In this document: in pieces, positions 1 through 64,000 of the stretch
Position numbering within the stretch: position 1 is the first letter of the stretch
How the letters are laid out: each line of letters starts with the position of its first letter
Assembly (NCBI RefSeq): GCF_014697545.1
Contig: NZ_JACJSA010000002.1
Coordinates: 558,001 to 622,000, forward strand
Length of the DNA: 64,000 nucleotides
Reading direction: 5' to 3'
Origin: Oscillatoria sp. FACHB-1407
GTDB taxonomy: Bacteria; Cyanobacteriota; Cyanobacteriia; Elainellales; Elainellaceae
Position numbers and translations under genes: made by a program
Notes under the pieces: generated by a model
Seen by the model: only the letters and a program-made list of their open reading frames with translations
Database searches by the model: none
Told to the model about the DNA's origin: nothing

Positions 1-1100
1 GGTAAAAAGAAAATCTCAGAGGTGCCCTGTGGCACATGTGCCGATCGCCCCGCCCGTTGCAACAGTCTTGCCAGATTTTTGGCACTGCCAATTTGCACCA
101 CTCGCTCAACGGGTTGAAAGTCCACTCCTAAATCCAATGATGAGGTACAGACGACCCACTTAATCGTTCCTGCTTTGACTCCTGCCTCGATCGCCTCTCG
201 TTCTTTGACATCAATCGATCCATGATGTAGTGCAATGCGATCGCCATACTCCGGTACGGCAAATAACAGGGCTTGATACCACCGCTCAGACTGCGATCGC
301 GTGTTGGTAAAAATCAGCGTCGAGACATTGATATCTAACGCCTCCACCAGTTCATCTAGCATCCGCAAACCCAGATGTCCTGCCCAAGGAAAGCTATCCA
401 CTGAGGTTGGTAAAACGCTTTTAATCACCGTCTGTCGCTGCAAATTCGCCTGAATGATTTTGGGTTCTACCCCCAATCCCACCGCAACTTGCGCCGCTTC
501 AGAGGGATTACCTAACGTTGCAGAAATCGCCCACGTTTGCAGGGTGGGTTGCAGCGATCGCAAGTGAGACAGGCACAACTCCGTTTGAGTCCCACGTTTT
601 GAATTGAGCAACTCATGCCATTCATCCAAAATCACTACTCGCAGCGAACTAAACCGTTCTCGATTGCCCTCATAAGACAACATCACTGACAACGATTCGG
701 GTGTCGTAATCAAAATGTCGGGCATGTTTTTGAGTTGACGAGTCTTGCGGGAGGAAGTGGTATCTCCGGTACGAGATTCCACCTTTAGCTTCCAACCCAT
801 CTCTTGAATGGGACGCAAAATCGCCTGTTCAATATCCCGCGACAATGCCCTGAGAGGTGTGATGTACAGTAGTTGCAGTCCAGGTTTGGGGGCATCTAAC
901 ATTGCCGCGATCGCCCCCATCACCGCCGCATAGGTCTTGCCGGAACCCGTCGGCACCTGAATCATGCCGCTTTCACCTGCCAGCACTGCCTGCCATGTCT
1001 CCATCTGAAACGGCAACGGTTGCCAACCCTGTTTCTCAAACCACTCCAGGGCAGGCTGTAAGCAACTTAAATCAAATTTTTTCTGACGATGACGTGGCAC
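1..1100 (-). CDS. Ligase-associated DEXH-box DNA helicase (Lhr-like), 3' end outside window
   Basis: This is an SF2 helicase that is expected to act with the adjacent ATP-dependent DNA ligase in DNA repair. The frame is open from a GTG at 1098-1100 to the window edge, about 366 codons, so the C-terminal half is missing. Visible motifs are Walker A PTGSGKT at residues 50-56, DEWH (motif II) at 159-162, SAT (motif III) near 193, and QRAGRS.H (motif VI) close to the window edge. The GTG start is chosen because GAGGAT lies just upstream and the first residues run straight into the family's usual ALEWF.KQGW opening; an in-frame TAA lies further upstream. The ligase gene lies 290 bp upstream on the same strand, separated by a palindromic repeat. 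The pairing matches the TIGR04120/TIGR04121 type of gene cluster. Confidence 0.9.
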   Translation of the reverse strand, partial: MPRHRQKKFDLSCLQPALEWFEKQGWQPLPFQMETWQAVLAGESGMIQVPTGSGKTYAAVMGAIAAMLDAPKPGLQLLYITPLRALSRDIEQAILRPIQEMGWKLKVESRTGDTTSSRKTRQLKNMPDILITTPESLSVMLSYEGNRERFSSLRVVILDEWHELLNSKRGTQTELCLSHLRSLQPTLQTWAISATLGNPSEAAQVAVGLGVEPKIIQANLQRQTVIKSVLPTSVDSFPWAGHLGLRMLDELVEALDINVSTLIFTNTRSQSERWYQALLFAVPEYGDRIALHHGSIDVKEREAIEAGVKAGTIKWVVCTSSLDLGVDFQPVERVVQIGSAKNLARLLQRAGRSAHVPQGTSEIFFL

Positions 1101-1302
1101 GCAGGAATCCTCAACCAGTATCAAACTTTAGCGATCGCTACCCCTACCCTATCGTTCATTAAATCAGCACAATTACAATATAGAATCGCAGACACAGACT
1201 CAGTAATGCCAATTGTATTGGGATTGCTGCGAACCTTCTTCAGGCTGTGTGAACAAAGCCTGCCTTAACCCTACCTGCGATATAGCAGTACTCACTAAGG
1301 TT

Positions 1303-1365
1303 AGGACGGGGTGCAGGGGTGGAACCCCTGGCTGGGTGCGCAGCCCCCACACCCCCTTATGTCCT
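1303..1365. repeat. Repeat family A, core copy
   Basis: GC-rich double palindrome of the form GGGGTGCAGGGGTGGAACCCC followed by a CAGCCCCCACACCCCC arm, flanked by GTTAGGAC and GTCCTAA. The same core recurs at about 4372, 5966, 11765, 21440, 30220, 34910 and 39210. It fills the gap between the ligase and helicase genes and could act as a terminator or RNA hairpin there, which is inference. Confidence 0.8.
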
Positions 1366-1392
1366 AATGCTTATGCGTAGGGCGATAAAACC

Positions 1393-3033
1393 TCATTCAT
1401 CACAAGTTCCACCATCTCCGCTGACAGAGGTGTGACCACGCAGTAACTGTCGAGCGGTTTCCAACGTATCGGCTTCTGTAGCGGGCTTATCTTTGCGCCA
1501 CCGCAGAATTCTGGGAAAACGAACTGAGATACCCGATTTGTGTCGATTGGATTCAGCGATGCCCTCAAAAGCAATCTCAAACACCTGGATGGGTTCTACC
1601 GATCGCACAGGTCCAAATTTCTCAACGGTATGCTTGCGAATCCATTTGTCGAGTTCCTCAATTTCCTTGTTGTCCAGCCCTGAATAGGCTTTAGCAAAGG
1701 TGACTAATGCCTCGCCATTCCACAAGGCAAAGGTGTAATCGGTAAACAGGTTAGCGCGTTTGCCCGTTCCTGCCTGGGCGTAAATCAGCACCGCATCTAA
1801 CGACATCGGCTCAACCTTGTATTTCCACCAATAGCCTCGTTTGCGACCAACCAGATAGGGGCTATCCACCGCTTTGATCACCAGACCCTCGGCTCCCTGC
1901 TCGCGGGAAGCTTCCCGCAATTGCGTTAACTCCTCCCATGAGGCAAAACTGAGCCAATCGGAAGTGCCAATTAAAGGAGAATTGTAGGATTGAAGCAACG
2001 CTTGAAGCAGGACGCGGCGATCGCCCAGGGGTTTATCTCGAATGTCCTGTCCCTCATGCTCCAACAGGTCATAGGCAATAAACCGAGTCGGGTTCTCTTC
2101 AATTACTTTCGCGGTGACTCGCTTGCGCCCCAGTCGCTTTTGCAGTGCGTTAAAGTTCATGGGGCGATCGCCTTCCCAACACAAGATCTCGCCATCCAGC
2201 ACGTAGCCATTGGGAATGTCAGCAAAAGCCTGCTCAAACTCCGGAAATTGATGAGTGATTAAATCCTCCCCCCGTGACCAGATAAACAACTGGTTAGCAC
2301 GGCGAATGATCTGTGCCCGAATACCATCCCATTTCCATTCTGCTCGCCAGTTCGAGAAATTCTCTGTCTTAAAGCGATCCTCTTCCAGTTGAGACGCCAG
2401 AAAAAATGGATAAGGTCTACTGGGTGAATGGGTGATATGTTCGTCCTGAACAAGCTGCTGATAAAATTCCACGGTGGGTTCAAAGTCACCCATTAATCGA
2501 TGAGCTAGATCAGGCTCAGGGATGTTAAATGCGGCGGAGAGTCCTTTAATGACAAGTTTCTCAGAGACACCCACTCGAAATGCCCCTGTTAATAACTTAT
2601 TAAGAATAAAGACCTCAAATGAATTGAGAGATGACCACCATGACACCACAAGTTGCGTTAATTCAGCATCCGACTCAACCTGTTTAATAACTGGAATGAT
2701 CTGCTCCATCCATTCTTGTAACGGTATTGCAGACCCCGTTTTGGAGGTTAGTAATGTGTCTTTCAATAACAGCGAAATGACTTCGGCTGTGTCTCCCACA
2801 TGAGCATAACAATCTTCAAACAACCACTCTGGAATCTCTGAAATTTGCAGAAAAATCTTTCGCAGAACGTTAGATGTAATTAATCGTTTACGTGTCTTAC
2901 CCAATAACAAATACAATGCCCATACAGCATTCGCAGGTTCTTCATCCTGAAAATAATGTTGCAATGCACTGACTTTTTCGTTAGTCGAGGTAGTTTCATC
3001 AATTTGTTGAAAAAGCCGTGTAAATCGCTGCAT
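1393..3033 (-). CDS. ATP-dependent DNA ligase (helicase-associated type)
   Basis: A 546-residue ATP-dependent DNA ligase of the bacterial type found next to DEXH helicases (TIGR04120 family). The N-terminal alpha-helical DNA-binding region covers roughly residues 1-200. The adenylation motif KWDG lies at 234-237 (K234 is the expected AMP-lysine), followed by the nucleotidyltransferase core with DGEIL and the EGLVIK motif. An OB-fold domain with WWKYKVEP follows to the C terminus. The length is normal for the family. The start is the ATG giving MQRFTRLFQQID. The helicase follows downstream on the same strand. The exonuclease and metallophosphoesterase genes often linked to this pair are not seen here; one or both could lie beyond position 1. 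HIP1 sites inside the gene indicate long residence in the genome. Confidence 0.93.
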   Translation of the reverse strand: MQRFTRLFQQIDETTSTNEKVSALQHYFQDEEPANAVWALYLLLGKTRKRLITSNVLRKIFLQISEIPEWLFEDCYAHVGDTAEVISLLLKDTLLTSKTGSAIPLQEWMEQIIPVIKQVESDAELTQLVVSWWSSLNSFEVFILNKLLTGAFRVGVSEKLVIKGLSAAFNIPEPDLAHRLMGDFEPTVEFYQQLVQDEHITHSPSRPYPFFLASQLEEDRFKTENFSNWRAEWKWDGIRAQIIRRANQLFIWSRGEDLITHQFPEFEQAFADIPNGYVLDGEILCWEGDRPMNFNALQKRLGRKRVTAKVIEENPTRFIAYDLLEHEGQDIRDKPLGDRRVLLQALLQSYNSPLIGTSDWLSFASWEELTQLREASREQGAEGLVIKAVDSPYLVGRKRGYWWKYKVEPMSLDAVLIYAQAGTGKRANLFTDYTFALWNGEALVTFAKAYSGLDNKEIEELDKWIRKHTVEKFGPVRSVEPIQVFEIAFEGIAESNRHKSGISVRFPRILRWRKDKPATEADTLETARQLLRGHTSVSGDGGTCDE

Positions 3034-3069
3034 GGGCTGGGCGGGATATGTCGTTGGATGCTTTCCATC

Positions 3070-3410
3070 CTAAATGTAATACATACCACTGAGCCGTTGT
3101 CGGGCTTCCCGTTGTTGACACAGATCGCGCAGGGTATAACGCTGTAAGACCTCCCTTGCGGTTTGTTGAGCTTCTTGCCAGACATCACGTACCACCAGAG
3201 AATCATCCACAGCAGACGGTTGAGTGGGTTTTGGGTGTTTAGACTCTTCTAAACAACTAAAAATTTCCAGCAATGTAATTTGCCAGGGTTCCCGCGCCAG
3301 GACGTACCCTCCTTTGTTGCCCCGCTGGCTAATGCACAGTAATCCGATTGTCTTATCGTAGTATTTGCCGACAAGCTTCTACAAATTTTGCAGCAATGAT
3401 CACCGCTACA
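3070..3410 (-). pseudogene. Rrf2-family transcriptional regulator, decayed N terminus
   Basis: The reading frame ending at 3070 encodes the C-terminal two thirds of a cyanobacterial Rrf2-type winged-helix regulator, including SQRGNKGGYVLAREPWQITL and the family's typical C-terminal YTL.DL...R...MYYI. Upstream the frame meets a TAG. The expected preceding helix (a DRYLEQLLATLRR-like segment) is recognisable as AKFVEACRQILR in another frame, so at least one frameshift separates the halves. Further upstream I cannot recover the DNA-recognition helix. The neighbouring ligase on the same strand starts only 37 bp downstream, so the fragment may still be transcribed. It is probably non-functional, because Rrf2 proteins need the N-terminal HTH. 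Confidence 0.75.
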
Positions 3411-3975
3411 AGGGCTAAGCCATTTCAAAACACTCATCAGTCTCATGCCTTCTATCCGCTCAATACAGCTATGAGAGGGGTGCAATTCCTCTGGAAGAGT
3501 AGCTTTCCCTATCTCTGCATTGGTTGGATTGCACTGCTGTTGTTTGGCAGTCTGTTGTTTGTACATTGGCATTCGGTCCTGAGGCGATCGCACCTATTAC
3601 CGTCTCAGCAAACACCACCGGATTTTGAGAAAAGAACCGTTCTATAAAGATTCCATTAAGGGCATTAACAGAGGAACCCGTATTTACCTAGTTTTTCTCT
3701 AGATAGCTTGAAATAAATGTATTGCATCTGGGATGCCATCAGTATTTTCTGGAATTTAGCAATTTATTTTTTAAGGAGAATAAGGACACCATAAGGCTCA
3801 GTCTCTATAGTTTCACCCATGATGTTTTATGGTTTGAGTCGTATCAGTAGATGAACGTATGTATCTACAGAAGCTTGATAAACACTACTCAAAACTGGTG
3901 GCTAGTTTCACTCAGGTTATTGGTCTTGCTTCTTGCTTTTAATGGGATTACCCAATAACAAAGGAGTCGCAAGAC
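3411..3975. other. Intergenic region without a convincing gene
   Basis: The first part is the fully decayed 5' side of the Rrf2 remnant. The rest is AT-rich and contains no frame with coding character that I can support. An AAGGAG ribosome-binding site at its end serves the gene at 3976. Confidence 0.5.
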
Positions 3976-4347
3976 ATGCTAGGAAATAATAAGCCACCTG
4001 TATCTTTCAACGGTTCTTACAAAGATCCCAAAGGAACAGGGTTGTCTCCATCCTCATTGTCGCAACCATCTGATTTACAACCTGGGTTCATCTCCATGCT
4101 TCGACGCAACGTATTTAGAAGCTCCAGCACTCCTGAGATGACGAGCACCTACGATTCAGCCAGCTATGGTGGAACAGTAGATTCAGCCAGCTATGGCGGT
4201 GGCACCGATCCTGTTCCTTACAAATTTCACTACAATCAGGGACGCGGTAACGGTGCAGAAGGCGGAGATCCAGGCAAATCTCAACCTCATGGCAGCAGCA
4301 ATGACGAATTAGGGCAAACTCCTGGTTCTAAGAATTTATTCTTCTAA
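3976..4347 (+). CDS. Hypothetical small low-complexity protein
   Basis: A 123-residue protein of unknown function. It is rich in Gly, Ser, Pro and Asn and looks disordered. Around residues 56-76 the heptad DSASYGG is present as a tandem repeat, and the C-terminal half is Gly/Asn/Ser-rich, ending in KNLFF. There is no signal peptide or membrane segment. The start is supported by AAAGGAG about 10 bp upstream. It stands alone between a decayed regulator and a repeat. I do not recognise the family; it could be a cyanobacteria-restricted protein. Confidence 0.6.
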   Translation: MLGNNKPPVSFNGSYKDPKGTGLSPSSLSQPSDLQPGFISMLRRNVFRSSSTPEMTSTYDSASYGGTVDSASYGGGTDPVPYKFHYNQGRGNGAEGGDPGKSQPHGSSNDELGQTPGSKNLFF

Positions 4348-4354
4348 ACTATAG

Positions 4355-4446
4355 CGATCGAGGGGGTAGTTAGGACGGTGTGCAGGGGTTCCATCCCTGG
4401 GGTGCAGCCCCCACACCCCCTTGTCTCAACTGTCTCAATTGCTATA
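4355..4446. repeat. Repeat family A copy with TATAGC-type ends
   Basis: A copy of the GC-rich palindromic core (about 4372-4422) bounded by CTATAGCGAT on the left and ATTGCTATAC on the right. The ends are inverted repeats of TATAGC type, as in the elements at 5884 and 41360, which suggests a small non-autonomous (MITE-like) element. The region up to the next gene (4447-4614) also holds a fragment of repeat family B near 4525-4560. Confidence 0.65.
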
Positions 4447-4614
4447 CTCATCAATCCAGTTAAACCAAATCGCCATCACCGACTGTCCTATCTCTTGAGG
4501 TAGGGCAGTTTTGGTTTAGGCATGGGAATTCAATAAGTTCGATATTGGGTAGGGACAGGTTTTGCTTCCTATAGCGGCGGTTGAAATCGCCGAAATTCTT
4601 ATCCCGGATTCACA

Positions 4615-5670
4615 TTACCTCAAAAATTGGAGACAGGTTTGAACGACCTTATCCAAATGATCCTGATTCCAATGAGCTAACTGATGTGCTAAGGCTTGAG
4701 CGTTATTAGATAAGCTCAATACCTCCGCCTGAGCCATCAACAAATGCTCCCAATTTGGTGCCGTCAGCATCTGCCCAATTCCCAATCGTAGAAGGGCGAT
4801 CGCATTCAGTTGTTGCTCAATATAGCGCGGCAAAATTAACTGGGGCACACCCGCCAGAACACAGGCAACGGTAGTCGTCAAGCCACCATGATGAAGGGCG
4901 ATCGCCGTATTAGTGAGTGCCTCCTGCAAGGGTTTGAATCCTGAGTCGGGGTTCAGCGTTTCCAGAACCAGATCGCGGAAGGGGTAATCACCACCAAGAT
5001 ATGCCCAGGCGTGTAGAGCAGCACTATCACCAATAGTGTCTCCGCCGAGCTTAAGGGGGGTGATGTGGATACCCACATAGTCTGTGTTGGGATCACGCCA
5101 TCCCCGATAGTGATCCAATTCTGGAATGCTAAAGATAAAGCTGCGATCGCCGTTCAAAATTTGTCCCAGGGGTGCATCCTGCCTAACAATTTGGTGTACC
5201 GTCTCACTGACGGCTTGTTGTCGAAGATCGGTGTCGGGTGAAGCTGGCAATCGAAAGATAGGAAATATCTCAGTCGGTGGGGGCACAGCAAAATGGCTGC
5301 CAACCACAACCGTTGGGAGCAACCCGTGAGCAGCTAGAACTAGCCCTGGTGCGTGATCAGTCACTACTAAGTCAGGATTAACTGTTTTCAGAATGTCTTG
5401 CCACTGGTGTATATGAGGTTGCAAGAGGGAGGCATCATCAAATCCAAAGCTGGCTAAGAGGTCAGCAAAGGTATGAGAATCCTCGCGTCCGGTAAAAGGC
5501 AGGCGAGGAGCCACTAAGCTTTGCCAGGGAAAGTCCATGCCCTTGAGGTTGTAGCTCTTGAGTGCAAAAACAGGCGTACATCCCTGCTGGCTCAATCGAT
5601 GTGCCAATGCTACTAACCGTTGAATGTGTCCCTGTCCGGCTCCCAGTTCCCATCCCAGTAAAACTTTCAT
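4615..5670 (-). CDS. UDP-glycosyltransferase-like protein (GT1/MGT type)
   Basis: A 351-residue GT-B fold glycosyltransferase related to UDP-glucosyl/glucuronosyl transferases of the MGT type. The N-terminal Rossmann domain opens with MKVLLGWELGAGQGHIQRL (GxGH loop). The C-terminal nucleotide-sugar domain carries ALHHGGLTTTVACVLAGVPQ, the HGG...T...AGVP signature for binding the donor. The acceptor cannot be told from sequence. Length is slightly short for the family but both domains are present. It is monocistronic, with long repeat-containing spacers on both sides. Confidence 0.82.
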   Translation of the reverse strand: MKVLLGWELGAGQGHIQRLVALAHRLSQQGCTPVFALKSYNLKGMDFPWQSLVAPRLPFTGREDSHTFADLLASFGFDDASLLQPHIHQWQDILKTVNPDLVVTDHAPGLVLAAHGLLPTVVVGSHFAVPPPTEIFPIFRLPASPDTDLRQQAVSETVHQIVRQDAPLGQILNGDRSFIFSIPELDHYRGWRDPNTDYVGIHITPLKLGGDTIGDSAALHAWAYLGGDYPFRDLVLETLNPDSGFKPLQEALTNTAIALHHGGLTTTVACVLAGVPQLILPRYIEQQLNAIALLRLGIGQMLTAPNWEHLLMAQAEVLSLSNNAQALAHQLAHWNQDHLDKVVQTCLQFLR

Positions 5671-5738
5671 GAGTGTTGTTACTACGCTGTGTTGTTCAGT
5701 GTTCCCAGTTCACCAAATCGGGTATCTGTCGTTGTTTT

Positions 5739-5875
5739 AGGAATGAAAATTAAATAAGTTCGATGTTTGGTAGGGGTGGGTTTCGCCGTTGAATCCATTG
5801 CAGAGTGTAGATTGATCTGCTAAACCCGCCCGTACAGTTTGCAGATTTAAGAAATTCACAATTCTTAGATATTTA
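5739..5875. repeat. Repeat family B, full copy 1
   Basis: A segment of about 135 bp starting AGGAATGAAAATTAAATAAG, with a central GGTAGGGGTGGGTTT and AAACCCGCCCGTACAGTTTG and ending CACAATTCT. A close copy lies in the opposite orientation at 30048-30178, and a partial one near 4525. The GGCGGGTTT/AAACCCGCC arms can pair. Confidence 0.75.
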
Positions 5876-5883
5876 AAGTGGCG

Positions 5884-6047
5884 TATATAGCAATCCCAAA
5901 TGGGGTGTGAGAGGCACATTCCCTGACTCACCTCCGCTGCATCGAATATGGCTACGGCTTTACAAGGGGGTACGGGGGCTGCGTCCCCAGTTAGGGGTTT
6001 CACCTCTGCACCCCGTTCTAACCAACCCCTCAGTTGCTATGTAGCTT
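5884..6047. repeat. MITE-like element of repeat family A with TATAGC ends
   Basis: The unit begins TATAGCAATCCCAAATGGG and ends CAGTTGCTATG, enclosing an inverted copy of the GC-rich family A core (about 5966-6030). Inverted TATAGCAA / TTGCTAT ends suggest a non-autonomous element. Confidence 0.6.
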
Positions 6048-6066
6048 TTTAGCTGAATCAGCAAAT

Positions 6067-6138
6067 TGTAGTTAAAAATACAAAGCAACTTTATCTACAT
6101 TTCTTCCTAAGAAATAGGTCTGTAGTTAAAAATACAAA
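6067..6138 (+). promoter_or_regulatory. Two NtcA-like boxes (GTAN8TAC)
   Basis: The 18-mer TGTAGTTAAAAATACAAA occurs exactly twice, at 6067-6084 and 6121-6138. Each copy contains GTA-N8-TAC, the binding consensus of the cyanobacterial nitrogen regulator NtcA. The sites lie about 400 bp upstream of the nitrogenase-domain gene at 6528. I cannot place a -10 box at the canonical spacing, so function is inferred. Confidence 0.45.
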
Positions 6139-6527
6139 ATAGTTTTGTACTCTATTTCCTCAGTCGTAGAATTGATGGAAATGGCTGATTTTCTTCACCC
6201 ACTTGGATGATGCTGAGAGGATGAAGCAAAGGACTGACTCTCCCGATACTATAGTAATTGTAAGGTTTCTGACAGGTCTAAGAGTGTTCGTATTGCAGCT
6301 GCTTAAATGCTGATTCAAACGAGCAATATAAACTGTGAAAGAGCCGATTTTAATTACTGTTATCTATTAACCAAACTTTTCCTTAGAAACAATTCATCGG
6401 AACTTTAGGGAACCTTTAACGCTTTTCTTAGTTCCTTTAATAAAGATCTATGATCCTGTTTGTATCTTGAAAGCATCAACCTCAATGGCGATCGCAAGAT
6501 TGTCGCATTGTGAGACATTGTGAGACT

Positions 6528-6827
6528 ATGAAAACCTCGTCACTGCACCCTTCAAATAACAGGTTTTGTTTGGACATTCTCAATCCTGTTCGTCAGTGGT
6601 TAGACCAGTTTGAAGTCCAAGATTCTAAAATCGCTCACCGCATCGCTACATTAATTCCGGCTCAATGCCCATTTGAGCGTGACATTACCGTTTTAGGTCA
6701 CAAAATCGCCCATATTCCCCCCTTGTGCAAACTCAACCCCCTCTATGAACAACTGGTTGGCTTGCGGTTCCGGGCATTGTGCTATCTAGCAGATGTCTGT
6801 GGCGAAGATATTGGAGCGTATATCTAG
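6528..6827 (+). CDS. Mo-dependent nitrogenase C-terminal domain protein (PF06967)
   Basis: A small cyanobacterial protein (about 99 residues) of the family named after the C-terminal domain of Mo-dependent nitrogenase. It carries the family's conserved block CPFERDI followed by HIPPLCKLNPLYEQLVGLRF and CGEDI. The biochemical role is unknown; family members are common in cyanobacteria, including non-diazotrophs, so it does not by itself indicate nitrogen fixation. The ATG at 6528 is preferred; a GTG at 6510 in the same frame lies in a short direct repeat (GTGAGAC...) without a clear ribosome-binding site. Two GTAN8TAC boxes lie upstream. Confidence 0.82.
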   Translation: MKTSSLHPSNNRFCLDILNPVRQWLDQFEVQDSKIAHRIATLIPAQCPFERDITVLGHKIAHIPPLCKLNPLYEQLVGLRFRALCYLADVCGEDIGAYI

Positions 6828-6974
6828 CTTTAGGCTTGTGCAAAAGTGTGGGATCACGGGTTTGAAATTACTGGATATCAGTAGATATCAATGGTGTACA
6901 GTTTATAACCCGTTTAGAATAACTATAGAAAGATTGACTATAGACCGTTCTAGTTGGTGATCCCTGAGCACTGT

Positions 6975-7445
6975 ATGGATGAAACTTCAATCAAGTCGCT
7001 GTTAGAAAATCTGAAAAGCTCAGATGAAACTGTACGGCAACAAGCCACCCATGACCTCTGGCAACTCTGGTTTCAGCAAAAGGGAGCCTATGGATTGGCT
7101 CTCTTAGGACGAAGCCAAACTCTGTTAGAGGCGGGTGCAGCCCATGAAGCTGAAGAGCTATTAACCGAGTTAATTCACGATCAACCTGATTTTGCCGAAG
7201 CGTGGAATCGCCGTGCTGTGCTCTATTACTTACAAAAGCAGTATCGCCAGTCGTTAGCCGATTGTGAACAGGTGATTGCCCTGAATCCCATTCATTTTGG
7301 GGCAATTCATGGGCAGGGGTTGTGCCACATGGCGTTGGGAGAATACGTTGCTGCTATTCAGGCATTTCGTAGGGCATTGGAGATTCAGCCCTACTCGATT
7401 GAAAATCAGCGGTTGATGCTGGAGTGTATGGCGAAATTGAGCTAA
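6975..7445 (+). CDS. Tetratricopeptide-repeat protein
   Basis: A 156-residue TPR protein starting MDETSIKSLLENL. After an N-terminal helical segment there are about three TPR units: one around AEELLTELIHDQPDFAEAW, one around QYRQSLADCEQVIALNP, and one ending AIQAFRRALEIQPYS. It is likely a cytoplasmic protein-protein interaction module, as there is no signal peptide. The ATG at 6975 is preferred to a TTG 21 bp upstream. Partner unknown. Confidence 0.8.
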   Translation: MDETSIKSLLENLKSSDETVRQQATHDLWQLWFQQKGAYGLALLGRSQTLLEAGAAHEAEELLTELIHDQPDFAEAWNRRAVLYYLQKQYRQSLADCEQVIALNPIHFGAIHGQGLCHMALGEYVAAIQAFRRALEIQPYSIENQRLMLECMAKLS

Positions 7446-7533
7446 TGCCAGTTTGCCTGATGAGCCTGGTGAATCCATATGTGACTGCAACCAGGTGCCT
7501 TCAAAAAGACTATTGTGCCCAGCTTCAAATGAG

Positions 7534-7944
7534 TCAGGTTTGGGGATCAAGGGCTGTGATTGCCCAGTCTTCTCCCTCAGTTTCACGCTTGGGACGCGCT
7601 AAACTCCACGTTTTGTCTCCAGTCTGCTGTAGGTAAATCTCAAATGGATTCTCTCGCTGAGTGACGTGATGGTCGGGGAAGTCGAGGGTGACATCATAGG
7701 TGCCTTGCAGGTGATAGGCAGCTAACCCTTGAATCATCAGGGAGTCCCGATGGTTGACTTTGATGTGATTGATTTTAGAGGATGGGGCTTGAGGCGCGTC
7801 GGTGTAGAGAAGTTGCCCTAATTCTTGCTGCGTTTGGGTGAGTTGGAGGGCGATCGCCTGCTCAACCAGTGACTGAGGGATATTACCAAAGCCACAGGCC
7901 GTCAATAGGGTTGCGAGCATCACGACTAAAACGATTCGGATCAT
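7534..7944 (-). CDS. Putative lipoprotein
   Basis: A 136-residue protein with an N-terminal signal sequence (MIRIVLVVMLATLLTACG) ending in a lipobox L-T-A-C, so Cys17 is the likely lipidated residue. The mature part has an alpha-helical start followed by a beta-rich segment (HLQGTYDVTLDFPDHHV) and no recognised domain. It is probably anchored in the plasma or outer membrane facing the periplasm. It is followed on the same strand, after its own upstream gap, by no obvious operon partner. Function unknown. Confidence 0.75.
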   Translation of the reverse strand: MIRIVLVVMLATLLTACGFGNIPQSLVEQAIALQLTQTQQELGQLLYTDAPQAPSSKINHIKVNHRDSLMIQGLAAYHLQGTYDVTLDFPDHHVTQRENPFEIYLQQTGDKTWSLARPKRETEGEDWAITALDPQT

Positions 7945-8024
7945 GGTTTTTGGATCAACGGTATCTCATTTTGGATTTTAGATGGGCGATTCTGGATTGC
8001 TCAATCCCCAGGTTTCAATGAGGG

Positions 8025-9041
8025 TTATTGAGTTGGTCGTGCCATTGCCTCGGAATAAGCCGCATAAACACCCTGAACGTTGTACCAATTGAGAAAAATT
8101 CGAGCGATCTCCAGGGCAAGTTGTGGCTTACCCCGGTCGATGAGCCATTGCAGTAGAGGAGCCATTGTCCGTTCGTTTAAGCGACCTCCCAACGACAAAA
8201 CACCCCAGAGCACTCGATGCAGCCAGGTCATCTGAATCATCATCCGCACTTCCCAGGTGGGGTGTTTTTGGTAGAACAAGATCCCCATGCGCCCCCGTTG
8301 AATTTCACGGTCGATCAGTTTGGGAATTTGACTGAGGGCAAACGGTGGATGCCAGTGATAGCCCACTGCTTCGGGGCATTTGATCAGGGTTAGCCCCTGT
8401 TGCTTGAGGCGAACGCCCAGTTCTAGATCTTCCCAACCGTACAACTGAAAGCGTGTATCGAATAGACCCACTTTTTCTAGCCAGTGACGGGCGATCGCCA
8501 CATTCCCTGTTGCGAAATAGGCAGCGGAAAAATCGGTCACTTTGAATGGCTCACGGGTGGGATCGTCAAAGTTGCAGGTGTTGATCACTCGACCGTAGGT
8601 AAAGAGGCGATCGCTCCCCAGTTGTTTTTGCCCGTCTCGCAGAGCATCCGCGTGAGATTGCAAAAACCGTTCAGTAACCACTAGATCGCTATCAATAAAG
8701 ATGATGGTGTCACCTCTTGCCGTTTCAACCCCTAAATTGCGTGCTGCGGCTGGTCCCTGATGAGCTTGCTCAAACAGGCGGACGTGGGGAAACTCACTGG
8801 AGTGCGATCGCAGCCACTCAACCGTACCATCGGTTGAGCCGTCATCGACTACCACAACTTCATAGCCCTCAACTGGACTATCTGGAGCCAGATGCTGATA
8901 TTCCAGGGCTCTCAGGCACTTCTCCAAAATGGGTTTGCGATTGTAGGTCGGGATAACGATGCTGAAGAACACAGGCGGCAGGAAAAAAGAAGAGGGAAAA
9001 AAGAAGAGGGAGAAATTAAGCCACGTTGGGTATGATAGCAA
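8025..9041 (-). CDS. Family 2 glycosyltransferase
   Basis: A GT-A fold glycosyltransferase. FSIVIPTYNRKPIL opens the nucleotide-binding domain, VVVDDGSTDGT follows, and IIFIDSDLVV supplies the DxD metal/donor-binding motif. GWEDLELGVRL corresponds to the acceptor-side ED motif. Substrate unknown. The start is uncertain: an ATG at 9041 overlaps the upstream gene by 26 bp and yields an odd Phe/Ser-rich leader encoded by a purine-rich tract, while a GTG at 8972 begins directly with VFFSIVIPTYN, the usual N terminus. The gene directly follows the SAM hydroxide adenosyltransferase and is probably cotranscribed with it. Confidence 0.88.
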   Translation of the reverse strand: MLSYPTWLNFSLFFFPSSFFLPPVFFSIVIPTYNRKPILEKCLRALEYQHLAPDSPVEGYEVVVVDDGSTDGTVEWLRSHSSEFPHVRLFEQAHQGPAAARNLGVETARGDTIIFIDSDLVVTERFLQSHADALRDGQKQLGSDRLFTYGRVINTCNFDDPTREPFKVTDFSAAYFATGNVAIARHWLEKVGLFDTRFQLYGWEDLELGVRLKQQGLTLIKCPEAVGYHWHPPFALSQIPKLIDREIQRGRMGILFYQKHPTWEVRMMIQMTWLHRVLWGVLSLGGRLNERTMAPLLQWLIDRGKPQLALEIARIFLNWYNVQGVYAAYSEAMARPTQ

Positions 9042-9813
9042 CTCGCTGGTTCACTTTGGGTCTGGCGAAGCGTTCCCAGGCGTTGCCACCTCGCAAAAAC
9101 AACTCCATCCAGCGAATCTCAGTGCCATCGGCAGTAATCCAGCCAGAGCTACCGGGGGCAAAGGCGAGAGTTCCCTCAGACACCTTGAAACTCCCATCGG
9201 AATAGATGGCATCACTCACCACATCGCCAATCCGAATCACTACTTTTTTCTCAGGTTCGAGCGTGACCGTGTGAGCGGGAATCGTCGTCTTGATGTTGCC
9301 GTAGCCATCGATCCAGGCGATGCGATCGAGCGGTGCATCGGGAATCTGATCGGGGCTAAAGGCGTTACCCAGGAGACTCAAATCACCCTGGGCGATCGCT
9401 GTAGCCGCAACCGGAAAGACATCCCGCGATCGAAACTGCGAGCCACCCCGCGACACGTTAATGGTGTTTAGCTGTTGCGCGTGATGCTTAATAAATGACA
9501 TCGTAAAGCCTGCATTTACCCCAACCACCTTGACTCCGTTATGCAAGAGAGCATAAGTCAACCCTTCGCCTTCATTATCGCGACGAGCTTCGGGGTCATC
9601 CTGGCGAGGGGCGCAGTTGTGATAAACCAATCGCTCATGAGGACCGGGATTTAATCCCAATTGAGCGATCCAAAATCCAGTTGCCAGTGTACTAAATGGA
9701 GGCACTGAGAGCCAATGTACTCGCGCTTGCGGCAAAACAGCTAAAAGACGCTGAGTAACTTCCATAAAGGCAGGGTCGCCTGTACCGTAGTCTGCAACCA
9801 GACTAATTAACAT
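9016..9813 (-). CDS. SAM hydroxide adenosyltransferase (DUF62/PF01887 family)
   Basis: A 265-residue member of the family that includes fluorinase and chlorinase. Most bacterial members hydrolyse S-adenosylmethionine to adenosine and methionine. The N-terminal SAM-binding motif SLVADYGTGDPAF.EV and the conserved YHNCAPRQDDPEARRDNEG block are visible, and the C-terminal beta-barrel domain carries DGYGNIKT and the RIGDVV region. There is no fluorinase-specific feature I can point to, so the hydrolase role is the default. The start ATG follows AGGAGAG. Upstream are two tandem hairpins in the presumed leader (9828-9940). It is followed by the overlapping glycosyltransferase gene. Confidence 0.88.
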   Translation of the reverse strand: MLISLVADYGTGDPAFMEVTQRLLAVLPQARVHWLSVPPFSTLATGFWIAQLGLNPGPHERLVYHNCAPRQDDPEARRDNEGEGLTYALLHNGVKVVGVNAGFTMSFIKHHAQQLNTINVSRGGSQFRSRDVFPVAATAIAQGDLSLLGNAFSPDQIPDAPLDRIAWIDGYGNIKTTIPAHTVTLEPEKKVVIRIGDVVSDAIYSDGSFKVSEGTLAFAPGSSGWITADGTEIRWMELFLRGGNAWERFARPKVNQRVAIIPNVA

Positions 9814-9827
9814 CGCGTCTCTCCTGT

Positions 9828-9940
9828 AGCATGAACGGCAGTGTCAAAGGTGCCGTTGCCGCCAGTGATGGGATCTAATTTGGGAAAAAGACCTCATTTA
9901 GACAGCATAAACGGCGGCGTAAAAGGTGCCGTTGCCACAT
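9828..9940 (-). promoter_or_regulatory. Tandem hairpin leader upstream of the SAM hydrolase gene
   Basis: Read on the minus strand, a unit beginning GGCAACGGCACCTTT and ending GCCGTTxATGCT occurs twice, at about 9906-9940 and 9829-9866, about 73 bp apart. Each unit folds into a small stem AACGGC/GCCGTT. The second unit ends just before the AGGAGAG ribosome-binding site. This looks like a duplicated leader hairpin with possible regulatory function. No known SAM-riboswitch consensus is apparent. Confidence 0.45.
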
Positions 9941-10574
9941 TAGACCTTATTGAAGAATTTGTACAGTCTAACCGGATATGGGTTTTATAAAATCTGATCT
10001 CAACGCAGGGGCGTGAATGGCTCGAATGGGAATGTTATTGTGCTCTCGATTTAGATGGAGCGGTAGACAGACGATGCGATGCAGCCCCACCGTTGGGGTA
10101 ATCGCCCTTTAGTCCGCAATCCTTTGGAAGAGATGAAAGAACAGTCAACAAAGTAAGCCAGAGCGCAAGTGCAGCAACTTCAAACATAGGGAGGTTAAAT
10201 CAAAACCGGATTATTAAAAAACGAGGATGCGACCTGAAAGATATTATCAAAATTGAAGTTACATTTGATTCTCCAATCTTCTGCTGCTATTCTCATCGTT
10301 CTTCTTGCTTATCGGCTATCCCTCAAAGGGCAGAACCAATAGGGCAAGATTGTACCCAACTTTGGAGCGATCGCTACTGAGTCAGTAAAAGCACACTACA
10401 CCGAAGTGATGGGGGAGGGGTAGATGATGAGAGCCCTCTTTACAGAAGCTTTACACTCATTTATCCGTTCTTGACGGCGATCGCACGGTTCACCGCCAAA
10501 TTCACTGAAAGAGCAATCAGTTAGAAAATTATCCTGCTCAGCTCATGCCCCCCTGAGACTCAGCAAAGTTACTC
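9941..10574. other. Intergenic region, no gene seen
   Basis: About 630 bp with scattered HIP1 sites and no frame that I can support as coding on either strand. It separates a minus-strand from a plus-strand gene, so promoters for both directions must lie here, but none could be picked out with confidence. Confidence 0.5.
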
Positions 10575-10589
10575 ATGGAGATTGGGAAG

Positions 10590-10844
10590 ATGAATGTTCA
10601 ACCCCTTGCCCTGGCAACTTTTAAGCAATATTGGTTTGAGATGGCAGCTCAGTATCCAGTTAATAACAACGATGCTGCGTTAATCTTTCGAGCTATTACA
10701 GACGTGTTGGTGTTGCTTCACAAACAATCCCACGGCGTTGCAGAACGAACCCTCGATGATTGTGTTGAGCGCATTGCAGCCTCTTTTCCAGAGGCGATCG
10801 CCCCTCTCTATCGCGATTTGGCTAAGATTTGCATTCAAGCGTAG
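10590..10844 (+). CDS. Hypothetical small helical protein
   Basis: An 84-residue protein starting MNVQPLALATF, all-helical by composition (FKQYWFEMAAQYP, IFRAITDVLVLLHK, CVERIAASFPEAIAPLYRDLAKI). There are no signal or membrane segments. The ATG at 10590 has GGAG eight bases upstream; an in-frame ATG at 10575 has no such site. The family is not recognised. It has an ordinary codon use with a HIP1 site, which favours a real resident gene. It is followed by a MITE. Confidence 0.62.
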   Translation: MNVQPLALATFKQYWFEMAAQYPVNNNDAALIFRAITDVLVLLHKQSHGVAERTLDDCVERIAASFPEAIAPLYRDLAKICIQA

Positions 10845-10870
10845 AAGGATTTTGGCTGCCTGATATCAAT

Positions 10871-10986
10871 AGGACTTACGCACTTGAAACCTAAAACTTC
10901 GATCCCCCCTAGCCCCCCTTAAAAAGGGGAGAATTCCGGAAGCCCGCTTTCTAAGGGGGTTTGGGGGATCTAACTGCGTAAGTCCT
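10871..10986. mobile_element. 116-bp MITE with AGGACTTACGCA inverted ends
   Basis: The unit begins AGGACTTACGCA and ends TGCGTAAGTCCT, perfect 12-bp terminal inverted repeats. The interior contains purine- and C-rich tracts (CCCCCCTAGCCCCCC and AGGGGGTTTGGGGGAT). A related 118-bp unit with GGACTTACAC / GTGTAAGTCC ends lies at 45091-45208. The size, ends and lack of coding capacity identify a non-autonomous transposon. No exact target duplication is seen. Confidence 0.82.
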
Positions 10987-11961
10987 GATCCAATCAAATT
11001 GTGATCAAGGCAGATGTCAGTAGGAGCGGGTTTCGCAGATATCCCTCTGTCACTCTCTCACAACAAATCCCAGACAAACCTCGTCTCCAAGCTCCTGTTT
11101 GGAAATGGAGTGACGGAGGGTTCTGCCTCCTGGAGCCATGGTTGGAGGTAGAGCCTCCATGGGTCTATTCCTAACGCAGTTGCAGTTAACCTGCTGTGTG
11201 TCAATCCAATACACCCTCACCCTAGATCTCTTTCCCACAATGGGGAGAGGGATTTTAAGCCACTCTCACTCCCCTTCTCCCCACTTGGGAGGAGGGGTTG
11301 GGGGATGAGGGTTGAGTGAAGCTTGCAAAAAAGGTTCCCTTGTCAGTCAACCAGGGTGCTCCCCCATACTCCCTGAGTCGCCGTAGACCGCTTCAAGCGA
11401 TCGCCCAACTCTAATCTCGCCATTCTGAAGACATCATTTCTAATTCCTACTCATGTCATGGCTGGTGTTAATGTTCTCAGTTCTGATATGGAGTTTAACC
11501 AGTGTTTTTAACAGAAAGCTGCTGTTGAGGGTCAGGCAACACCCCTACGGAACTGTTGCCTTATTTTTGCAAAACAGTATAATGCAACACATTCTCAAGC
11601 CGTGAAGATGAACGTGAGCGGTTACAGGTGCGATCGCCCCACATCGTTTGCGGAACAGTTTGCCGCAAAGTACATCTAGATCGCGATCTGCTCCGTAGTA
11701 TCTTCAGCGATTATTGCTCGTGACCTTCCATCGCAACTGTTCAGATGGTTGAGACAAGGGATTGTGGGGCTGCGCCCCCGCTAGGGGTTCCATCCCTGCA
11801 CCCCGTCCTAACTAGCCCTGCGGTTGCTATAGTCACGTTTTGGCTCACCGTTATTTCCTTAAAGCAAAGGTAATTCATCTCTGTTGCCATCTACGTGTTG
11901 GTAGGCAGAGCTTTTGTCTTAAAAACCTCGTTGGAACAGCCTTTAGTAAGGAGAAGTTGAC
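10987..11961. other. Long intergenic region with repeats
   Basis: There is no supported gene. The region holds a segment at about 11060-11160 that resembles 42430-42510 (AACAAATCC...GGAAATGGA), a pyrimidine/purine-rich CCCTCACCCTA...GGGGATGAGGGT inverted arrangement at about 11213-11310, a small stem TTTGCGG/CCGCAAA near 11645, and a repeat family A copy at 11760-11832. The last 130 bp should carry the promoter of the large gene at 11962, whose AAGGAG ribosome-binding site is clear. Confidence 0.5.
11760..11832. repeat. Repeat family A, core copy (inverted)
   Basis: An inverted copy of the GC-rich palindromic core, GGGGCTGCGCCCCCGCTAGG...TGCACCCCGTCCTAAC, ending in GTTGCTATAG, the TATAGC-type end shared with the copies at 4355 and 5884. 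Confidence 0.75.
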
Positions 11962-14900
11962 GTGAAGGGAACTGCATACGTTTTTATTGACTCCACCATC
12001 CAGGACTATCAAACCCTGGTCGCTCACCTCAAACCCGGGTTTCAGGCAGTTGTGCTGTCAGGCGATCGCGATGGCGTTGCTCAAATCAGCGACATTTTGC
12101 AAGCAAGTCATGATGTGACAGAAGTTCACATTGTGGCGCACGGTAGCCCCGGTCGGCTGTATCTCGGCAATGCCGAGCTTTCCCTCGCGACGTTGCCGGA
12201 TTACGCTGCATCCCTACGACAGTGGCGGCAGGTGTTGACTCAGGGAGCAGATCTTTTGTTGTATGGGTGCCGCTTAGCGGCGCAGGGTTGGGCAACCCTG
12301 TCACACACCTTACAGAGCCTTACGGGAGCCAATATTGCAGCCTCCACTCAAATTTTGGGAAATGGGCAATGGACATTCGATCGCTGTTTGGGTGAGATGC
12401 AAGTGGCGATCGCCTTTACCCCAGAGGTGCAACAGAGCTACAGCGGCACCTTTGCTGTGGGTTATGTCCTCAGCAACAACAGCCTGATTTCCTTTGACAC
12501 CAACAACCCCGACAACCCAAATGCGGCGGTTCCCATTACGGGTGTCGCGGCGGGTGAATCCCTTGTGGGTATTGATTTTCGTCCGCAAAATGGCAGGTTA
12601 TATGGATTAGCACGAGATGCGGCAGGAGCCGTGCGCCTCTACGTCATTAGCCCCCAAACGGGAGTTGCTACCCCCCTCACGGCTGCCCCTGTGCAATTTA
12701 CAACGGATGGGGTCACTCCTGCTCCGGTTACAGGTACGAATTTTGGCGTAGATTTTAACCCCACGGTCGATCGCTTTCGGGTTGTGACGGATGGTGGCTT
12801 TAACTTCCGCATCAACCCCAATACTGGAGAGTTGATTGATGGGAATGCAGGTTTGCCTGGGATTAACCCGGATGGCACGATCAGTGGAGCCACAACCACC
12901 GTTGATGCTACGGCTTACACCAACAACGCCCCCAACGTTACCGCCACGACTCAATACACGCTGGATGCGGCTAGCGATCGCCTCCTCATTCAAAACCCAC
13001 CCAACAACGGCACCCAAACCACACCACTGCCGATTACTCTCAACGGAGCACCCCTCAACTTTACCGCCGTCAATGGATTTGACATTCCAGCCGGGGTCAA
13101 TGTGACAACTGCCAACGCACCCGCTACAGGGCAGGCGATCGCGGCTTTGACCGTCGCGGGAACTACTCAGTTGTACTCGATCGAACTCTCGACTGGAGCC
13201 GCTACTGCGTTGGGCACCCTGGGTAATGGAACGTTACCCGTGCAGGGGTTTGCCGTCCAAACCGATACCACAACCAGTGGCACGCCACTCATCTCACTGT
13301 CCAGCACTGGAGCAAGTCTGCTACGGTTTAGCAGTGCCACTCCTAACACGGTCACTCCGGTTAACATCACAGGTGTCCCTGCGGGTGAAACTGTTGTGGG
13401 AATTGATTTTCGCCCTGCAACAGGTCAACTCTTTGCCCTCAGTGTCAACGCCACGAGTGATACAGGTAGCATCCTCATCCTCGACCCTCAAACGGGAGCC
13501 GCTACGGTGGTGGGTACACCAGGACAGGTCGCCTTCGTCAATGAGACCGGCACGGCGATCGATCTCCCTGATCCCGTAACGGCTGGTTATGGCATCGACT
13601 TCAACCCTACGGTCGATCGCCTGCGAGTCGTGACGAGTACGGGCTTAAACTTCCGCCTGAATCCCAACACTGGCGCACCTGTTGATAGCAACACTACTGC
13701 CACTGGCAACCAACCCGATGTGGCAGTCGGTGGGGCCGCAACAGGGGTTGATGCCACGGCATACACCAACAGCTTTAACGGGACGACCGCCACAACCCAA
13801 TACACACTGGACTCGGTCACCAATCAACTGTTCATTCAAAACCCACCTAATAACGGCACTCAAACGGCTGGGCTGGCGGTGACGCTCAACGGCGCAGCCC
13901 TTGACTTTACGGCGGTGAATGGCTTCGACATTCCATCAGGGGTGCGCGTTGCAACCTCTAATGCCGCCGCAACCGGACGGGGATTTGCTGCCCTGACCGT
14001 CGGAGGGGTTAACAATCTGTACGCTATTGAATTGAGCACTGGAGTAGCAACATTACTGGGGACAATCGGAGCAGGCACGGCTGGTTCCGCTGGGCTAACG
14101 GCAGCCGAGACTCCCGTTGGGTCAGTGGCGTTTGGGGCACCAACCTACACCGCAACCGAGAATGGTGGGGCGATCGCCATCAATCTAGTCCGCACAGGTG
14201 GGGCATCGGGCAGCTTGAGTGTTAACTTGACTGCCACTGGAGGCACTGCCACTGCCAACACCGACTACACCGGAACTCCGATCACCGTCACCTTTGCGGA
14301 TGGACAAACCACCGCCACCGCCACCCTCAACATTACCAATGACACCATTTCTGAGGCGGCAGAAACTGTTAATCTCGCCTTGAGCAATCCCACGAACGGA
14401 GCCGTTTTAGGGGCACAGGACACCACTACCCTGACCATTACCGATGATGACCTGACAATCGTTCGAGGTTCCCGACGCAACGATCGCCTGCGGGGTAGCA
14501 ACACGGGAGATTTGCTGTTGGGTCTAGTGGGTAACGATCGCCTCCTGGGCTTGGCGGGCGACGACAGCTTGAATGGTGGTCTAGGAGCAGATGTCAAAGC
14601 AGGCGGGGCAGGAGCCGATCGCTTTATCTACTCTGGTCGGACGCAGCGGGCGGCCTTTGCTAACTCACTGGTTGCGGCTCCCGATCGCCTCTTTGACTTT
14701 AGACCCGGAGAGGGCGATCGCATTGTGCTTGACTTTGATAACAACCTGGCAACTGCGAATGTGCCGCGTGGGTTATTCAACTCCGGTCGAGAAAACACTC
14801 GTTTGTTGGTAGATGCGGTTCAGTCTGCCTATGCAGACCGAGATCAACGCACGAGAGGCAATCAGGTTCTTCGGGCAAATGAGGCAGTGTTGTTTACGTG

Positions 14901-15045
14901 GCGTGGCGGCACCTATCTGTCCGTCAATGACAACCGAGCCAGATTCTCAGCGGCAAGCGATCTGGTCGTCAATGTGACCCGTGTTGCCCTACAACCGGGG
15001 GATGCGACCGCAGGAGTGCTAAATGTGGCAAACTACTTTGCCTGA
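11962..15045 (+). CDS. DUF4347 / double DUF4394 / Calx-beta / RTX surface protein
   Basis: A 1027-residue multidomain protein. Residues about 5-165 form a DUF4347 domain (VHIVAHGSPGRLYLGN, LLLYGCRLAAQG), a fold found at the N terminus of many large cyanobacterial exoproteins. Two DUF4394 domains follow, about 170-425 and 435-695; they are internal duplicates sharing GIDFRPxxGxL, GxxFGVDFNPTVDRFRVV/GYGIDFNPTVDRLRVV and NPPNNGTQT. A Calx-beta domain lies at about 700-825 (GTATANTDYTGTPITV, ISEAAETVNLALSNP). RTX calcium-binding nonapeptides run to about 880 (NDRLLGLAGDDSLNGGLGAD), then a C-terminal domain typical of type I secretion substrates. There is no Sec signal, consistent with C-terminal secretion. 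The GTG start has AAGGAG upstream. Likely extracellular and calcium-binding; its substrate or ligand is unknown. Confidence 0.88.
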   Translation: MKGTAYVFIDSTIQDYQTLVAHLKPGFQAVVLSGDRDGVAQISDILQASHDVTEVHIVAHGSPGRLYLGNAELSLATLPDYAASLRQWRQVLTQGADLLLYGCRLAAQGWATLSHTLQSLTGANIAASTQILGNGQWTFDRCLGEMQVAIAFTPEVQQSYSGTFAVGYVLSNNSLISFDTNNPDNPNAAVPITGVAAGESLVGIDFRPQNGRLYGLARDAAGAVRLYVISPQTGVATPLTAAPVQFTTDGVTPAPVTGTNFGVDFNPTVDRFRVVTDGGFNFRINPNTGELIDGNAGLPGINPDGTISGATTTVDATAYTNNAPNVTATTQYTLDAASDRLLIQNPPNNGTQTTPLPITLNGAPLNFTAVNGFDIPAGVNVTTANAPATGQAIAALTVAGTTQLYSIELSTGAATALGTLGNGTLPVQGFAVQTDTTTSGTPLISLSSTGASLLRFSSATPNTVTPVNITGVPAGETVVGIDFRPATGQLFALSVNATSDTGSILILDPQTGAATVVGTPGQVAFVNETGTAIDLPDPVTAGYGIDFNPTVDRLRVVTSTGLNFRLNPNTGAPVDSNTTATGNQPDVAVGGAATGVDATAYTNSFNGTTATTQYTLDSVTNQLFIQNPPNNGTQTAGLAVTLNGAALDFTAVNGFDIPSGVRVATSNAAATGRGFAALTVGGVNNLYAIELSTGVATLLGTIGAGTAGSAGLTAAETPVGSVAFGAPTYTATENGGAIAINLVRTGGASGSLSVNLTATGGTATANTDYTGTPITVTFADGQTTATATLNITNDTISEAAETVNLALSNPTNGAVLGAQDTTTLTITDDDLTIVRGSRRNDRLRGSNTGDLLLGLVGNDRLLGLAGDDSLNGGLGADVKAGGAGADRFIYSGRTQRAAFANSLVAAPDRLFDFRPGEGDRIVLDFDNNLATANVPRGLFNSGRENTRLLVDAVQSAYADRDQRTRGNQVLRANEAVLFTWRGGTYLSVNDNRARFSAASDLVVNVTRVALQPGDATAGVLNVANYFA

Positions 15046-15108
15046 TATAGCGGTTCTAACTGCCCTTTGTGAAAGTTAACGTTGGGCTACATATCCATGT
15101 ATCTGTAG

Positions 15109-15128
15109 GGGCGGTTCGCGAACCGCCC
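15109..15128. terminator. Palindromic bidirectional terminator candidate
   Basis: GGGCGGTTCGCGAACCGCCC is a perfect 20-bp palindrome between the converging genes ending at 15045 (plus) and 15147 (minus). The location suggests termination in both directions; there is no long T-run on either side. Confidence 0.6.
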
Positions 15129-15146
15129 TTACTCCCCATTCCCCGT

Positions 15147-16196
15147 CTACACCAAACTCACCAACGCTTCAACTAACGTTTGATTTTGCGCATCTGTCCC
15201 AACGGTGATCCGCAATTTGTCGTCTAGTCCCGGTTGCTTGAAGTAGCGTACTAAAATGCCCCGTTCCTTAAGAGCGAGATAAATGGGTTCAGCGTTGCTC
15301 TGAGGAGGACGAACCAGGAAAAAGTTGGTTTGCGAGTCCCACAGGTGAAAGTTCAGTTTTTTTAGCTCCAGTGCCAGTGTTGCTCGTGAGGCTTTAATCC
15401 GCTCGATGCAATGGTTTTTGTATGCCTGGTCGCGCATCGCCGCAGCACCCACCAGACAGGCGATCGCATCAATGTTGTAACTGTCCTTGACCTTAAATAA
15501 ACCACTGAGCAGAGCAGGATTAGCGATGCCGAATCCTAACCGCAACCCCGCGAGAGAATAGCCCTTGGAAAGAGTGCGAATGATGATCACATTCTCAAAC
15601 TCGCGCACCAGAGGCAATGCAGTCTCTTCAGCAAAATCAACATACGCCTCATCAATGACCAGAACGCCCGATAGACGGGAGGCCAGTTGTCGCAGGTCGG
15701 CGATCGCCACGGTATGCCCCGAAGGACTGTTGGGTGTGGCAATGAAGGTGACTGCTCCATTTGCCTCTACTAAATCTTCAATGGGCAAGGAAAAATCATC
15801 GCCATAGGGAATCTCAACAGCCATAGCAGGCTGCATCTGGCTCAATGTTCGATACAGCACGTAGGTCGGCATCGGGTAAACCACCTTGTCGCCAGGGTCA
15901 GCACAGGCACGAATCACCACGTTCAAAAGCTCATCACTGCCATTGCCCACAATAATCCAGTCCCTTGGCACATCCAACACGTCGCTGATGGCTTGCCGAA
16001 ACTCGTTGGCATAGGGATCGGGATAACGCCGCAACCACTCACTGTCGAGAGTACGAAGAACAGCGATCGCCTCTGGGGAGGGAGGGTAAGGGTTTTCGTT
16101 GGTATTGAGTTTGATGATGGGTGTACCCGGTTTGGGTTGTTCTCCTGGAACGTAGCCCGTCATAGCGTCGATGCTGGGTCGAAACAGAGAAGTCAT
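15147..16196 (-). CDS. hisC: Histidinol-phosphate aminotransferase
   Basis: A 349-residue fold-type I PLP enzyme converting imidazole-acetol phosphate and glutamate to histidinol phosphate and 2-oxoglutarate in histidine biosynthesis. NTNENPYPPSPEA near residue 31 is the HisC substrate-binding N-terminal motif. GNGSDELL lies at 84-91, the ATPNSPSG loop at 153-160 and the DEAYVDF PLP-aspartate motif near 182. K211 in TLSKGYSLAGLRLG is the Schiff-base lysine. The length is normal. It stands alone, converging with the large RTX gene, as is usual for scattered cyanobacterial his genes. Confidence 0.93.
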   Translation of the reverse strand: MTSLFRPSIDAMTGYVPGEQPKPGTPIIKLNTNENPYPPSPEAIAVLRTLDSEWLRRYPDPYANEFRQAISDVLDVPRDWIIVGNGSDELLNVVIRACADPGDKVVYPMPTYVLYRTLSQMQPAMAVEIPYGDDFSLPIEDLVEANGAVTFIATPNSPSGHTVAIADLRQLASRLSGVLVIDEAYVDFAEETALPLVREFENVIIIRTLSKGYSLAGLRLGFGIANPALLSGLFKVKDSYNIDAIACLVGAAAMRDQAYKNHCIERIKASRATLALELKKLNFHLWDSQTNFFLVRPPQSNAEPIYLALKERGILVRYFKQPGLDDKLRITVGTDAQNQTLVEALVSLV

Positions 16197-16329
16197 ACGT
16201 GAGCGCGATCGAACGGTGTTTAAGGTTACATCCTATCTCTTTTGAGGTATTTCACCGTTCACTAACACCAACAAAATTTTTAGGGTACAACCCTGACTGC
16301 CTGACAACTTTTTGATGCTTGGCGATTGA

Positions 16330-16480
16330 AATCGCAGACTTCGGCGTGAGCTCAGTCGAACGCTATCAGAACAAAACCCGCCGACACGGGTTACAGAAAA
16401 CCTGGATGCATCCAGTCTGCGCTGGCGGACTTCGATCGGATAGGCGCGAATTCCATTCGCCAGCCACAGCAGGGAATATC
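16330..16480. repeat. Repeat family C, copy 1
   Basis: Contains GAACAAAACC...GGCGGACTTCGATCGGATAGGCGCGAATTCCATTCGCCAG (given in part). Copies share CGGCGGACTTCG, ATAGCCGC and AATTCATTCGCC at 29955-30035 and 42590-42685. It occupies most of the hisC upstream gap (16197-16586), in which I see no gene. Confidence 0.65.
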
Positions 16481-16586
16481 AAGGGTTTCAGAACTTTTGT
16501 CAGCCAATCAGGGTACAACCTGCACCGATTTCGGGTTGCTATAGTGTTGTTGTGAATGATGGTTCATACTCAAACCTCACTACTCC

Positions 16587-17606
16587 ATGAATAGAATTAG
16601 AATTGCTCTTTTAATCATTTATGTTCTTCTATTCATCCTGCTTCGCTCTATCAAGATGCTAATTTGGGCAAAAACCATTGGCAAAGATATTTATATCAAT
16701 GCCTGGTATGGCGAGTTAGGCAATAATTTGATCCAAATTGTTCATGCCGAATATCTATCACAGAAAACAGGTTTAACCATTCATTTACCCAAGCATCGAT
16801 ATTTAAATTTAGAGCAGAGTTATCGCATCCATACTATTTCGCCAAGCGTCCCCCAGGATGTTGATCCTGGAACGACTGGATTATTTTTGGCTGACTTGCG
16901 AAGTCACCCTGGAGAGGTTTCTTTGAGGCGAGAATTATTCAGAAGTTTCTTCTACAAATACGATATTTCGCCCTTTAAACCAAGCTTAACGGAATACCGT
17001 ACGCTATTTCAAACCAAAGCTCTGCCTTTGATTTCCAGTCGAGCTAGCCAGCGTGTGACGGACGAAACCCTCGTCATTCATATGCGGTCAGGAGATGTGT
17101 TTCAAAAGAAACCTCATCCTGCTTATGTGCAACCTCCTGTGAGTTTTTACTTAAAAATAATTGAAGAATTTAACTTCACCGATATTTTAATCGTCACTCA
17201 GAATGATTTTAGAAATCCATGTATTGAGCACTTAAAGCAATTAATTCCAACCGTTAGAGTTCAAGCATCAACATTAGAGGATGATATTAGCGCAATTCTG
17301 AGCGCACGAAATTTAGTCACGGCTTTCAGTACATTCTCGATCGCTTTGGCATTTGCTTCTACGCAAATTAAACAACTCTACATACCTCAACTCCAGGTCA
17401 AAAAAGACTACTGGAGAACTCTATTCTGGTCGCCTATCTTTAAACTGGCGTTTCAGTCAAACGACTATAACAATCAATTTGAATCACTCGACTTTACGCT
17501 TTATCCCATCAAAATACATAACTATGTGGCGATCGGTGATTGGAAAAATAATCAGGCACAACGAGACTTAATGATTCATCATTCTCGTGAACACCTGTCT
17601 TTTTGA
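16587..17606 (+). CDS. Putative fucosyltransferase-like glycosyltransferase (membrane-anchored)
   Basis: A 339-residue protein with an N-terminal membrane anchor (IALLIIYVLLFILLRSIKML, residues about 5-24). The central VIHMRSGDVFQKKPHPAYVQ resembles the HxRxGD motif of GT11/GT23/GT37-type fucosyltransferases, which binds GDP-fucose, and the LGNNLIQIVHAEYLS segment near residue 48 resembles the N-terminal GNxxFQ region of those enzymes. LVTAFSTFSIALAFAS near 250 would fit the third conserved motif (S-T-F). Assignment is to the superfamily only. The gene is clearly more AT-rich than its neighbours and contains no full HIP1 octamer, which suggests recent transfer. Confidence 0.55.
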   Translation: MNRIRIALLIIYVLLFILLRSIKMLIWAKTIGKDIYINAWYGELGNNLIQIVHAEYLSQKTGLTIHLPKHRYLNLEQSYRIHTISPSVPQDVDPGTTGLFLADLRSHPGEVSLRRELFRSFFYKYDISPFKPSLTEYRTLFQTKALPLISSRASQRVTDETLVIHMRSGDVFQKKPHPAYVQPPVSFYLKIIEEFNFTDILIVTQNDFRNPCIEHLKQLIPTVRVQASTLEDDISAILSARNLVTAFSTFSIALAFASTQIKQLYIPQLQVKKDYWRTLFWSPIFKLAFQSNDYNNQFESLDFTLYPIKIHNYVAIGDWKNNQAQRDLMIHHSREHLSF

Positions 17607-17765
17607 GGAAGTAAAAGCTCCTTAGATAGTCCATATATTCAGGTATTGGGGTTTAATTCTCACAAAACAACTGCATTGTGGAGTTTTAATAACAGAATTG
17701 TTCTATTCTCTGTCGTAAGACAATAGGTATGATTGATCAATCTGAAATTGGTGTTGATTGCAGCA

Positions 17766-18827
17766 ATGCGTAAAAAGATCCTATTCGTTCTATCCTTCCT
17801 CACTGCCCTGATTCTGACTGTGACCGCCTGTGGTCCCAGCTCGACACCAACCGATGCAGGTGCAGGCTCTCCCGCTGCGACTGAGCAACAAACCATTGGC
17901 GTGGTCTTAGACACTGGCGGGGAAAACGACAAATCCTTCAACGAGTACACCCTGAAAGGGGCACGAGAAGGAGCTGAAGCCGCTGGATTAGGCTTTTCCT
18001 ACATTAGCTCTGCGGCTAGCAGCGATTATGAAAAGAATATTGAAACTCAAATTTCTGAAGGGGCAGATCTGGTTGTTACCGTTGGATTTTTGATGGGGGA
18101 TGCTACCGCTGCGATGGCGCGGAAATATCCCGACACGAAATTTGTGATCATCGACTATGCCTTCAGTGCTGAAGAGGGTGCCCCAGATCCCTATGAAACT
18201 GACCTAAAAAATGTCACGAGCTTGATGTTTGCCGAAGATCAGGCGGGCTATCTGGCAGGGGTATTAGCTGCTTGCGTCAGCGAAACGAACACGATTGCCA
18301 CCGTGTCTGGAATGGAGATTCCCCCTGTTGTGCGCTTTGTCACCGGATTCCAGAATGGAGCCAAGTCGGTTAAGCCCGATATCGTGACGTTCAACCAATA
18401 CATTCCTGACTTTAATGACCCTGCAACAGGCAAATCTGTCGGACAAAACTTTATCAGCCAGGGAGCCGATGTCATTTTTGGGGTCGGGGGCAACACCGGA
18501 AACGGGGGTTTATTAGCGGCTAAAGAGGCAGGCGTGAAGGCGATCGGGGTTGACGTAGATCAATACCTCACCTACCCGGAAGTGAAAGATGCCCTGATTT
18601 CCAGTGCTGTGAAAAATATGGATGTGGCAACCCAGGAAGCGATTCAAGCCTTTGCAGATGGAACGTTGGAACCTGGTGTTCAAATCTCGACGATCGCCAC
18701 AGGGGGTGTGGGCTTAGCTCCCTACCATGATTGGGAAAGCAAAATTTCTCAGGAGTGCAAAGACCGAGTTGCCACGGCGACAGAGCAACTAACCGCTGAC
18801 CCCAGCATTACGGGAGTAGAGAGCTGA
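17766..18827 (+). CDS. BMP-family ABC transporter substrate-binding lipoprotein
   Basis: A 353-residue periplasmic binding lipoprotein of the BmpA/Med/TmpC (PF02608) family. These usually bind purine nucleosides or related compounds. MRKKILFVLSFLTALILT is followed by a lipobox V-T-A-C, so the Cys is lipidated. TIGVVLDTGGENDKSFNEYTLKG and the later DVIFGVGGNTGNGGLLAAKEAG with GVDVDQYL are family hallmarks. The ATG at 17766 is chosen because it starts exactly at the signal peptide. The ATPase gene follows 73 bp downstream. No purine-specific residue can be judged by eye. Confidence 0.92.
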   Translation: MRKKILFVLSFLTALILTVTACGPSSTPTDAGAGSPAATEQQTIGVVLDTGGENDKSFNEYTLKGAREGAEAAGLGFSYISSAASSDYEKNIETQISEGADLVVTVGFLMGDATAAMARKYPDTKFVIIDYAFSAEEGAPDPYETDLKNVTSLMFAEDQAGYLAGVLAACVSETNTIATVSGMEIPPVVRFVTGFQNGAKSVKPDIVTFNQYIPDFNDPATGKSVGQNFISQGADVIFGVGGNTGNGGLLAAKEAGVKAIGVDVDQYLTYPEVKDALISSAVKNMDVATQEAIQAFADGTLEPGVQISTIATGGVGLAPYHDWESKISQECKDRVATATEQLTADPSITGVES

Positions 18828-18900
18828 CCATGCATGACTACAGGTTACTCCCGGTTGTCACCATCTCCCTGGGTCAGGGGGACTACAGGGAGTGCATCCA

Positions 18901-20451
18901 ATGATGGCTAACGAGGTAACCGTGTCGCCTGTGCTGGAAGCCGCTCACATCACCAAACGGTTTGGGGGAGTCGTTGCTAACGACGACATTGATTTCACGG
19001 TCAAGCCCGGAGAGATCCACGTTCTGTTGGGTGAAAATGGGGCAGGCAAAACGACTCTGATGAACATCCTGTATGGATTAGAGCGACCTGATGAAGGGGA
19101 GATTCGAGTGGAGGGGAAACCTGTTCACTTTGATGGTCCTAAGGATGCGATTCGACAGGGTGTAGTGATGGTGCACCAGCACTTTATGTTGGTGCCCGTC
19201 TTCACGGTGTTAGAGAACATTGTGCTGGGTGTAGAACAGGTGCAGCAACCGTTTCGCTGGTTGCGGAATCTGGGGGTGCTCGATCGCGCCAGACCCAAAC
19301 GCCGCATTCAAGACCTGGCGGATCAGTTGAGCCTCAAGGTCAACCTCAACGCACGGGTGGGTGACTTACCTGTCGGGATTCAGCAGAAAGTTGAAATCAT
19401 CAAAGCCCTGTATCGAGGGGCACGGATTTTGATTCTGGATGAGCCGACGGCTGTCCTCACTCCGGCTGAAAGCACTGAGTTGTTTGGACTGCTGCGACTG
19501 CTAGCTCAGCAGGGGTTGTCGGTGGTGATGATTACCCACAAATTGAAGGAAGGGTTGGCGATCGCCGATCGCATTTCGGTGATGCGGCAGGGCAAGATGG
19601 TCGGCACGGTAAATCCGGCTGATGCCACTGAAGCCCTCCTGGCTGAGATGATGGTGGGACGCAAGGTGATTCTGCAAGTGCAAAAGCCTCCCCTGCAAGC
19701 CGGGGAACCTGTGCTGCAAATCAGCGGATTGCAAGTGTTAGACGATCGCCAACAAATCGCGGTAGATGGCGTTGACCTCACCGTTCGAGCCGGAGAAATT
19801 CTTGGCATTGCCGGGGTGCAGGGCAATGGACAAACTGAACTCGCTGAGGCGATCGCAGGCTTACGGGCGATCGCCAAAGGACGAGTCGAAATTCTGGGGC
19901 AAGAGCGCACCCAGGCAACGCCGCGTGAGTTGATCGAGGCAGGACTGGCGCATGTCCCCGAAGACCGGGGTAAAAATGGTCTGGTCAAGCCCTACTCCAT
20001 CGCCGATAACATTGCCTTGTGCACCTACTACAAACCGCCTTTAGCCAAGGGTCTGCTGATTCGAGAGGGGGCGATCGCGCGTCAAGCAACTCGTTTAATC
20101 GAGGAGTTTGATATCCGTCCGGGAAATCCTCGCTATGCGGCGGGTTCGCTCTCTGGGGGTAACCAACAAAAGGTGGTAATGGCGCGAGAGCTATCGCGGG
20201 GGGCACACTTGCTGGTTGCCTGCCAACCCACTCGCGGAGTTGATATTGGGGCGATCGAACTGATCCACAATCGGATTGTCGAAGCCCGCAGTCAGGGGAT
20301 GGGCGTGTTGCTCATCTCTTCGGAACTGGATGAGATTCTCACCCTCTCCGACCGGGTGGCGGTGATGTTTCAAGGCAAGTTAGTGGAAACGCTGGAGATT
20401 GCTCAGGCAACCCGCGATCGCCTGGGTGGTTTGATGGCGGGGGTGAGGTAG
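18901..20451 (+). CDS. Nucleoside-type ABC importer ATPase with two nucleotide-binding domains
   Basis: A 516-residue double ATPase of the YufO/RbsA-like type that partners BMP lipoproteins. The first domain has Walker A GENGAGKTT near residue 45, an unusual signature LPVGIQQKVEI, and Walker B ILILDEPTAVLTP. The second has a degenerate P-loop GVQGNGQTE, signature SLSGGNQQKVVMARE and Walker B-like HLLVACQPTRGVD. In this family it normally works with two permeases (YufP/YufQ type), whose genes usually follow; here the next sequence is a gene fragment and a transposase, and no permease is seen. The ATG at 18901 has AGGGAG eight bases upstream and is preferred over the GTG at 18892. Confidence 0.92.
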   Translation: MMANEVTVSPVLEAAHITKRFGGVVANDDIDFTVKPGEIHVLLGENGAGKTTLMNILYGLERPDEGEIRVEGKPVHFDGPKDAIRQGVVMVHQHFMLVPVFTVLENIVLGVEQVQQPFRWLRNLGVLDRARPKRRIQDLADQLSLKVNLNARVGDLPVGIQQKVEIIKALYRGARILILDEPTAVLTPAESTELFGLLRLLAQQGLSVVMITHKLKEGLAIADRISVMRQGKMVGTVNPADATEALLAEMMVGRKVILQVQKPPLQAGEPVLQISGLQVLDDRQQIAVDGVDLTVRAGEILGIAGVQGNGQTELAEAIAGLRAIAKGRVEILGQERTQATPRELIEAGLAHVPEDRGKNGLVKPYSIADNIALCTYYKPPLAKGLLIREGAIARQATRLIEEFDIRPGNPRYAAGSLSGGNQQKVVMARELSRGAHLLVACQPTRGVDIGAIELIHNRIVEARSQGMGVLLISSELDEILTLSDRVAVMFQGKLVETLEIAQATRDRLGGLMAGVR

Positions 20452-20457
20452 AGCGTC

Positions 20458-20680
20458 TCATAGCCCTGCCTCTGTTAATGCCTGTTGCAGGTCATCCAAA
20501 ATCCCTAATGTGTCTGCCCAATTCGCCATGTACCTATAATCGAGGTTCTCAACCTGCACCTTCAAAATCCCCAAGACACTGTCCTGATCTCTGGCTGAGT
20601 CATGGCGAGTCTTTACTTGCCTTGCAATTTCTCCAAACCGGGGAGGTCTGCTCCTGCCTGGTTGAATGATATTACTTTTG
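20458..20680 (-). pseudogene. C-terminal remnant, possibly of a nucleotidyltransferase (AbiEii-like) protein
   Basis: The minus strand carries an open frame without a start that ends at 20458. It encodes SARDQDSVLGILKVQVENL followed by DYRYMANWADTLGILDDLQQ and ALTEAGL. The pattern of a short helix, a VLGILKV segment and a paired D-Y-x-Y-x-x-x-W-A helix resembles the C terminus of AbiEii-type nucleotidyltransferase toxins. The 5' part is missing, the family assignment is tentative, and the fragment lies next to the REP-flanked transposase that may have truncated it. Confidence 0.4.
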
Positions 20681-20728
20681 CACCCATTTAATCAGGCGAT
20701 CGCACTGAAGCGAATGAAGCTCTTGTAG

Positions 20729-20755
20729 GGTGCGTTGCGGTCAAGCAAACGCACC
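20729..20755. repeat. REP hairpin, left of RAYT gene
   Basis: GGTGCGTTGC-ggtcaa-GCAAACGCACC forms a hairpin. With its flank (GCGATCGCACTGAAG... to ACCAT) it is the inverted counterpart of the right-hand copy at 21358-21384, so the two bracket the transposase gene. Confidence 0.8.
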
Positions 20756-20756
20756 A

Positions 20757-21312
20757 TCAGATTTCATATCGACTTGCATCTAGATCTAAGTTAATTGGTT
20801 GATGACCCCAATTTAGCGGATAAACCCCTTGAGCAATGAATCGATGTACGCTCGAAAATTGCCAGGCTTGAGGAACTTGACAGAGATCATGACGAACTGG
20901 ATTGTAGTGGATGTAGTCACAATGCTGAGCAAAATCTGCTTCGTCTCGAATTAAGTGCTCCCAGAACCGACGCTGCCAGAGATTTCGCTCTTTGCGCTTG
21001 GTTCGAGAGGCTGAAACCTCTAGGTTGAGTCCTAAAGTGCTTCCATAGTGCCTCGTTACATAGGTTTTGACCAGTCGCAGACGGGTTGACAAAATCATTG
21101 TCGGTTTGAGGTAATGTCCACAAGCTGTGAAAATGGTCTGGCAGCAGCACAAAGGCATCAATCAAAAAGGGGTGATTTTGCCTCACTCGGTTGATTGCTG
21201 TGCGTAATGCATGACGGGCAATGTCAGTACATAGCCAGGGTTGGCGTTGGTAGGTGACTTGGGTAATAAAGTAAGTACCACCCGCGATCGCAGGTCTTCG
21301 GTAGTTGGGCAT
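20757..21312 (-). pseudogene. REP-associated tyrosine transposase (RAYT), single-base frameshift
   Basis: A Y1-type HUH transposase of the REP-associated family. The N-terminal part in one frame has MPNYRRPAIAGGTYFITQVT and the HUH motif in LLPDHFHSLW. After SLWTLPQTDNDF the coding continues in another frame as STRLRLVKTYVTRHYG, then WQRRFWEHLIRD and the tyrosine-bearing DYIHYNPVRHDL. Removing one base (C at about 21090 on the plus strand) restores the full 185-residue protein, matching the family's DFSTRW.L.K junction. The gene is bounded on both sides by inverted REP hairpins. It is classed as a pseudogene because of the frameshift. The domain and the frameshift are clear; whether the frameshift is programmed is unknown. 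Confidence 0.88.
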
Positions 21313-21357
21313 GTAATTGTTCAATTAGGCATTTAATGTAAGGATGCCCACTAAAAT

Positions 21358-21384
21358 GGTGCGTTTGCTGATCAGCAACGCACC
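21358..21384. repeat. REP hairpin, right of RAYT gene
   Basis: GGTGCGTTTGCTGATCAGCA followed by ACGCACC is a near-perfect hairpin. It is the inverted partner of 20729-20755 and is repeated as a diverged copy at 22934-22960. Confidence 0.8.
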
Positions 21385-21410
21385 TTACAAGAGCGGCGAT
21401 CGCACTAAGT

Positions 21411-21533
21411 ACAACTCATCGTAAATAGGGGTGGGAATTCGGGGTGCAGGGGTGGAACCCTTGACTGGGGGCGAAGCTCCCATACCCCCCTGGTTTTATC
21501 TCCAAACCCTATCTGTGAATCACAGGACTAAGT
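21411..21533. mobile_element. Repeat family A, full-length unit 1 (MITE-like)
   Basis: A unit of about 123 bp: left end AGTACAACTCATCGTAAATA, GC-rich palindromic core, then CCCTGGTTTTATCTCCAAACC and CTATCTGTGAATCACAGGAC. Near-identical full units occur at 30182-30303 (inverted) and 34882-35004, with the same ends, showing that the unit moves as a block. Confidence 0.75.
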
Positions 21534-21553
21534 TTCGTTGACTATATTCAAAA

Positions 21554-21626
21554 TTTGAATGGTTTCTAGTACCTTTGTAGCAACACAAGTCGCTCCCTTC
21601 AATCTGTTGCACTAGACCTGTTGGTC
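21554..21626 (-). other. Degenerate integron attC site (attC-D)
   Basis: Read on the minus strand, R''-like GACCAAC is followed by an L'' arm TCTAGTGCAACAG that contains the same extra G as the other sites. The loop starts ATTGAAGG as in attC-C. The L' arm is recognisable as TGTTGC...ACTAGA but interrupted by about nine bases, and the R' core GTT has become ATT. The PhyH stop codon lies inside the site, as is common for cassettes. R'' GACCAAC nearly complements GTTGGAC, the start of this cassette. Probably no longer recombinogenic. Confidence 0.4.
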
Positions 21627-22375
21627 TGCAACCTCTGCACATCCTTAAAAATAGCAGATTGGAACTCATAGCCAAGTAACTGCCTAAGCTTTGGGCTAGC
21701 TTGCTCTAGGAATGCTGGTGACATCTGAGGGGCAGGGTTTTCCAATGGTCGGATAAACTTTGGATTGTAATTTCCTAGTACCGAAACACGCGGTTCCTTT
21801 GAGGAATTTATCGATGTATCATGCCAACAGAGTCCGTGGGAAAGAATAACCGAGCCTGCTGTTCCAATCACTTTATGGGCTAATTCCGCAAACCTTTTGG
21901 GATCTGGGAATTGACAAAGCTTTTGAGTGTTTGCCGCAAATAGAGGGGCACCGTTAGTTTCCGTAAAATCCTCCATCATCCAAATTGCTTGAACTTCCAT
22001 CACAGGGGTCGTTGGGTAAGGAGGAGTCATAGTGAAATAAGGGTAATCAACATGTGCTCCCATGTTGCTAGCACCTGGATAGAGGATATGTGCTGAGAAC
22101 CCACCAAGGGTCATATCACTTCCTAAAATTGCTTCCACAACCTCAATCACCTGTGGGTGCTGCACCATCTGCTCAAAAATTTTTGATTCATCCACCAACT
22201 TGTATAGGCGCGATCGCTCACCAACCTTCAAAAGCCGTCCTACTGGCTGTTTTGCGACAAGTTGAAGAATTTGCAATCTGGCTTCAGCAACTTCCTGAGG
22301 TGGAAACAACTCCGGTAATATGACATAGCCTTTACCGTAAACAATTTCTTCTGCTAAGGATACTGCGTCCAGCAT
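21599..22375 (-). CDS. Phytanoyl-CoA dioxygenase-like Fe(II)/2-oxoglutarate oxygenase (cassette 4)
   Basis: A 258-residue PhyH-family protein with a double-stranded beta-helix fold. The iron ligands are likely H108 and D110 in MGAHVDYP and H185 in CWHDTSINSS, with R196 in EPRVSVLGNY as the probable 2-oxoglutarate-binding arginine. Family members hydroxylate very diverse small molecules, so the substrate is not predictable. The gene is on the minus strand, as are all other cassette genes, and lies between attC-C and the decayed attC-D, with its stop inside the latter. A 290-bp non-coding stretch precedes it within the cassette. The start ATG gives MLDAVSLAEEIVYGKGYV. Confidence 0.85.
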   Translation of the reverse strand: MLDAVSLAEEIVYGKGYVILPELFPPQEVAEARLQILQLVAKQPVGRLLKVGERSRLYKLVDESKIFEQMVQHPQVIEVVEAILGSDMTLGGFSAHILYPGASNMGAHVDYPYFTMTPPYPTTPVMEVQAIWMMEDFTETNGAPLFAANTQKLCQFPDPKRFAELAHKVIGTAGSVILSHGLCWHDTSINSSKEPRVSVLGNYNPKFIRPLENPAPQMSPAFLEQASPKLRQLLGYEFQSAIFKDVQRLQTNRSSATD

Positions 22376-22665
22376 GGCTCATTTCCTTTATGACAGTATC
22401 GCCACCATACAACCAAATTAGTGTCAATTCCAGAACAGGTAGCTTTGCCAGCAGTTCTCATGATGAAAATTTTCCCTCTGTGACAGAGGCAGTGGGGTAG
22501 CTCATCACTCTTGTGCAAACGGGAATCCATCCACAAGCAGTCTGGCAACCTGGATTTCCACCGACACAGGAATGACCGATCTAGATCAGAGTATCGGTGG
22601 AGCGTCCTTACCCGATCGGCTATTGCAACCACTGGTCTCAAAATGAGAATTGCTGTAGCTTTGCA

Positions 22666-22751
22666 GTCCAACGGTCGTGGTCAGCAGTTGTTAGTAACCT
22701 CAAACTCAGCACTAACGGCTTCCTTCAATCCGTTGCACCGCGATGTTAATA
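22666..22751 (-). other. Integron attC site (attC-C)
   Basis: An 86-bp site. On the minus strand R'' is TATTAAC, the L'' arm is TCGCGGTGCAACGG, the L' arm is CTGCTGACCACGA and R' is GTTGGAC, a perfect GTTRRRY. The arms pair with a few mismatches and leave the same unpaired G as attC-A and attC-B. The R' end is the start of the PhyH cassette. Length and architecture agree with the two better sites. Confidence 0.7.
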
Positions 22752-22860
22752 TGCGATCGCACTGAACCGGATGAAGTAAGCGGCTTAGGAGTTGTTAGGT
22801 TGACGAAGGAAATCTAATCTGTGGGCGATCGTACTGCTACAGACCACCTTTGCCCCATCC

Positions 22861-22985
22861 CCGATCGCAGGTCTTCGGCAGTGGGACATGTAAGTGCTCA
22901 ATTAGGCATTGATGTGAGGATGCCTACTAGAATGGTGCATTTGCTTATCAGCAACGCATCTTTACAGGAGCGGCGATCGCACTAC
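22861..22985. repeat. Remnant of a second RAYT unit (5' end plus REP) inside cassette 3
   Basis: This segment matches 21287-21412: the same CGATCGCAGGTCTTCGG start (first codons of RAYT on the minus strand), ACATGTAA, CAATTAGGCATT, and the REP hairpin at 22934-22960, ending GCGGCGATCGCACTA. The rest of the transposase is absent. No protein-coding frame is supported between 22376 and 23148 otherwise. Confidence 0.8.
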
Positions 22986-23015
22986 TCACCCGTCCGTAAC
23001 ATGAGTGCGAAAGCA

Positions 23016-23104
23016 GGCTAACGTTCCGCTTCACCCGCCGCTAGTAGCCTTTCGTTCTTAACCAGCCAGTTTGATACGGTCGGTGTGCAAGCGGATTGTT
23101 AGCC
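23016..23104 (-). other. Integron attC site (attC-B)
   Basis: An 89-bp site read on the minus strand: R'' GGCTAAC, L'' arm TCCGCTTGCACACCG, L' arm CGGCGGGTGAAGCGGA, R' GTTAGCC. The arms pair with one unpaired G in L'' (TCCGCTT-G-CAC), the hallmark of attC folding. R'' GGCTAAC is the exact complement of GTTAGCC, which begins the same cassette (cassette 2) at attC-A. It lies 45 bp after the stop of the cassette 2 gene. Confidence 0.85.
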
Positions 23105-23148
23105 CTGACAAACTAAACCAGAGTAACTTTATGCGCTTGACCTAAGCT

Positions 23149-24042
23149 TCAATAAACTTTAGTTTGCTCCATAATCTCTTGAAGACTTTTTTGAGGATCG
23201 TACATATCTTGATCAACTTTTGATACTAGAAATGAGGGGCGTTCTATTAACGTGTTCAATTTTCTTGGATAATCACGCCACTCTCTTGAGTACTTGACAC
23301 CTCGAAACAATAAGTTAGTTCCATCATCTAGAGTGAGATACTTAGCACTATTATCTACCAAAAGACAAGCTTGCATATTTCCCCCAATGAATGTTTGATT
23401 TGGATCTTCAATTGCACGTCGCATCATGCGGACACAAGCCACATCTAATGCTGAGTTCATCTCCATTCCTACACACATGAGAGAGTTAGTCTCTCGTCGG
23501 ATCGTTTCACGGGATTCTTCAGCGTTATCCCCGATCACAGCTAGAAGTAATCCATCTTCCTGCTGAATCTCTTCTAAAACTAAATCTGATTCTGTTCCTC
23601 TAACATAAATTATTCTTATTTTCCCACTATCATCTGTTGCTGTCATCAAGTATTCAATTTCTTGATCCCATGCATCTTGCCAAAATTCATGAAGTGTAAT
23701 CTTGACTCTATCAATATATTGTTCAAAACTGTAATTTTCGTAAAACGTTTTGAAAACTGAGTCTAAATGGATTAGGCTTTGTAACCCAAGAGAAACAGCT
23801 CCAGCAATGGAAAAAACGAAATCACGGTAACTCTCACTACCATCCGTTACAGCAGACACTATCTGAATTTTAATACCCCTATCAGTTTGATGTTTAATTT
23901 CTGCGTTTGACGGTAGAAATCCTCCTACAGTAGTTTCCTTGGTACTAGCCCCAAGAGTAGTAATACGAGAATCCGCATAGCAGATTGCTCTAGGAATATC
24001 GTCATTGGGAGATTTGAATTTGTATGAAATACAGAGGGTCAT
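23149..24042 (-). CDS. Uncharacterised cassette 2 protein, Ntn-hydrolase-like N terminus
   Basis: A 297-residue protein of unknown function. The N-terminal half reads like a proteasome/HslV-type Ntn-hydrolase: a short strand (MTLCISYKF), an AICYADSRIT segment equivalent to the v-x-a-a-D-s-r block, then TDRGIKI before VFSIAGAVSLGLQSLI. In such enzymes the nucleophile would be an N-terminal Thr or Cys after processing; here residue 2 is Thr and residue 4 Cys, so activity is possible but unproved. The C-terminal part (about 190-297) is unassigned. AT-rich, no HIP1 site, unlike the flanking chromosome. It is enclosed between attC-A and attC-B and read away from the integrase, consistent with a mobile gene cassette. 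Confidence 0.7.
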   Translation of the reverse strand: MTLCISYKFKSPNDDIPRAICYADSRITTLGASTKETTVGGFLPSNAEIKHQTDRGIKIQIVSAVTDGSESYRDFVFSIAGAVSLGLQSLIHLDSVFKTFYENYSFEQYIDRVKITLHEFWQDAWDQEIEYLMTATDDSGKIRIIYVRGTESDLVLEEIQQEDGLLLAVIGDNAEESRETIRRETNSLMCVGMEMNSALDVACVRMMRRAIEDPNQTFIGGNMQACLLVDNSAKYLTLDDGTNLLFRGVKYSREWRDYPRKLNTLIERPSFLVSKVDQDMYDPQKSLQEIMEQTKVY

Positions 24043-24096
24043 AGATGTAGTTCAAGGATTCTAAAGCTAAAGCTGTACTGCTACAAAATAAATGAG

Positions 24097-24183
24097 GGCT
24101 AACGGTTCGGGTCAGCGGTTGCCGGAATCTTTGCATCCAACCCAAGCGGCTTTGGTCAATCCGCTGCACCCGAATTGTTATAC
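24097..24183 (-). other. Integron attC site (attC-A)
   Basis: An 87-bp site read on the minus strand: R'' GTATAAC, L'' arm TCGGGTGCAGCGG, L' arm CCGCTGACCCGA, R' GTTAGCC. The arms pair perfectly over 12 bp apart from one unpaired G in L''. R'' is the exact complement of GTTATAC at 25640-25646, the start of the same cassette next to the integrase. This is the most regular site of the array and lies 40 bp after the stop of the cassette 1 gene. Confidence 0.9.
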
Positions 24184-24222
24184 GGCGATCAACCCACATT
24201 TTTAGCCTAGTTTTCCTAAAAA

Positions 24223-25443
24223 CTATCTTCCACCCTGTCCTAATTTAAGCTCAATGATAAACAACGCCGCTAGTGAAATTGTTAATTTATTACATAGATG
24301 AAGGTAACGGCTATATGTTATTTCCCGCTGAGCACCAGTACCACCACTTTTATAAAAAATCTTTTCCCCATCTCTCCATATTGAGGCATGATGCGACCCG
24401 TTTCTTAATGTACTGTCTAAGCCATCCGTAAAAGCATAAAATGATTGTGTTTTTTCAAAGGGATTAGCTTTTTTCTCCTTACTCACATCCTTTATGTATT
24501 TATTTAATGTCATTGATTGAAACTGATCGTAGGCTCTACCAAGAAAAACATTATTTAAGCAAGCAAACACTACAAAAAAGCTTGTGAGAGATTCATAGGC
24601 TTGACCATAATATAACTTCACAGATTCAAACGACTTCGATCCAACGATTTTATCATCAACATCTTCATCGCCAATTCGTGAATGCACCACCATTTGGCTT
24701 AGCTGATTATATATCTTGAAATAATCAGAAAAAATTGAAAGATACTGTCTTAAATGTTGTTCTCTCAAATTAGTCAAATAAAACTTTAAGAACTCTGAAA
24801 AACCTTCTGAATGATCACGTTTAATCAACCATATTAACTTGACAGCAGGCTCTAAAAGTTTCTCAAATTTTGGATAAAATAAGCTGTCGAAAAAATTGAA
24901 CGCAACTTCTGAAGAATTTGACACTCTTGTTTCTGGGAAATATTTACGACGCTGCTTTTCGTAATGTTCAATCGCTTTCTTAACCTTTTTCTCCTGTGCC
25001 GGATTCTCTTGAAGTAAAAATATATTTTTAACTGTAGTCCAGAGATTACTCGCATTTGGCACATCAAATTGCAGTGCTATGTCTTGACTCTGGATGCCTA
25101 AAAAATTTGTGTTTGGAACAAGCCTTAGATAAGGTGCTATTTTGGAACCATACATTAAAGAAGGAAATGCTTTTATATTATGGATTTCCTCACCGTTAAA
25201 TGCAAAGAATGGATGCAGATTCAAAACTACCGCATTTTCACCTTCACTGTCTTCAATAATTACATTCTCATCTGGCTCAAAATGAGCATTAGGTGGGTTT
25301 GCTCTAATAATTACTGAAATCGGTATTTTACATGACTTGCAATCAAAAGTGTGAGGTTGATATTTTTCAGTACCAACCCCTGCTCGCAAAATATAGTTTT
25401 CGCCGCATGTCGCGCACTGAGCGTAGCCACGTATAACAACCAT
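24223..25443 (-). CDS. Zinc-ribbon, HEPN-like protein of unknown function (cassette 1)
   Basis: A 406-residue uncharacterised protein in the first cassette position. The N terminus has two CxxC pairs (C10, C13 and C35, C38) that form a probable zinc ribbon. The middle is helical (AQEKKVKKAIEHYEKQRRKY, HLRQYLSIFSDYFKIYNQL). Near the C terminus, LRNGSHHA (R347-N-x3-H352) followed by GEKIFYK and ITYSRYLHLCNKL matches the R-polar-x3-H active-site layout and following strand/helix of HEPN ribonuclease domains. HEPN proteins are often toxins or antiviral effectors, so a defence role is a reasonable inference, no more. Very AT-rich, no HIP1 octamer. The first position next to attI is normally the best expressed in an integron. 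Confidence 0.72.
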   Translation of the reverse strand: MVVIRGYAQCATCGENYILRAGVGTEKYQPHTFDCKSCKIPISVIIRANPPNAHFEPDENVIIEDSEGENAVVLNLHPFFAFNGEEIHNIKAFPSLMYGSKIAPYLRLVPNTNFLGIQSQDIALQFDVPNASNLWTTVKNIFLLQENPAQEKKVKKAIEHYEKQRRKYFPETRVSNSSEVAFNFFDSLFYPKFEKLLEPAVKLIWLIKRDHSEGFSEFLKFYLTNLREQHLRQYLSIFSDYFKIYNQLSQMVVHSRIGDEDVDDKIVGSKSFESVKLYYGQAYESLTSFFVVFACLNNVFLGRAYDQFQSMTLNKYIKDVSKEKKANPFEKTQSFYAFTDGLDSTLRNGSHHASIWRDGEKIFYKSGGTGAQREITYSRYLHLCNKLTISLAALFIIELKLGQGGR

Positions 25444-25658
25444 GCCATCTTTTTACTAGCTTAAGAACACTATATTTTTAACGCTATAAAAATAGCAAAC
25501 CTTGAACATTTACACGGATCATCTACACACAGTTCTCACCTCACTTAATAATACTGCTCTTAACATTTGTCGAACATAAACTCGATTTTGAAGTTCAACA
25601 AGTAGCTTTGCAACTATGCCCCTAATGGGAACTCAAGCCGTATAACAATATTATTAGA

Positions 25659-25711
25659 GTGATTTTTTCATCCTAATACCCCTCATAGGTCAAATAGGAT
25701 GAAAAAATCAC
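25659..25711. repeat. 17-bp perfect inverted repeat beside the attI junction
   Basis: Arms GTGATTTTTTCATCCTA (25659-25675) and TAGGATGAAAAAATCAC (25695-25711) are separated by 19 bp and begin 12 bp from the cassette junction. As RNA on either strand it would give a stem with U-rich flanks; as DNA it could hold paired integrase or regulator sites. Confidence 0.85.
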
Positions 25712-25834
25712 GCTATTTGGAAAATCGGGCAATTAGATCGATTTTTGCAGCCTAATACCCCTGTAGAACCCAATTAGAATAATTTTTTTCACGCCATTTG
25801 GAAAATTGGGATGTTAGGCGGATTCGGATTCTTG
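25671..25834. repeat. Two direct copies of a 79-bp unit in attI region
   Basis: Copy 1 starts at 25671 (TCCTAATACCCCT) and copy 2 at 25750 (GCCTAATACCCCT). Both continue with ATAGGAT/TTAGAAT, a T- or A-rich block, CACGCxATTTGGAAAATxGGG and end TTTTTGCA / TTCTTGCA. Copy 2 contains GTTAGGC, a perfect GTTRRRY. Direct repeats of integrase-binding sites are a normal part of attI sites. Confidence 0.7.
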
Positions 25835-25905
25835 CATATTAACCTTTACTCAGAGAATGTGCTGATTTTATTCAGCATTTTTTCTGGTTCTATAAGCTTC
25901 GCTTG

Positions 25906-25919
25906 CATACTAATGTACT
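25906..25919 (+). promoter_or_regulatory. LexA-like SOS box upstream of intI
   Basis: CATACTAATGTACT lies 26 bp before the intI start codon. Against the cyanobacterial LexA consensus RGTACNNNDGTWCB it matches 9 of 11 constrained positions; the right half is perfect and the two mismatches are at the left end. LexA control of intI is established for proteobacterial integrons; here it is inferred. Confidence 0.5.
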
Positions 25920-25944
25920 AATATTCCAATTAGATCGATTTCCC

Positions 25945-26922
25945 ATGATCAGTGAAGACCAGCCTCGCCCTAAAAAACTGCTCGACCAAGTGCGAGACGC
26001 GATTCGACTCAAACATTATTCTTACCGCACTGAAGTTAGCTATGTAGACTGGATTCGCCGCTTCATTTTGTTTCACAATAAGCGTCATCCTCGTGAAATG
26101 GGGGTGGTAGAAATTGAGGCATTTTTGACTCATTTAGCAGTAGATGGTAAGGTCGCGGCATCGACCCAAAATCAAGCATTCAGTGCCGTCCTGTTCTTGT
26201 ATCGAGACGTTCTAGGGATTCAGTTTGAACAACCGATTCAAGCACTTCGAGCTAGAGAGTCTCGATACTTGCCGACTGTGTTAACACCAGAAGAAGTACG
26301 GGCAATTATTGAACGATTAACGGGTACGTATCAGTTAGTGGTGCAGCTACTTTATGGCAGTGGATTACGACAGCGAGAGGCTCTGGCATTGCGGGTAAAA
26401 GATGTAGATTTTGGGCAACGTCAACTGGGAATTCGAGATGCAAAGGGTCGAGAGTGCCGAGTTACAATGCTGCCCGATCGCTTAATTCAACCCCTCCAGA
26501 TTCATCTGCAATCCGTTAGACAGCAACACCAGCAAGATTTAGCCCAGGGTTATGGATCAGTCTATTTGCCTTATGCACTAGAACGAAAATATCCCAAGGC
26601 TGAGCGTGAATGGGAATGGCAGTTTGTTTTCCCATCAGATCGTCTATCTTGTGATCCGCGTAGTCATATCACCCGTCGGCATTATTTGCATGAGAGTGGT
26701 TTACAACGAGCGATTAAGCAAGCTGTACGGCAGGCAAAAGTCAGTAAACGGGTGAGCTGCCATACATTTCGCCATAGTTTTGCAACGCACTTGCTTCAAA
26801 ACGGCTATGACATCCGTACTGTACAAGAGTTGTTGGGGCATAAGGATGTTAAGACAACGATGATCTACACCCATGTGTTGAACCGGGGTGGACGTGGGGT
26901 ACGGAGTCCACTGGATGGGTAA
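25945..26922 (+). CDS. intI: Integron integrase (tyrosine recombinase)
   Basis: A 325-residue IntI-type tyrosine recombinase that inserts and excises gene cassettes at attI and attC. The core-binding domain covers about residues 10-100 and the catalytic domain 112-325. Catalytic residues are R142 (YGSGLRQRE), K167, H273 and R276 ([13 protein letters not shown]), H299 ([16 protein letters not shown]) and nucleophile Y308. These are exactly four less than R146, K171, H277, R280, H303 and Y312 that I recall for IntI1. The IntI-specific insertion [20 protein letters not shown] at 208-227 and the DPRS motif at 237-240 exclude XerC/XerD. The C terminus [11 protein letters not shown] is also typical. 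The ATG at 25945 is preferred to a TTG at 25903. It diverges from the cassette array. No frameshift or lost residue, so probably active. Confidence 0.97.
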
Positions 26923-27244
26923 AGCCTTCCATTCCCATCGTGCTGCTTTGCAGTTACCGCCAGGGTCGCCCCCAACAATTCTCTTAGTACGCTTGTCTAC
27001 AATGACCCTTTCGATTATTCTATGAAACACTGGATTTCCAGTAGACAAGCTTAAGGTGAGGATAACGCTGATTAGGAGTGCTGGTAACACTCCTAGCCAG
27101 CTAACCTAACTCCTGATGCGAGCAGGAGGTTAGGCTGTGTTGATTTTAGGATCAATCGCCTTACTGAAGCAAAACAAGTAGTTAGGAAACTACGCCTTAA
27201 GCTTTTCTTCGCTACAGTTCATCTCCTTCAGTGAGGCAAATAGT
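26923..27244. other. Intergenic region after intI
   Basis: Contains an inverted pair CTTGTCTAC (about 26993) / GTAGACAAG (about 27044) and two further hairpins described separately. No gene is supported. The last 40 bp hold the leader of the small gene at 27245. Confidence 0.5.
27073..27134 (+). terminator. Two consecutive hairpins downstream of intI
   Basis: TAGGAGTG-ctggtaa-CACTCCTA (27073-27095) is followed at once by CCTAACTCCTG-atgcgag-CAGGAGGTTAGG (27105-27134, one bulged base). They probably terminate intI transcription or insulate the next gene. There is no long T-run. Confidence 0.5.
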
Positions 27245-27445
27245 ATGACTACAGAGTTCAACGAACGTCTGCCTGTTCCGCCTGCCGAAAAAGTGCAGAT
27301 TTGGATTATCGGGACGCGAGAGCAGGTGAAACACACCATCAATGAGTTTTATGTCAAACAACTGGTGAGCGATCGCGTTCACTTTATGCCGATTGTGCCC
27401 GCTCCGTTTGCTCAAGGCAAGTTTATGACGGTGTTAGAGCGATAG
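27245..27445 (+). CDS. Conserved small hypothetical protein
   Basis: A 66-residue soluble protein: MTTEFNERLPVPPAEKVQIW leads into IIGTREQV, a helical TINEFYVKQLV, and a C-terminal FMPIVPAPFAQGKFMTVLER. The sequence has the look of a short conserved cyanobacterial protein with alpha/beta character (strand IWIIGT, helix, strand FMPIV). No motif suggests an activity. It is followed within 15 bp by a strong hairpin, so it is probably a monocistronic unit. Function unknown. Confidence 0.7.
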   Translation: MTTEFNERLPVPPAEKVQIWIIGTREQVKHTINEFYVKQLVSDRVHFMPIVPAPFAQGKFMTVLER

Positions 27446-27459
27446 TTCTTTTGTGTGCT

Positions 27460-27494
27460 CAGATCTGCGACTTCTTCGAGAAGTCGCAGATCTG
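27460..27494 (+). terminator. Strong hairpin terminator candidate
   Basis: CAGATCTGCGACTTCT-tcg-AGAAGTCGCAGATCTG is a perfect 16-bp stem with a 3-nt loop, 15 bp after the small gene. A related shorter hairpin occurs at 41483-41512. Confidence 0.8.
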
Positions 27495-27602
27495 GAATGT
27501 AGTGGTGGTGCGAAGCAGTTCCCCCTTTGGGGTAATCGCGACTCGTTGATCTGGGAAGGCAAGTTAAAAAAAATTGACCTGGAGTAACGCTGATTTGAGC
27601 AA

Positions 27603-27868
27603 GTATAAGCGTTGTTTAAGCAAAAGCTAGAAAAATATAAGCATTAGCTGCAATCGTTCAAACGAAAGTAACTCTCGTTCAAACAAGTATAAGTTTCGTT
27701 TAAGCAAAAGCTAGAAAGATATAAACATTAGCTGCAATCATTCAAACGAGAGTAACTCTCATTCAAACAAGTATAAGTTTCGTTTAAGCAAAAGCTAGAA
27801 AGATATAAGCAATAGCTGCAATCATTCAAACGAAAGTAACTCTCGTTCAAACCGATATAGCTTTTGTT
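27603..27868. repeat. 84-bp tandem repeat, slightly more than three copies
   Basis: CAAAAGCTAGAAA recurs at 27621, 27705 and 27789, a period of exactly 84 bp. The unit runs AGTATAAGTTTCGTTTAAGC, AAAAGCTAG, ATATAAGC, TTAGCTGCAAT, then TTCAAACGAGAGTAACTCTC (given in pieces). The GAGAGTAACTCTC part is palindromic. Copies differ at a few positions. There is no coding frame. Confidence 0.9.
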
Positions 27869-27931
27869 TAAACCGTATCAATACCAATCCAATGTGAGGA
27901 TGCGTCAGATCAAGTATCCCTTTGTAGTAAG

Positions 27932-28149
27932 GCTACGGTGTACACACATCTTCTGTATCAACCTCAAACTCCTGTATTTGCCCCCCAACCCCCCAAAAAT
28001 GGGGGACTTCCGATCCGTCTTATATGGCTCAAAGTCCCCCAGAATGGGGGATTTAGGGGGCGAAGAAGCTCCAAACGTACTCCTACCGCTCAAAGTCCCC
28101 CAGAATGGGGGATTTAGGGGGCTAAGGGAACTTGTGTGTACACCGCAGC
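27932..28149. mobile_element. 218-bp MITE with GTGTACAC-containing inverted ends, copy 1
   Basis: Ends GCTACGGTGTACACACA and TGTGTGTACACCGCAGC are inverted repeats (16 of 17 match). The interior contains CCCCCCAACCCCCC, AATGGGGGACTTCCGATCCG and two copies of AGTCCCCCAGAATGGGGGAT. A homologous shorter copy lies inverted at 56440-56598. It has no coding capacity. Confidence 0.8.
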
Positions 28150-28243
28150 TGTAGAAGGGAGAAGCGGTCAGCAGGGGGATTAATCTGGGGGATTAATCCA
28201 TAGCGTGTAAACCGCGAATGGATATAACCCCCCAATCCAGCCC

Positions 28244-29854
28244 TTAAGCAAGCACTTCGGCAAAGCGCAACAGATCCGCCAGCGTAAACGTATTAGGTTT
28301 CGTACTGGGTAGAGAAGGCTTCCAGGGGCGACGATAACGCAGGATAGAATCCTTACTGCGACGCACCAGACCAATCAACACTTCCGCTACAATCGTGCTG
28401 CCAACAGGCCCCAGATGTAGACCCCCATTCAACGCCGCTGCCTCAACCAGAATGTAGTACCACAGGGGAGTCCGCTCCAAAAATCCAGTCTCGCGCAACA
28501 CCTGCACTTGCTCTTGGCTATTTGCCCCTAACTCAATCTGCTCCGAAGACAGGACGGGCATATATCGTTCAGGGAATTTTTGCTGAAGCGCACAGGCGAT
28601 CGCCTGTCCTGTCGGCATTCGCAGCAAGTAACCCCGCAATAGGTTGCGTACCGCTAAGCGAGACATATCACCCGGTTCAGGTCTGCCTTGAAGGTTGGGC
28701 AATTCAAACAACGGTTCAACCAGTTTGGTATCGATGCGGCGTGCCTTGTTAAAGGGTTTTCCGGCATCGATCAGGTTTTCCCACTCAATAATCCAGTTGT
28801 CAGGTAAGGTATCTGTTTCGCCAGTTTGAGTGTTACCAATTTGCCCACTTAACGCGGTAAAGGTAAACAACAATCCTAACGTTGCTGGAAAAGTCCCTTC
28901 TTCACCACTGGTATTGAAGTTGAGGTTGAAGTCGTAGGCTTGACGAATCATGCTGTGCCCCAGACGATAGGCAGCTACCGTGAACTCCAACGGCAAAAAG
29001 AAAGGTTCTTCCAGTGCGTTATACAGTTGATTGCCATACTTCAAGGTGGCTTCTACAATTTGCGGATCAGCGATTCGCTTCAAAAAGTCATGCACCACAA
29101 TGTATTGGTAATGCTGACGGAGAATGCGTCGGGCTTGACTAAAGGATTTGCCCTGATCAATTAACTTGTTGTGTGCCTTAAGAAATGCGACATGCAATTG
29201 AGCAATGATCAGGTTTTCGTCATTCCGGGGGTCACCTGTGAGCGCAGCGCGATCGCTCCGGGGGTCATCACTGCGTGGTTCACGGGGCACGTCGTTGTCA
29301 TCGCCTTTGCCAGTAGGTCGCAACAGCGGTTTCCCCTCGCCATTCAAACTGGTAACGTTGCCCACCAACATTTTAGAGCGGTTATTGGGGTCACGCGGGG
29401 CAGGCAAGCCATACACACTATCCAGGTCAAGTGTTGCGGTGCGCGTGTTCTTCAGCGTGTCTTGAATGGTGTCTAGAGACAACGGTTTAAGATTGGGGTC
29501 AACCAGTTGAGCAGGGGTTGCCGATGTCGTTTCCAGCGTGATGTCGTGATCGACAAACTGACCAAAGTAGGTATAAGCCGCAGGAATTTCAGAATCCCCA
29601 AACTTATCCGCATTGTTGGTTGTATCTCGCATGGTCGCGCCCAGGCGAACCAGGTTGTTACGGGTTTCCGTTGATTCAGGTAACAAGTTCGCCGGATCAT
29701 CCTGCAATTCGGGAAACAAAAAGTCAAAATCTTGCAGTTCACCAGGGGCGATCGCCGTGAACATTAGCGGATTCGTATTGCGTTTGGAAATTTCATCGAT
29801 CGCCTCTCGAAATGCCTGACGAGTGATGATTTGTCCGTGTAATAAGCGGGGCAT
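28244..29854 (-). CDS. Animal-type heme peroxidase (PF03098) family protein
   Basis: A 536-residue heme peroxidase of the peroxidase-cyclooxygenase superfamily. AYTYFGQFVDHDITLE near residue 95 holds the distal histidine motif (HD, calcium site). GDPRNDENLIIAQLHVAFLK near 205-225 carries the arginine-containing catalytic segment and AYRLGHSMIRQAY near 305 the proximal heme-ligand histidine. There is no signal peptide or RTX tail, so it may be cytoplasmic or exported by an unknown route. The electron donor is unknown; relatives oxidise halides or phenolics. The start MPRLLHGQIITRQAFREAID fits the family. Spacers on both sides contain repeats. Confidence 0.88.
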   Translation of the reverse strand: MPRLLHGQIITRQAFREAIDEISKRNTNPLMFTAIAPGELQDFDFLFPELQDDPANLLPESTETRNNLVRLGATMRDTTNNADKFGDSEIPAAYTYFGQFVDHDITLETTSATPAQLVDPNLKPLSLDTIQDTLKNTRTATLDLDSVYGLPAPRDPNNRSKMLVGNVTSLNGEGKPLLRPTGKGDDNDVPREPRSDDPRSDRAALTGDPRNDENLIIAQLHVAFLKAHNKLIDQGKSFSQARRILRQHYQYIVVHDFLKRIADPQIVEATLKYGNQLYNALEEPFFLPLEFTVAAYRLGHSMIRQAYDFNLNFNTSGEEGTFPATLGLLFTFTALSGQIGNTQTGETDTLPDNWIIEWENLIDAGKPFNKARRIDTKLVEPLFELPNLQGRPEPGDMSRLAVRNLLRGYLLRMPTGQAIACALQQKFPERYMPVLSSEQIELGANSQEQVQVLRETGFLERTPLWYYILVEAAALNGGLHLGPVGSTIVAEVLIGLVRRSKDSILRYRRPWKPSLPSTKPNTFTLADLLRFAEVLA

Positions 29855-29954
29855 ACTGAATCCCTCCTTGGGGGCTTATAAGGTTTCGGCCTTTATGCAC
29901 CTCACTTTAAGCAATTCAAAATGCTTTGAAAGTACCCACCAGGGTGCTCTTGAT

Positions 29955-30035
29955 GAGTGCAGGTTTAAGACCTCAGTCCGCGTCGGCGGACTTCGCTCCA
30001 ATAGCCGCAAATTCATTCGCCAGGCTCCTAAACCG
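29955..30035. repeat. Repeat family C, copy 2
   Basis: Contains CTCAGTCCGCGTCGGCGGAC, TTCGCTCCAATAGCCGC and AATTCATTCGCCAGGCTCC. Nearly identical to 42625-42685, more diverged from 16420-16480. CGTCGGCGGACTTCG has hairpin potential. Confidence 0.75.
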
Positions 30036-30047
30036 AACTGACGTTAT

Positions 30048-30178
30048 TTAGAATTGTGAATTTAATAAATCCGCAAACTGTACGGGCGGGTTTAGCAGAC
30101 CTATTTGTGCCCTGTTATAGATTTGACAGCAAAACCCGCCCCTACCAAAGACCGAACTTATTTAATTTCCATTCCTTA
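30048..30178. repeat. Repeat family B, copy 2 (inverted)
   Basis: Reverse-complement counterpart of 5739-5875: AGAATTGTGAATTT, CGCAAACTGTACGGGCGGGT, then AAACCCGCCCCTACCAAAGA and AACTTATTTAATTTCCATTC. The gap 29855-30551 is made of repeat copies C, B and A in a row, with no gene seen. Confidence 0.75.
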
Positions 30179-30181
30179 GTA

Positions 30182-30303
30182 CTGCTATTCATAGATAGGG
30201 TTTGGAAATAAAACCAGGGGGGTGTGGGGGCTGCGCCCCCAGCCAGGGGTTCCACCCCTGCACCCCAAATTCCCACCCTTATTTACGACGAGTTGTACTT
30301 AAG
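30182..30303. mobile_element. Repeat family A, full-length unit 2 (inverted)
   Basis: An inverted full unit: CATAGATAGGGTTTGGAAAT, GC-rich core with GGGGCTGCGCCCCC, then ACGACGAGTTGTACTT. Its ends correspond to those of the units at 21411 and 34882. Confidence 0.78.
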
Positions 30304-30551
30304 AAAGGATAGGGATTAAGAATGCGAGAGTGAGAGGAGGTAAGCGTGGGTATTTTGCACTCTCACACCCTCCCACCATCCTTCCCTCCAGGGCACTACC
30401 CTTTATTCAAAGACAACCTGACCAACCAGAATTTTTTACGGATCGAGGTGTAATAGCTTGGCTGGGTTGCAGACGAGACGATGACAATTTACGAAAAGAC
30501 GCAGGCATGTCCATAATGTGAGAGCAATCTGTACTCTTTGGGAACTGCCTT

Positions 30552-31181
30552 ATGCCGGAAGCAACACTATTTGGGCTGTTTTTAACAGCGGCGATCGCCC
30601 TTGCCATTACTCCTGGCCCCGGAATTTTCTATGTTTTGACGCGCAGCCTCAAGGGAGGTCGGGTTGAGGGATTGGTGTCCTCAGCGGGTACGGCAGTAGG
30701 CGGATTCGTTCACGTCATTGCGGCGGCCTTCGGGTTGTCTGCTATTCTGACAACCTCTGCTACTGCCTTTGTAGTGATTAAACTGGCAGGAGCCGCTTAT
30801 CTGGTGGTTCTAGGCATTCAAACGCTGATGGCTCCAGATCACGATTTGGTAGACACCGATGCACCCCCAACACCAATGCACTTTGCATTTCGGCAGGGCA
30901 TTGTCACCGAAATCCTCAATCCCAAAACGGCTCTCTTCTTCCTGGCATTTATTCCCCAATTCGTAAATCCCCAGGGAAATGTCGTCGCGCAGTTCATTCT
31001 GCTGGGCAGCATCTCGATCGCCCTCAACACCACCGCAGACGCGATCGTGGCTCTGTTAGCGGGTCCAATTGGGCAGTGGTTTCGTACTCATGCTCGTTTT
31101 CGGCGCAGACAACGGCTCTTTACCGGGTGGTCGCTGATCGGGTTGGGAGCCTATGTGGCGATCGCTGACGATAACCGTTAG
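30552..31181 (+). CDS. LysE/RhtB-family amino-acid exporter
   Basis: A 209-residue integral membrane protein of the LysE superfamily. It starts MPEATLFGLFLTAAIALAIT followed by PGPGIFYVLTRSLKGG, the family's conserved PGP segment after TM1. About six hydrophobic segments are visible, including GFVHVIAAAFGLSAIL, and LNPKTALFFLAFIPQFV, the second signature. It probably exports amino acids or related metabolites across the plasma membrane; the substrate is not predictable. Its last four bases overlap the converging gene at 31178. Confidence 0.9.
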   Translation: MPEATLFGLFLTAAIALAITPGPGIFYVLTRSLKGGRVEGLVSSAGTAVGGFVHVIAAAFGLSAILTTSATAFVVIKLAGAAYLVVLGIQTLMAPDHDLVDTDAPPTPMHFAFRQGIVTEILNPKTALFFLAFIPQFVNPQGNVVAQFILLGSISIALNTTADAIVALLAGPIGQWFRTHARFRRRQRLFTGWSLIGLGAYVAIADDNR

Positions 31182-31597
31182 CCCCCCTGGTTCTCTTCAC
31201 AAACCCACTTCCACAACGGGTGACTCGGACCCTGCTCCCGGATCCGAATCAGTTGCCGCTCCAGGCGTTTGATCTGTGGTTGAGGCAACCCAAACAAAAT
31301 ATTGCAACTCTGCCAGATCAACACAGCCACGGTCGTGCCAATGCAGAGTGACAAACCAAACGTAGGCAGCGGATTGTAGATCAGCCCATACCGCAACGCT
31401 GCCCACGTAAAGTATTCACGCAATAACGCAATCTCGGCGCGTAGCCCCCACAAACTGATGGGAGCCAAGCACAGCCACAGCAACCCCGCAAAAGACCAAC
31501 GACCCATAACAGTCAGGTGATGCAGACGTTGCATCTGTCGCCTGAAAGTCGGATCGTATCCCTCCTTTGCAAACAGGTGGGAGCCTTCGTCAGCCAT
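31178..31597 (-). CDS. Hypothetical two-TM membrane protein
   Basis: A 139-residue protein with a basic N-terminal helix (DPTFRRQMQRLHHLTVMGRW), two predicted membrane segments (WSFAGLLWLCLAPISLWGL, and LSLCIGTTVAVLIWQSCNIL), and a charged C-terminal helix (QIKRLERQLIRIREQG). Family not recognised. It lies 8 bp upstream of nothing on its own strand except lysE in the opposite sense; the secF stop lies 8 bp before its start on the same strand, so it is probably the last gene of the secD-secF transcription unit. Confidence 0.72.
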   Translation of the reverse strand: MADEGSHLFAKEGYDPTFRRQMQRLHHLTVMGRWSFAGLLWLCLAPISLWGLRAEIALLREYFTWAALRYGLIYNPLPTFGLSLCIGTTVAVLIWQSCNILFGLPQPQIKRLERQLIRIREQGPSHPLWKWVCEENQGG

Positions 31598-31605
31598 ATT
31601 CAGTC

Positions 31606-32589
31606 TCAGGCGTCGTTCGGGTTGGTGGGGGAGTCGATCACCTCAGTATCAGCGATCGCCACAGGAGTAAGCTTCCCAGTCCGTTCTCGCCACCAGGCGA
31701 GGAGTGAGCTAGCAATGAAAATGCTGGAATACGCCCCCATCGTGAAGCCGATAATTAACGCTAAAGCAAAGTATTTGAGCGTTTCACCGCCAAACAAAAA
31801 GATAGAAACCAGGGTAAATAACACCGTTAGGGTCGTGTTGATAGACCGGGTCAAGGTTTGGTTGACCGCACTATCTACAATGTCGTTGATGTGGCGTTCG
31901 GGATTGAGTTTGACGGTTTCACGGATGCGATCGTAAATCACCACGGTGTCGTTGACCGAAAACCCCACAATCGTTAGCAAGGCGACAATAAACAGGCTAT
32001 CAACCTCAACTCCCAGCACAAGCCCCAGGATCGAGAAGGAACCAATCGTGATCAAGACATCGTGAAACAGAGCGACGATCGCCAAAACTGCATAGTCTAA
32101 CTGAAAGCGGAAGCTCAAGTAGACCGCAATCCCAACAAAAGATAGAAACAGAGCTAACATGCCTGATTGAAACAGTTGTCGCCCCAGCGTGGGCCCAACA
32201 CTGTCAATCTGGATAGCTTGGGGATTTAACCTACCTAAGTTTTCTGCCAAAGCAGACTGGAGTTGCACCCGCTCATCGGGAGTCAGGCTCGTGGTGCGGA
32301 TAGACACGCCCTGACGGGTTTCACCCAAAATCTGGATGCTGCTGTTGGCTAACCCCTGTTGCGCTAAGACCTCTCGCACCGCTGCCGGGTCAATCGGCTC
32401 TGTGCAGTTATCGGGGTTGGTGCAATCACGCTCGACCTGAAGACGAGTACCACCCACAAAGTCGAGGCTGGGTCGCAAAGGTGAGCCAATTTGCGTCCAG
32501 GAAATGACCATCGAGATTAGACCGCTCAGGATAATCGCCAGGGAGACAGTCCACCACAGCGATCGCTGTTTAATAACGTTTAACTTCAT
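31606..32589 (-). CDS. secF: Protein translocase subunit SecF
   Basis: A 327-residue Sec translocon accessory subunit starting [22 protein letters not shown]1 is followed by [10 protein letters not shown], the conserved SecF block after TM1, a periplasmic domain (about 45-150), and five C-terminal TMs including [18 protein letters not shown], the [10 protein letters not shown]-like SecF signature. With SecD it uses the proton gradient to assist late stages of protein export. The start is set at 32589 because its ATG overlaps the secD stop codon (ATGA), implying translational coupling; an in-frame upstream start would extend far into secD. Confidence 0.95.
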
Positions 32590-33998
32590 GAGGATGCCTT
32601 TTCCTGAGTAAGGTTGGACAGGTTGGGGCAATACAGTTCAGGTTTACGCAACCCCGGAAAACTAAGGGCTACGAGCAACAGTGTGCGGCTACAGGTGATG
32701 GCAGTAAACATACTCATGCCAACCCCGATCGCCAGGGTCAAAGCAAACCCTTTAACCAAGCCTGCCCCCAACCAAAACAACGCCCCACAGGCGATTAGAG
32801 TTGTTACGTTGCTATCTAAGATGCTAGAAAACGCACGGTAAAAACCGGACTCTACTGAACGATAAAGGCTCTTGCCCGCTCGTAACTCTTCCCGCATCCG
32901 TTCAAAAATCAGGACATTGGCATCGACAGCCATCCCAATACTCAAAATAAAGCCTGCGATACCCGGTAGGGTTAGGGTTACTCCCAACAGGTTGAAGACA
33001 GCAAAGGTCAAAACGGCGTAGATCACCAGTGCCAGGTCAGCAATAATGCCGGGCAAGCGATAGTAAATACCCATGAAGATCAGCACCAACAGCAACCCAC
33101 CCAGCCCTGCGTAGATACTGCGTTGAATGCTGTCTCGTCCCAATGTTGCACCGACTGTACGGTTTTCGACAACTTCTACAGGAACGGGTAGTGCGCCCCC
33201 TCTTAACTGCACTGAGAGGTCGAGTGCCCCTTGACTGTCAAAGTTGCCGCTGATGCTGGCTTGTCCTCCGGTAATGCCTGTCTCAGCGTAGCGGGCTTCC
33301 ACGGTAGGAGCACTTAACAGCCGTTCATCCAGGAAGATACCCAAGCTGCGTCCAGTCCCGGCGATGCTTTTCGTTAAGTCTGCAAACTCCGTTGCCCCTT
33401 GATCGTTAAACTCTAAGCCAACCTGCCAGGAATTGCTGCCATTACTCAAGGGTGCAGCATAGGCAGTTCTGAGCTTGTCTCCAGTTAATTCGGTTTTATC
33501 AAACAAAGCGGCGATCGCCTGATCACTGCGACGCAGTGCCTCTTGATTCTCTGTGATCGCCCCCTGGTCAGTGCTATTCTTGAGCCTTTCTTGCTCTGCC
33601 AATAATTCCTGACGAACCTGAAACTCAATGCCGAGTTGCGCTTCGGTGCCCTGACGTTGGGTCCGAAAATCAAGTTGGGCAGTTCCTCCCAACACTCGCT
33701 CTGCCTGTTCTGGGTCACTCACCCCCGGCAACTGCACCAACAATTGATCTTCTCCGGCAGTCTGGACAACTGCCTCCGAGACTCCGAGACCGTTGACCCG
33801 ATTTTCCACCACCTGCTGGACTCCTTCCAGCTTTTCAGGGGTAATCGTCGGTACAGCAGGCGTCGTCTTGACCTGAAGTGTTAACTGTGTGCCGCCTTGT
33901 AAATCAAGCCCCAGGCGCGTTGGAAACTTGGCGATCGCTCCAACTGCTGCCAGCGACAGTACCAAAATTAGGGCTAAAAGTAACCGTTGTCTTCCCAT
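32586..33998 (-). CDS. secD: Protein translocase subunit SecD
   Basis: A 470-residue SecD. TM1 ([18 protein letters not shown]) precedes [14 protein letters not shown], the defining SecD motif. The large periplasmic P1 domain follows, with [15 protein letters not shown] and LLVQLPGV. The C-terminal six-TM region contains [20 protein letters not shown], the SecD TM4 motif. Length is typical for cyanobacteria. It is the first gene of the secD-secF unit and reads from the sodB-facing intergenic region. Confidence 0.95.
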
Positions 33999-34127
33999 AT
34001 AACCATTACTCCATTAACCGCTATCATAGCCGGATTTGTACGGGTTAATGGCAAGGTCAACCTGAGAGCTACAGTAGACCGAATTAGTAAATCTGCCTGT
34101 AGACGGAGCTAATGTGCTAGACCGCAC

Positions 34128-34156
34128 TTGTCCCGATAAAAGACTTTTGATATAAA
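34128..34156 (+). promoter_or_regulatory. Candidate sodB promoter
   Basis: TTGTCC (34128-34133), a 17-bp spacer and TATAAA (34151-34156) form a sigma70-type promoter about 120 bp before the sodB start. The leader would be about 115 nt long. Confidence 0.45.
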
Positions 34157-34278
34157 ATCCTATCAATAGTTAGGTATTGCCTTCTAATGCAACGCCTCAT
34201 TGTTTGAGTTACCACTTGTGTCCTTCGCGGCACTCATCCTCAACAGTTCACAACTACAAACAGACTAGAGAGAACACA

Positions 34279-34878
34279 ATGGCATTTGTACAACCCCCCC
34301 TTCCTTTTGCAACTGATGCTCTAGAACCCTATGGGATGAAGGCTGAAACCTTTGAGTATCACTATGGCAAGCACCACAAAGCCTATGTTGATAACCTCAA
34401 CAATTTGACGAAAGATACGGATCTGGCTGATAAGTCTCTTGAGGAAGTGATTCAAATCTCATTCAAAGACTCATCTAAAGCTGGCATCTTCAACAACGCT
34501 GCTCAAGTCTGGAACCACACCTTTTTCTGGAATAGCTTGAAAGCGGGTGGCGGTGGTGAACCCACAGGCGACCTTGCAGCCAAGATCAACAGTTCTTTTG
34601 GCAGCTATGAGAATTTTAGAAAAGAATTCAGCAATGCAGCGGCTACTCAATTTGGCAGTGGTTGGGCATGGTTGATTCAAGATGGGGATAGCTTGAAGGT
34701 GATCAAAACTCCCAATGCTGAAAACCCATTGGCGTATGGTCAAAAAGCACTGTTGACCCTGGATGTGTGGGAGCACGCCTACTACATCGATTTCCGGAAT
34801 GCTCGTCCCGCCTTTATCAATAACTTCCTCGATCGCCTGGTCAATTGGGACTTTGTTGCTCAAAACCTTGCTGCTTAG
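34279..34878 (+). CDS. sodB: Iron superoxide dismutase
   Basis: A 199-residue Fe-SOD converting superoxide to hydrogen peroxide and oxygen. Metal ligands are visible in order: His in YHYGKHHKAYVDNL, His in QVWNHTFFWNSL, and Asp and His in DVWEHAYYIDF. AAATQFGSGWAWL carries the Gln typical of Fe-type rather than Mn-type enzymes in its preceding position. There is no signal peptide, so it is cytoplasmic. ATG at 34279 (MAFVQPPLPFATDALEPYGM) is the family start; upstream in-frame codons lie in the leader. A terminator-like hairpin lies at 35050. Confidence 0.96.
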   Translation: MAFVQPPLPFATDALEPYGMKAETFEYHYGKHHKAYVDNLNNLTKDTDLADKSLEEVIQISFKDSSKAGIFNNAAQVWNHTFFWNSLKAGGGGEPTGDLAAKINSSFGSYENFRKEFSNAAATQFGSGWAWLIQDGDSLKVIKTPNAENPLAYGQKALLTLDVWEHAYYIDFRNARPAFINNFLDRLVNWDFVAQNLAA

Positions 34879-34881
34879 GAC

Positions 34882-35004
34882 AACTTGTCGTCAATAAGGG
34901 TAGAAATGTGGGGTGCAGGGGTTCAACCCCTGACTTGGGGGCACAGCCCCCACACCCCCCTGGTTTTATTTCCAAACCCTATCTGTGAGCAGTACTTAGT
35001 AGAA
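34882..35004. mobile_element. Repeat family A, full-length unit 3
   Basis: A full unit immediately after the sodB stop: ACTTGTCGTCAATAAGGGTA, core GGGGTGCAGGGGTTCAACCC, then CCCCCTGGTTTTATTTCCAA and CTATCTGTGAGCAGTACTTAG. It probably inserted between sodB and its hairpin terminator. Confidence 0.78.
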
Positions 35005-35049
35005 TTCGTCTAAACACGCTACTACGCTTCAAAAAGCGTTAAGTTTTGA

Positions 35050-35080
35050 AACAGCCACATTTTAACGGGTGGCTGTTTTT
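35050..35080 (+). terminator. Rho-independent terminator
   Basis: AACAGCCAC-attttaacgg-GTGGCTGTT followed by TTT: a 9-bp stem with a T-run, the classical form. It lies 170 bp after sodB and just before the small gene at 35117. Confidence 0.8.
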
Positions 35081-35116
35081 GTATTTTGTGAATTTCTCAT
35101 CCTTCAGGCAGAAAGT

Positions 35117-35329
35117 ATGGACAGTCAAGAACTCGCTCGCTTCATCGAATCTACTGGTGGCACCTTCAAACCCTGGTTGCTGGCACAGCTTCGCTTAGCC
35201 AAACTGCAAGAACAAAGACAGACCGGAGAAATCTCTCTGGAGGAATACGAAGAGGCGATCGCTGACCTGCATCAAGACGTTATGAATCTGGGAGAGTGGT
35301 GGAAGGGAATTGAGGATGAAGTCTTTTAG
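35117..35329 (+). CDS. Small acidic helical protein, conserved hypothetical
   Basis: A 70-residue acidic soluble protein: MDSQELARFIESTGGTFKPW, then a helix LLAQLRLAKLQEQRQTGEIS and EEYEEAIADLHQDVMNLGEW. It is composed of two amphipathic helices with a Trp-rich end. The ATG at 35117 is preferred; a GTG further upstream would start inside the terminator stem. It lacks a recognisable domain. Function unknown. Confidence 0.7.
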   Translation: MDSQELARFIESTGGTFKPWLLAQLRLAKLQEQRQTGEISLEEYEEAIADLHQDVMNLGEWWKGIEDEVF

Positions 35330-35461
35330 CTAGAATGATCGATCTTTCCAATCATTCTTTCCTGCTGCGCTTCTTAATCTGTTCTTTGACTTATTCTGCT
35401 ACTGTAACCAAAATCCTCAGATTACTCTGTTGCCGCTATACATTCTCCTCTTATCAGGTAA

Positions 35462-37654
35462 GTGCCCGCTAAACGTATGCCTAAAACGAAAAAAAGCCCT
35501 GCTGAAACCGACCTGAAAGGCTCACAATATTATTTCAGCCGAGAGTTAAGCTGGCTGGAGTTTAATAATCGGGTTTTGCACGAAGCGTTTGACCCCCGCA
35601 CACCCCTCATCGAGCGGTTAAAATTCATCGCTATCTTTAGTAGCAACTTAGACGAATACTTTATGGTGCGCGTTGCTGCGCTCAAGCAACAGGTTGAAGC
35701 AGAGGTCGCGAAGGTATCACCCGACGGTCGCACCCCTCAGGAACACCTGGACGCCATCAGTCAACGATTGCGTCCTATGGTGGCTCAACAACACCGCCAT
35801 TTTGATCAAGCTTTACGACCCCAACTCGCTGCAAAAGGGATCTATCTGCTTGATTATGTCGATCTCAACCAGGAACAACGACTCTATCTCCAACGTTATT
35901 TTGAGGAACGCATCTTCCCGGTGTTGACTCCGCTAGCGGTCGATCCGGGGCATCCCTTCCCCTACATCTCAAACCTCAGCCTGAACCTGGCAGTGGTGGT
36001 CAAAGATGCCGAAACCGAGGAAGAACACTTTGCCAGAGTCAAGGTGCCCAAGACACTCCCTCGCTTTGTGCCCCTGCCTGAAGATCTGCGCCTGCGCTAC
36101 AAAAATCGCCCTGCCCCCTGGACAGGAGTTTCCCTGGAGCAGGTGATCGCTCACAACCTGGAATTTCTCTTTCCAGGTATGAATATTCAGGAATATCATC
36201 CCTTTCGCATCACTCGTAATGCTGACCTGGAGGTCGAAGAGGATGAGGCGGATGATCTGATGCAGGCGATCGAGCAGGAGTTGCGAAAGCGACGCTTTGG
36301 TGGGTCGGTCGTGCGAATGGAGATTCACGCTTCAATGCCTGAGAATATCCGTGCCACGCTCACGGAGGAGATGGAACTGCAACCCAACGATATCTATGAA
36401 GTAGAGGGATTGCTGTGCTTAAGCGACCTGATGTGCTTTATGGAGTTGCCCCTGCCAGAGTTAAAAGATCCACCCTGGTCACCCGTCACCCATCCCTTGT
36501 TGCGCAACCTGATTGATGCTGAGGAAGATGAAGATCTGATTGAAGCTGAGGATTTCTTCTCGATCCTGCGTAAGCAGGATTTGATGGTGCATCATCCCTA
36601 TCATTCTTTTGCATCATCTGTGCAGAAATTTATCACTCAAGCTGCCTATGATCCAAATGTGTTGACCATTAAAATGACGCTCTATCGCACCTCTGGCGAT
36701 TCTCCCATTGTCAATGCGTTGATTGCGGCAGCAGAAAACGGCAAGCAAGTGGCGGTGTTGGTGGAGCTAAAAGCCCGATTTGACGAAGAGAACAACATCA
36801 ATTGGGCACGGAAGTTAGAGAAAGTGGGCGTGCACGTGGTGTACGGATTGGTGGGGTTAAAGACTCATACCAAATTGGTGTTGGTGGTGCGGCGAGAGGA
36901 AAACCGCATTCGTCGTTATGTCCATGTGGGTACGGGGAACTACAACCCTAAAACTGCTCGCCTCTATACGGATTTAGGCTTGTTTAGCTGCCGTGAAGAG
37001 TTGGGAGCAGACCTGACGGATTTGTTTAATCATCTGACGGGCTATTCTCGGCAGCAGTCCTACCGCAAGCTGTTAGTGGCTCCAGTCAATTTGCGCGATC
37101 GCATGGTTGATTTGATTCACCGTGAGATCGAGCACTGCAAAGCGGGAAATCACGCCCGTATTGTAGCCAAGATGAATGCTCTGGTTGACCCAACCATTAT
37201 TTCCACCCTGTATGAAGCGTCGCAGGCAGGGGTAGAAATCGACTTGATTGTGCGTGGCATTTGTTGCCTCAGACCGGGGCTAAAGGGCATCAGTGAAAAC
37301 ATTCGGGTGGTCAGTATTGTCGGTCGTTTTCTTGAGCACTCCCGCATCTTCTACTTCAACAATAACGGTAACGATGAGGTATTTATTGGTAGTGCCGATT
37401 GGATGCCGCGCAACTTAGACCGACGAGTAGAAGCTGTAACCCCCGTGGATGACCCGGCGATCGCCAAAGACTTGCAGGAGATTTTGGGCATCATGCTGGC
37501 AGACAACCGCCAGGCCTGGGATTTGCAGCCCGATGGTCGCTACATTCAGCGTCGCCCCAACCCTCCAGAAACAGAGCAGAGTTCGCAGAAGATTTTCATG
37601 GAGATGGCACAACAGGCGTCAGCAATGGTAGTGAGTGGGAGAGGAGAAGGATAA
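35462..37654 (+). CDS. ppk1: Polyphosphate kinase 1
   Basis: A 730-residue PPK1 that reversibly polymerises ATP gamma-phosphate into polyphosphate. The N-terminal helical domain starts YYFSRELSWLEFNNRVLHEA; the head domain lies at about 120-330; the two phospholipase-D-like C domains follow. H469 in GLKTHTKLVLV corresponds to the autophosphorylated His (E. coli H435) and H488 in YVHVGTGNYNPKTARLYTD to the second essential His. IRGICCLRPG-like VRGICCLRPGLKG and SRIFYF complete the set. GTG at 35462 has AGG just upstream; an ATG five codons later is the alternative start. Cytoplasmic or membrane-associated. Monocistronic. Confidence 0.95.
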   Translation: MPAKRMPKTKKSPAETDLKGSQYYFSRELSWLEFNNRVLHEAFDPRTPLIERLKFIAIFSSNLDEYFMVRVAALKQQVEAEVAKVSPDGRTPQEHLDAISQRLRPMVAQQHRHFDQALRPQLAAKGIYLLDYVDLNQEQRLYLQRYFEERIFPVLTPLAVDPGHPFPYISNLSLNLAVVVKDAETEEEHFARVKVPKTLPRFVPLPEDLRLRYKNRPAPWTGVSLEQVIAHNLEFLFPGMNIQEYHPFRITRNADLEVEEDEADDLMQAIEQELRKRRFGGSVVRMEIHASMPENIRATLTEEMELQPNDIYEVEGLLCLSDLMCFMELPLPELKDPPWSPVTHPLLRNLIDAEEDEDLIEAEDFFSILRKQDLMVHHPYHSFASSVQKFITQAAYDPNVLTIKMTLYRTSGDSPIVNALIAAAENGKQVAVLVELKARFDEENNINWARKLEKVGVHVVYGLVGLKTHTKLVLVVRREENRIRRYVHVGTGNYNPKTARLYTDLGLFSCREELGADLTDLFNHLTGYSRQQSYRKLLVAPVNLRDRMVDLIHREIEHCKAGNHARIVAKMNALVDPTIISTLYEASQAGVEIDLIVRGICCLRPGLKGISENIRVVSIVGRFLEHSRIFYFNNNGNDEVFIGSADWMPRNLDRRVEAVTPVDDPAIAKDLQEILGIMLADNRQAWDLQPDGRYIQRRPNPPETEQSSQKIFMEMAQQASAMVVSGRGEG

Positions 37655-37692
37655 ACGATGAAGGATAAACGATGAAGGATAAAGGATAAATC
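37652..37692. repeat. Short tandem repeat after ppk1
   Basis: GATGAAGGATAAAC-type 14-mers occur two to three times in a row over the ppk1 stop codon (AACGATGAAGGATAAACGAT and on). A slippage-type duplication. Confidence 0.6.
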
Positions 37693-37808
37693 CCAGTCGT
37701 GGTTGTCCTGACAGGGGCGATCGCCATCCGTAATAGTGGAAGACCGCTCTCAAAGAAGTTGGGGAGCGGTTAAACCTGTAGCCATAGAAACGTGAATTGG
37801 TACGAGTC

Positions 37809-38321
37809 ATGTATACAGTTCCTAAACCTGTGCTGCGAGAACGTCTCTCGCGGATCAAGCTGCTAGCACTTGACGTAGATGGAGTTCTGACGGATGGGGG
37901 ATTGTATTACACCGACACTGGTATTGAGCTAAAACGATTTAATGCCAAAGATGGACAGGGGATTCAGATGGTGATGAAAGCTGGAATTCGAGTGGCGATC
38001 GTGACTACAACCACCTCTCGTGCCGTTGTCCATCGGGCACAGCGACTGGGTGTGCGATATGTGTTTACAGGAATCGAAGACAAGCTAACCGTGTTGAAAG
38101 ATCTGTGTAATCAACTCAAAATCACCCTGGCTCAGGTGGCTTATGTAGGGGATGACATTATCGATTTACCGATTCTCAAAATAGTGGGTTGTCCGCTCAC
38201 TGTCGCGGATGCGATGCCCGAAAACCAGGACTCGGCTATCTACATTACGCGCTTAGCCGGGGGACAGGGCTGTGTACGAGAAATTTGCAACATTTTACTA
38301 GAAGCTCACGCCAAAGCCTGA
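37809..38321 (+). CDS. kdsC: KdsC-type HAD phosphatase
   Basis: A 170-residue HAD-superfamily phosphatase resembling 3-deoxy-D-manno-octulosonate 8-phosphate phosphatase. Motif I LLALDVDGVLTDGGLYY contains the nucleophile DxD; motif II is IVTTTTSRA; motif III K in GIEDKLTVLKDL; motif IV YVGDDIIDLPIL. It lacks a cap domain, as does KdsC, which is a tetramer. The symbol is by similarity; without nearby kds genes the substrate may be another sugar phosphate. ATG at 37809 chosen over an upstream TTG. The export permease starts 5 bp after its stop, so they are almost certainly one operon for a surface polysaccharide. Confidence 0.82.
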   Translation: MYTVPKPVLRERLSRIKLLALDVDGVLTDGGLYYTDTGIELKRFNAKDGQGIQMVMKAGIRVAIVTTTTSRAVVHRAQRLGVRYVFTGIEDKLTVLKDLCNQLKITLAQVAYVGDDIIDLPILKIVGCPLTVADAMPENQDSAIYITRLAGGQGCVREICNILLEAHAKA

Positions 38322-38326
38322 TTGCC

Positions 38327-39151
38327 ATGAAAACAGACCTTTTAATTATTGAAGCAGGGCGGACTGAGAAGCAATATTGGCGGGATTTGTGGCGGTATCG
38401 TGAGCTTTTTTATTTTTTAGCATGGCGTGATATTTTGGTGCGCTATAAGCAAACGGCGATCGGCATTGCCTGGGCACTCATTCGTCCATTTTTGACAATG
38501 GTGGTGTTCACGATTGTGTTTGGCAAACTGGCACAGCTTCCCTCCAGTGGCGCACCCTATCCCATTCTGGTGTTTGCGGCGATGTTGCCCTGGCAATTCT
38601 TTGCCAATGCCCTATCGGAATGCAGCAACAGTCTCATCACCAATGCCAACCTGATTTCAAAAGTCTACTTTCCGCGATTAGTTGTGCCTGCGAGTGCAGT
38701 GATTGTCAGTTTTGTAGATTTCTTGATTTCAGGGATGATTTTGTTGGCGTTACTGGCATGGTATGACTTTGTCCCAACCTGGCGAATTGTCACGTTGCCC
38801 TTGTTTATTTTGATTGCGTTTGCTGCGTCAATGGGAACAGGGTTATGGTTGGCAGCCCTGAATGTAAAGTATCGAGATTTCCGCTATATCGTGCCGTTTA
38901 TTGTGCAATTCGGACTGTATATTTCACCCGTTGGCTTTAGCAGCAGCATCGTGCCAGAGCAGTGGCGATTAATCTATTCGCTTAATCCAATGGTGGGAGT
39001 GATTGACGGATTTCGCTGGGCAATTATTGGCAATGACGCTCAGCTTTATTTGCCTGGATTTGTGATCTCACTGGTGTTAGTTGGATTGGTGCTGATGAGC
39101 GGCATCTGGTATTTCCGCAAGGTTGAGCGGACGTTTGCCGATGTGATTTAA
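38327..39151 (+). CDS. ABC-2 type polysaccharide export permease
   Basis: A 274-residue ABC-2 permease of the Wzm/TagG type. The cytoplasmic N terminus WRDLWRYRELFYFLAWRDIL precedes VRYKQTAIGIAWALIRPFL, the conserved amphipathic gate and TM1. Six TM segments are visible, with FGLYISPVGF and NPMVGVIDGFRWAI, the family's re-entrant loop motif. It needs an ATPase partner (Wzt/TagH) that is not next to it. Start ATG at 38327 immediately follows the phosphatase stop. Likely exports a polysaccharide or glycolipid. Confidence 0.9.
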   Translation: MKTDLLIIEAGRTEKQYWRDLWRYRELFYFLAWRDILVRYKQTAIGIAWALIRPFLTMVVFTIVFGKLAQLPSSGAPYPILVFAAMLPWQFFANALSECSNSLITNANLISKVYFPRLVVPASAVIVSFVDFLISGMILLALLAWYDFVPTWRIVTLPLFILIAFAASMGTGLWLAALNVKYRDFRYIVPFIVQFGLYISPVGFSSSIVPEQWRLIYSLNPMVGVIDGFRWAIIGNDAQLYLPGFVISLVLVGLVLMSGIWYFRKVERTFADVI

Positions 39152-39189
39152 CGTCAGTTTGGTTTAAGACGCCGGCGAGTGAGTGCGCC

Positions 39190-39236
39190 AACCGAGGGGT
39201 TGGTTAGGCGGGGTGCAGGGGTTCCACCTCTGCCCT
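39190..39236. repeat. Repeat family A, truncated copy
   Basis: AACCGAGGGGTTGGTTAGGC followed by GGGGTGCAGGGGTTCCACCTCTGCCCT: only the left half of the core remains, next to the protease gene promoter region. Confidence 0.55.
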
Positions 39237-39385
39237 AAATGAAGTGGCGATAACTACAATGTCCGTTTTGATTTCATCCCCGGCAATTACTGTGCTGGGG
39301 ATTTTTGGCGATCGCATTTTGTTGATCGAGTCGTGGTTGCATAGGCGGATTTTTCTCAGAAGTAAATAAACGTGGAAGCACTCAA

Positions 39386-41197
39386 TTGAAAACACTGCCT
39401 GAGATGCAGATGCTCAATTCAAGCGAGTTTCTTCAACATTCCTTGTCCCACTTCAACCCCTGTTTGGTTTCTCTGAATAAGCCCGATCGCCTCAAACCAC
39501 GGAGTCAACTCATGCAATCCACTTCACTCAGTTTCGACAACTCGATCGCTAATTCATCACTTAACGCAGACAACTTCTTAACTCAACGCTCTGGTTGGAC
39601 TGGGTCAGGTCTGACTCCACATCGTGTTGCTCAACGGACAACTTGTATCTGTGTCCAATGTGCCAACGGCAGTTCTTTTGTTCCGACGAGTACAGGCTCA
39701 ACCGCTATTACCAAGCCATTAGAGATTAGTTGGGTCAACTCCTCAAACCTCAACTACATCGATTCACTGGCCTTTGGAACCAAGTGGAACACCCCTACCA
39801 TTACCTACAGTTTCTACAACAACGCTTTAAATGGTGCTTACTATGCAGATACAAAAGGGCTTTCCGAAGTCAGTGATACCACTAAAGCATTTATCCGCAA
39901 CATTTTGGAAAACTACATTGAACCTTTCGTTAATGTTGATTTTGTGGAAGTTGCAGATACCGCTACCAGTCATGGACAAGTTCGCTACATGCTTTCTAAT
40001 GATGCGGACTATGCTCATGCTTACTTTCCTTATCCAGGCATGAATCAAAGTGGAGATGTCCACTTAGACCCTGACAATGACAACAACTTGACCGATGACG
40101 GGTGGCAAACTGGACCCGGTAGCTACGGGTTTGAAACATTGATCCATGAAACGTTGCACGCTTTAGGGCTGAAACACCCCGGTGACTACAACGGCAATGA
40201 GCAAGGCAGTACAGGTTTGGGGCCGTTTCTACCCCGGTGGGAAGATAACAACACCAACACGGTCATGACCTACAGTCCCAGCACTCACTATGCCGTTTCA
40301 CTGATGCCCTATGACATTGCGGCTCTGCAATATCTCTATGGAGCCAGTTCTCTAAACGCAGGCAACACAGTCTACTCCTTCGATCGCGTCTCTGGTTACT
40401 CAGATGGCAGTCGTTATTGGGGCAGCAGCACTATCGATGTCAAACTCGCTCTGTGGGATGCAGGTGGTGTTGATACGCTGGATTTCTCGAAGTTGGCTGC
40501 TGATGCCAAAGGTTACGTTCTGGAGCTGACTGAAGGAGGAATGCTGACCACCAAAGCAGCCTACGACAACATGCCGTTCATCACCCCAGATGACACCAGT
40601 CGAACTGTTTATCGTACCTCGGCTTATGGAACAGCGATCGCCGACAACAGCATCATCGAAAATGTCATCGGCACCTCTAGCGCAGATGACATCGTTGGTA
40701 ATGCAGTTGCCAACCAAATTGAAGGCAACGGTGGCAACGACTGGATCGCAGGCGACAACGGCAAAGACAGCCTGTTTGGGGGCGATGGTCGGGATGAGTT
40801 GTTAGGCGACAACGGGAATGACATCCTAGTCGGTGGTAATGGGGGTGACATCATCAGCGGGGGTCGCGGTAGTGACATCATCTGGGGTGGTCAGGTTCCA
40901 GTTGGACAAACCTCGCTGGGTGGACGTGCCAAAGTGGTTGACTCCATCATCGATACGATGACTGGTGGTGCAGGACGCGATGTCTTTGTGCTGGCTTCGG
41001 GTCGCCAATATGACCTGATTCGAGACTTCCAGGATGGGTTCGATCGCTTGCGGTTGTCAGCTGGTATTAGCCCCAGCCGAGTGCATGCCGTGCAACAGGG
41101 GCAAAATACCCTGGTGAAAGCAGGTAACGATGTGCTGGCAATCCTCACGGGAGTTCAAGCAAATCGGATCACAGCGGCAGATATTCAATTTGCGTAA
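39386..41197 (+). CDS. Serralysin-like RTX zinc metalloprotease (M10)
   Basis: A protein of up to 603 residues. The catalytic domain (about 110-330) has HETLHALGLKH with zinc ligands H254, H258 and H264 and general base E255, and the Met-turn NTVMTYSPS. The C-terminal domain (about 425-510) has RTX calcium nonapeptides (GNGGNDWIAGDNGKDSLFGG, DGRDELLGDNGNDILVGGNG), followed by the peptidase M10 C-terminal beta roll (GGAGRDVFVLASG). No Sec signal; export by a type I system via the C terminus is expected. A Cys-rich spot (TTCICVQCANGSS) near 90 is unusual for serralysins. Start uncertain: TTG at 39386, ATG at 39404 or 39410. A MITE inserted just at the stop. Confidence 0.88.
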   Translation: MKTLPEMQMLNSSEFLQHSLSHFNPCLVSLNKPDRLKPRSQLMQSTSLSFDNSIANSSLNADNFLTQRSGWTGSGLTPHRVAQRTTCICVQCANGSSFVPTSTGSTAITKPLEISWVNSSNLNYIDSLAFGTKWNTPTITYSFYNNALNGAYYADTKGLSEVSDTTKAFIRNILENYIEPFVNVDFVEVADTATSHGQVRYMLSNDADYAHAYFPYPGMNQSGDVHLDPDNDNNLTDDGWQTGPGSYGFETLIHETLHALGLKHPGDYNGNEQGSTGLGPFLPRWEDNNTNTVMTYSPSTHYAVSLMPYDIAALQYLYGASSLNAGNTVYSFDRVSGYSDGSRYWGSSTIDVKLALWDAGGVDTLDFSKLAADAKGYVLELTEGGMLTTKAAYDNMPFITPDDTSRTVYRTSAYGTAIADNSIIENVIGTSSADDIVGNAVANQIEGNGGNDWIAGDNGKDSLFGGDGRDELLGDNGNDILVGGNGGDIISGGRGSDIIWGGQVPVGQTSLGGRAKVVDSIIDTMTGGAGRDVFVLASGRQYDLIRDFQDGFDRLRLSAGISPSRVHAVQQGQNTLVKAGNDVLAILTGVQANRITAADIQFA

Positions 41198-41203
41198 TCT
41201 GCG

Positions 41204-41336
41204 GGCGTTGCTGAGCTTGAGGATGAATGAGTCGCGAGCAGGATGCTCGCACTGGTTTAAACGATTCACCTGAAAGGAGTGTGAGCGTCTCGCTCATGTC
41301 TGTGTCAAAATAATCGTCCCTCTATTCAGCAACGCC
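41204..41336. mobile_element. 133-bp MITE with GGCGTTGCTGA inverted ends
   Basis: Ends GGCGTTGCTGA and TCAGCAACGCC are perfect inverted repeats. The 13-mer AATTTGCGTAATC stands on both sides (41187-41199 and 41338-41350), including the last codons and stop of the protease gene, so the insertion duplicated or captured this sequence. The interior GTGAGCGTCTCGCTCA block recurs near 52170. Confidence 0.8.
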
Positions 41337-41359
41337 CAATTTGCGTAATCCGTGCTCTC

Positions 41360-41452
41360 TATAGCGATCCTAAATCGTTTGTGAAAGTGCCCGCCCTTTG
41401 GGCGGGCACTTTCACAAACAGCTTTTTTCACAAATCAAATAGGATTGCTATA
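41360..41452. mobile_element. 93-bp palindromic element with TATAGC ends and long hairpin
   Basis: Ends TATAGCGATCCTA and TAGGATTGCTATA are inverted repeats with one mismatch. Inside is a perfect 19-bp stem, TTTGTGAAAGTGCCCGCCC and GGGCGGGCACTTTCACAAA with a 3-nt loop (41378-41418), then a T-rich run. It may serve as a terminator for the protease gene, and shares end type with the elements at 4355, 5884 and 11760. Confidence 0.78.
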
Positions 41453-41482
41453 GCAACCGAAGGGTTACGATACACCTTTTCA

Positions 41483-41516
41483 AGATCTGCGACTTCTTAA
41501 AATCGCAGGTCTTTTT
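41483..41516 (+). terminator. Hairpin with T-run between converging genes
   Basis: AGATCTGCGA-cttcttaaaa-TCGCAGGTCT followed by TTTT. A 10-bp stem with one mismatch, placed directly before the stop of the converging regulator gene; it fits a terminator on the plus strand. Confidence 0.6.
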
Positions 41517-41521
41517 GCTGA

Positions 41522-42340
41522 TTACCGCAGGGGCCACCACGATACTTTGTCACGGGTTGCGCTGTAGGTTTCCTTCATGCCTTCGGGGTCAATCACACGA
41601 ATCGTATCGGCTGATGGGTCAGTGGTCTTTGCGGCTTCGGTTAAGCCAACGGTTTGCATCCCCTTGAGCACCTGTTCCACAGTGCGGTGATTGAGTTGAC
41701 AGGCGCGGGCAATGAGATCAATGGGTAGGTCAAAGATGTAGGCTCCAGCTGCATCGGGTTGATTACCCAACGTACGCTCCTGGTAGATCAAAGCCCGTAG
41801 CAGAGCCGCAACCGCTTGAGGGGGATAGGTGCTGCAATTTAGCAGATGATACTGAAATTTTTCTCGTAGCTCGAAGAGTAGATCGTAGCGATCGCGAAAA
41901 GTTTCGTTATTCTCATACAGCTTCTCCACCAGATCGACTGGCACCTTGACGACATTGGTGGTTTTATATGCCTCAACCTGACTGGGGAACGCCCGACCGA
42001 CCAGCCCATAGCCAATGGGCAAGCTACGCATTCCAAAGCATCCACCGGGATAGCTGATGGCAATAATGCGATCGAGCGGGGCACTGCGTATGATAATCGG
42101 TCCACCGCTGAGAATCAGATATAGCCCATCGAGCCAGGTTTCAGGGCGAAAGGCAGTGTAAATCAGCCGATTGGAGTAGAGTTTCTCTTGTTTCAGGCGG
42201 TCAATCGGCAAGTAATCCGCTAACCAGGCTTTGTCGAGGTCTTTGCAGAGGTAATTGTGCTCAATTAGCTGATCGAGCAAATCGGGAGACGATTTGTTGG
42301 CGGAACTTGCCATAGTGAATGGTGGAATGGCTTTTCCCAC
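41522..42340 (-). CDS. Crp/Fnr-like transcriptional regulator
   Basis: A 272-residue two-domain regulator. Residues about 40-150 form a cyclic-nucleotide-binding-like beta roll (LILSGGPIIIRSAPLDRIIA, ISYPGGCFG), though the phosphate-binding cassette RxS of cAMP binders is not evident, so the effector is unknown. Residues about 165-240 form the helical linker and winged helix: DLPIDLIARACQLNHRTVEQ is the likely HTH recognition segment. An alternative start at the second Met (MASSANKSSPDLLDQ) is possible. It is divergent, across a 500-bp spacer, from the cysteine dioxygenase operon. Confidence 0.72.
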   Translation of the reverse strand: MGKAIPPFTMASSANKSSPDLLDQLIEHNYLCKDLDKAWLADYLPIDRLKQEKLYSNRLIYTAFRPETWLDGLYLILSGGPIIIRSAPLDRIIAISYPGGCFGMRSLPIGYGLVGRAFPSQVEAYKTTNVVKVPVDLVEKLYENNETFRDRYDLLFELREKFQYHLLNCSTYPPQAVAALLRALIYQERTLGNQPDAAGAYIFDLPIDLIARACQLNHRTVEQVLKGMQTVGLTEAAKTTDPSADTIRVIDPEGMKETYSATRDKVSWWPLR

Positions 42341-42589
42341 ACTCTACAGCAGGATTGCTCACAGCGAATAGGGAGGGAGGGAGTAGAGGAGTGGGGAAGG
42401 AGAGTTATCCTCTTCTATTGCTCTCGCTATAAACAAATCCTATCGAAACCTTGTTCCCCGGCTTCTGCTCGGAAATGGAAGGCGAAGGCTTTACCTCTGG
42501 AGTAATTCAGTGTTTTAGAGCGATACATCTGACCCCTCCCAACCTTCCCTTGGCAAGGCTGTTAGGGGAGTGGCGGTTAAAACCGCCGC
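42341..42589. other. Divergent spacer, left part
   Basis: No gene is supported. The stretch 42430-42510 resembles 11050-11110 (AACAAATCC...GGAAATGGA), so it is another dispersed repeat. The promoter of the minus-strand regulator should be near 42341-42430, where only purine-rich GGGAGGGAGGGAG tracts stand out. Confidence 0.45.
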
Positions 42590-42685
42590 TACCAGAACAA
42601 AACCTGCCTACTCAGGTTCAGAACCTCAGTCCGCGTCGGCGGACTTCGTTCCAATAGCCGCGAATTCATTCACCGGGCTCAGTCC
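42590..42685. repeat. Repeat family C, copy 3
   Basis: ACCAGAACAAAACCTGCCTA, then CTCAGTCCGCGTCGGCGGAC, CCAATAGCCGCGAATTCATT and CACCGGGCTCAG. Matches 29955-30035 almost base for base. Confidence 0.75.
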
Positions 42686-42728
42686 CGCTCTCTGCCATAG
42701 GAAATATTTAGACACCATCAAAATTCAC

Positions 42729-42773
42729 TTTGTATTCAAGTTGACATAATTTAGAAATGAATTGAAATACAAA
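42729..42773 (+). promoter_or_regulatory. Inverted repeat and promoter region of the cysteine dioxygenase operon
   Basis: TTTGTATTCAA (42729-42739) and TTGAAATACAAA (42762-42773) form an inverted repeat with one extra base, flanking a TTGACA hexamer at 42741-42746. A regulator could bind here and cover the -35 region. A candidate binder is the divergent Crp-like protein, by proximity only. Confidence 0.4.
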
Positions 42774-42839
42774 TTGAATTCATGTTCAGTACAATGAGCC
42801 GTATGTAATCTCCTTGGTAATGGATGTGGGGGTGAACCG

Positions 42840-43406
42840 ATGAATTTGGTCAGAACACGCTTAGATATTGAGGATTTCATTCTAGAAACGATGCGATCGC
42901 CCATCGATCGCCTCCAACTCAGTCAACTCCAGACTTGGGTTGCCGATTTAGACCTGAAAGATGATCTGTTTCAGCAGCACATCGCGTTTTGCAATCAGGG
43001 CTATCGGCGGACGTTGGTTTGCCGTACTTCTCGCTTCGATATGCTGATTTTGTGTTGGAAGCCGGGGCAGAGCAGCACAATCCACGATCATGCAGACTCG
43101 CTAAATGTGACGCGGGTTTATCGCGGGGAATTGACCTCCAGATTGTTTGAGCAGGTCGATTCCCCTCAGGGGCGATGTTGCCCTGATCTTTCCGTTGCGG
43201 CAGTTCGGTTGCAGCGTGAGGAACGCCTACAACGGAATGCGCTCGCTACCGTCGATCGCCACCAGATTCATCAGCTTGCCAATACCTCTGATGAAAATTT
43301 AGTGACGTTGCACATCTACGCTCGTCCTTTGAAGACCATTCAGATTTATTGCCCGCAGTCAGGGCACGTCAATCAAATGCCTGTGCAATACGACCTGGCA
43401 GCTTGA
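42840..43406 (+). CDS. Cysteine dioxygenase family protein (cupin)
   Basis: A 188-residue cupin of the cysteine dioxygenase type I family, which oxidises cysteine to cysteine sulfinate with Fe(II) and oxygen. ILCWKPGQSSTIHDHADS supplies the first two iron ligands (HxH) and HQIHQLAN the third. The residues pairing as Cys-Tyr cofactor in mammalian CDO are not assigned. Substrate could also be 3-mercaptopropionate or similar. ATG preceded by GGGGGTG. The FAD protein follows 42 bp downstream, so both are probably one transcript. Confidence 0.85.
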   Translation: MNLVRTRLDIEDFILETMRSPIDRLQLSQLQTWVADLDLKDDLFQQHIAFCNQGYRRTLVCRTSRFDMLILCWKPGQSSTIHDHADSLNVTRVYRGELTSRLFEQVDSPQGRCCPDLSVAAVRLQREERLQRNALATVDRHQIHQLANTSDENLVTLHIYARPLKTIQIYCPQSGHVNQMPVQYDLAA

Positions 43407-43448
43407 TTAGACCGCATCGTGAGGCAGTGTAATTGAACAAGGAGTTTT

Positions 43449-44945
43449 ATGTCACAGCAATCGACCCCCGCGATCGCCATTGTTGGTGGGGGTTTTAGCG
43501 GAGCGATGGTAGCGGTTCATCTGCTGCGCATGGCACGTCAACCCCTGACCATTTATCTGATTGAGCCTCGTTCTACAGTTGGGTGTGGAGTTGCCTATAG
43601 CACGGCGTTGACCTGTCACTTAATGAACGTTCCGGCAGGTAAAATCAGTGCGTTTGCTGACCAGCCCAACCACTTTTTGCAGTGGGCGCAGCAAATCTCC
43701 TCTATTGCCGGAAGCGTTTTAGCCATCACCGAACCCCTCAATGACCTCAATCCCCAAAGTTTTGTGCCGCGCAAACTGTATGGGCGTTACGTGCAAGCAG
43801 TCGTCGCAGAGGCAGAAGCAACGGCAGTGACCGGAGTCCGGTTGGAGCGAGTTACCGATGCAGCGATCGCGATTAAGCCGGGTGATCGCACCACCATCCT
43901 CTTGCAATCAGGAATCACCCTTCAAGTAGATCAGGTTGTCCTGGCATTGGGCAACTCTCCGCCACGTCACCTGGCGATCGCCAATTCATCTTTTTATCAG
44001 AGCGATCGCTACATTCATTCGGGTTGGTCTAACCTCCCTCATGCTCTGGCATCCGACGACCCGGTGGTATTGATTGGGTCAGGGTTAACGGCGGTGGATT
44101 GGGCGATCGCACTCCATCAACAGGGGCATCGCGGTACGATTCACTTAATTTCGCGTCGTGGACTGTTGCCTCAACAGCACGCCTTGCCTCAATCCCATCC
44201 ACTCTCGTCTTTGTCTCTGTTCAACCTTGATTCTCAAGCGACGGTGCGAACCTGCTTGCGGCGGGTGCGGCAAGCGGTTGTGGAAGCCATGGCTCAAGGA
44301 AAAGACTGGCGATCGGTGATAGATGGGCTGCGTCCGCTCACAAACTCGATCTGGCAGAGCCTATCTCCGGTTGAAAAACGCCGATTTTTGCGGCATCTGC
44401 GCTCCTATTGGGATACACACCGCCATCGCGTGGCTCCGGCGATCGCCCAAATTCTTGAGGATATGCGGCGATCGGGACAGTTGCAGATTCATGCAGGACG
44501 AATTCAAGCGTTTCAGGAGTCGGCAACTGGCATAAATGTGAGCGTTCGTCAGCGGGGGAGCCAAGCGTCAACCCCTGTGAACGCTGCATGGGTTGTGAAC
44601 TGTACCGGGTCAGAATGCGACTATCGCAAACTAAATCATCCCTTGATTCAGCAATTATTGCAGGATGGATTGGTGCAACCTGATGCCCTGGCGATCGGGC
44701 TGGAAACTGACTCAAATGGAGCTCTGATAGATGCAGATTGCAATCCTTCAACCTGGCTTTATACGCTGGGTTCAACTCGTCGTGGTCAATTATGGGAAAC
44801 AACTGCCATCCCTGAAATTCGGGAACAGGCGAGAGGGTTAGCAGCTACCTTACTCCGTTCCATCCCAACGTTGGCAACGGTCACCTCATCGAAACTCACC
44901 GCTTCTATAGCCGTAGCCACATTTAATGGGGCGGAGGCGAGTTAG
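43449..44945 (+). CDS. FAD/NAD(P)-binding oxidoreductase (NAD_binding_9 type)
   Basis: A 498-residue flavoprotein. AIAIVGGGFSGAMVAVHLLR is the N-terminal dinucleotide-binding motif GxGxxG. GVAYSTALTCHLMNVPAGKI (about 55-75) is characteristic of the YdhS/PF13454 family. A second Rossmann motif occurs at VVLIGSGLTAVDWAIAL. In other bacteria this family accompanies cysteine dioxygenase-like cupins, suggesting a joint role in thiol oxidation; the reaction is unknown. The last codons lie in a repeat that recurs inverted at 46074-46150. Confidence 0.85.
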   Translation: MSQQSTPAIAIVGGGFSGAMVAVHLLRMARQPLTIYLIEPRSTVGCGVAYSTALTCHLMNVPAGKISAFADQPNHFLQWAQQISSIAGSVLAITEPLNDLNPQSFVPRKLYGRYVQAVVAEAEATAVTGVRLERVTDAAIAIKPGDRTTILLQSGITLQVDQVVLALGNSPPRHLAIANSSFYQSDRYIHSGWSNLPHALASDDPVVLIGSGLTAVDWAIALHQQGHRGTIHLISRRGLLPQQHALPQSHPLSSLSLFNLDSQATVRTCLRRVRQAVVEAMAQGKDWRSVIDGLRPLTNSIWQSLSPVEKRRFLRHLRSYWDTHRHRVAPAIAQILEDMRRSGQLQIHAGRIQAFQESATGINVSVRQRGSQASTPVNAAWVVNCTGSECDYRKLNHPLIQQLLQDGLVQPDALAIGLETDSNGALIDADCNPSTWLYTLGSTRRGQLWETTAIPEIREQARGLAATLLRSIPTLATVTSSKLTASIAVATFNGAEAS

Positions 44946-44982
44946 AGAGCTTCCCCAACATGCGGGTTTGAGTCATTCCCGT
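44906..44982. repeat. Flanking inverted repeat, left arm
   Basis: TATAGCCGTAGCCACATTTA, then GGGCGGAGGCGAGTTAGAGA and GTTTGAGTCATT. Its reverse complement, about 75% identical over 66 bp, is at 46074-46150. The left arm forms the 3' end of the FAD oxidoreductase gene. The pair brackets the ferredoxin and the truncated ABC gene. Confidence 0.7.
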
Positions 44983-45090
44983 TGCCTTAAGCTTTCTGAC
45001 CAAAGCTATATCAGGACGAAGTCTGTGGCAGCAGACTACCGGAAATCCAAGGGTTACTCAACTACCAAAATCCTGATTCTAAATTCAGCA

Positions 45091-45208
45091 GGACTTACAC
45101 CGTTAAGAATTGGGGAATGTAAGGGTTATGAAGACTTTTGTGTACACGGTAGCCTTTCAAGAGGGGCTAAGGGGGAATTAAAGGTTTAGGCTTCAAGTGT
45201 GTAAGTCC
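45091..45208. mobile_element. 118-bp MITE with GGACTTACAC inverted ends
   Basis: Ends GGACTTACAC and GTGTAAGTCC are perfect inverted repeats. Size and end sequence relate it to the 116-bp element at 10871-10986. No coding capacity. It abuts the ferredoxin gene's 3' end. Confidence 0.78.
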
Positions 45209-45216
45209 GATTCAGG

Positions 45217-45537
45217 TTACTCACTGATGAGCCTTAAAGGGATTGGGATAAAGTTCTTGCTGGTTTTCAACTCCCACTTCAAACTGGCAATCGCTGCGGG
45301 AGAGGCGATACAAAGCAAGACATATCCCTTTGCTGCCTGGGCAGGTTTTAAGGCAACCGCTCTGGATTGCTCAACTTCTCCTGATAACAATCGCGCCGCA
45401 CAGGTGATACATGCCCCATAGCGACATCCTACGGGCAAGCGCAATCCAGCCGCTTCGATCGCCTCTAAAATGAACTGATCGTCTGCTACCTCTAATGTGA
45501 AGCGATCGCGGTTGATTAACTCAATTTTGTGTTTCAT
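45217..45537 (-). CDS. [2Fe-2S] plant-type ferredoxin-like protein
   Basis: A 106-residue ferredoxin. The cluster ligands are the cysteines of GCRYGACITCAARLLSGEV (C-x4-C-x2-C, residues about 38, 43 and 46) and the fourth in YVLLCIAS. The fold is the beta-grasp of photosynthetic-type ferredoxins, but the sequence around the cluster (RYGACITC rather than R-A-G-A-C-S-x-C) and the basic C terminus suggest a specialised electron carrier, not the main PetF. ATG start gives MKHKIELINRDRFTLEVADD. It is monocistronic and lies inside the repeat-bounded segment. Confidence 0.88.
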   Translation of the reverse strand: MKHKIELINRDRFTLEVADDQFILEAIEAAGLRLPVGCRYGACITCAARLLSGEVEQSRAVALKPAQAAKGYVLLCIASPAAIASLKWELKTSKNFIPIPLRLISE

Positions 45538-45640
45538 TTAACTTTAAATCTTCGGTGGGTGTAGCACTGAGCGCATGAACTCTCTACTCGTTTTTAAGCT
45601 ATTGTTCACGTGCTGCACCACAACCTATCTCACTTATTTT

Positions 45641-46072
45641 TCGCTGGGATTGCGTCACAATACCCGACAGCAGGGATTGTGGGCACTGCAACAGGTGGGA
45701 TTGGGCGATCGCACCCGTGCCTGGATTACGCAACTGTCTGGGGGACAACGACAACGGGTTGCCCTGGCACGCGCTTTGGTGAGCCAACCCCGGTTGTTGC
45801 TGCTGGATGAGCCGCTCGGTACGCTGGATGCCCTCACTCGATTAGAGATGCAACAACTAATTCAAACCCTCTGGCAAGAGCAGCAGTTCACCGCCATTCT
45901 GGTAACTCATAACGTAGAGGAAGCAGTCTTCCTAGCCGATCGCGTGATTGTTTTGAAAAATGGTGGCATTGACCTGGATTTGCCGATTCCATTGCCCCGC
46001 CCTCGTCCTTTAGGTGGGACTGCTCTCGCCGAGCTAAAAACCCAGATCTTAGATCGCATTTTGAATGCGTAG
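45641..46072 (+). pseudogene. N-terminally truncated ABC ATPase (SsuB/TauB-like)
   Basis: The frame encodes only the second half of a nitrate/sulfonate/taurine-type ABC ATPase: LGLRH...[11 protein letters not shown], signature [17 protein letters not shown], Walker [22 protein letters not shown]-loop [11 protein letters not shown], and the C terminal [11 protein letters not shown] typical of SsuB. The Walker A half (about 100 residues) is absent; upstream codons ([14 protein letters not shown]) are unrelated. It cannot bind ATP normally and is considered a remnant. Best match is aliphatic sulfonate import, which would suit the neighbouring cysteine dioxygenase. Bounded by inverted repeats. 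Confidence 0.82.
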
Positions 46073-46073
46073 A

Positions 46074-46150
46074 CAGGCAATGGCTCAAATCCTGATTCTG
46101 GGAAAGCTTCCTGACTCGCCTCCGCCCTATCACATGGGGTTACGGCTATA
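46074..46150. repeat. Flanking inverted repeat, right arm
   Basis: Reverse-complement counterpart of 44906-44982 (GGAAAGCTTCCTGACTCGCC, TCCGCCCTATCACATGGGGT, TACGGCTATA). It begins directly after the ABC remnant stop. Confidence 0.7.
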
Positions 46151-46308
46151 AGAGGAGGTCGGGAGGGGTTGCATGTGCCGTAGTTCCAATCTGATCATCC
46201 TGGCTCTCTGATGTCTTTTACTGGTGTCTCTTAACAGCCTCAGCAGCAGAGAGGATTACTCCTAACTCTCTGCTGTCTTTCCTCATCTCCAACCTGCTTC
46301 AAGCGAGA

Positions 46309-47883
46309 CTATTTCAATTTGGCGATCGCCCCCTTTTCCAACAGCAGTTTGTCGGTCAGCAAATCTCGAATGGTAGCCACCAGAACCCGTTCTTCGTTGA
46401 CTTCAAATTTCACCGAGAGGCGATCGATCCCTGTCTGTCCAGGTGGGTCGAGGTGAGCGATGCAAACTTCCTCTCGATTGCTTTCCAGCGATCGATAGGT
46501 TTCCAGGCGGTTGAGGCTGCTGCTGGTCATTCTGCCTTGGGCGTCGTAGCTAACTTCTGCCTGAGCGATATCTGCCACTTCGCCGATATCCAGACGAATC
46601 TCGTGCTGACCTGGAGTAGCAACCTGTAATGTCAGGGATTCAGCCCGCTGACAGGGATAGCGAGTGCCCCGCTCAAACAACGGAAAGTAAGAATAGGTGC
46701 GAGTGTAGGGTTCCCACAATCGAATGGCATAAGTGTGATGCAGATAGTCGTCAATATCAGCCAGTTGGGTCAGAGCCAGAGCACCGTGAGCGATCGCCTC
46801 AAAAGGTTTGTCAAACTTTACCCGTTGCCGCCCAAAGTAAGACAGCACCAACTGTTGCACCGCAGGCACCAAACAACTGCCACCGACGAGTAACACCTGC
46901 TCAATGTCAGATTTATGAATTCCCTTACTCAACGCGATCGCCAACACATCGTCTAATGCCTGTCGCAGGTGTTCGAGAAATTGCTGAGTTTCCAGAATTT
47001 CCTCTAGGCGATCGCGGCTAAAACTGATGTCATAAGCTGTAAAGGTTTCCTCATCGAGCCAACTCTCTTTGGCTTCCGCTGCACCTGACAATCGGATTTT
47101 CAGGCGTTCGGCGATCGCCAACAAGTTCTGCCAACCCACCGCCCCAACGACTGCTCGCGATGACCCAATCTGCCTTAGATAGTCCTCCACAATCCACTGG
47201 TCAATATCTTCACCACCGACATAGGCATCTGACTTTGCCAGCACCTCCGCCTGTTGTACCCTATCACTTCCAGTGGTAGCAGCAGTGCGAACCAGGCTCA
47301 AATCCAGCGTGCCTCCACCCCAGTCAACCACTAGCACTAGTGACCCCGGATGCTGCACGGCATAGCCCAATGCTGCTGCTGTAGACTCATCTATCAGGCG
47401 CACCTCTGGGATGCCCAGTGTTTCGGCAACCTGGCGAAACCAATCCAGATACCGCTCAAAAGCTCCCACTGGAATCGTGAAAATCACCTGCGATGGGGCG
47501 ATCGCCTGTTGTTGGATTTGTTCCCACAAGTGTTGCAGAAACCGCTCTGAAACAGTCTCTACAGTGTAGGTCTGGTCGTCCAGATAGCGAGGTGGTGGTT
47601 GAAAATCTGCTACTAAATCGCGCTTAAAGGCTTTGAACAGGCGATCGGGCTGAGCCAACCCCAACCGTTGCGATCGCACCTGTTCACCGAATGCCCACTG
47701 GTCGCCTTTGACAAACACCAACGACGGCACTACAGGAATCTCCTGTACTTCTCCCTTTGCATTAGTTAATTTGAACAGCCGAGAGATGCCCGGAAACCGC
47801 AGCGTTTTGGGCTGTTGGGTGTCGGGTTCCAACAGGCTAACGACTGTGTTGCTGGTGCCGAAGTCAATGGCGATCGCAGTCAT
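46309..47883 (-). CDS. Hsp70-family protein (DnaK-like, divergent)
   Basis: A 524-residue Hsp70/actin-ATPase-fold protein. Phosphate-1 motif AIDFGTSNTVVSLLE starts the ATPase domain; VIFTIPVGAFERYLDWFRQV, LIDESTAAALGYAV and phosphate-2 VVDWGGGTLDLSLV follow, then the adenosine motif VLLVGGSCLVPAVQQLV. The C-terminal portion (about 390-524) is shorter than a DnaK substrate-binding domain and lacks the DnaK EEVD-like tail; it still looks beta-rich (LTLQVATPGQHEIRLDIGEV). This is a specialised Hsp70. It is the third gene of a DUF2997 / GrpE-like / Hsp70 unit, which supplies a dedicated exchange factor. Confidence 0.88.
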   Translation of the reverse strand: MTAIAIDFGTSNTVVSLLEPDTQQPKTLRFPGISRLFKLTNAKGEVQEIPVVPSLVFVKGDQWAFGEQVRSQRLGLAQPDRLFKAFKRDLVADFQPPPRYLDDQTYTVETVSERFLQHLWEQIQQQAIAPSQVIFTIPVGAFERYLDWFRQVAETLGIPEVRLIDESTAAALGYAVQHPGSLVLVVDWGGGTLDLSLVRTAATTGSDRVQQAEVLAKSDAYVGGEDIDQWIVEDYLRQIGSSRAVVGAVGWQNLLAIAERLKIRLSGAAEAKESWLDEETFTAYDISFSRDRLEEILETQQFLEHLRQALDDVLAIALSKGIHKSDIEQVLLVGGSCLVPAVQQLVLSYFGRQRVKFDKPFEAIAHGALALTQLADIDDYLHHTYAIRLWEPYTRTYSYFPLFERGTRYPCQRAESLTLQVATPGQHEIRLDIGEVADIAQAEVSYDAQGRMTSSSLNRLETYRSLESNREEVCIAHLDPPGQTGIDRLSVKFEVNEERVLVATIRDLLTDKLLLEKGAIAKLK

Positions 47884-47884
47884 G

Positions 47885-48121
47885 AGGAGGGGAGTGGGGA
47901 GTAGGGAATGGGGAGTGGGGAGTGAAGGAATAGGGGAGTGGGGAATGGGGGAGTCAATAAAGTTTTAAGTTGGCTGAGATTGAGCACCCGCAACCATTAA
48001 CCATTAACCACTGACTATTGACCATTAACCATTGACCATTAACCATTAACCATTGACCATTAACCATTAACCATTGACTATTAACCACTGACCATTGACC
48101 ATTGACCATTGACCACTAACC
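47885..48121. repeat. Heptamer tandem repeats (GGGGAGT type and TTAACCA/TTGACCA type)
   Basis: 47885-47960 is a degenerate array of GGGGAGT/GGGAATG heptamers. 47992-48121 is an array of about 18 heptamers of ACCATTA/ACCATTG type. These are short tandemly repeated repetitive sequences as known from filamentous cyanobacteria. They separate the Hsp70 gene from the upstream gene of the same unit. Confidence 0.88.
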
Positions 48122-48122
48122 T

Positions 48123-48677
48123 CTAAACCTGCCCCGGCAACGTACGACTGACCTTAGCAGGACAAAGAATGCGATTGCCCTGACGATAACCCACAAAGCG
48201 AACGTAAACGGGTTCACCTGCGGCTAAATCATCCGTATCGGGCTGATGCAATTGGGGATCGTAGGGCACAGCCTCCCAGGGAGCACCAATAGGTTCAATT
48301 TGCCAGGCTTCTAGCAGGTTCTCCAGTGGAGTAAAGAGAGCTATCAAATTTTTGGCGGGCAGATCGGGTTTGGTTTCTGCCATCTTCCGAGCGGTAGGAT
48401 AGCTGATCAGTAAGGATTGCAGTTGTTCAAAGGTGGAATTTTGCCAGTCGGTGAGGAGTTGAGTCTGTTGTTGTTGGAGTTCTTGACGCAGTTGCACACA
48501 CTGTTGCTGGAGCGATCGCACCTGATCAGAGTCCGTTGATGGGATGCTGGATTGCGTCGTTTGAAGAGCAGACTGGCTGACTTGGCTGCCTGTCCGTTTA
48601 CCCAACAAACTCAACACAAAAATAATGCTGCCAATACTCAAGACGCTACCGAACCAAACCAGATTGGAATCACTCAT
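48123..48677 (-). CDS. Membrane-anchored GrpE-like nucleotide exchange factor
   Basis: A 184-residue protein. An N-terminal TM (LVWFGSVLSIGSIIFVLSLL, about residues 5-24) is followed by a coiled coil (VRSLQQQCVQLRQELQQQQT, about 52-75). The C-terminal part, PLENLLEAWQIEPIGAPWEA through YDPQLHQP to VRFVGYRQGNRILCPAKVSR, matches the order and spacing of the GrpE head: G-V/I-E-P-I-G, F/Y-D-P-x-x-H, and G-Y-x-x-x-x-R-x-L-x-P-A-x-V. Its gene lies next to Hsp70 and overlaps the DUF2997 gene by ATGA. I infer an exchange factor tethered to a membrane that recruits the Hsp70. Confidence 0.75.
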   Translation of the reverse strand: MSDSNLVWFGSVLSIGSIIFVLSLLGKRTGSQVSQSALQTTQSSIPSTDSDQVRSLQQQCVQLRQELQQQQTQLLTDWQNSTFEQLQSLLISYPTARKMAETKPDLPAKNLIALFTPLENLLEAWQIEPIGAPWEAVPYDPQLHQPDTDDLAAGEPVYVRFVGYRQGNRILCPAKVSRTLPGQV

Positions 48678-48886
48678 AACTGCGACAAATACTGCGTTTC
48701 GTCCGTCAACTCGGTTTCTTCTGTCTCGTAGTATTCCGGCAACAATTCGCGTGATTCAACGGTGCCCAGTGCCTCCTCCAGGTTGGCAGTGGCAAGGGTG
48801 CAATGGGTTCCAGTCGCATTGAGAACGGTTTCAATTACCTGACCGTCTTTGCCGATGCGGTACTCAATCTGTTGATATTCAGCCAT
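48674..48886 (-). CDS. DUF2997 family protein
   Basis: A 70-residue cyanobacterial/plastid-type protein of the DUF2997 family: MAEYQQIEYRIGKDGQVIET, VLNATGTHCT, then LEEALGTVESRELLPEYY. Function unknown. Its stop overlaps the start of the GrpE-like gene by four bases (ATGA), implying coupled translation in a three-gene unit ending with Hsp70. The acidic tail (YETEETELTDETQ) could mediate binding. Confidence 0.82.
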   Translation of the reverse strand: MAEYQQIEYRIGKDGQVIETVLNATGTHCTLATANLEEALGTVESRELLPEYYETEETELTDETQYLSQL

Positions 48887-48920
48887 AGCCCAATCTGTGG
48901 ATGATTACGCTTTCATCCTA

Positions 48921-49847
48921 TCAAGCTGACTTGTCAATAGGGGAAGGTTTGTGGTGTTCGTGCCAGTGTTTGGCGATGTCGATGCGACGGCACAACCAGA
49001 CGCGATCGCGCTGTTGCACATAGTCCAGGAATCGAGCCAGGGCAGCGGCTCGTCCCGGTCTACCGACTAGGCGACAGTGTAACCCCACACTCATCATTTT
49101 GGGAGCGGTTTCGCCTTCCTCGTACAGCACATCAAAGGCATCGCGCAGATAGGCAAAGAACTGATCACCAGAGTTAAAGCCTTGCGCTGTGGCAAACCGC
49201 ATGTCGTTGTTGTCGAGCGTGTAGGGGATCACCAGATGGGGTTTGCTGTAGTCATAGACCCAGTAGGGCAGATCATCGGCATAGCTGTCGGAGTCGTAGA
49301 GAAATCCGCCTTCTTCGACGACCAGTTGGCGGGTGTAGGAACTCGTGCGTCCGGTGTACCATCCCAACGGGCGACTGCCTGTGACTTGCGTGTGAATGGC
49401 GATCGCCTGTTGCAGGTGTTCGCGTTCTGCCGCTTCTCCAAAATATTTGTAGTCAATCCAGCGATACCCGTGACTGGCGATCTCCCAATCGGCAGCAAGC
49501 ATGGCAGCAACGGCTTCGGGGTTGCGCTCTAATGCCATTGCTACTCCATACACCGTGACGGGAATGCCTCGCTCGGTAAACAGCCGATGTAACCGCCAAA
49601 AGCCTGCACGACTGCCATATTCATAGCAGGACTCCATATTCATGTGGCGCAATCCCTGGAGGGGTACGGCTCCCACAATCTCGGACAAAAACACCTCAGA
49701 GCTTTGGTCGCCATGGAGAATACAGGTTTCGCCCCCTTCCTCGTAGTTGATCACAAACTGCACGGCAACACGAGCCTGTCCCTCCCATTTCGGGTCAGGG
49801 GGATGCTGTCCATAGCCAATCATGTCACGGGGATAGGGGGAAGTCAT
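48921..49847 (-). CDS. puuE: Allantoinase PuuE (polysaccharide-deacetylase fold)
   Basis: A 308-residue NodB-like hydrolase of the PuuE type, metal-independent or Mn-dependent, converting allantoin to allantoate. The sequence opens YPRDMIGYGQHPPDPKW, the PuuE signature, then INYEEGGE and HMNMESCYEYGSRAGFWRL. ASHGYRWIDYKYF and the GWYTGRTSSYTRQLVVEEGG segment complete the active site region. The length is typical. It lies next to an allantoate-type amidohydrolase on the same strand and belongs to ureide catabolism, providing nitrogen in the cytoplasm. Confidence 0.92.
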   Translation of the reverse strand: MTSPYPRDMIGYGQHPPDPKWEGQARVAVQFVINYEEGGETCILHGDQSSEVFLSEIVGAVPLQGLRHMNMESCYEYGSRAGFWRLHRLFTERGIPVTVYGVAMALERNPEAVAAMLAADWEIASHGYRWIDYKYFGEAAEREHLQQAIAIHTQVTGSRPLGWYTGRTSSYTRQLVVEEGGFLYDSDSYADDLPYWVYDYSKPHLVIPYTLDNNDMRFATAQGFNSGDQFFAYLRDAFDVLYEEGETAPKMMSVGLHCRLVGRPGRAAALARFLDYVQQRDRVWLCRRIDIAKHWHEHHKPSPIDKSA

Positions 49848-49859
49848 GGTTAGTCGTTG

Positions 49860-50135
49860 GTGGGAAGTAGGGAGGGTGAAGCGACGCGATTAATCGCATC
49901 TGTGCGGAGTGGTGGGGGTGAAGCGACGCGATTAATCGCGTCTGTGCGGAGTGGGGAATGGGGAGTGGGGAGGAGTCAAGGGTCAATGGTTAATGGTCAA
50001 TGGTTAATGGTTAATGGTTAATGGTTAATGGTTAATGGTTAATGGTTAATGGTTAATGGTTAATGGTTAATGGTTAATGGTCAATGGTTAATGGTCATTG
50101 GTCATTGGGGAGTGGGAGATGATTCATTAACAATG
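49860..50135. repeat. Heptamer array TTAATGG/TCAATGG and GAAGCGACGCGATTAATCG doublet
   Basis: At 49876-49950 the motif GTGAAGCGACGCGATTAATC occurs twice in tandem (period about 44 bp). From 49983 to 50106 about 17 heptamers of ATGGTTA/ATGGTCA type follow, the reverse complement of the array at 47992. The gap 49848-50188 holds no gene. Confidence 0.85.
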
Positions 50136-50188
50136 CCGCAATGTCCTTTTGCTCATCCACGCATCTACCCATCTACCCCTTTACTCTC

Positions 50189-51439
50189 CTAACATTCATA
50201 TAACCCATCGAGCATTAGCAATGTGTGCAGTAAGACGTTTGCGCCCTGGGTACATTGTTCAGGTGAGGTATATTCTGCCTCAGAATGGCTCACGCCTGAC
50301 TGACTGGGCACAAAGATCATCCCCATGTCAGTAATGCGTCCCAGTTCCATGGCGTCATGTCCGGCTCGACTGGGTAGATGACAATAGCTGAGATTCAGAT
50401 TTTGGCAGACGGTTTCGATCGCCCCCTGGACATGAGGTGCGGCTAGCGTCGGTTCCACCTCCAGCAATGGTGTGATTTGAATGGTGGTATTGGTTTCAGT
50501 GGCGATCGCCTCAATCTGCTGTTGCAATTGATGCATCATCTCCGTCAGGCAAGTATGGGAGAGATCGCGCATGTCCACCGATAGCTCCACCTGCCCCGGC
50601 ACAATGTTGACAGCGTTGGGGGAAACGTCCAAATAGCCCACGGTGGCGACGGGTTGACTGGGCATCTGACGGGCAATTTCCTGCACGGCCAGAACGATTT
50701 TTGCGGCTGCAACCAAAGCATCCTGGCGCATATCCATTGGGGTCGTTCCGGCATGGTTGGCTTGTCCGAAGACGGTAATGGATTGGCGATGCATCCCCAC
50801 GACACCCTGAACCACGCCAATGTCAGTGCCCAACCGTTCCAACACGGCACCCTGTTCGACGTGGAGTTCGACAAACGCGGCAATGTCAGAACGCGATCGC
50901 TGAGCCGTTGCCAGAGCATCCCAGTTGCCTCCTAGTGTCTTTAAGCAGGTCTGGATAGAGTTGCCGATTGCAGGCTGATAGCGGTCTGAAGACTGGAGCA
51001 GGGCAGTTCCGGCGATCGCCTGACAACCAATCATAGTTTTCTCTTCATCGGTGAAGATAATCACCTGAATGGGATGATTTAGCCGCAGGTTATTTTCCTT
51101 CAGGGTTCGTACGACTTCAATCCCTGCCAGCACTCCCAAAACGCCATCAAATCGCCCTCCAGAGGGAACGGTGTCAATATGCGATCCGGTTGCTAATGCG
51201 GGTGCGTTATGGAGTCCAGCATAGGTGCCAATCAGGTTGCCAGCGGCGTCAATGTGGACGGTCATGCCTGCCTCCACCATCCACTGCTGCACAAAATAGC
51301 GAGCTTGCAAATCTTCGGAGGTAAAGGCAAGGCGGCAAATGCTGCCAGAGGGTTGTTTGCCAATCTCAGCTAGACGATCGATGCTGTCGTTGAGGCGATC
51401 GCCATTCACACTGAGTTTTGGGAGAGTTGCCGTCGTCAT
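50189..51439 (-). CDS. Allantoate amidohydrolase / N-carbamoyl-amino-acid hydrolase family (M20)
   Basis: A 416-residue Zn-dependent amidohydrolase of the M20 peptidase-like family that includes AllC, UAAH and HyuC. ATGSHIDTVPSGGRFDGVLG contains the first metal ligands; FTDEEKTMIGCQAIAGTALL the bridging acid region; FVELHVEQGAVLE, and PSRAGHDAMELGRI further ligands; GQANHAGTTPMDMRQDAL the dimerisation/substrate arginine region. Given PuuE next door, allantoate or ureidoglycolate is the likely substrate. ATG at 51439 (MTTATLPKLSVNGDRL) is preferred to a much longer in-frame start that would cover the operator. A two-box operator lies 30-60 bp upstream. Confidence 0.9.
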   Translation of the reverse strand: MTTATLPKLSVNGDRLNDSIDRLAEIGKQPSGSICRLAFTSEDLQARYFVQQWMVEAGMTVHIDAAGNLIGTYAGLHNAPALATGSHIDTVPSGGRFDGVLGVLAGIEVVRTLKENNLRLNHPIQVIIFTDEEKTMIGCQAIAGTALLQSSDRYQPAIGNSIQTCLKTLGGNWDALATAQRSRSDIAAFVELHVEQGAVLERLGTDIGVVQGVVGMHRQSITVFGQANHAGTTPMDMRQDALVAAAKIVLAVQEIARQMPSQPVATVGYLDVSPNAVNIVPGQVELSVDMRDLSHTCLTEMMHQLQQQIEAIATETNTTIQITPLLEVEPTLAAPHVQGAIETVCQNLNLSYCHLPSRAGHDAMELGRITDMGMIFVPSQSGVSHSEAEYTSPEQCTQGANVLLHTLLMLDGLYEC

Positions 51440-51468
51440 TTGCGTTGTTTGGAGTAGGTGAGATGCAG

Positions 51469-51500
51469 TATGCTGTATACATTGTATGCTGTATACAATT
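51469..51500. promoter_or_regulatory. Double TGTATACA operator between the ureide genes
   Basis: The palindrome TGTATACA occurs at 51474-51481 and 51490-51497 as part of a 16-bp direct duplication (TATGCTGTATACATTG, TATGCTGTATACAATT). It lies between divergent genes of the ureide cluster. TGTATAC-type palindromes are typical GntR/FCD operators, and a GntR/FCD gene lies at 52354, so this is its probable target. Confidence 0.7.
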
Positions 51501-51588
51501 AGATTGCTACAGAGTATCGTATCGTAATCACAAAAACCGTTTGCGAAGATACGATTCTGCAAGAAATGACGTTATGGGAGGAGTGACT

Positions 51589-51987
51589 GTGAGCCAATCA
51601 ACTGGAACAACACGAGTGTTTATTTGTGGGTCTGCCCTACGAGGTCAACCCGACCATCAAAATCTGCAATCGGCAACGTTTGTTCGAGCCGCGAAGACCC
51701 AACCCCTTTACCGTTTACATGCTGCTGCCGATGGTTGGCATCCCGCTATTTATGCGGTGGAAGAAGGTGGCATCTCGATTCCCGGTGAGTTGTATGAACT
51801 CTCTGCTGAGCAGTATGACTATTTGGTGTCAACGGAACCACCCAACATGTATCCCAGTGAGGTGCTGTTAGAGGATGGTACAACGGCAATCGCGATGCTT
51901 TATCCAAAGGAATTAGTCGAGAAATATAACTGGCCTGACATTTCGGATTTGGGGGGTTGGGCAGCGTACAAGGCGAGTCAGGCTTAG
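51589..51987 (+). CDS. AtzF-like gamma-glutamylcyclotransferase-fold protein
   Basis: A 132-residue protein: TTRVFICGSALRGQPDHQNL is the GS-L-G-like N terminus of the gamma-glutamylcyclotransferase/AIG2 fold. The layout (FVRAAKTQPLYRLHAAADGW, IYAVEEGGISIPGELYELS) matches the C-terminal domain of allophanate hydrolase (AtzF) and its free-standing relatives. In the ureide context it may help process ureido compounds. GTG at 51589 has GGAGGAG five bases upstream; ATG at 51574 is the alternative. It is divergent from the amidohydrolase, sharing the operator. Confidence 0.78.
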   Translation: MSQSTGTTRVFICGSALRGQPDHQNLQSATFVRAAKTQPLYRLHAAADGWHPAIYAVEEGGISIPGELYELSAEQYDYLVSTEPPNMYPSEVLLEDGTTAIAMLYPKELVEKYNWPDISDLGGWAAYKASQA

Positions 51988-52098
51988 TCAGTGGTCAATG
52001 GTCAATGGTTAATAGTCAATGGTTGATAGTTAATGGTCAATGGTCAATGGTTAATGGTCAATGGTCAATGGTCAATGGTTGATAGTTAATGGTTAATG
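51988..52098. repeat. Heptamer array TCAATGG/TTAATGG, second copy
   Basis: About 15 heptamers of ATGGTCA/ATGGTTA type after the AtzF-like gene. The remaining gap to 52353 contains a segment GTGAGCGTCTCGCTCACGCG (about 52165-52185) related to the interior of the 41204 MITE, and no gene. Confidence 0.85.
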
Positions 52099-52353
52099 GT
52101 GACTAATGGATTGAGGTGGAAATTTACACACCATTGCTAGTGCAGCGTCACACCTTATTCTTAGGATTGTCAGTGTGAGCGTCTCGCTCACGCGCGAGCA
52201 AGATGCTCAAACTACCCTCGCTTTTAACGGTGACAAAGCACTAGCCCAAGCGAATGATTAATGACTAAATCACTAGTGACCAATATAGAAATGGTATGTG
52301 AACTTGCACCTCAACGTACGGGTTGCTGGTCAGTTACTCAAGCTGATTAATAG

Positions 52354-53034
52354 TTAATTTTGCCGTTGAATTTCTTGCACCACTCTGGCTTTACTGGCTG
52401 TTAAATGAGTCACGATCGCCTCTACAGCAGTCGCGCTATCATGTTGAGCGATCGCCTCGTAAATCTGCCGATGTTCTAAGCGAATGTTGAGTACTTCGGG
52501 GTTGCGACGCAATGTTTGAATGCGTAACAACGACATAGCATCAAAGACATTTTCGAGTAGAGAAATGAGTCGTTTATTTGCAGAGCTTTCTGCAATTAAA
52601 TGATGAAACTGATAGTCTAAATCCAGTAATTGAATGAGTGCAGGTTGTGTTGTGCTGCGCTCTAATGATTCAGCTTGATTAACGTACTTTTCGAGTTTTT
52701 TGAGTTGAGTTTTTGTGATGTTTTTACACGCCTCTGCGACGGCTAACTGTTCTAAAGCAAGACGACAATCGTACAGGTGAATGGCATCTTCAGCAGAGAT
52801 CGTGCTAACTCGCAAGCCGCCGTTCGGTTCAGCCGTTACTAACCCCTCGCGTTGTAATTGCCGTAAGGCTTCTCGTAGAGGAGTGCGGCTGACCTGCAAC
52901 CATTGCGCGAGTTGAGTTTCAACAAGGCGATCGCCCGGAGCCAGCTCACCCGACAAAATGCCAGTCCGCAAGGCTTGATAAGCTTGCTCATGAAGCGATT
53001 TGGCACGTTGGAGCGGTTGGGGAGACAGAGTCAA
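52354..53034 (-). CDS. GntR-family transcriptional regulator (FCD domain)
   Basis: A 226-residue FadR-type GntR regulator. The N-terminal winged helix (about 10-78) has LHEQAYQALRTGILSGELAP, GDRLVETQLAQWLQVSRTPL and REALRQLQREGLV, the classical GntR HTH. The C-terminal all-helical FCD domain (about 85-215) has DCRLALEQLAVAEA and DLDYQFHHLIAESSANKRL with the H and D residues that bind a metal/carboxylate effector. The DNA target is probably the TGTATACA pair at 51469-51500. Effector might be an allantoin-derived acid. Confidence 0.9.
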   Translation of the reverse strand: MTLSPQPLQRAKSLHEQAYQALRTGILSGELAPGDRLVETQLAQWLQVSRTPLREALRQLQREGLVTAEPNGGLRVSTISAEDAIHLYDCRLALEQLAVAEACKNITKTQLKKLEKYVNQAESLERSTTQPALIQLLDLDYQFHHLIAESSANKRLISLLENVFDAMSLLRIQTLRRNPEVLNIRLEHRQIYEAIAQHDSATAVEAIVTHLTASKARVVQEIQRQN

Positions 53035-53303
53035 AGTAAGAATCAGGTTTAGAAGGAGTGATGTCTGAAAAGCCTGTTAACACTATAACAGATGGCAATT
53101 GCCCCTCCTAATCTCTCATCCCTTTGGTCAGAGGAGGTTGAGTGGGGGCAGATGGATAGCCTTCAAAAATGGAATTTGTATTACGCCGCACTCTTAATAA
53201 GAGGTTAGGAATTAAATCTGGTGGTTTTTCCTGGTTGTGTCGTGAAATTCTGTATGTGTAAAAAGAGGAATATTCTTTATCAACCGTTGAGGGGTCGCCA
53301 GGG

Positions 53304-54740
53304 ATGGTTACTACACCAGCCAAACTCAAGTCACACGCTATCTCCTGCGACATTGCGGGTCAATCAGGAAATAGTGTGACCACATCCACCCCTCAGATAG
53401 CCAGTCCTCCTGTTGTGAACACAACGTCGGTTAGAGTCTTTACTAGCCCCAAACGCTCTAATCGCCTGGCGCAGACAAGCCAAGTGCCCCCATCGTCACG
53501 CGCTGGTGGATGGGGATGCTCCCTGAAACAACACCACACGATCGCGATCGCCGGGGTCGCAATTGCTGCCAGTTCGGTTGGGTTAGCAGACGTCTTGATG
53601 CAGCCTACCCCTGAATATGAAGGACGCTTTCAGATCACAACCAGTGATCCTGTCTCTGCTACGGATGCTGAAGCCGCAACCCAGTCCCAATCTTACTCGG
53701 CGATCGCCCCTCCGACGACTAGCCTGGAACAGCACTTGCAGGTGTTAACCAGCGCAGCCATGCTAGAACCTGCGATCGCCCAACTTCAAGCAGAGGGAAT
53801 CGACGTTGACTATCCGGCGTTGCTCAACAATCTGAAAGTCACTCCAACAAGTGACCCTGATGTGATTGAGATTAGTTATCGAGCGAGGGATACTCGGCAG
53901 CTACAAGCGGTTTTAGAGACGGTGGCAGCGATCTACACCAGTCAGCCTGAATCGTGTCTGACGCAGACCTGTCATAGTCTGGAATTTATCAAAACCCAGT
54001 TGTCATCCACTCAAGCTCGGATTGCAACCCTGCAAGACAATCTGGCTCACTTTCAACAACAGCATCAGATCTCCCACCTGCAAGTACGGCAACAGCAAAC
54101 GCTAGCTCTCAAGACCCGACTGGGGCGACAAATGGAGCAAAATCAAGCCAAACTGGATGCAACCCGTAAGCAAGTTGAGCGGTTAGAAACTCAGCTAGGA
54201 CAGGATGCCCATCCCTTTAGTGCCACTGATTTGTTAGCCCAGAGCACCCAATACCAACACTGGATGGAGCAACTGCGGACAGTGGAGCAGTCGATGACAG
54301 AAGAACTGCAACAACCGCAGATTCGGCAAGACTATTTGCGATCGCTGTACGCGCAATATCAAGCTCTTTTATCGCAACTCAAAGCGGAAACGAATCGAGT
54401 TTCAACGCAATTTATCCTGACCTATGTGTTGGGTCAGCCAACCCCTCTAGCCCGACAAATCTCGGATGTGCAGCAATGGGTTGAAGTGACTCACGAGGTT
54501 GAAATTTTACAGCTCTATCACCACAGAATGGCGCAACTCGATCAAACCCTTGATCAACGTCTGGCTGAGATATCACCTGCGTTAGAGCAATACGCTCATC
54601 TACAGCAACAGTTGCAGGATGCGAATCGCCTTTTAGAACAGTACTCTGCCCAACGCCAACAATTAGAGACGCTTGTTGCCGCAGAAAACTCATGGGATTT
54701 GGTGTCACCCCCAGAGGTGTTGCAAGCACAACTCCAGTAA
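53304..54740 (+). CDS. Wzz/GumC-like coiled-coil protein, copy 1 (lacks C-terminal TM)
   Basis: A 478-residue protein of the polysaccharide co-polymerase type without a tyrosine-kinase domain. After a low-complexity N terminus (1-75), HTIAIAGVAIAASSVGLADV is the first TM. YEGRFQITTSDPVSATDAEA and EISYRARDTRQLQAVLETVA are Wzz-domain features, followed by a long coiled coil (about 225-310, 400-465). It shares about half its residues with the following gene, but stops before the second TM present there, so it cannot span the membrane twice. Homologous leader (GGTTTTTCCTGG...AGGGATGGT) shows that the duplication included the promoter region. Confidence 0.75.
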   Translation: MVTTPAKLKSHAISCDIAGQSGNSVTTSTPQIASPPVVNTTSVRVFTSPKRSNRLAQTSQVPPSSRAGGWGCSLKQHHTIAIAGVAIAASSVGLADVLMQPTPEYEGRFQITTSDPVSATDAEAATQSQSYSAIAPPTTSLEQHLQVLTSAAMLEPAIAQLQAEGIDVDYPALLNNLKVTPTSDPDVIEISYRARDTRQLQAVLETVAAIYTSQPESCLTQTCHSLEFIKTQLSSTQARIATLQDNLAHFQQQHQISHLQVRQQQTLALKTRLGRQMEQNQAKLDATRKQVERLETQLGQDAHPFSATDLLAQSTQYQHWMEQLRTVEQSMTEELQQPQIRQDYLRSLYAQYQALLSQLKAETNRVSTQFILTYVLGQPTPLARQISDVQQWVEVTHEVEILQLYHHRMAQLDQTLDQRLAEISPALEQYAHLQQQLQDANRLLEQYSAQRQQLETLVAAENSWDLVSPPEVLQAQLQ

Positions 54741-54953
54741 CTCTATCCTTTGTACCCCCTTGTACTGAACTAGCTGGCACACTGCTGTAGAACAAGCCTT
54801 GGAATAATGTAAAACCTCTTGACGTTATTATCTGATTGAGGTAAATAGTCGCCCGTTTTTTTTCCTGGTTCTCTGACGAAACCCTGTATGTTTGGGAAGA
54901 AGTCCGTTAAAGCTGAATTAACTCGCCTTTAAACATTTAAGGGGTTATTAGGG

Positions 54954-56423
54954 ATGGTAGCTACACCAGTCGAACCCATTTTGCAGGTTGGCTCTTGTGA
55001 CGTTGATGTAGTTTCGCCTGATGCGCCAGTGAATAGCTGGTTGCAGGCTCTCAAACAGCATCAAACGATCGCGATCGCGGGTGTTGCAATCGCCGTTGGT
55101 TCGGCAGGGTTAGCAAAAATCCTAACGCAGCCTATTTCTCAACACGAGGGACGATTTTACCTGACAACCAGTGCAGCAACCTCCGCAACCGATACTGTTG
55201 CAGTAGCGACTCAATCTCAGTCCTATTCTGCGATCGCTCCTCCGACTATCAATTTAGAGCAGCGAATGGAGGTATTGACTAGCCGCACCATGCTTGAATC
55301 GGCGATCGCTCAGCTACAAGCTGAGGGTATTAATATTGACTACACATCACTGGTCAATCGTCTCAAAATCGCTCCAACCAACAACCCCAATGTAGTTGAA
55401 GTCAGCTATCACACCAATGACGCTAAGCAACTGCAAGCGGTTTTAGAGACGATGTCTGAGGTTTACACAAATGATAACGAGTCTTGCATAGCTCAGGCCT
55501 GTCATAAACTTGAATTTATTGAAATGCAGATGTCCTCGATTCAAACTCGCATTACGGCATTGCAAGCCAATGTGAATCAGTTTCAACAGCAACACCAAAT
55601 TTCAAAACTGCAAGCTCAACAGCAGCAAACTCTGGCACTCAAAACCCAACTCAATCAACGAATTGCGCAAAACCGAGCCAAATTAGAGGCAGCCCGCAAA
55701 CAGGTCAATCAGTTAACACTACAACTGGGACAGCAAGCCTATCCCTTTAGTGCCAAGGGTTTGTTAATGCACAATACCCGCTATCAGGTGTTGATGGAGC
55801 AATTGCGATCAGTAGAGAATTCGATTGCAGAAGAACTGCAACAACCTCAAATTCGACAAAATCATTTGCAACCGTTGTACGCGCAATATCAAGCCCTTTT
55901 GGCACAACTGAAGGAGGAAACGAATACTGTTTCTAACCACTTCATCCTCAACTATGTGATTGGTCAACCAACTCCTTTAACAAGTCAGCTTTCAGATGTG
56001 AAGCAATGGGTCGAGGTTACTCATCAAGTTGAGATTTTGAGCTTACATCAACAAACACTGGATCAGTTAAATCGAATTCTTAATCAACGTACTTCACAAC
56101 CAGCGATCGCATTAGAACAATACGCTCACCTACAACGGCAGTTAGACGATGCAAATGAACTGCTTGAGCAATACTCGGCTGAGCGGCAATACTTGGAAGC
56201 TCTGACGGGTTTGGAGAATTCATGGAACTTAGTGGCACCTCCAGAGGTTTTACAGCCAGAAGTAAGGCAGCATGTTGAGTTCACAACTCATCCAGGACGC
56301 AGTGTTGGTTTGGGATTGTTGTTGGGGGCGTTGTTGGGAGTTGGAGTGGCAGCTATCACAGACAGACGCGATGACTCCAGAAGCGAATTTGCCTCACACC
56401 GCCACCCATTTCTCAGCCAATAG
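54954..56423 (+). CDS. Wzz/GumC-like chain-length/export coiled-coil protein, copy 2
   Basis: A 489-residue membrane protein of the Wzz/GumC type. TM1 is HQTIAIAGVAIAVGSAGLAK (about 38-57), the periplasmic coiled-coil region covers about 175-430 (FQQQHQISKLQAQQQQTLAL), and TM2 is VGLGLLLGALLGVGVAAITD (about 455-474), followed by a short cytoplasmic tail without a Walker motif. Such proteins set the chain length of exported polysaccharides or connect to outer-membrane exporters. It follows its paralogue by 213 bp and has its own leader. The next gene is on the other strand behind a MITE. Confidence 0.82.
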   Translation: MVATPVEPILQVGSCDVDVVSPDAPVNSWLQALKQHQTIAIAGVAIAVGSAGLAKILTQPISQHEGRFYLTTSAATSATDTVAVATQSQSYSAIAPPTINLEQRMEVLTSRTMLESAIAQLQAEGINIDYTSLVNRLKIAPTNNPNVVEVSYHTNDAKQLQAVLETMSEVYTNDNESCIAQACHKLEFIEMQMSSIQTRITALQANVNQFQQQHQISKLQAQQQQTLALKTQLNQRIAQNRAKLEAARKQVNQLTLQLGQQAYPFSAKGLLMHNTRYQVLMEQLRSVENSIAEELQQPQIRQNHLQPLYAQYQALLAQLKEETNTVSNHFILNYVIGQPTPLTSQLSDVKQWVEVTHQVEILSLHQQTLDQLNRILNQRTSQPAIALEQYAHLQRQLDDANELLEQYSAERQYLEALTGLENSWNLVAPPEVLQPEVRQHVEFTTHPGRSVGLGLLLGALLGVGVAAITDRRDDSRSEFASHRHPFLSQ

Positions 56424-56439
56424 ACCTCACTCACATCCA

Positions 56440-56598
56440 GCGACCGTGTATACACAAGTTCTCTCAGCCCCCTAAATCCCCCATTCTGGGGAACTTTGGA
56501 GCTATATGAGGCGGATCGGAAGCCCCCCAATTTTGGGGGGTTGGGGGGCAAATGCAGGATTTTGAGGTTGATACAAGAGATATGTATACACTGTAGAT
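56440..56598. mobile_element. 159-bp MITE, copy 2 of the GTGTACAC family (inverted)
   Basis: Left end GCGACCGTGTATACACAAGT, right end ATGTATACACTGTAGATCAC, interior CCCCCTAAATCCCCCATTCT and CCCCCCAATTTTGGGGGGTT. In reverse complement it aligns with 27932-28149 throughout, lacking the internal duplication of that copy. Confidence 0.8.
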
Positions 56599-56673
56599 CA
56601 CAACAAGGGAGGTAGATGGGCACTCAGCATACCTGCCTCCCTCAAGCAAAAACTAAACTGCCAAAAACTGGGA

Positions 56674-57600
56674 TTAATCCGCCCCTAACAGACTTACCAA
56701 CAGGGCTTTTTGGGCATGAAGACGGTTTTCGGCTTGATCCCAAATACGAGACTGCTCGCCTTCCATAACGCCTTCGGTAATTTCTTCGCCACGATGAGCA
56801 GGCAGGCAGTGCAACACGATCGCCTTCGGGTCTGCATAGGATAACAACGTTTCATTCAGTTGATAGGGTTGAAACACCGGAATCCGAGTGGCGGCGAGGT
56901 CTTCTTGCCCCATACTGGCCCAGACATCGGTGTAAAGCGCATGAGCTCCTTTTGCCGCTACGACCGGATCATCCGTAATTAGAACTTGGGTGCGATCGCC
57001 CGCGATCGCCTGTGCTCGTGCCACAACGGCAGGATCAGGCTGATAGTCAGGTGGGCAGGCAATTCGTACGTTCATGCCGACGAGAGCGCATCCCAATATC
57101 AGCGAGTGAGCGACATTGTTGCCATCCCCTACGTAGGTCAGGGTCAACCCTTCTAAACTGCCAAACTCCTCCTGCACCGTGAGCAGGTCTGCCAGTGCCT
57201 GACAGGGGTGCTCTAAATCCGTTAGCGCATTGATCACGGGAATTTTGGCGTAGTGAGCAAAGGTTTCGATCTCAGCCTGAGCAAAGGTGCGAATGGCTAC
57301 AATATCGAGGTAGCGATCGAGCACTCGCGCCGTGTCGATGGTTGGCTCTCCTCGGCTAACCTGGGTGACACTGGCATTGAGGTCGAGCACTTGCCCTCCG
57401 AGTTGGTAGATTGCCACTGAAAAGCTGACCCGTGTCCGGGTGGATGCTTTTTGAAACAGTAATCCCAAAACTTTGTTACAGCGTGGATTAACTTGTTTTG
57501 ACTTGAGTTGCGCTGCTAATGTTAACAGAGCAAGCGTCTCGTCGGTTGTTAAATCAGCAAGGCTCAGCAGATCTCGCCCTTTCAGTGACTCTACACTCAT
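56674..57600 (-). CDS. argF: Ornithine carbamoyltransferase
   Basis: A 308-residue OTC forming citrulline from ornithine and carbamoyl phosphate in arginine biosynthesis. The carbamoyl-phosphate loop STRTR lies at 53-57, INALTDLEHPCQALADLLTV holds the HPxQ motif, and HCLPAHRGEEI near 265 the HCLP ornithine-side cysteine loop. YVGDGNNVAHSLI lies between. The length is normal and the enzyme cytoplasmic. It stands alone, diverging from the RNA helicase with a 270-bp spacer. Confidence 0.96.
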   Translation of the reverse strand: MSVESLKGRDLLSLADLTTDETLALLTLAAQLKSKQVNPRCNKVLGLLFQKASTRTRVSFSVAIYQLGGQVLDLNASVTQVSRGEPTIDTARVLDRYLDIVAIRTFAQAEIETFAHYAKIPVINALTDLEHPCQALADLLTVQEEFGSLEGLTLTYVGDGNNVAHSLILGCALVGMNVRIACPPDYQPDPAVVARAQAIAGDRTQVLITDDPVVAAKGAHALYTDVWASMGQEDLAATRIPVFQPYQLNETLLSYADPKAIVLHCLPAHRGEEITEGVMEGEQSRIWDQAENRLHAQKALLVSLLGAD

Positions 57601-57873
57601 CTCAATACTGTTTTAAAACTGCCCTAAAACCCTACCAGATCTTGCTCACTCAGCACAGTTATTCTAGAACAGCACACCTTTCTTTTCAGATACCAACTCT
57701 CAATTTTTGTAAGGTTCTGTTAGGATGAGATTCTGCCAGTGCATTCCGGTCTGTTGCTGGCGTTTAGAAACGGGTTCAGCGAACCACGCACCTAAAACTA
57801 CAGAATTCCTGCTCTTAGACTGGTCCCAGCATTTCCTGTGGGGTAGGGGCACCATTCGGAGCAATTAGCATCC

Positions 57874-59175
57874 ATGACATTTCAAACTCTCGGTCTGACG
57901 ACCGATCTGCTTCGTGCTGTAGCGGAAGAGGGCTATACAGAGCCAACTCCAATTCAACAGCAAGCGATTCCTGCGGCGTTGCAAGGGCGTGATATCTTGG
58001 CGAGTGCCCAAACAGGAACAGGCAAAACGGCGGGTTTTACGCTGCCATTGTTGCAACGGCTCAGTGCCAGCAAAACTGCGAATGGACGACGTTCACCGCG
58101 TGCGCTGATCTTGACCCCAACTCGTGAATTGGCGGCACAGATTGGCGATAGTGTGAGAGCCTATGGCAAATATCTGTCACTGCGATCGACCGTCATTTAT
58201 GGCGGGGTTGGGATGGAACCGCAAGTTCAAACCCTCCGCAAAGGCATTGATATTCTGGTTGGAACCCCAGGGCGATTGCTCGATCACGTGACGCAACGCA
58301 CGTTGGATCTCTCTCAAGTCGAGATTTTGGTGCTGGATGAGTGCGATCGCATGTTGGATATGGGCTTTATCCATGACATCCGCAAAATTTTGGCAAAGCT
58401 GCCTGTTGAACGGCAAACGCTAATGTTTTCTGCCACCTTTAGTAAGCCAATTCAAACGCTGGCAAATACGCTGCTCGATTCGCCTGTGTTGATCGAAGTA
58501 GCCCCACGCAACACGGCGGCTGAACAAGTGGAGCAGGTGGTTCATCCAGTCGATCGCGATCGCAAACGCGAATTATTGTCTTATCTGATTGGGTTTCACA
58601 ACTGGAGACAGGTGTTGGTGTTCACACGCACCAAACATGGAGCTAATCGACTGGCTGAGCAGTTGGCAAAGGATGGGCTGAAATCCACCGCGATTCACGG
58701 CAACAAAACCCAAGCCGCACGGACTCGTGCCCTCAACGACTTCAAGCAAGGCAAAGTGCGAGTTTTGGTCGCAACGGACGTGGCATCGCGTGGGTTAGAT
58801 ATTGACCAACTGCCCCACGTGGTCAACTTTGAATTGCCTAATGTCCCAGAAGATTACGTTCACCGTATCGGTCGCACGGGTCGAGCAGGCAATGAAGGAC
58901 GGGCAGTTTCCCTAGTTTGTGCTGACGAATATCCACTGCTCAAGGACATCGAGCGATTGCTCAAACAAACACTACCTCAGGATGTGGTTGTTGGGTATGA
59001 ACCGACATCTACAACTCCCTCTGTGGGCACTTCTTCGGCAAATCAGGGGCGATCGCCTCACGGGGGAAGGCAGAAAACAGGAGGTAGCGGTTCGGTAAGC
59101 TCACCAACTCGACAGAAATCAGGAGGCAGACCTCGGCGCGATCGCGGTCGAACGCAAGCAGAAGGCAGGAGATAG
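57874..59175 (+). CDS. DEAD-box family RNA helicase with DECD motif (RhlE-like)
   Basis: A 433-residue SF2 RNA helicase. Q motif FQTLGL...[10 protein letters not shown], Walker A AQTGTGKT at 45-52, PTRELAAQ at 82-89, motif II VLDECD at 153-158 (DECD instead of DEAD), SATF near 186 and [10 protein letters not shown] (motif VI). The C-terminal tail (about 375-433) is Gly/Arg/Ser-rich and basic, probably for RNA binding. The codons of the DECD motif overlap a HIP1 site (GCGATCGC) immediately after Cys. RhlE-like members act in cold response, ribosome assembly and mRNA decay. Confidence 0.92.
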
Positions 59176-59198
59176 AAGAGGTGAAACAGAGTGCAGGC

Positions 59199-59552
59199 TT
59201 ATAGATCTTTTTTCATCTGCACTACACAGAACCGATGCCCTGTTGGAGCCTCCATCACCCACCAGCTAGGCATCTGTTTTACGCGAGTTGCACCCAATTC
59301 CTCCAATCGCTGCACCTCTGCCTCGATGTTGTCGGTTTCAATATCGAGGTGAACTCGACCGGGATGATCAACCTTTTGCAACTCAATGTAAGGTTCATTG
59401 GGATGAGTCATTAATGATCGATAATTAGCCTCTTCGGGAGCGGTTGAATGTTTGATCGGATAACCGAGTGCCTGGCTCCAAAATTTGGCAGCTTGATCGA
59501 GAGCATCCGTTTGACAATCAATGATGAAACCTGCTAGCTGGCTCTTATGCAT
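59199..59552 (-). CDS. VOC-superfamily (glyoxalase-like) protein
   Basis: A 117-residue single-module VOC protein of the Glyoxalase_6 type. AGFIIDCQTDALDQAAKFWS forms the first beta-alpha unit, YIELQKVDHPGRVHLDIETD the centre, and FCVVQ the end. Metal ligands might be H66-H72-type residues and the C-terminal Glu, but are not certain. Substrate unknown. The stop lies 24 bp from the converging helicase stop. Confidence 0.82.
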   Translation of the reverse strand: MHKSQLAGFIIDCQTDALDQAAKFWSQALGYPIKHSTAPEEANYRSLMTHPNEPYIELQKVDHPGRVHLDIETDNIEAEVQRLEELGATRVKQMPSWWVMEAPTGHRFCVVQMKKDL

Positions 59553-59844
59553 AACAACAGTCCTCTTTGAATGAATTCAGTTGCGATCGCTCAAATGATG
59601 AGTCATACCCAGTCCCAAAATGAGAACCATAAACACAGTAGGGGTGTTTCGCCAAACGCCCTTACAAAACATTGATGTGTAGCCAAAATTTAGAGAAACG
59701 GTATCGGGGTTGCACAAGCTCTTCTCAATTCTAATCAGATCATTTCTATAGGCTTTCTTAAGTCAGACACCCGTGTAGTGATTCCTGATGCATTGAGAAC
59801 GCTATACTTTGCAAGTGTGTTTGCTGGCTGGAGCATGACGCTGC

Positions 59845-60285
59845 ATGACCTATTCCCTGGATGAAACGCTCTCGGTTGAGGTCGCTCAACAGATCAAAAG
59901 TAAAGCTAAAACCCCATTTGAAAATGCCCATCGAGCCGCACTCGCAACCGATGGAGCCACTTACGTTCAAGGGTTTGCCATCCTGGCGGGCAAATCTGCC
60001 AAAATCATTGAGCATGGCTGGATTGAGGTGGGCGATCGCGTGATTGACCCAACGTTTCCCTATCTCAATAAATCAGCCAAAGATGTGCATTACTTTGGGG
60101 CACAACGGCTGAGTGTCAAGCAACTCAAAGCGGCGATCGAAGAGGCTCAAGAAGACTATCCAGAGGACCCGCCCCTGCCCGTGTATGGCAGCCAACCCTA
60201 CGAGTATTACGGGGATGTGATGTTGGGTGGCAAGGAATACATGGAGGCATACACGCTGGCTCAGGCAACCTTGAAAGCTCTGTAA
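59845..60285 (+). CDS. Conserved hypothetical protein
   Basis: A 146-residue protein. KTPFENAHRAALATDGATYV and QGFAILAGKSAKIIEHGWIE lead to VGDRVIDPTF, an arrangement (N/C-A-H..., H-x-W-I/L-E, D-P-T) that resembles papain/transglutaminase-like or lasso-peptide-protease modules with the His-Asp part of a triad; the expected Cys is replaced by F-E-N-A. So it might be an inactive relative. Acidic, soluble. It is followed 20 bp later by rluD and is likely cotranscribed. Confidence 0.65.
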   Translation: MTYSLDETLSVEVAQQIKSKAKTPFENAHRAALATDGATYVQGFAILAGKSAKIIEHGWIEVGDRVIDPTFPYLNKSAKDVHYFGAQRLSVKQLKAAIEEAQEDYPEDPPLPVYGSQPYEYYGDVMLGGKEYMEAYTLAQATLKAL

Positions 60286-60304
60286 AATTTGGGGTTGCAA
60301 GTGG

Positions 60305-61240
60305 ATGGTTGGCTTGACTGACTCAATTGATGTCCAAGTGAATGGCGGTAGCGAACGACTCGATCGCTTTTTGGCAGATCAACTCCCCGATCTGTCGCGA
60401 TCGCGCCTGCAAAAGTTGATTGAGCAGGGGCAAGTCTGGGTCAACGGGGAAGTGTGTACCTCCAAGAAGGCAACGGTGCAATCGGGCGATCGCATTCATG
60501 TTGAGGTTCCCCCGGCAGTTCCGTTGGATCTGCAACCGGAATCCATTCCCCTCGATATTTTGTACGAGGATGATGACCTCCTGATTCTCAACAAACCCGC
60601 TGGGTTGGTTGTGCATCCCGCCCCCGGACACGCTGAGGGAACCTTGGTGAATGCCCTATTGGCACACTGCCCCAATTTAGTAGGCATTGGGGGAGTGCAG
60701 CGTCCGGGAATCGTGCATCGATTAGATAAAGACACGACTGGGGCGATCGCCATTGCCAAAACGGATCAGGCGCATCATAGTTTGCAAGCCCAGTTCAAAG
60801 CCAAAACCGCCCGACGAGACTATCTAGCCGTGGTGTACGGTGCTCCCAAAGGGGAGAGCGGCACGATCGACTTACCGATTGGGCGACATCCCGTCGATCG
60901 CAAAAAGATGGCGATCGTGCCTGAGGAGAAGGGAGGTAGACGCGCCGTAACCCATTGGTTAGTGAAAGAGCGGTTGGGAAACTTTACGCTAATACGGTTT
61001 CAACTCGAAACGGGGCGAACTCATCAGATTCGAGTCCATTCGGCTCACATAGGGCATCCGGTCGTGGGTGATCCAGTCTATGGAGCAGGGCGATCGGTCG
61101 GAGTCAACTTACCCGGACAGGCTCTCCACGCCTGGAAGTTGACCCTGCAACATCCGGTCAGTGGTGAGTGGATTGAGGCGATCGCCCCTCCTCCAGAAGT
61201 GTTTACAAAGTTGCTGACTGTGTTGCGGCAGAGGATGTAG
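60305..61240 (+). CDS. rluD: RluA/RluD-family 23S rRNA pseudouridine synthase
   Basis: A 311-residue pseudouridine synthase. The S4 RNA-binding domain (about 15-70: ERLDRFLADQLPDLSRSRLQ, GQVWVNGE) is followed by the catalytic domain. D141 in the motif HRLDKDTTG is the catalytic aspartate, and RRDYLAVVYG, LETGRTHQIRVH and HPVVGDPVYGA are family motifs. The S4 domain indicates an RluD-type (helix 69 U1911/1915/1917) or RluC-type enzyme; RluD is the more likely. It lies 20 bp after the small hypothetical gene. Confidence 0.92.
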   Translation: MVGLTDSIDVQVNGGSERLDRFLADQLPDLSRSRLQKLIEQGQVWVNGEVCTSKKATVQSGDRIHVEVPPAVPLDLQPESIPLDILYEDDDLLILNKPAGLVVHPAPGHAEGTLVNALLAHCPNLVGIGGVQRPGIVHRLDKDTTGAIAIAKTDQAHHSLQAQFKAKTARRDYLAVVYGAPKGESGTIDLPIGRHPVDRKKMAIVPEEKGGRRAVTHWLVKERLGNFTLIRFQLETGRTHQIRVHSAHIGHPVVGDPVYGAGRSVGVNLPGQALHAWKLTLQHPVSGEWIEAIAPPPEVFTKLLTVLRQRM

Positions 61241-61245
61241 GGGAA

Positions 61246-61372
61246 ATAGGGAGTGGGGAATAGGGAGTAGGGAGTGGGGTGTGGGGCTAGGTGAGTGGAT
61301 GGGGTGAAGGAGTAGAGGAGTAAGGTAAAAAATAACCATTGACGCTTAACCATTGACCACTGACGCTTAACC
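61246..61372. repeat. Heptamer repeats after rluD
   Basis: A GGGAGTA/GGGGAAT array (61246-61290), then a short ACCATTGACGCTTA series (61335-61372). Same two repeat types as at 47885-48121. Confidence 0.8.
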
Positions 61373-61490
61373 AGGCAGAGGTTTGGAACTTTTGTAAAAC
61401 TTTGGCGGATTTTGAAACTCTCATCTGTAATGGAAGTCATATCGCAGATGGCTTCATCAGAAGAATGCTGAATTTACAGCAGGAGTCGGT

Positions 61491-63269
61491 ATGGCTAGAG
61501 ATAGGGCGGGTAATCGATTGCGGGCTGCCAGGTCAATTAATGCGATCGCCAGAGATCAAGTCTTTCGGGATGTGATTGGCGGTGGTGATTCCAACGACTT
61601 CTATCGAGTTCGCCTCGATCGCACCACTAGCCTCAACCTCGAACTCAGTGGGTTGACGACGAATGCGAATCTGCAACTTTTGAATCAACGAGGACGGGTG
61701 CTTCAAACTTCTGCCCGTCCAGGCAATCGCCCCGATTCGATCTTTCGCACCCTACTGGCAGGAACTTACTTCATTCGCGTGTTTGGTGGGCAACGAGGAA
61801 CGCGGTACGCCATGAAGCTCTCAGCTTATGCCGATGCAGCAGGTGATACTCTCTCATCGGCTCAAGATCTGGGGATAGTTGGCAATGCCTCAGTGCAAGA
61901 TTGGGTGGGTAGGAGCGATCGCAGCGACTATTACAAATTCAGCGTTGCCAGTGCCAGTCAACTGACCGTTGGACTGAGCAACTTAGCATCTGATGCCAAT
62001 ATCCAACTCTTGAGCGGCGATGGCTCTGTGTTGCAGGCTTCTACCAATCCAGGCACAACGACAGAAGCAATCAATACTTCACTCGCTGCCGGAAATTACT
62101 ATTTGCATGTCTTTCCCGGCACTCCTACTGCCAGTACTAGCTATCAACTGTCTGTGGCTGCGACACCGAGTTCCAGCCCAACCCCCACAACACCATTTCC
62201 CACTGGCATTACGCTTCAGCCCGTGATTACAGGGTTGAATCAACCTGTTTACGTTACCCATGCCGGAGATGGTACTAACCGCCTGTTTATCGTGGAACAG
62301 GACGGACAAATTCGCATTTTGCAGAATGGTTCCCTATTACCTACCCCGTTTCTGGATATTAGCGATCGCTCCCTCAACGTGGGTGAACAAGGCTTACTGA
62401 GTGTTGCCTTTCCCCCCGATTACGCTAACAAGGGGCACTTCTACGTCTACTACACCAACAACGCAGGTAATAACGTTGTGGCTCGGTATCGCATCACCTC
62501 TGCCAATGTAGCTAATCCAAACAGTGAGGAAATTGTTTTACCGTTGAACCATCCTACCTATGCCAACCACAACGGTGGACAACTCGCCTTTGGTCCCGAT
62601 GGCTTTCTCTACATTGCTACAGGGGATGGGGGTGGCGGCGGTGATCCCAACAACAATGCTCAAACGGGCACGTCCTTATTAGGGAAACTGCTACGAATTG
62701 ACGTTGAATCTCCCGGTGTAACAACCTACACGATTCCCAGCAGCAACCCCTTTACGGCAACCAATGATCCGAGCAATGCCTTCCGCGACGAGATTTGGGC
62801 ATATGGACTGCGGAACCCCTGGCGGTTTTCGTTCGATCGCCAAACGGGAGATCTCTACATGGGTGACGTGGGGCAAGGTGCGCTTGAAGAAGTTAACTTC
62901 CAGTCTGCTAATAGCCCTGGAGGACAAAACTATGGCTGGCGACTGATGGAGGGATCACAACGCTACAACAACTACGCTGGTAGCATTGCAGGCTTAACCC
63001 TACCCGTCGCTGAATATGGTCGCTCCCTTGGCAGTTCAATCACGGGAGGTTTTGTTCATCGCAGTTCCGCCAACCCTACTTTGCAAGGAGTCTACTTCTA
63101 TGGTGACTTCATCACAGGCAGGGTGTGGGGTCTGCGTCGCAACGGCAACTTGTGGGAAAACGGCTTGCTAACCGACACCGACTACAGCATCTCAACCTTT
63201 GGGCAAGATGAGCAAGGGAACGTGTATCTGGCAGATTACTCAGGGGGGCTTTATAGAATTGGAGCTTAG
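61491..63269 (+). CDS. PQQ-type sugar dehydrogenase with two PPC domains
   Basis: A 592-residue exoprotein. Two bacterial pre-peptidase C-terminal (PPC) beta-sandwich domains at about 20-118 and 120-225 (SNDFYRVRLDRTTSLNLELS; SDYYKFSVASASQLTVGLSN) precede a six-bladed propeller of the glucose/sorbosone dehydrogenase family from about 240 (VITGLNQPVYVTHAGDGTNR, NHNGGQLAFGPDGFLYIATG, YGLRNPWRFSFDRQTGDLYM). The NHNGGQ motif holds the catalytic His, and GLRNPWR a PQQ-binding part. There is no Sec signal in the start used (CAGGAG before ATG), which is unusual for this class; an RTX-like or C-terminal route is not obvious. Sugar specificity unknown. Confidence 0.86.
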   Translation: MARDRAGNRLRAARSINAIARDQVFRDVIGGGDSNDFYRVRLDRTTSLNLELSGLTTNANLQLLNQRGRVLQTSARPGNRPDSIFRTLLAGTYFIRVFGGQRGTRYAMKLSAYADAAGDTLSSAQDLGIVGNASVQDWVGRSDRSDYYKFSVASASQLTVGLSNLASDANIQLLSGDGSVLQASTNPGTTTEAINTSLAAGNYYLHVFPGTPTASTSYQLSVAATPSSSPTPTTPFPTGITLQPVITGLNQPVYVTHAGDGTNRLFIVEQDGQIRILQNGSLLPTPFLDISDRSLNVGEQGLLSVAFPPDYANKGHFYVYYTNNAGNNVVARYRITSANVANPNSEEIVLPLNHPTYANHNGGQLAFGPDGFLYIATGDGGGGGDPNNNAQTGTSLLGKLLRIDVESPGVTTYTIPSSNPFTATNDPSNAFRDEIWAYGLRNPWRFSFDRQTGDLYMGDVGQGALEEVNFQSANSPGGQNYGWRLMEGSQRYNNYAGSIAGLTLPVAEYGRSLGSSITGGFVHRSSANPTLQGVYFYGDFITGRVWGLRRNGNLWENGLLTDTDYSISTFGQDEQGNVYLADYSGGLYRIGA

Positions 63270-63296
63270 AGAGTGCTGAGGGCTGAGTGCTGAGTT

Positions 63297-63470
63297 AACG
63301 GTCAATCGTCAATGGTCAGGCGTCAATGGTTGATGGTCAGTAGTCAATCGTCAATTGTCCATGGTCATTTGATTTACTCTGCACTCCCTCCCTTACTTCC
63401 CATTCCCCTTGCAGACGCGATAAACCACGCCTCTCCCGACTCCCTATTCCCCACTCCCTACTCCCTTTCT
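63297..63470. repeat. Heptamer repeats before the ferredoxin gene
   Basis: GGTCAATCGTCAATGGTCAG and related heptamers (63297-63366), then a pyrimidine-rich ACTCCCT/TTCCCCA array (63380-63470), the reverse-complement type of the GGGGAGT repeat. Confidence 0.8.
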
Positions 63471-63518
63471 GACCGTTTGTCATAATTGAAGGGTGACACT
63501 TCGTGTAGGGTTTTCCCT

Positions 63519-63791
63519 TTGAGAACTGTTTTAATTTGCCAGAGCAAAGCCTGCCGCAAAGGCGGTTCCGCAAAAGTTTTAGCTGCTTTTCAAAACGCTC
63601 CAGTTGCTGATGTTGAAGTGATTGCAAGTGGTTGTTTAGGGCAGTGTGGCAGTGGTCCGATGGTGTTGATTCTGCCTGATGAGATTTGGTATAACCGGGT
63701 TTCGCCAAAGGAGGTATCTGCGGTAGTCGATCGCCACCTACATCACGGAGTTCCCGTAAAAGCGATGCTTTACCCCAAGTTTCATGGGTGA
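63519..63791 (+). CDS. Thioredoxin-like [2Fe-2S] ferredoxin
   Basis: A 90-residue protein of the thioredoxin-like 2Fe-2S ferredoxin family. VLICQSKACRKGGSAKVLAA gives the first two cluster cysteines (C-x4-C), and SGCLGQCGSGPMVLILPDE the second pair (C-x3-C). This is the pattern of the small cyanobacterial (2Fe-2S) ferredoxin-domain proteins; the redox partner is unknown. The start is not certain: the TTG at 63519 places the first strand at the N terminus and has AGGG upstream; an earlier in-frame TTG at 63486 is possible. Confidence 0.8.
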   Translation: MRTVLICQSKACRKGGSAKVLAAFQNAPVADVEVIASGCLGQCGSGPMVLILPDEIWYNRVSPKEVSAVVDRHLHHGVPVKAMLYPKFHG

Positions 63792-64000
63792 GGAGCGATC
63801 GCCATGCTCGTCATACTTGCCCGTCCAAACGAGTTCTGATTGCAGGGGCGATCGCAAATCAGCAGTATCTGAATTGTTGGAAGGCTCGTTCATCGCTGTG
63901 CTTGAGAGAGCAACCGTCTGAGCCAAATTATAACAATTGCTTTTCTACTCAAGGACTGTCCTAATTGACCCCTAAAACGGAATCAAACTGAGTAATCTTG
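63792..64000. other. Window end, no supported gene
   Basis: Contains two HIP1 sites. A short minus-strand frame starting at 63926 is discussed under rejected items. Confidence 0.4.

Follow-up and report, generated by a model that had tools for sequence, protein, structure and literature searches.

The three adjacent genes at positions 46309-48886 of the window, that is, of the whole 64,000-nucleotide stretch analysed here, may form the Hsp70 arm of a five-protein, ATP-driven remodelling machine, and we rate the chances of this reading as about even. They encode a DUF2997 protein, a GrpE-type protein with a predicted membrane anchor and a short Hsp70. The other two members of the set would be a Ycf46-like AAA ATPase and a DUF1257 (Ycf35-like) protein. 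Cyanobacteria retain the Ycf46, Ycf35 and DUF2997 families, as do algal plastids in part. These families have no assigned molecular function, and a concrete, testable context is provided by the observation that particular paralogues of all three, hereafter called A-type, co-occur across genomes with an Hsp70 and an exchange factor anchored in a membrane. A description of a system uniting Ycf46, Ycf35 and Hsp70 was not found in the open literature, where DUF1257 or DUF2997 is named in just three papers, subscription journals being outside the scope of the search.

The locus and its three products

The three open reading frames lie where the preliminary description had placed them, all on the minus strand, and the features of the locus are as follows.

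48674-48886, minus strand: DUF2997 gene (70 aa; PF11211 at 1e-19; A-type clade)
48123-48677, minus strand: GrpE-like gene (184 aa; predicted transmembrane-anchored protein of the nucleotide exchange factor type)
48594-48668, minus strand: predicted N-terminal transmembrane helix of the GrpE-like protein (residues 4-28; hydropathy 2.21 over 19 residues; helix in the model)
48372-48533, minus strand: long GrpE-type helix (residues 49-102; model pLDDT mostly 83-89)
48147-48299, minus strand: GrpE beta head (residues 127-177; model pLDDT about 95)
47992-48121, no strand: AACCATT tandem repeats, within the GrpE-Hsp70 spacer
47888-47950, no strand: GGGGAGT tandem repeats, within the same spacer
46309-47883, minus strand: short Hsp70 gene (524 aa; PF00012 at 9.5e-32)
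46759-47883, minus strand: Hsp70 nucleotide-binding domain (about residues 1-375; from Pfam, alignment and DnaK profile)
46312-46746, minus strand: beta substrate-binding domain without a helical lid (about residues 380-524)

The DUF2997 and GrpE-like frames share 4 bp (ATGA), as had also been noticed from the sequence. The GrpE-like and Hsp70 genes are separated by a spacer of 239 bp filled with heptanucleotide repeats, whereas at other loci the two genes often lie close together or overlap (from -11 to about 100 bp). Promoter and terminator consensus scans gave no more matches than shuffled sequence, and the operon is putative. Because the allantoinase gene puuE (48921-49847, minus strand) ends 34 bp upstream of the DUF2997 gene on the same strand, the trio here might be transcribed from the PuuE operon; no upstream neighbour was seen to be conserved across the other trio loci. 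An ORF at 45575-46072 on the plus strand encodes a 5'-truncated ABC transporter ATPase whose profile match covers the C-terminal part only, and by its sequence it looks like a gene remnant.

The GrpE-like protein scores 12.8 bits against the Pfam GrpE family (PF01025), below the gathering cut-off of 25.8. Its GrpE identity is nevertheless supported by homologues that lie above the cut-off (L122, 32.9 bits; L274, 26.1 bits), by a profile built from 15 homologues that reached E. coli GrpE (1dkg) at 1.5e-5 in a search of solved structures, and by the predicted structure. In the AlphaFold2 model, the membrane-type helix (residues 4-28) is followed by a disordered stretch, a 54-residue helix (residues 49-102), a shorter helix and the beta head, so that the long paired helix, helical region and C-terminal beta head of the GrpE fold are all present as predicted elements. 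The first 13 Foldseek matches of this model were all GrpE proteins, and in VIA-align six GrpE entries scored Z 8.3-9.5 and Thermus thermophilus GrpE 5.6, compared with 3.9 at most for unrelated rows; the beta head aligns with the GrpE of E. coli, Geobacillus and M. tuberculosis and with human GrpEL1. A coiled-coil false positive was ruled out by this structure comparison. On the strength of the model, the 184-aa protein belongs to the GrpE type and is predicted to be anchored in a membrane. The preliminary description had proposed a GrpE head on a transmembrane-anchored coiled coil and had named the lack of that head as grounds for giving the idea up; the head is there in the model (pLDDT about 95), with Z scores of about 9 to solved GrpEs. 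The anchoring that it had proposed also gains support from conservation, since 32 of the 35 A-type GrpEs have the membrane helix and none of the 14 others does. The thylakoid, which it had named as a possible site, is unsupported as the location.

Three A-type GrpEs are without a membrane helix, and some combine it with a helix-turn-helix. It should be mentioned that a second cyanobacterial GrpE-like protein, here called B-type, consists of a Cro/C1-type helix-turn-helix fused to the coil and GrpE head. It occurs on contig C7 of the window's own genome (L122:5075-5752, minus strand) and at L138, L139, L140 and L134, and from its sequence it is a possible DNA-binding exchange factor. A likely route to the protein of the window leads from a helix-turn-helix GrpE through one with an added membrane helix to a GrpE with the membrane helix only.

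The Hsp70 was described beforehand as divergent and short-tailed, and both words are apt. Its Pfam match is confined to residues 103-369 of the nucleotide-binding domain, and it reaches only 98.7 bits against the DnaK equivalog TIGR02350 (NCBIfam), whose cut-off is 822.55. An alignment of 14 members has invariant D7, T13, K87, E166, D187 and G189-G191, and the phosphate and catalytic motifs of an actin-type ATPase domain can thus be recognised in the sequence. The family profile aligns with DnaK into the beta substrate domain (positions 390-430 and 476-507), and the proteins stop at the last strand of that domain, so the helical lid is absent. The hydrophobic inter-domain linker of canonical DnaK cannot be recognised either; in its place the 14-member alignment has a conserved stretch around D-Y-L-x-H-x-Y-A-I-R, and allostery may differ for that reason. 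No J-domain gene was found beside the clusters with an E. coli J-domain query, so a J-protein for this Hsp70 would have to be supplied from outside them.

The DUF2997 protein scores 70.6 bits against PF11211 (cut-off 24.1), and its family alignment contains an invariant Cys29. Its beta-beta-alpha model is of low confidence (pLDDT 58.7), and a sequence search of solved structures gave no convincing match.

Conservation of a five-protein set

The conservation searches covered 244 genomes of the phylum and the co-occurrence counts 114 genomes of the class, with A-type thresholds set at visible gaps in the score lists. Across the 244 genomes, the GrpE-like and Hsp70 proteins fall into two tiers: the A-type of the trio, and the B-type, which is present in most cyanobacteria at about 35-43% identity and is usually unlinked. 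The A-type proteins form clades with support of 0.97 for Hsp70, 0.93 for GrpE (unlabelled members of these two clades being A-type genes from other or shorter loci) and 0.86 for DUF2997. Named carriers of the trio include Stenomitos, Microcoleus, Nostoc, Dolichospermum and Anabaena. Two genes often lie next to it: one encodes a DUF1257 (Ycf35-like) protein of 124 aa, the other a classic AAA ATPase about 530 aa long. Scores divide the AAA ATPase into an A-type, above 700 bits, and a second group with about 52% identity; this group includes the single copy of most cyanobacteria, which we take, in line with the literature, to be Ycf46. The A-type groups of the AAA ATPase (support 0.71) and of DUF1257 are less clean, and the latter also includes a third variant (L164, L169 and L170). 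At these three loci, DUF2997 and DUF1257 accompany a near-A-type AAA ATPase, Hsp70 and GrpE are absent, and the surroundings include small genes and a conserved one encoding about 356 aa.

Within the 114 genomes of the class, A-type Hsp70 was found in 24, A-type AAA in 25 and A-type DUF1257 in 22, with overlaps of 21 (Hsp70/AAA), 20 (Hsp70/DUF1257) and 21 (AAA/DUF1257). The p values for co-occurrence are about 1e-16 to 1e-18 when shared ancestry is ignored, and the carriers span 11-13 families. A-type Hsp70, GrpE, AAA and DUF1257 are present together in 16 genomes. The AAA ATPase is also genetically linked to the Hsp70, by its presence in 21 of the 24 genomes with A-type Hsp70 and by contiguous clusters. 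Linkage, co-occurrence and clades together rule out a chance neighbourhood.

The preliminary description had proposed a private Hsp70/GrpE pair with its own DUF2997, and had made the proposal depend on the three genes occurring together elsewhere. The pair is supported, the trio recurs in many cyanobacterial families, and all 29 trio-linked DUF2997 proteins fall within one clade. As a three-gene system, the proposal needs enlarging: the trio is real and recurrent, but the unit comprises five proteins, with the Ycf46-like AAA ATPase and the DUF1257 (Ycf35-like) protein.

The gene order is AAA-DUF1257-DUF2997-GrpE-Hsp70 in Nostocales (L115 and L116), GrpE-Hsp70-DUF1257-DUF2997-AAA in genome G076 (L274), and the same on a Pseudanabaena plasmid (L255) with two extra genes before DUF2997. 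A deep-branching relative from another class of the phylum (G016, L131) has GrpE-Hsp70-AAA-DUF2997-radical-SAM-DUF1257, and a Chloroflexota contig (L225) has DUF1257-DUF2997-GrpE-Hsp70. The order is reshuffled and the content retained, which argues for a functional unit. The window's own genome, rated 100% complete, has its A-type AAA ATPase (76% identical) on another contig, C23, and yielded no A-type DUF1257. The set here is therefore dispersed or incomplete, and it may borrow the canonical Ycf35. Another paralogous set within this genome is a pair at L154 (G000:C19:72585) in which DUF1257 adjoins a different AAA ATPase of 505 aa without DUF2997, as at L280 and L231.

Part of the set also occurs on its own. 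In the small genomes of marine type (family f19), DUF2997 and the AAA ATPase are retained, while searches for the GrpE-like protein and the short Hsp70 found nothing at the thresholds applied. AAA, DUF1257 and DUF2997 occur without adjacent Hsp70 or GrpE on Geminocystis, Bacillus and Citrobacter plasmids, the DUF1257 match on the Citrobacter plasmid being weak. Hsp70 and GrpE thus look like an arm added to an AAA-DUF1257-DUF2997 core. The Ycf46-like AAA ATPase, DUF1257-like protein and DUF2997 of the Bacillus plasmid (L259) and the IncA plasmid of Citrobacter (L260) are far from cyanobacteria. Relatives of this AAA ATPase are present in 669 plasmid records and in 54 phage records, the latter annotated at most as AAA-ATPase (for example, gene 98 of Mycobacterium phage Smooch, L281, and Pseudomonas phage SM1). 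The Hsp70 relatives on plasmids, the Pseudanabaena plasmid apart, are distant (<29% identity), and the annotated ones are named DnaK.

The proposed machine and its rivals

The gene set, the GrpE and Hsp70 folds, the predicted membrane helix, the co-occurrence and the clades are directly supported. From them we infer a physical complex, a hand-over of substrate, an adaptor role, a location and a client, the mechanism resting on gene content and folds. The GrpE-type protein would be anchored in the membrane by one helix and would bind the nucleotide domain of the Hsp70, keeping it at the membrane, where ADP release by the GrpE-type protein would let the Hsp70 cycle fast on local substrates. Because its beta substrate domain has no lid, the Hsp70 probably does not fold a substrate but grips it briefly and passes it on. 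The Ycf46-type AAA ATPase, whose gene lies on another contig of the genome, would be the motor that completes the job, and DUF2997 and DUF1257 would be adaptors that select the substrate or couple the AAA ATPase with the Hsp70. DUF2997 had been suggested as a client or an adaptor; the first is unlikely, since DUF2997 and DUF1257 accompany the AAA ATPase even without an adjacent short Hsp70 and GrpE, and a small adaptor subunit is more likely. More tentatively, and with a good deal less than even confidence, we speculate that Ycf46-Ycf35-DUF2997 is a widespread remodelling core that can recruit a membrane-tethered Hsp70 and exchange factor, and that its mobile versions control OLD/Toprim-type nucleases.

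OLD-type nuclease pairs sit inside some clusters, and for this reason the main rival, which we consider rather unlikely, is a biological-conflict or stress-response system in which the chaperone set senses or restrains an effector and frees it upon infection or damage. In five Nostocales-type clusters (L111, L112, L114, L117 and L121), an ATPase like AbiLi or AriA of PARIS lies with a small partner between DUF2997 and GrpE, or just before GrpE; the partner has no Pfam match and is Toprim-like by eye only. A similar ATPase pair occupies another position on the Pseudanabaena plasmid, an ATPase with RloB/AbiLii precedes DUF1257 on the Geminocystis plasmid, and the AAA-DUF1257-DUF2997 core is carried by Bacillus and IncA Enterobacterales plasmids. 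The inserted effector pairs support a conflict role for some versions, but the majority of trio loci are without such an effector, and the near-universal presence of canonical Ycf46 and DUF2997 in cyanobacteria suggests housekeeping. Against PADLOC models, the five components resemble no defence family beyond general AAA/Hsp70 likeness; no full system matched, and the AbiLi-like match concerns the optional insert only.

Distinctly unlikely, in our judgement, is a specialised HscA-like Hsp70 set for the maintenance of iron-sulfur or redox proteins, with the cysteine-containing DUF2997 as scaffold or adaptor. Canonical DUF2997-ycf35 forms an operon with the 4Fe-4S ferredoxin gene fed7, in the window's genome too, and Fed7 binds a DnaJ-like protein (PMC4284462). 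Together with the radical-SAM Fer4_12 genes near AAA/DUF1257 sets in L131, L257 and L259, these observations hint at Fe-S or redox clients, and the cysteine of DUF2997 is invariant. A single invariant cysteine is no cluster motif, however, and the A-type trio has no conserved ferredoxin or Fe-S gene as a neighbour. Very unlikely is an ordinary extra DnaK/GrpE copy for general folding with DUF2997 as a chance neighbour: cyanobacteria have several DnaKs, and the window's genome contains five or more full-length DnaK-type genes as well as further GrpEs, but this Hsp70 has no lid, shares <40% identity even with its own genome's short B-type paralogue and retains the same partners in more than ten families, a conserved linkage that disfavours the idea.

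Comparison with known systems

A membrane-anchored remodelling machine of this kind would differ from each of its known relatives. GTPase-centred conflict systems likewise have HSP70 and GrpE, there encoded among the genes of mobile NTPases, but they are GTPase-based and described as nearly absent from cyanobacteria, in a paper that makes no mention of Ycf46, DUF1257 or DUF2997 (PMC7159879). DnaK1-DnaJ3-GrpE is, like the present set, a specialised cyanobacterial Hsp70 set at a membrane machine, in its case type IV pili (PMC9239167); it consists of ordinary DnaK, GrpE and DnaJ, and identity with it was ruled out because the genes differ from those of the trio.

The canonical DUF2997-ycf35-fed7 operon and Ycf46 (Slr0374) supply homologous DUF2997, DUF1257 and AAA proteins. 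Their clades are separate from the A-type, and they have a ferredoxin instead of an adjacent Hsp70 and GrpE. Loss of Ycf46 affects CO2 use in Synechocystis according to Jiang et al. (2015), as cited in PMC7496141.

In the ClpB-DnaK-GrpE bi-chaperone, an Hsp70, an exchange factor and an AAA motor cooperate in disaggregation, as is known from the literature (PMC5895705). The same three kinds of protein would cooperate here, but the AAA ATPase, which has a single classic AAA domain with AAA_lid_3, resembles Ycf46 and is not an Hsp100, and the putative adaptors are DUF1257 and DUF2997. With the DnaK-GrpE pair, the proteins of the window share the Hsp70 ATPase and the coil, helices and beta head of GrpE; they differ in the predicted membrane anchor of GrpE, the lid-less Hsp70 with its changed linker, the lack of an adjacent J-protein and the membership of a five-gene set. 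A GrpE fixed to the membrane and its helix-turn-helix-fused relatives would be new ways to steer Hsp70 spatially.
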